From Chloroflexota bacterium (GTDB lineage: Bacteria; Chloroflexota; Anaerolineae; UBA4142): a stretch of 5,086 nucleotides of DNA. Where the stretch lies: the NCBI GenBank assembly GCA_023380675.1, contig JAMCRS010000240.1, positions 1 through 5,086 of the forward strand, written 5' to 3'. The translations under genes and the position numbers were made by a program. Below the pieces are notes generated by a model, which was given only the letters and a program-made list of their open reading frames with translations, was not told the origin of the DNA and did not search any database. Of this stretch, positions 1 to 5,086 are shown piece by piece (within the stretch, counting starts at the first letter, position 1; each line of letters starts with the position of its first letter).

Positions 1-376
1 TGTGCATGCTCTGCTCGATCGTAACCAGCCCGCCGATGCCGGACCCGATCAAGGCGCCGACATTGTCGGCGTTGGACTCGTCGATCTTCAAGCCCGCTTG
101 CTTGAGCGCCTGCACCGTGGCGCCGATCGACAGTTGGATGAACCAATCGGCCCGGCGCGCCTCCTTGTGGTCGATATAGTCGCCGTACGCGCCGATGTCA
201 AAGTCGTTGACCTGCGCGGCAACCTGTACTGCAAAGCGTGACGGATCGAAGCGGGTGATTCGATCGATAGCCGGCGTCCCGGCGAGCAGGCCGGCCCAAA
301 ATTTGTCGACCGAGCTCCCCACTGGAGTAACGACCCCCAGTCCCGTGACGACCACGCGTCGGTTGTTGTTCGACAT
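1..376 (-). CDS. fabF: beta-ketoacyl-ACP synthase II (FabF/KAS II), N-terminal part, cut by window edge
   Basis: Condensing enzyme of type II fatty acid synthesis: it joins malonyl-ACP to a growing acyl-ACP in the cytoplasm. The 125 codons visible begin MSNNNRRVVVTGLGVVTPVG, the standard FabF start (RRVVVTG.G.VTP.G). They continue with the family's W..L..G..AI..I..FD segment (residues about 27-44), the K-[ED]-ARR-x-D-x-FIQ motif (about 71-81) and the GSGIGG loop (about 111-116). The catalytic Cys and the two His lie beyond the edge, so activity cannot be judged. The ATG at 376-374 is chosen because GGAGG (385-389) sits 8 nt upstream. The gene starts 29 nt after the selD stop on the same strand and could be co-transcribed with moaC-selD, though its strong ribosome site would also suit separate expression. 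FabB or another KAS is less likely given the N-terminus. Confidence 0.93.
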   Translation of the reverse strand, partial: MSNNNRRVVVTGLGVVTPVGSSVDKFWAGLLAGTPAIDRITRFDPSRFAVQVAAQVNDFDIGAYGDYIDHKEARRADWFIQLSIGATVQALKQAGLKIDESNADNVGALIGSGIGGLVTIEQSMH

Positions 377-384
377 TCGTCCTT

Positions 385-389
385 CCTCC
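385..389 (-). promoter_or_regulatory. Shine-Dalgarno of fabF
   Basis: On the minus strand this reads GGAGG, 8 nt before the fabF ATG. It lies in the 29-nt gap after the selD stop and fixes the fabF start. Confidence 0.8.
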
Positions 390-405
390 AGACGGAAATC
401 CGTAT

Positions 406-1476
406 TCAATCGACTGAGATGCGGGTCGGGTGCGCTGTGGCGGCCCCCATTTCCGTCACATCCCCCACCCGCCAGTGCGATGCACCGCGTGATTCAAGGG
501 CGGTCTCCAGCGCGCCCTGTTCCGCGGCGGGCACCGCCATCAAAAGCCCGCCGGAAGTCTGCGGATCGAACAAGATCTCATAGTGCTCGTCGTCCAATTC
601 TTTTTTGAGGTCTACTTTGCCGTCCAGGTAGAGCTTGTTGCGCCCGGCGCCTCCGGGCACTTGCTTCTGTCGCGCATAATCGAGCGCGCCCTCGGCGACC
701 GGGAGCGCGTCGACGTGAAAGGTGAGCGCCACGTCGGAGGCTTCTGCGATCTCGTACGCGTGACCCAATAGCCCATAGCCGGTGATATCCGTCGCGCATC
801 GGATTCCGACTTGCTGCATCGCCTGGGCGGCGCCGCGATTCAGTCGCGTCATCCACCCGGTCGCGCTGGCGAGGTCAGCTTCGGTCGCGACTCCGTTCTT
901 GCCGGCCGTCGTAATGAGCCCGAATCCGAGCGGCTTGGTGAGGATCAGAACGTCCCCCGGCCGTGCTCCACCCTTGCGGATGATCCGGTCGGGGTGTACG
1001 GTGCCGGTGACCGAGAGGCCGAACTTGGGTTCGTTGTCGATGATCGTGTGGCCGCCGGCGATCGCCCCGCCCGCCTCGGCTACCTTGTCCGCGGCTCCGC
1101 GCATGACGTCGCTCAGCGCCTCGAGCGGCATGTCGTCGCGCCAGGCGGCGATGTTCATCGCTACGATCACCTCGCCGCCCATGGCGTAGACGTCGCTCAG
1201 GGCATTCGCGGCTGCGATCGCGCCAAAGTCGTATGGATCATCGACGACGGGCGGAAAGAAATCCATCGTCTGAATGATCGCCGTGTTCTCGTCGATGCGA
1301 TAGACCGCGGCGTCGTCGGGCGCGCCGAGGCCGACGAGAAGATTCGGATAGTCTTTCGTCCTGAAGGTGTCGCGGAGAGGGCGCAGGACCTGCGCCAATT
1401 CGGCTGCGCCGATCTTGGACGCTCAGCCAGCGCAGGCCGCGTAGGAAGTCAAACGGATTCGCTTGCCAGTGGTCAT
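406..1476 (-). CDS. selD: selenide, water dikinase (selenophosphate synthase), Sec-containing, UGA at codon 18
   Basis: SelD makes selenophosphate from selenide and ATP, the selenium donor for Sec-tRNA. Read from the ATG at 1476 with the UGA at 1425-1423 decoded as Sec, the protein has 356 residues, a normal length. The N-terminus, MTTGKRIRLTSYAACAG-U-ASK, aligns with E. coli IRLTQYSHGAGCGCK: Sec18 falls on catalytic Cys17 and Lys21 on Lys20. Further family marks are TMDFFPPVVDDPYDFG (about 70-85), NALSD (91-95), AGGHTI (about 140-145), DITGYGLLGH (230-239) and FDPQTSGGLL (303-312). The ATG overlaps the moaC stop (ATGA), and GGAG lies 11 nt upstream inside moaC. A TTG at 1398 opens an uninterrupted frame of 330 codons, but that product would lack Sec18 and Lys21, so I reject it as the start. 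The gene stops at TGA (408-406). Synthesis should depend on selenium, because without Sec-tRNA translation would end at codon 18. A sequencing error in a Cys codon is the main alternative. Confidence 0.92.
1380..1422 (-). promoter_or_regulatory. candidate bacterial SECIS element inside selD
   Basis: The mRNA after the UGA can fold in two ways. First, 1396 to 1380 reads GGCGCAGGUCCUGCGCC, a perfect 7-bp stem with a GUC triloop, or 6 bp with loop GGUCC. It resembles the apical E. coli fdhF SECIS as I recall it, GGUUGCAGGUCUGCACC, including the GGUC that SelB contacts. The loop lies about 33 nt after the UGA, inside but near the far end of the usual bacterial spacing. Second, 1422-1392 can form an extended stem starting right after the UGA: GCG/CGC, one bulged U, CCAA/UUGG, then UCGGC/GCCGA with loop GCA. 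The two overlap at 1396-1392, so the full forms are alternatives. Only the first has the GU-type loop. Folding was done by eye. Confidence 0.65.
1423..1425 (-). other. UGA recoded as selenocysteine (SelD residue 18)
   Basis: An in-frame TGA interrupts an otherwise continuous selD frame at the position of the family's catalytic Cys. Conserved SelD residues lie on both sides: RLTSY..CAG before it and ASK after it. Sec at this position is known from many SelD proteins. UGA also ends moaC and selD here, which argues against a general codon reassignment. Confidence 0.85.
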
Positions 1477-1961
1477 TCTAAACGGATCTCCCCGCTCTTG
1501 CCCCCCCGTTTCAACACCAAGCGGACGTTTTGGATACGCATGCCCCGATCGACCGCTTTCGCCATGTCGTAGATCGTGAGCGCGGCCGTCGTCACCGCGA
1601 CCAACGCCTCCATCTCGACGCCGGTCTTGCCGACGTTCTTTGCCGTGCCCGTGATGCCCACCCGCGCCGGTTCCACGGCGTCTCCCTCGGAGAGCGTCTC
1701 GAATTCCACGACCACGTCGGTGATCAACAGCGGATGGCACATCGGGATCATTTCGTGCGTCCGCTTGGCGCCCAGGATGCCGGCGACCCGTGCGACGGAG
1801 AACACGTCTCCCTTCTCGAGCTTGCCCGCGCGAATCAGCTCGAGCGTGCCGGGCTGCATCGTCACTTCGCCCTTGGCGATGGCGACGCGTTCGGTGTCCG
1901 GTTTGGCGCTGACGTCGACCATCTGCGCGCGCCCTTGATTATCGATGTGAGACAGTGTCAT
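1473..1961 (-). CDS. moaC: cyclic pyranopterin monophosphate synthase MoaC
   Basis: MoaC converts 3',8-cyclo-7,8-dihydro-GTP, made by MoaA, into cyclic pyranopterin monophosphate, the first stable intermediate of molybdenum cofactor synthesis. From the ATG at 1961 it has 162 residues, against 161 in E. coli. Family motifs run along its length: SHID..G.A.MVDVS.K (4-20), KGDVF..AR.AGI..AKRT (50-68), IPMCHPL (72-78), GKTGVEMEAL (111-120), ALTIYDMAKAV (127-137) and KRGGKSGE (151-158). His76, Asp132 and Lys135 match the E. coli catalytic His77, Asp128 and Lys131. The start is chosen by homology; no clear Shine-Dalgarno precedes it. An in-frame ATG at 2012 would add 17 residues outside the family core. 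The TGA stop overlaps the selD ATG, so the two are probably translationally coupled and form one operon from the promoter at 2129-2157. Its presence implies molybdenum or tungsten enzymes. Confidence 0.96.
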   Translation of the reverse strand: MTLSHIDNQGRAQMVDVSAKPDTERVAIAKGEVTMQPGTLELIRAGKLEKGDVFSVARVAGILGAKRTHEMIPMCHPLLITDVVVEFETLSEGDAVEPARVGITGTAKNVGKTGVEMEALVAVTTAALTIYDMAKAVDRGMRIQNVRLVLKRGGKSGEIRLE

Positions 1962-2095
1962 CGCAAGTTGATGAAACACCCGTTTGGAGTTGCGACCAGG
2001 ACGGCCCGCCATTGCGGCGCTCGGCTGACAACAACAAGGCGACTTCGTCGATGAAATCGCCAGACCTGAAATGGGTGAGAATAGTATCTTGCCAT
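1958..2095 (-). CDS. possible 45-codon leader ORF coupled to moaC
   Basis: An ATG at 2095-2093, about 27 nt inside the predicted transcript, opens a frame of 45 codons beginning MARYYSHPFQVWRF and rich in Arg. Its TGA (1960-1958) overlaps the moaC ATG as ATGA, the same arrangement as moaC-selD. Coupled initiation would explain why moaC lacks a visible Shine-Dalgarno. Against it, this ORF has no clear Shine-Dalgarno itself, I recognise no family, and an open frame of this length is easily random in GC-rich DNA. Confidence 0.25.
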   Translation of the reverse strand: MARYYSHPFQVWRFHRRSRLVVVSRAPQWRAVLVATPNGCFINLR

Positions 2096-2122
2096 GTTTG
2101 GGTGTATTGCACACCAAAGATC
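1962..2122 (-). promoter_or_regulatory. structured 5' leader of moaC
   Basis: About 160 nt separate the predicted transcription start from moaC, unusually long for a simple leader. Three hairpins are visible. At 2118-2097, UUUGGUGU/ACACCCAAA pairs over 8 bp with one bulged C and loop GCAAU. At 2061-2038, GGCGAUUUC/GAAGUCGCC pairs over 9 bp with one G-U and a 6-nt loop. At 2019-2007, CGCC/GGCG again has loop GCAAU. The first two could be regulatory. I could not match the leader to the Moco riboswitch or any other known class by eye. Confidence 0.4.
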
Positions 2123-2128
2123 AGCGAT

Positions 2129-2157
2129 ATTATACTCTCCTTCCTATGTTAGTTCAA
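2129..2157 (-). promoter_or_regulatory. sigma70-type promoter of the moaC-selD operon
   Basis: On the minus strand TTGAAC (2157-2152), a 17-nt spacer and a perfect TATAAT (2134-2129) form a near-ideal housekeeping promoter. Transcription should start near 2122 and run into moaC. No other gene on this strand lies between it and moaC. Confidence 0.75.
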
Positions 2158-2547
2158 ATGTAACGTCGAGCGAAAGTGTGGTTAATCGTACCAGCGTGGC
2201 TCACTGCGAGAATCCCTGACACCGGCCGTCATGCGCATGGAGGCTGACTGTCGTGTCATCGCGAGGAGGCGGTGTTCCCTGGCATGACTGTGGAGAACTG
2301 CGCCACAGCCACGTTACCGCCAGGGCAAGTGTGCCGACGACGCGATCTTCCTGACGGCGGGAGAACGGCGCGTTTCGGCAGCGAGGGACCGCCTTCGGAG
2401 GGTCAAAGTGACAAAGGGCTTATACACACTCGCAGCTCGAGCTTCGAACGGCGAATGCGTCCTGGAGCAAAGTCTAGGTGGCCGTGCGCTTGAAACGCTC
2501 GATTTCCCCACGAGGATCGCCATTTTCGCAGTCGCTGGGCCGCGATT
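2158..2547. other. gene-free region between divergent promoters
   Basis: About 390 bases with no ORF I can support: frames here are short, give no recognisable protein and lack ribosome sites. Visible structure is a nested inverted repeat (2277-2325), a 10-bp palindrome AGCTCGAGCT (2434-2443) running into TTCGAA (2443-2448), and a small UUCG-type hairpin in GACCGCCTTCGGAGGGTC near 2387-2404. I found no tRNA, rRNA, insertion sequence or CRISPR repeat. Confidence 0.5.
2277..2325. repeat. nested inverted repeat (possible RNA hairpin)
   Basis: Outer arms CCCTGGC (2277-2283) and GCCAGGG (2319-2325) enclose inner arms CTGTGG (2288-2293) and CCACAG (2303-2308) with a 9-nt loop. All 13 pairs are Watson-Crick, with an uneven internal loop of 4 and 10 nt between the stems. 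There is no U-tract next to it, so it is not an obvious terminator. It could be a small RNA element or a protein site; its function is unknown. Confidence 0.4.
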
Positions 2548-2576
2548 TTGACTCTGGCCGCGAATCCAAGTATAGT
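2548..2576 (+). promoter_or_regulatory. sigma70-type promoter of the ion channel gene
   Basis: TTGACT (2548-2553), a 17-nt spacer and TATAGT (2571-2576) give a good housekeeping promoter with a start near 2583, leaving a leader of about 44 nt. The direct repeat GGCCGCGA (2538-2545 and 2556-2563) brackets the -35 hexamer. TTGA/TCAA arms (2576-2579 and 2585-2588) lie over the expected start. Either could be a regulator site, but both are short. Confidence 0.65.
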
Positions 2577-2615
2577 TGATCTAGTCAATGGCGATTCCAA
2601 GATAATGTTCTCGAT

Positions 2616-2622
2616 GAGGAGG
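2616..2622 (+). promoter_or_regulatory. Shine-Dalgarno of the ion channel gene
   Basis: GAGGAGG lies 4 nt before a TTG at 2627. It decides for this rare start codon: the nearby ATGs at 2605 and 2614 are in another frame, and the next in-frame ATG would remove the conserved N-terminal residues. Confidence 0.7.
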
Positions 2623-2626
2623 CACT

Positions 2627-4528
2627 TTGAAGCACGCTTCGTTAGGGGAACGACTGCGCTACGAGTTCGACAACCTGATGGCGAGAGGCACGATCGCTCT
2701 GATTGCCTCGCTCGGGGTTGTCTCCGTCGCATTCATTCTGATCGTTTCTTCGGCCGTGTTCGTCACAGGCATTTCTCGAGCGGAGGACCGGCCCGATGGA
2801 TTGTCCTTTTTCCAGATTGCGTGGATGAGTCTGCTCCGCACGTTCGACCCCGGAACGATGGGCGGCGACACCGGGGGTCCGTTGTTTCTCTTTTCGATGC
2901 TCGTCGTGACGCTCGGCGGCATTTTTCTTGTTAGCACCCTGATCGGTATCTTGACCAGTGGCATCGAGGCGCGCATCCAGGAGCTGCGCAAGGGACGTTC
3001 GTTTGTCGTCGAGCAGGGCCACATGCTCATCCTGGGTTGGTCGCCGCAGATCTTCACCGTTATCTCAGAGTTGGTCGAGGCGAACGCGAACCAGCCGCGT
3101 TCCTGCATCGTGGTTCTCGCCGATAAGGACAAGGTGGAGATGGAGGACGCCATCCACGCCCAAGTCCCGTCGATGCGGCGCACTCGCCTCGTCTGCCGGA
3201 GCGGCAGCCCGCTGGATCTTCACGACCTCGATACGGTGAACCCGCACGGCGCCAGATCGATCATTGTCCTCGCACCCGAGACAGATAACCCGGATACCGC
3301 GGTCATCAAATCCCTGCTTGCGCTGACGAACAATCCCAACCGCAAGCTGGAGCCCTACCATATCGTTGCCGAGATCCGAGACGCGAAGAATATGGATGTC
3401 GCCCGAATGGTCGGGCGTGACGAGGCGCAGATCGTCCTTATCGGCGACTTGATTTCGCGGATCACGGTGCAGACCTGCCGGCAATCCGGCCTCTCGATTG
3501 TCTACACGGAATTGCTCAATTTCGGCGGGGATGAGATCTATTTCCATTCGGAGCCGGCTTTGGTCGGCAAGACCTTCGGCGAATCACTTTCCCGATACGA
3601 AGACTCGGCTGTCATCGGCTTGCAGCGCAAAGACGATCGCACGGTACTCAATCCACCCATGGACACGCGCATCGAGCAGGGCGACCGGATAATTGCGATC
3701 TCGGAGGACGACGACACCGTCGAGATTTCCGGGTTGACCGACTTCGGGATCGAGCAGGGAGCGATCCAGCAGCCCCGCCCGAGCCAGCCGCTGCCGGAAC
3801 GCACGCTCATTCTTGGCTGGAACAGCCGGGCGCCGAGCATTATTCGTGAACTGGACGCGTATGTTGCACCGGGGTCGGAGACGACGGTTGTCGCCAATGT
3901 GCCTGACCTCGAGGCCCAGGTCACGTCCATCCCGGTAGGTCGCCAAAAGGTATCGTGCCAGACCGGCGACACGACGGACCGTCGCACGCTCGACGCTCTC
4001 GACATCCCGGGCTTTGACCACGTGATCGTCTTGAGCTACTCTGACACCTTGGAAGCCGAGCAAGCCGACTCGCAGACCCTGGTCACGCTCCTCCATCTAC
4101 GCGACATGAGCGAGAAGACAGGCAAGGACTTTGCCATCGTCAGCGAGATGCTAGACGTCCGCAACCGAACCCTCGCCGACGTCACCCGCGCCGACGACTT
4201 TATCGTCAGCGACCAGTTGGTCAGTTTGATGCTTTCCCAGGTCTCGGAGAACAAGAGCCTTACCGGCGTCTTTGCCGATCTGTTCGATCCGGAAGGCTCG
4301 GAGATTTACCTGAAACCCGCTGAGAACTATGTCAAGCCCGGCGTGCCGTTGAACTTTTACACCGTACTCGAGTCCGCTCGCTGCCGGGGTGAAGTAGCCA
4401 TCGGATATCGCCAGCACCGCCACGCGCACGATGCGGCGCAATCATACGGCGTCGTAGTGAATCCAAACAAATCGGAGCAAATGACTTTCGAGACAGGCGA
4501 CAACGTGATCGTACTCGCCGAATCCTAG
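2627..4528 (+). CDS. CASTOR/POLLUX-like ion channel with two RCK (TrkA-N) modules
   Basis: A 633-residue inner-membrane protein, about the usual length for the bacterial relatives of the plant nuclear channels CASTOR and POLLUX. The cytoplasmic N-terminus (SLGERLRYEFDNLMARGT, 5-22) is typical of the family. TM1 spans about 22-49. A pore helix and loop follow, FFQIAWMSLLRTFDPGTMGGD (61-81), then TM2 at about 85-110. The loop carries DPGTMGGD where classical potassium channels have TVGYG, so ion selectivity cannot be inferred. The first RCK-like Rossmann module starts at GHMLILGW (131-138) and ends in an RCK_C-like segment (about 304-361). The second starts at RTLILGW (392-398) and runs to the C-terminus. 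The LILGW.S strand-turn replaces the classical GxGxxG. Such modules form a cytoplasmic gating ring. The start is TTG, chosen from GAGGAGG upstream. The gene has its own promoter and terminator and is probably monocistronic. A link to the selenium/molybdenum genes is not supported. Confidence 0.88.
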   Translation: MKHASLGERLRYEFDNLMARGTIALIASLGVVSVAFILIVSSAVFVTGISRAEDRPDGLSFFQIAWMSLLRTFDPGTMGGDTGGPLFLFSMLVVTLGGIFLVSTLIGILTSGIEARIQELRKGRSFVVEQGHMLILGWSPQIFTVISELVEANANQPRSCIVVLADKDKVEMEDAIHAQVPSMRRTRLVCRSGSPLDLHDLDTVNPHGARSIIVLAPETDNPDTAVIKSLLALTNNPNRKLEPYHIVAEIRDAKNMDVARMVGRDEAQIVLIGDLISRITVQTCRQSGLSIVYTELLNFGGDEIYFHSEPALVGKTFGESLSRYEDSAVIGLQRKDDRTVLNPPMDTRIEQGDRIIAISEDDDTVEISGLTDFGIEQGAIQQPRPSQPLPERTLILGWNSRAPSIIRELDAYVAPGSETTVVANVPDLEAQVTSIPVGRQKVSCQTGDTTDRRTLDALDIPGFDHVIVLSYSDTLEAEQADSQTLVTLLHLRDMSEKTGKDFAIVSEMLDVRNRTLADVTRADDFIVSDQLVSLMLSQVSENKSLTGVFADLFDPEGSEIYLKPAENYVKPGVPLNFYTVLESARCRGEVAIGYRQHRHAHDAAQSYGVVVNPNKSEQMTFETGDNVIVLAES

Positions 4529-4539
4529 GGCAAATGACG

Positions 4540-4578
4540 GGGGCTATCCAGAGAGAGAATCTGGATAGCCCCTTATTT
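4540..4578 (+). terminator. intrinsic terminator of the ion channel gene
   Basis: A perfect 12-bp stem, GGGGCTATCCAG (4540-4551) and CTGGATAGCCCC (4561-4572), with a 9-nt loop is followed by TTATTT. It begins 11 nt after the channel stop codon. On the minus strand the hairpin is followed by CGTCATTTG, with no real U-tract, so it should mainly stop plus-strand transcription. Confidence 0.8.
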
Positions 4579-4798
4579 CCGGTGAGACAAAGTCAGGCAC
4601 GAGCTGTCCTAGCGCGGTCTCGTTCTCGTCTCGTTTGTGCGCTTCCGCGGCCGCCGCTGCATCCTTCAGCGGCAGAGCCTCGATCTCCTCTACATGTTCG
4701 GTGAGCCATCGTAGCCGCTTGACGACCTGCTGGGAAACGGATCGATCCAGTTGCTTGAGATCGCGTTCTGCCGGTTTGAGGATGACGAGGCGATACAC
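4544..4798 (-). pseudogene. RelE/ParE-family toxin, C-terminal half lost
   Basis: The first 44 or so residues, MYRLVILKPAERDLKQLD..V...V..RL.WL......I..LPL, match the start of RelE/ParE toxins, ribosome-dependent mRNA nucleases or gyrase poisons of type II toxin-antitoxin systems. After LPL the family has a KLRxGDYRVIY core and an H/R-rich catalytic end. Here they are replaced by low-complexity, unrelated sequence (KDAAAAAEAHKRDENE). None of the three minus-strand frames to 4544 restores the core, so this is not a simple frameshift. The frame runs on to a TAG inside the terminator stem, so the normal-looking total of 84 codons is accidental. The start is GTG at 4798, 5 nt after the antitoxin stop, with GGAG about 10 nt upstream at the antitoxin's end. 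It is probably an inactive remnant; a divergent toxin with a new C-terminus is less likely. Confidence 0.6.
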
Positions 4799-4803
4799 GC
4801 GGT

Positions 4804-5001
4804 TTACTCCAACCCCATTTCCTTGACGACCTCGTCAAGTGATCGGCCACGCTGGCCAGCCGCGTACTCTTGCTCCTGCCGCTTCAGACGCTCGACGATC
4901 TCGGGGCGCAGTTCCAGCCCCTCATCCGGATCACCAAGCCACTGCGCCAAGGTGTTTTCCACCGTCGCTGTGATGGTCATCTGTAATTCATCGACGGTCA
5001 T
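4804..5001 (-). CDS. type II toxin-antitoxin antitoxin (partner of RelE/ParE-type toxin)
   Basis: A small acidic protein of 65 residues, MTVDELQMTITATVENTLAQ at the start, then LGDPDEGLELRPEIVERLKR (about 42% into the chain) and ending SLDEVVKEMGLE. This pattern (MT.DEL..T...TVE.TL...LGDPDEGLELRPE) is typical of short antitoxins encoded just before RelE-like toxins. Such antitoxins bind and neutralise the toxin and often repress their own promoter. I cannot name a specific family, and no DNA-binding fold is evident by eye. ATG at 5001 is chosen with a weak AAGG about 8 nt upstream. The gene is intact while its toxin is broken. The 85 bases from here to the window edge show no clear promoter or gene. 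Confidence 0.75.
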   Translation of the reverse strand: MTVDELQMTITATVENTLAQWLGDPDEGLELRPEIVERLKRQEQEYAAGQRGRSLDEVVKEMGLE

Positions 5002-5086
5002 ATCGCCGACCTTGGACTCACGATTCGGGATCCTCTTTCTTGCAGTCCCTGGTGTACGTCGCGTCCTCTTCTTACTAACTGTACTT

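Follow-up and report, generated by a model that had tools for sequence, protein, structure and literature searches.

A selenophosphate synthetase gene with an in-frame UGA, proposed to encode selenocysteine, at its catalytic position in a Chloroflexota-like locus

Genes and features of the selD locus

The window, i.e., the whole stretch of 5,086 nucleotides analysed here, carries on its minus strand a frame for the selenophosphate synthetase SelD that begins with an ATG at 1476, ends with a TGA stop codon (408-406) and is open but for one TGA at 1425-1423, in the context RLTSYAACAG-U-ASKIG (Table 1). The frame, its coordinates, the single in-frame TGA and the CAG and ASK flanks had been described in an earlier reading made from the letters alone (hereafter the sequence-only reading), and all were found again when the sequence was re-read; that account mentioned neither the proposed SECIS hairpin, nor the overlap of selD and moaC (ATGA), nor the CxxU motif, all described below. 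The frame scores 376 bits against the SelD equivalog model TIGR00476 (cut-off 125) and 319.5 bits against NF002098 (cut-off 299), and comprises the domains AIRS (PF00586) and AIRS_C (PF02769). Its best match of solved structure is the selenide, water dikinase 3u0o_A of the PDB, aligned over query residues 6-333, which we take to be the SelD of E. coli. Codon 18 aligns with Cys17 of this protein in the motif GAGCGCK, which places the TGA at the active-site position of the family, as the sequence-only reading had supposed. Cys17 of the E. coli enzyme is presumably catalytic, and we assume catalytic roles in SelD for both Cys17 and Lys20, although a literature search on these two residues found nothing.

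Translation of selD may be coupled to that of the overlapping moaC, upstream of which lies a promoter-like sequence, one of four such sites found in the region 300-2700 against 0.3 expected in shuffles. A stem that resembles a terminator and carries a T-rich tail (2061-2038, minus strand) separates the promoter-like site from moaC; it may be an attenuator or a chance occurrence, as four such stems were found against 1.8 expected. A fixed moaC-selD operon was considered and rejected: the two genes are adjacent in the window and in L001 alone (L030 being the same place), moaC is some 1.3 to 4.3 kb upstream of selD in L002, L003, L004, L005, L008, L009, L011 and L014, and no moaC was detected close to selD in L006, L010, L012, L013 and L015-L021, while L007 and most later loci offer only 1 to 1.5 kb of upstream sequence for this comparison. 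The ketoacyl synthase frame downstream of selD scores 128.7 bits against TIGR03150, below the full-length cut-off of that model, and seven relatives (L001, L003, L004, L008, L009, L011 and L014) have a similar frame, identified by eye, after selD. Elsewhere in the window, the plus strand at 2627-4525 encodes an ion channel of the Castor/Pollux type (633 aa; PF06241 at 113 bits) that has RCK/TrkA domains and is transcribed away from moaC-selD. Two adjacent short frames on the minus strand (4547-4798 and 4807-5001) have by eye a toxin-antitoxin-like layout and matched nothing in Pfam or NCBIfam at 1e-3.

Table 1. Positions of genes and sequence elements at the selD locus
Feature	Position	Strand	Remarks
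selD (selenophosphate synthetase)	406..1476	-	356 codons + stop; UGA = codon 18; TIGR00476, PF00586, PF02769
In-frame TGA, proposed selenocysteine 18	1423..1425	-	228 aligned loci: 190 TGA, 38 Cys codon
Lys21 codon, aligned with Lys of GCGCK	1414..1416	-	Lys three residues after Sec/Cys in 228/228 loci
Cys15 codon, CxxU motif C-A-G-U	1432..1434	-	Cys at -3 in 112/129 Chloroflexota UGA rows
Proposed bacterial SECIS hairpin	1380..1396	-	Stem 7 bp, 33 nt from UGA; GUC loop, 1389-1387
TTG start of automatic call, 330-aa truncated frame	1396..1398	-	Last base = first base of hairpin
moaC	1473..1961	-	PF01967, 181.4 bits; TIGR00581; stop overlaps selD start as ATGA, 1476-1473
GGGGAG, possible ribosome-binding site	1488..1493	-	11 nt before selD ATG; read from sequence
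Promoter-like TTGAAC-17-TATAAT	2129..2157	-	Upstream of moaC; consensus match only
Beta-ketoacyl-ACP synthase start (fabF-like)	2..373	-	Cut by window end; downstream of selD; PF00109, 70.7 bits

Codon 18 among SelD genes and their annotations

When the active-site region was aligned with Cys- and Sec-type SelD proteins, the check proposed by the sequence-only reading, the column of codon 18 held TGA or a Cys codon and nothing else in 228 SelD loci including the window, and the residue at +3 was invariably Lys (Table 1). The nearest relatives of the window SelD come from Anaerolineae/Chloroflexi MAGs (59–76% identity), which makes a host of this lineage probable. The contig search of genomes gave 21 relatives in which the aligned codon is TGA in 20 and TGT in one (L020). 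A wider set of 111 loci spanning codon 18, reduced to 108 including the window after three duplicates were dropped, contained 88 TGA, 12 TGT and 8 TGC; L103 and L106, which match SelD without covering codon 18, stand outside the counts. A further 120 rows of a Chloroflexota search added 102 TGA, 9 TGC and 9 TGT. Among the best 150 Chloroflexota rows, a hand count gave 129 with and 21 without an internal stop, in agreement with the codons read (27 + 102 TGA, 3 + 18 Cys). Sec-SelD thus outnumbers the Cys form in the sampled Chloroflexota matches (129/150 rows), these being the best matches to the window query from 301 genomes (275 with some match, many of them weak), in which distant SelD forms are under-sampled and one genome, G110, appears twice. 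This genome carries two different UGA-containing selD genes (L197 and L246), one with a CxxU (SCAG-U) and one with a UxC motif (HGAG-UAC). Each of the 12 closest genomes has one SelD, with UGA; the other eight matches in them show 24–32% identity and less than 40 bits.

The sequence-only reading had also predicted that an automated call would start at the TTG at 1398, and the corresponding 330-residue open reading frame does exist. Among the 120 database homologues in the matches listed (7,999 scored), 59 begin with [M/L]AQV, the counterpart of this TTG, all 120 start downstream of the UGA, and the active-site motif is missing from the first 60 residues of every one. That gene callers favour this site would suit an explanation in which translation really ends at the UGA and the working enzyme is the 330-aa product of the TTG start. 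Such a protein would lack the Sec/Cys and Lys residues kept in every one of the 228 loci, the codons 5' of the UGA still encode the SelD N-terminus, and the TTG abuts the stem of the hairpin described below, so that we consider this explanation very improbable. With the UGA read as selenocysteine, the annotations instead point to a systematic database error, as none of the 120 listed relatives (7,999 scored) keeps the active site.

The TGA might also be a Cys codon rendered wrongly in sequencing or assembly, and such a codon does occupy the site in 38 of the 228 loci. A lone error is unlikely because the same TGA is present in 12/12 orthologues at 59–76% identity (L001-L011 and L014), and the window keeps its hairpin, whereas four Cys loci are without one at that register; we regard an error as still less probable than a true stop.

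The hairpin after the UGA and the selenocysteine machinery of relatives

The 17-nt hairpin at 1396-1380, GGCGCAG-GUC-CUGCGCC, has a folding energy of -11.3 kcal/mol (z -3.45), a value equalled by none of 200 shuffles; the fold of the full 51-nt stretch does not stand out (z -1.18, 26/200 shuffles as good), and Rfam gave no matches in the window at gathering thresholds. The bSECIS model, as set out in a legend of PMC13188914, comprises a loop of 3–9 nt with a G within its first two positions, a stem of 4–16 bp, a distance of 16–37 nt from the UGA and a minimum free energy of at most -7.5. With a 3-nt loop starting G-U, a stem of seven pairs, a distance of 33 nt and -11.3 kcal/mol, the window hairpin falls within the model as given there.

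Covariation was evaluated in 41 UGA loci (40 distinct) from among the window, L001-L014 and L031-L059, with L015-L019 and L021 left out. In these loci, 95.7% of cells were paired, 17 cells had changed on both sides against 0–5 with the partner slid, and the covariation score was 0.228 against 0.042–0.148 when slid; three pairs showed both-sided change, a number reached by 87/500 shuffles. The closing pair is G-C in 24, A-U in 9 and C-G in 1 of 40. At the fixed register, 6–7 of the 7 pairs form in 40/47 UGA loci versus 0/4 Cys loci (Fisher 0.0013), while a free search for hairpins that fit the bSECIS model at -7.5 kcal/mol or lower found them in 62/88 UGA versus 0/20 Cys loci of the wider set and in 73/102 UGA versus 8/18 Cys loci of the further Chloroflexota sample (p 0.03), with the qualification that the loci are related, so that the p values for hairpins here are not those of independent samples. 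UGA loci without a hairpin at the register of the window are L016, L017, L019 and L021. Under synonymous recoding, the window reached p 0.023 in a run of 47 and p 0.015 in a run of 88 UGA loci, and only 21/47 and 45/88 of the loci, respectively, reached p 0.05. In one Cys-type selD (L052), the 5' arm GGCGCAA is kept and the 3' arm has decayed, as would be expected for a former SECIS after a change from Sec to Cys. We propose, on comparative sequence grounds, that the selD hairpin is a bacterial SECIS element, as it fits the model and covaries among relatives.

The genes selA, selB and selC were searched in the 21 relative genomes with a SelD match, many of which are MAGs, and in 14 control genomes. 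Scores over cut-off were obtained for tRNA-Sec (selC) in 19/21 relatives (best matches 61–76 bits; not in G005 or the Cys-type G020), for SelB in 18/21 (not in G001, G009 and G020) and for SelA in 17/21 (not in G004, G005, G006 and G020, where a 213-aa frame of G020 scores 264.8 versus a cut-off of 267.9). All three were over cut-off in 15 of the 20 relative genomes with a UGA-containing selD and at least one in 20/20, one or two being missing in the other five. In the 14 controls, tRNA-Sec, SelB and SelA were over cut-off in 5, 2 and 1, respectively.

Selenocysteine is probably used beyond SelD itself, because matches to the formate dehydrogenase alpha subunit with one in-frame TGA (candidate Sec) and more than 550 bits were present in 7 of 14 relatives (G001, G002, G003, G004, G010, G013 and G014, with G010 below cut-off). 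Further molybdopterin-oxidoreductase matches with one in-frame TGA in frames of about 1010–1100 aa, below the formate dehydrogenase cut-off, were seen in G003, G014, G002, G004, G006, G001 and G013 and are possibly additional Sec enzymes. A role in selenouridine formation (selU) was considered and set aside, as TIGR03167 was found in none of the 14 relatives and over cut-off in 1/14 controls.

That the UGA is read as some other amino acid, through a changed code or plain read-through without Sec, would account for the open frame and nothing more, and has about as little probability as a sequencing error: selD and moaC both end in TGA in the window, which makes a changed code unlikely, the column alternates with Cys only, and selC, selB and selA are present in relatives. 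The replacement of the catalytic Cys by Sec that the sequence-only reading had put forward is thus backed by a column of UGA or Cys alone, by a conserved SECIS-like hairpin and by Sec machinery in relatives. On this evidence, selD very probably encodes a selenophosphate synthetase with selenocysteine at its catalytic position, where Sec insertion and catalysis are what we infer from the genes.

Self-dependence and the CxxU motif

In the proposed mechanism, a ribosome that reaches the UGA at 1425-1423 would meet the hairpin at 1396-1380, to which bound SelB would deliver Sec-tRNA-Sec, with translation then continuing until the stop codon at 408-406. In the resulting protein, Sec18 and Lys21 lie in the loop that would make selenophosphate from selenide and ATP. 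As SelA requires selenophosphate for the synthesis of Sec-tRNA-Sec, SelD would depend on its own product. The sequence-only reading had called this a feed-forward loop on selenium supply. The self-dependence stands; the circuit is one of positive feedback rather than feed-forward, since the product of SelD is needed to make SelD, and a regulation by, or response to, selenium supply may follow from it. SelD genes of this kind, with an in-frame UGA for selenocysteine, have been known since the 1990s, and a title by Guimaraes et al. from 1996 reportedly asks about autoregulation.

The underlying pathway, from SelD-made selenophosphate through Sec-tRNA formation by SelA to insertion by SelB and a SECIS hairpin, is established (PMC1794560 and PMC13188914). 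PMC1794560 also names FdhA and SelD as the most widespread selenoproteins, and Sec is found in about 19% of SelD genes of a reference set according to PMC4561486. The bacterial Sec-SelD described in PMC1794560 and PMC4561486 is already known to be self-dependent and is like that of the window in having Sec at the catalytic position and a UGA just upstream of a bSECIS. Nothing essential differs; the window SelD is a Chloroflexota-like member that has the CxxU motif and whose gene overlaps moaC by ATGA.

The less usual feature of the window SelD is Cys15, which gives the CxxU motif. The catalytic loop and Lys of 3u0o_A align with the window SelD, but 3u0o_A has Cys instead of Sec, and its second Cys stands at +2 (CGCK) rather than at -3 (CAGU). 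Over the 228 loci, the partner Cys is at -3 in 147, at +2 in 14 and at both in none, where 9.0 would be expected (one-sided Fisher 2.3e-7, uncorrected for relatedness). In the best 150 Chloroflexota rows, Cys at -3 occurs in 26/27 + 86/102 of the UGA genes and in 3/3 + 16/18 = 19/21 of the Cys genes, with the proviso that the window query itself carries CxxU and the sample may lean towards it. CxxU in SelD is known from PMC2398784, where it makes up about 5.6% of single-domain Sec-SelDs of a marine set, compared with 112/129 of the Chloroflexota UGA rows sampled here. The same paper describes CxxC in all Ndh-SelD fusions found; like the window SelD, these fusions and the CxxU SelDs have a Cys three residues before the Sec/Cys, and unlike the fusions the window SelD is single-domain.

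The motif may have a redox role. A far-reaching version, in which Chloroflexota SelD is as a rule CxxU, Cys15 and Sec18 form a reversible selenenylsulfide, and selenium activation is redox-gated or fed by a thiol relay, so that self-dependence would become an on/off switch for the whole selenoproteome, is speculative and in our judgement rather unlikely, and the CxxU motif is a testable detail.

No bypass through a Cys-type SelD is apparent in the 12 closest assemblies, which may be incomplete, because each has a single SelD, with UGA. These genomes, with their one UGA-containing SelD, would present a clean case of the bootstrapping question, that is, how a cell could restart once its selenocysteine is exhausted.
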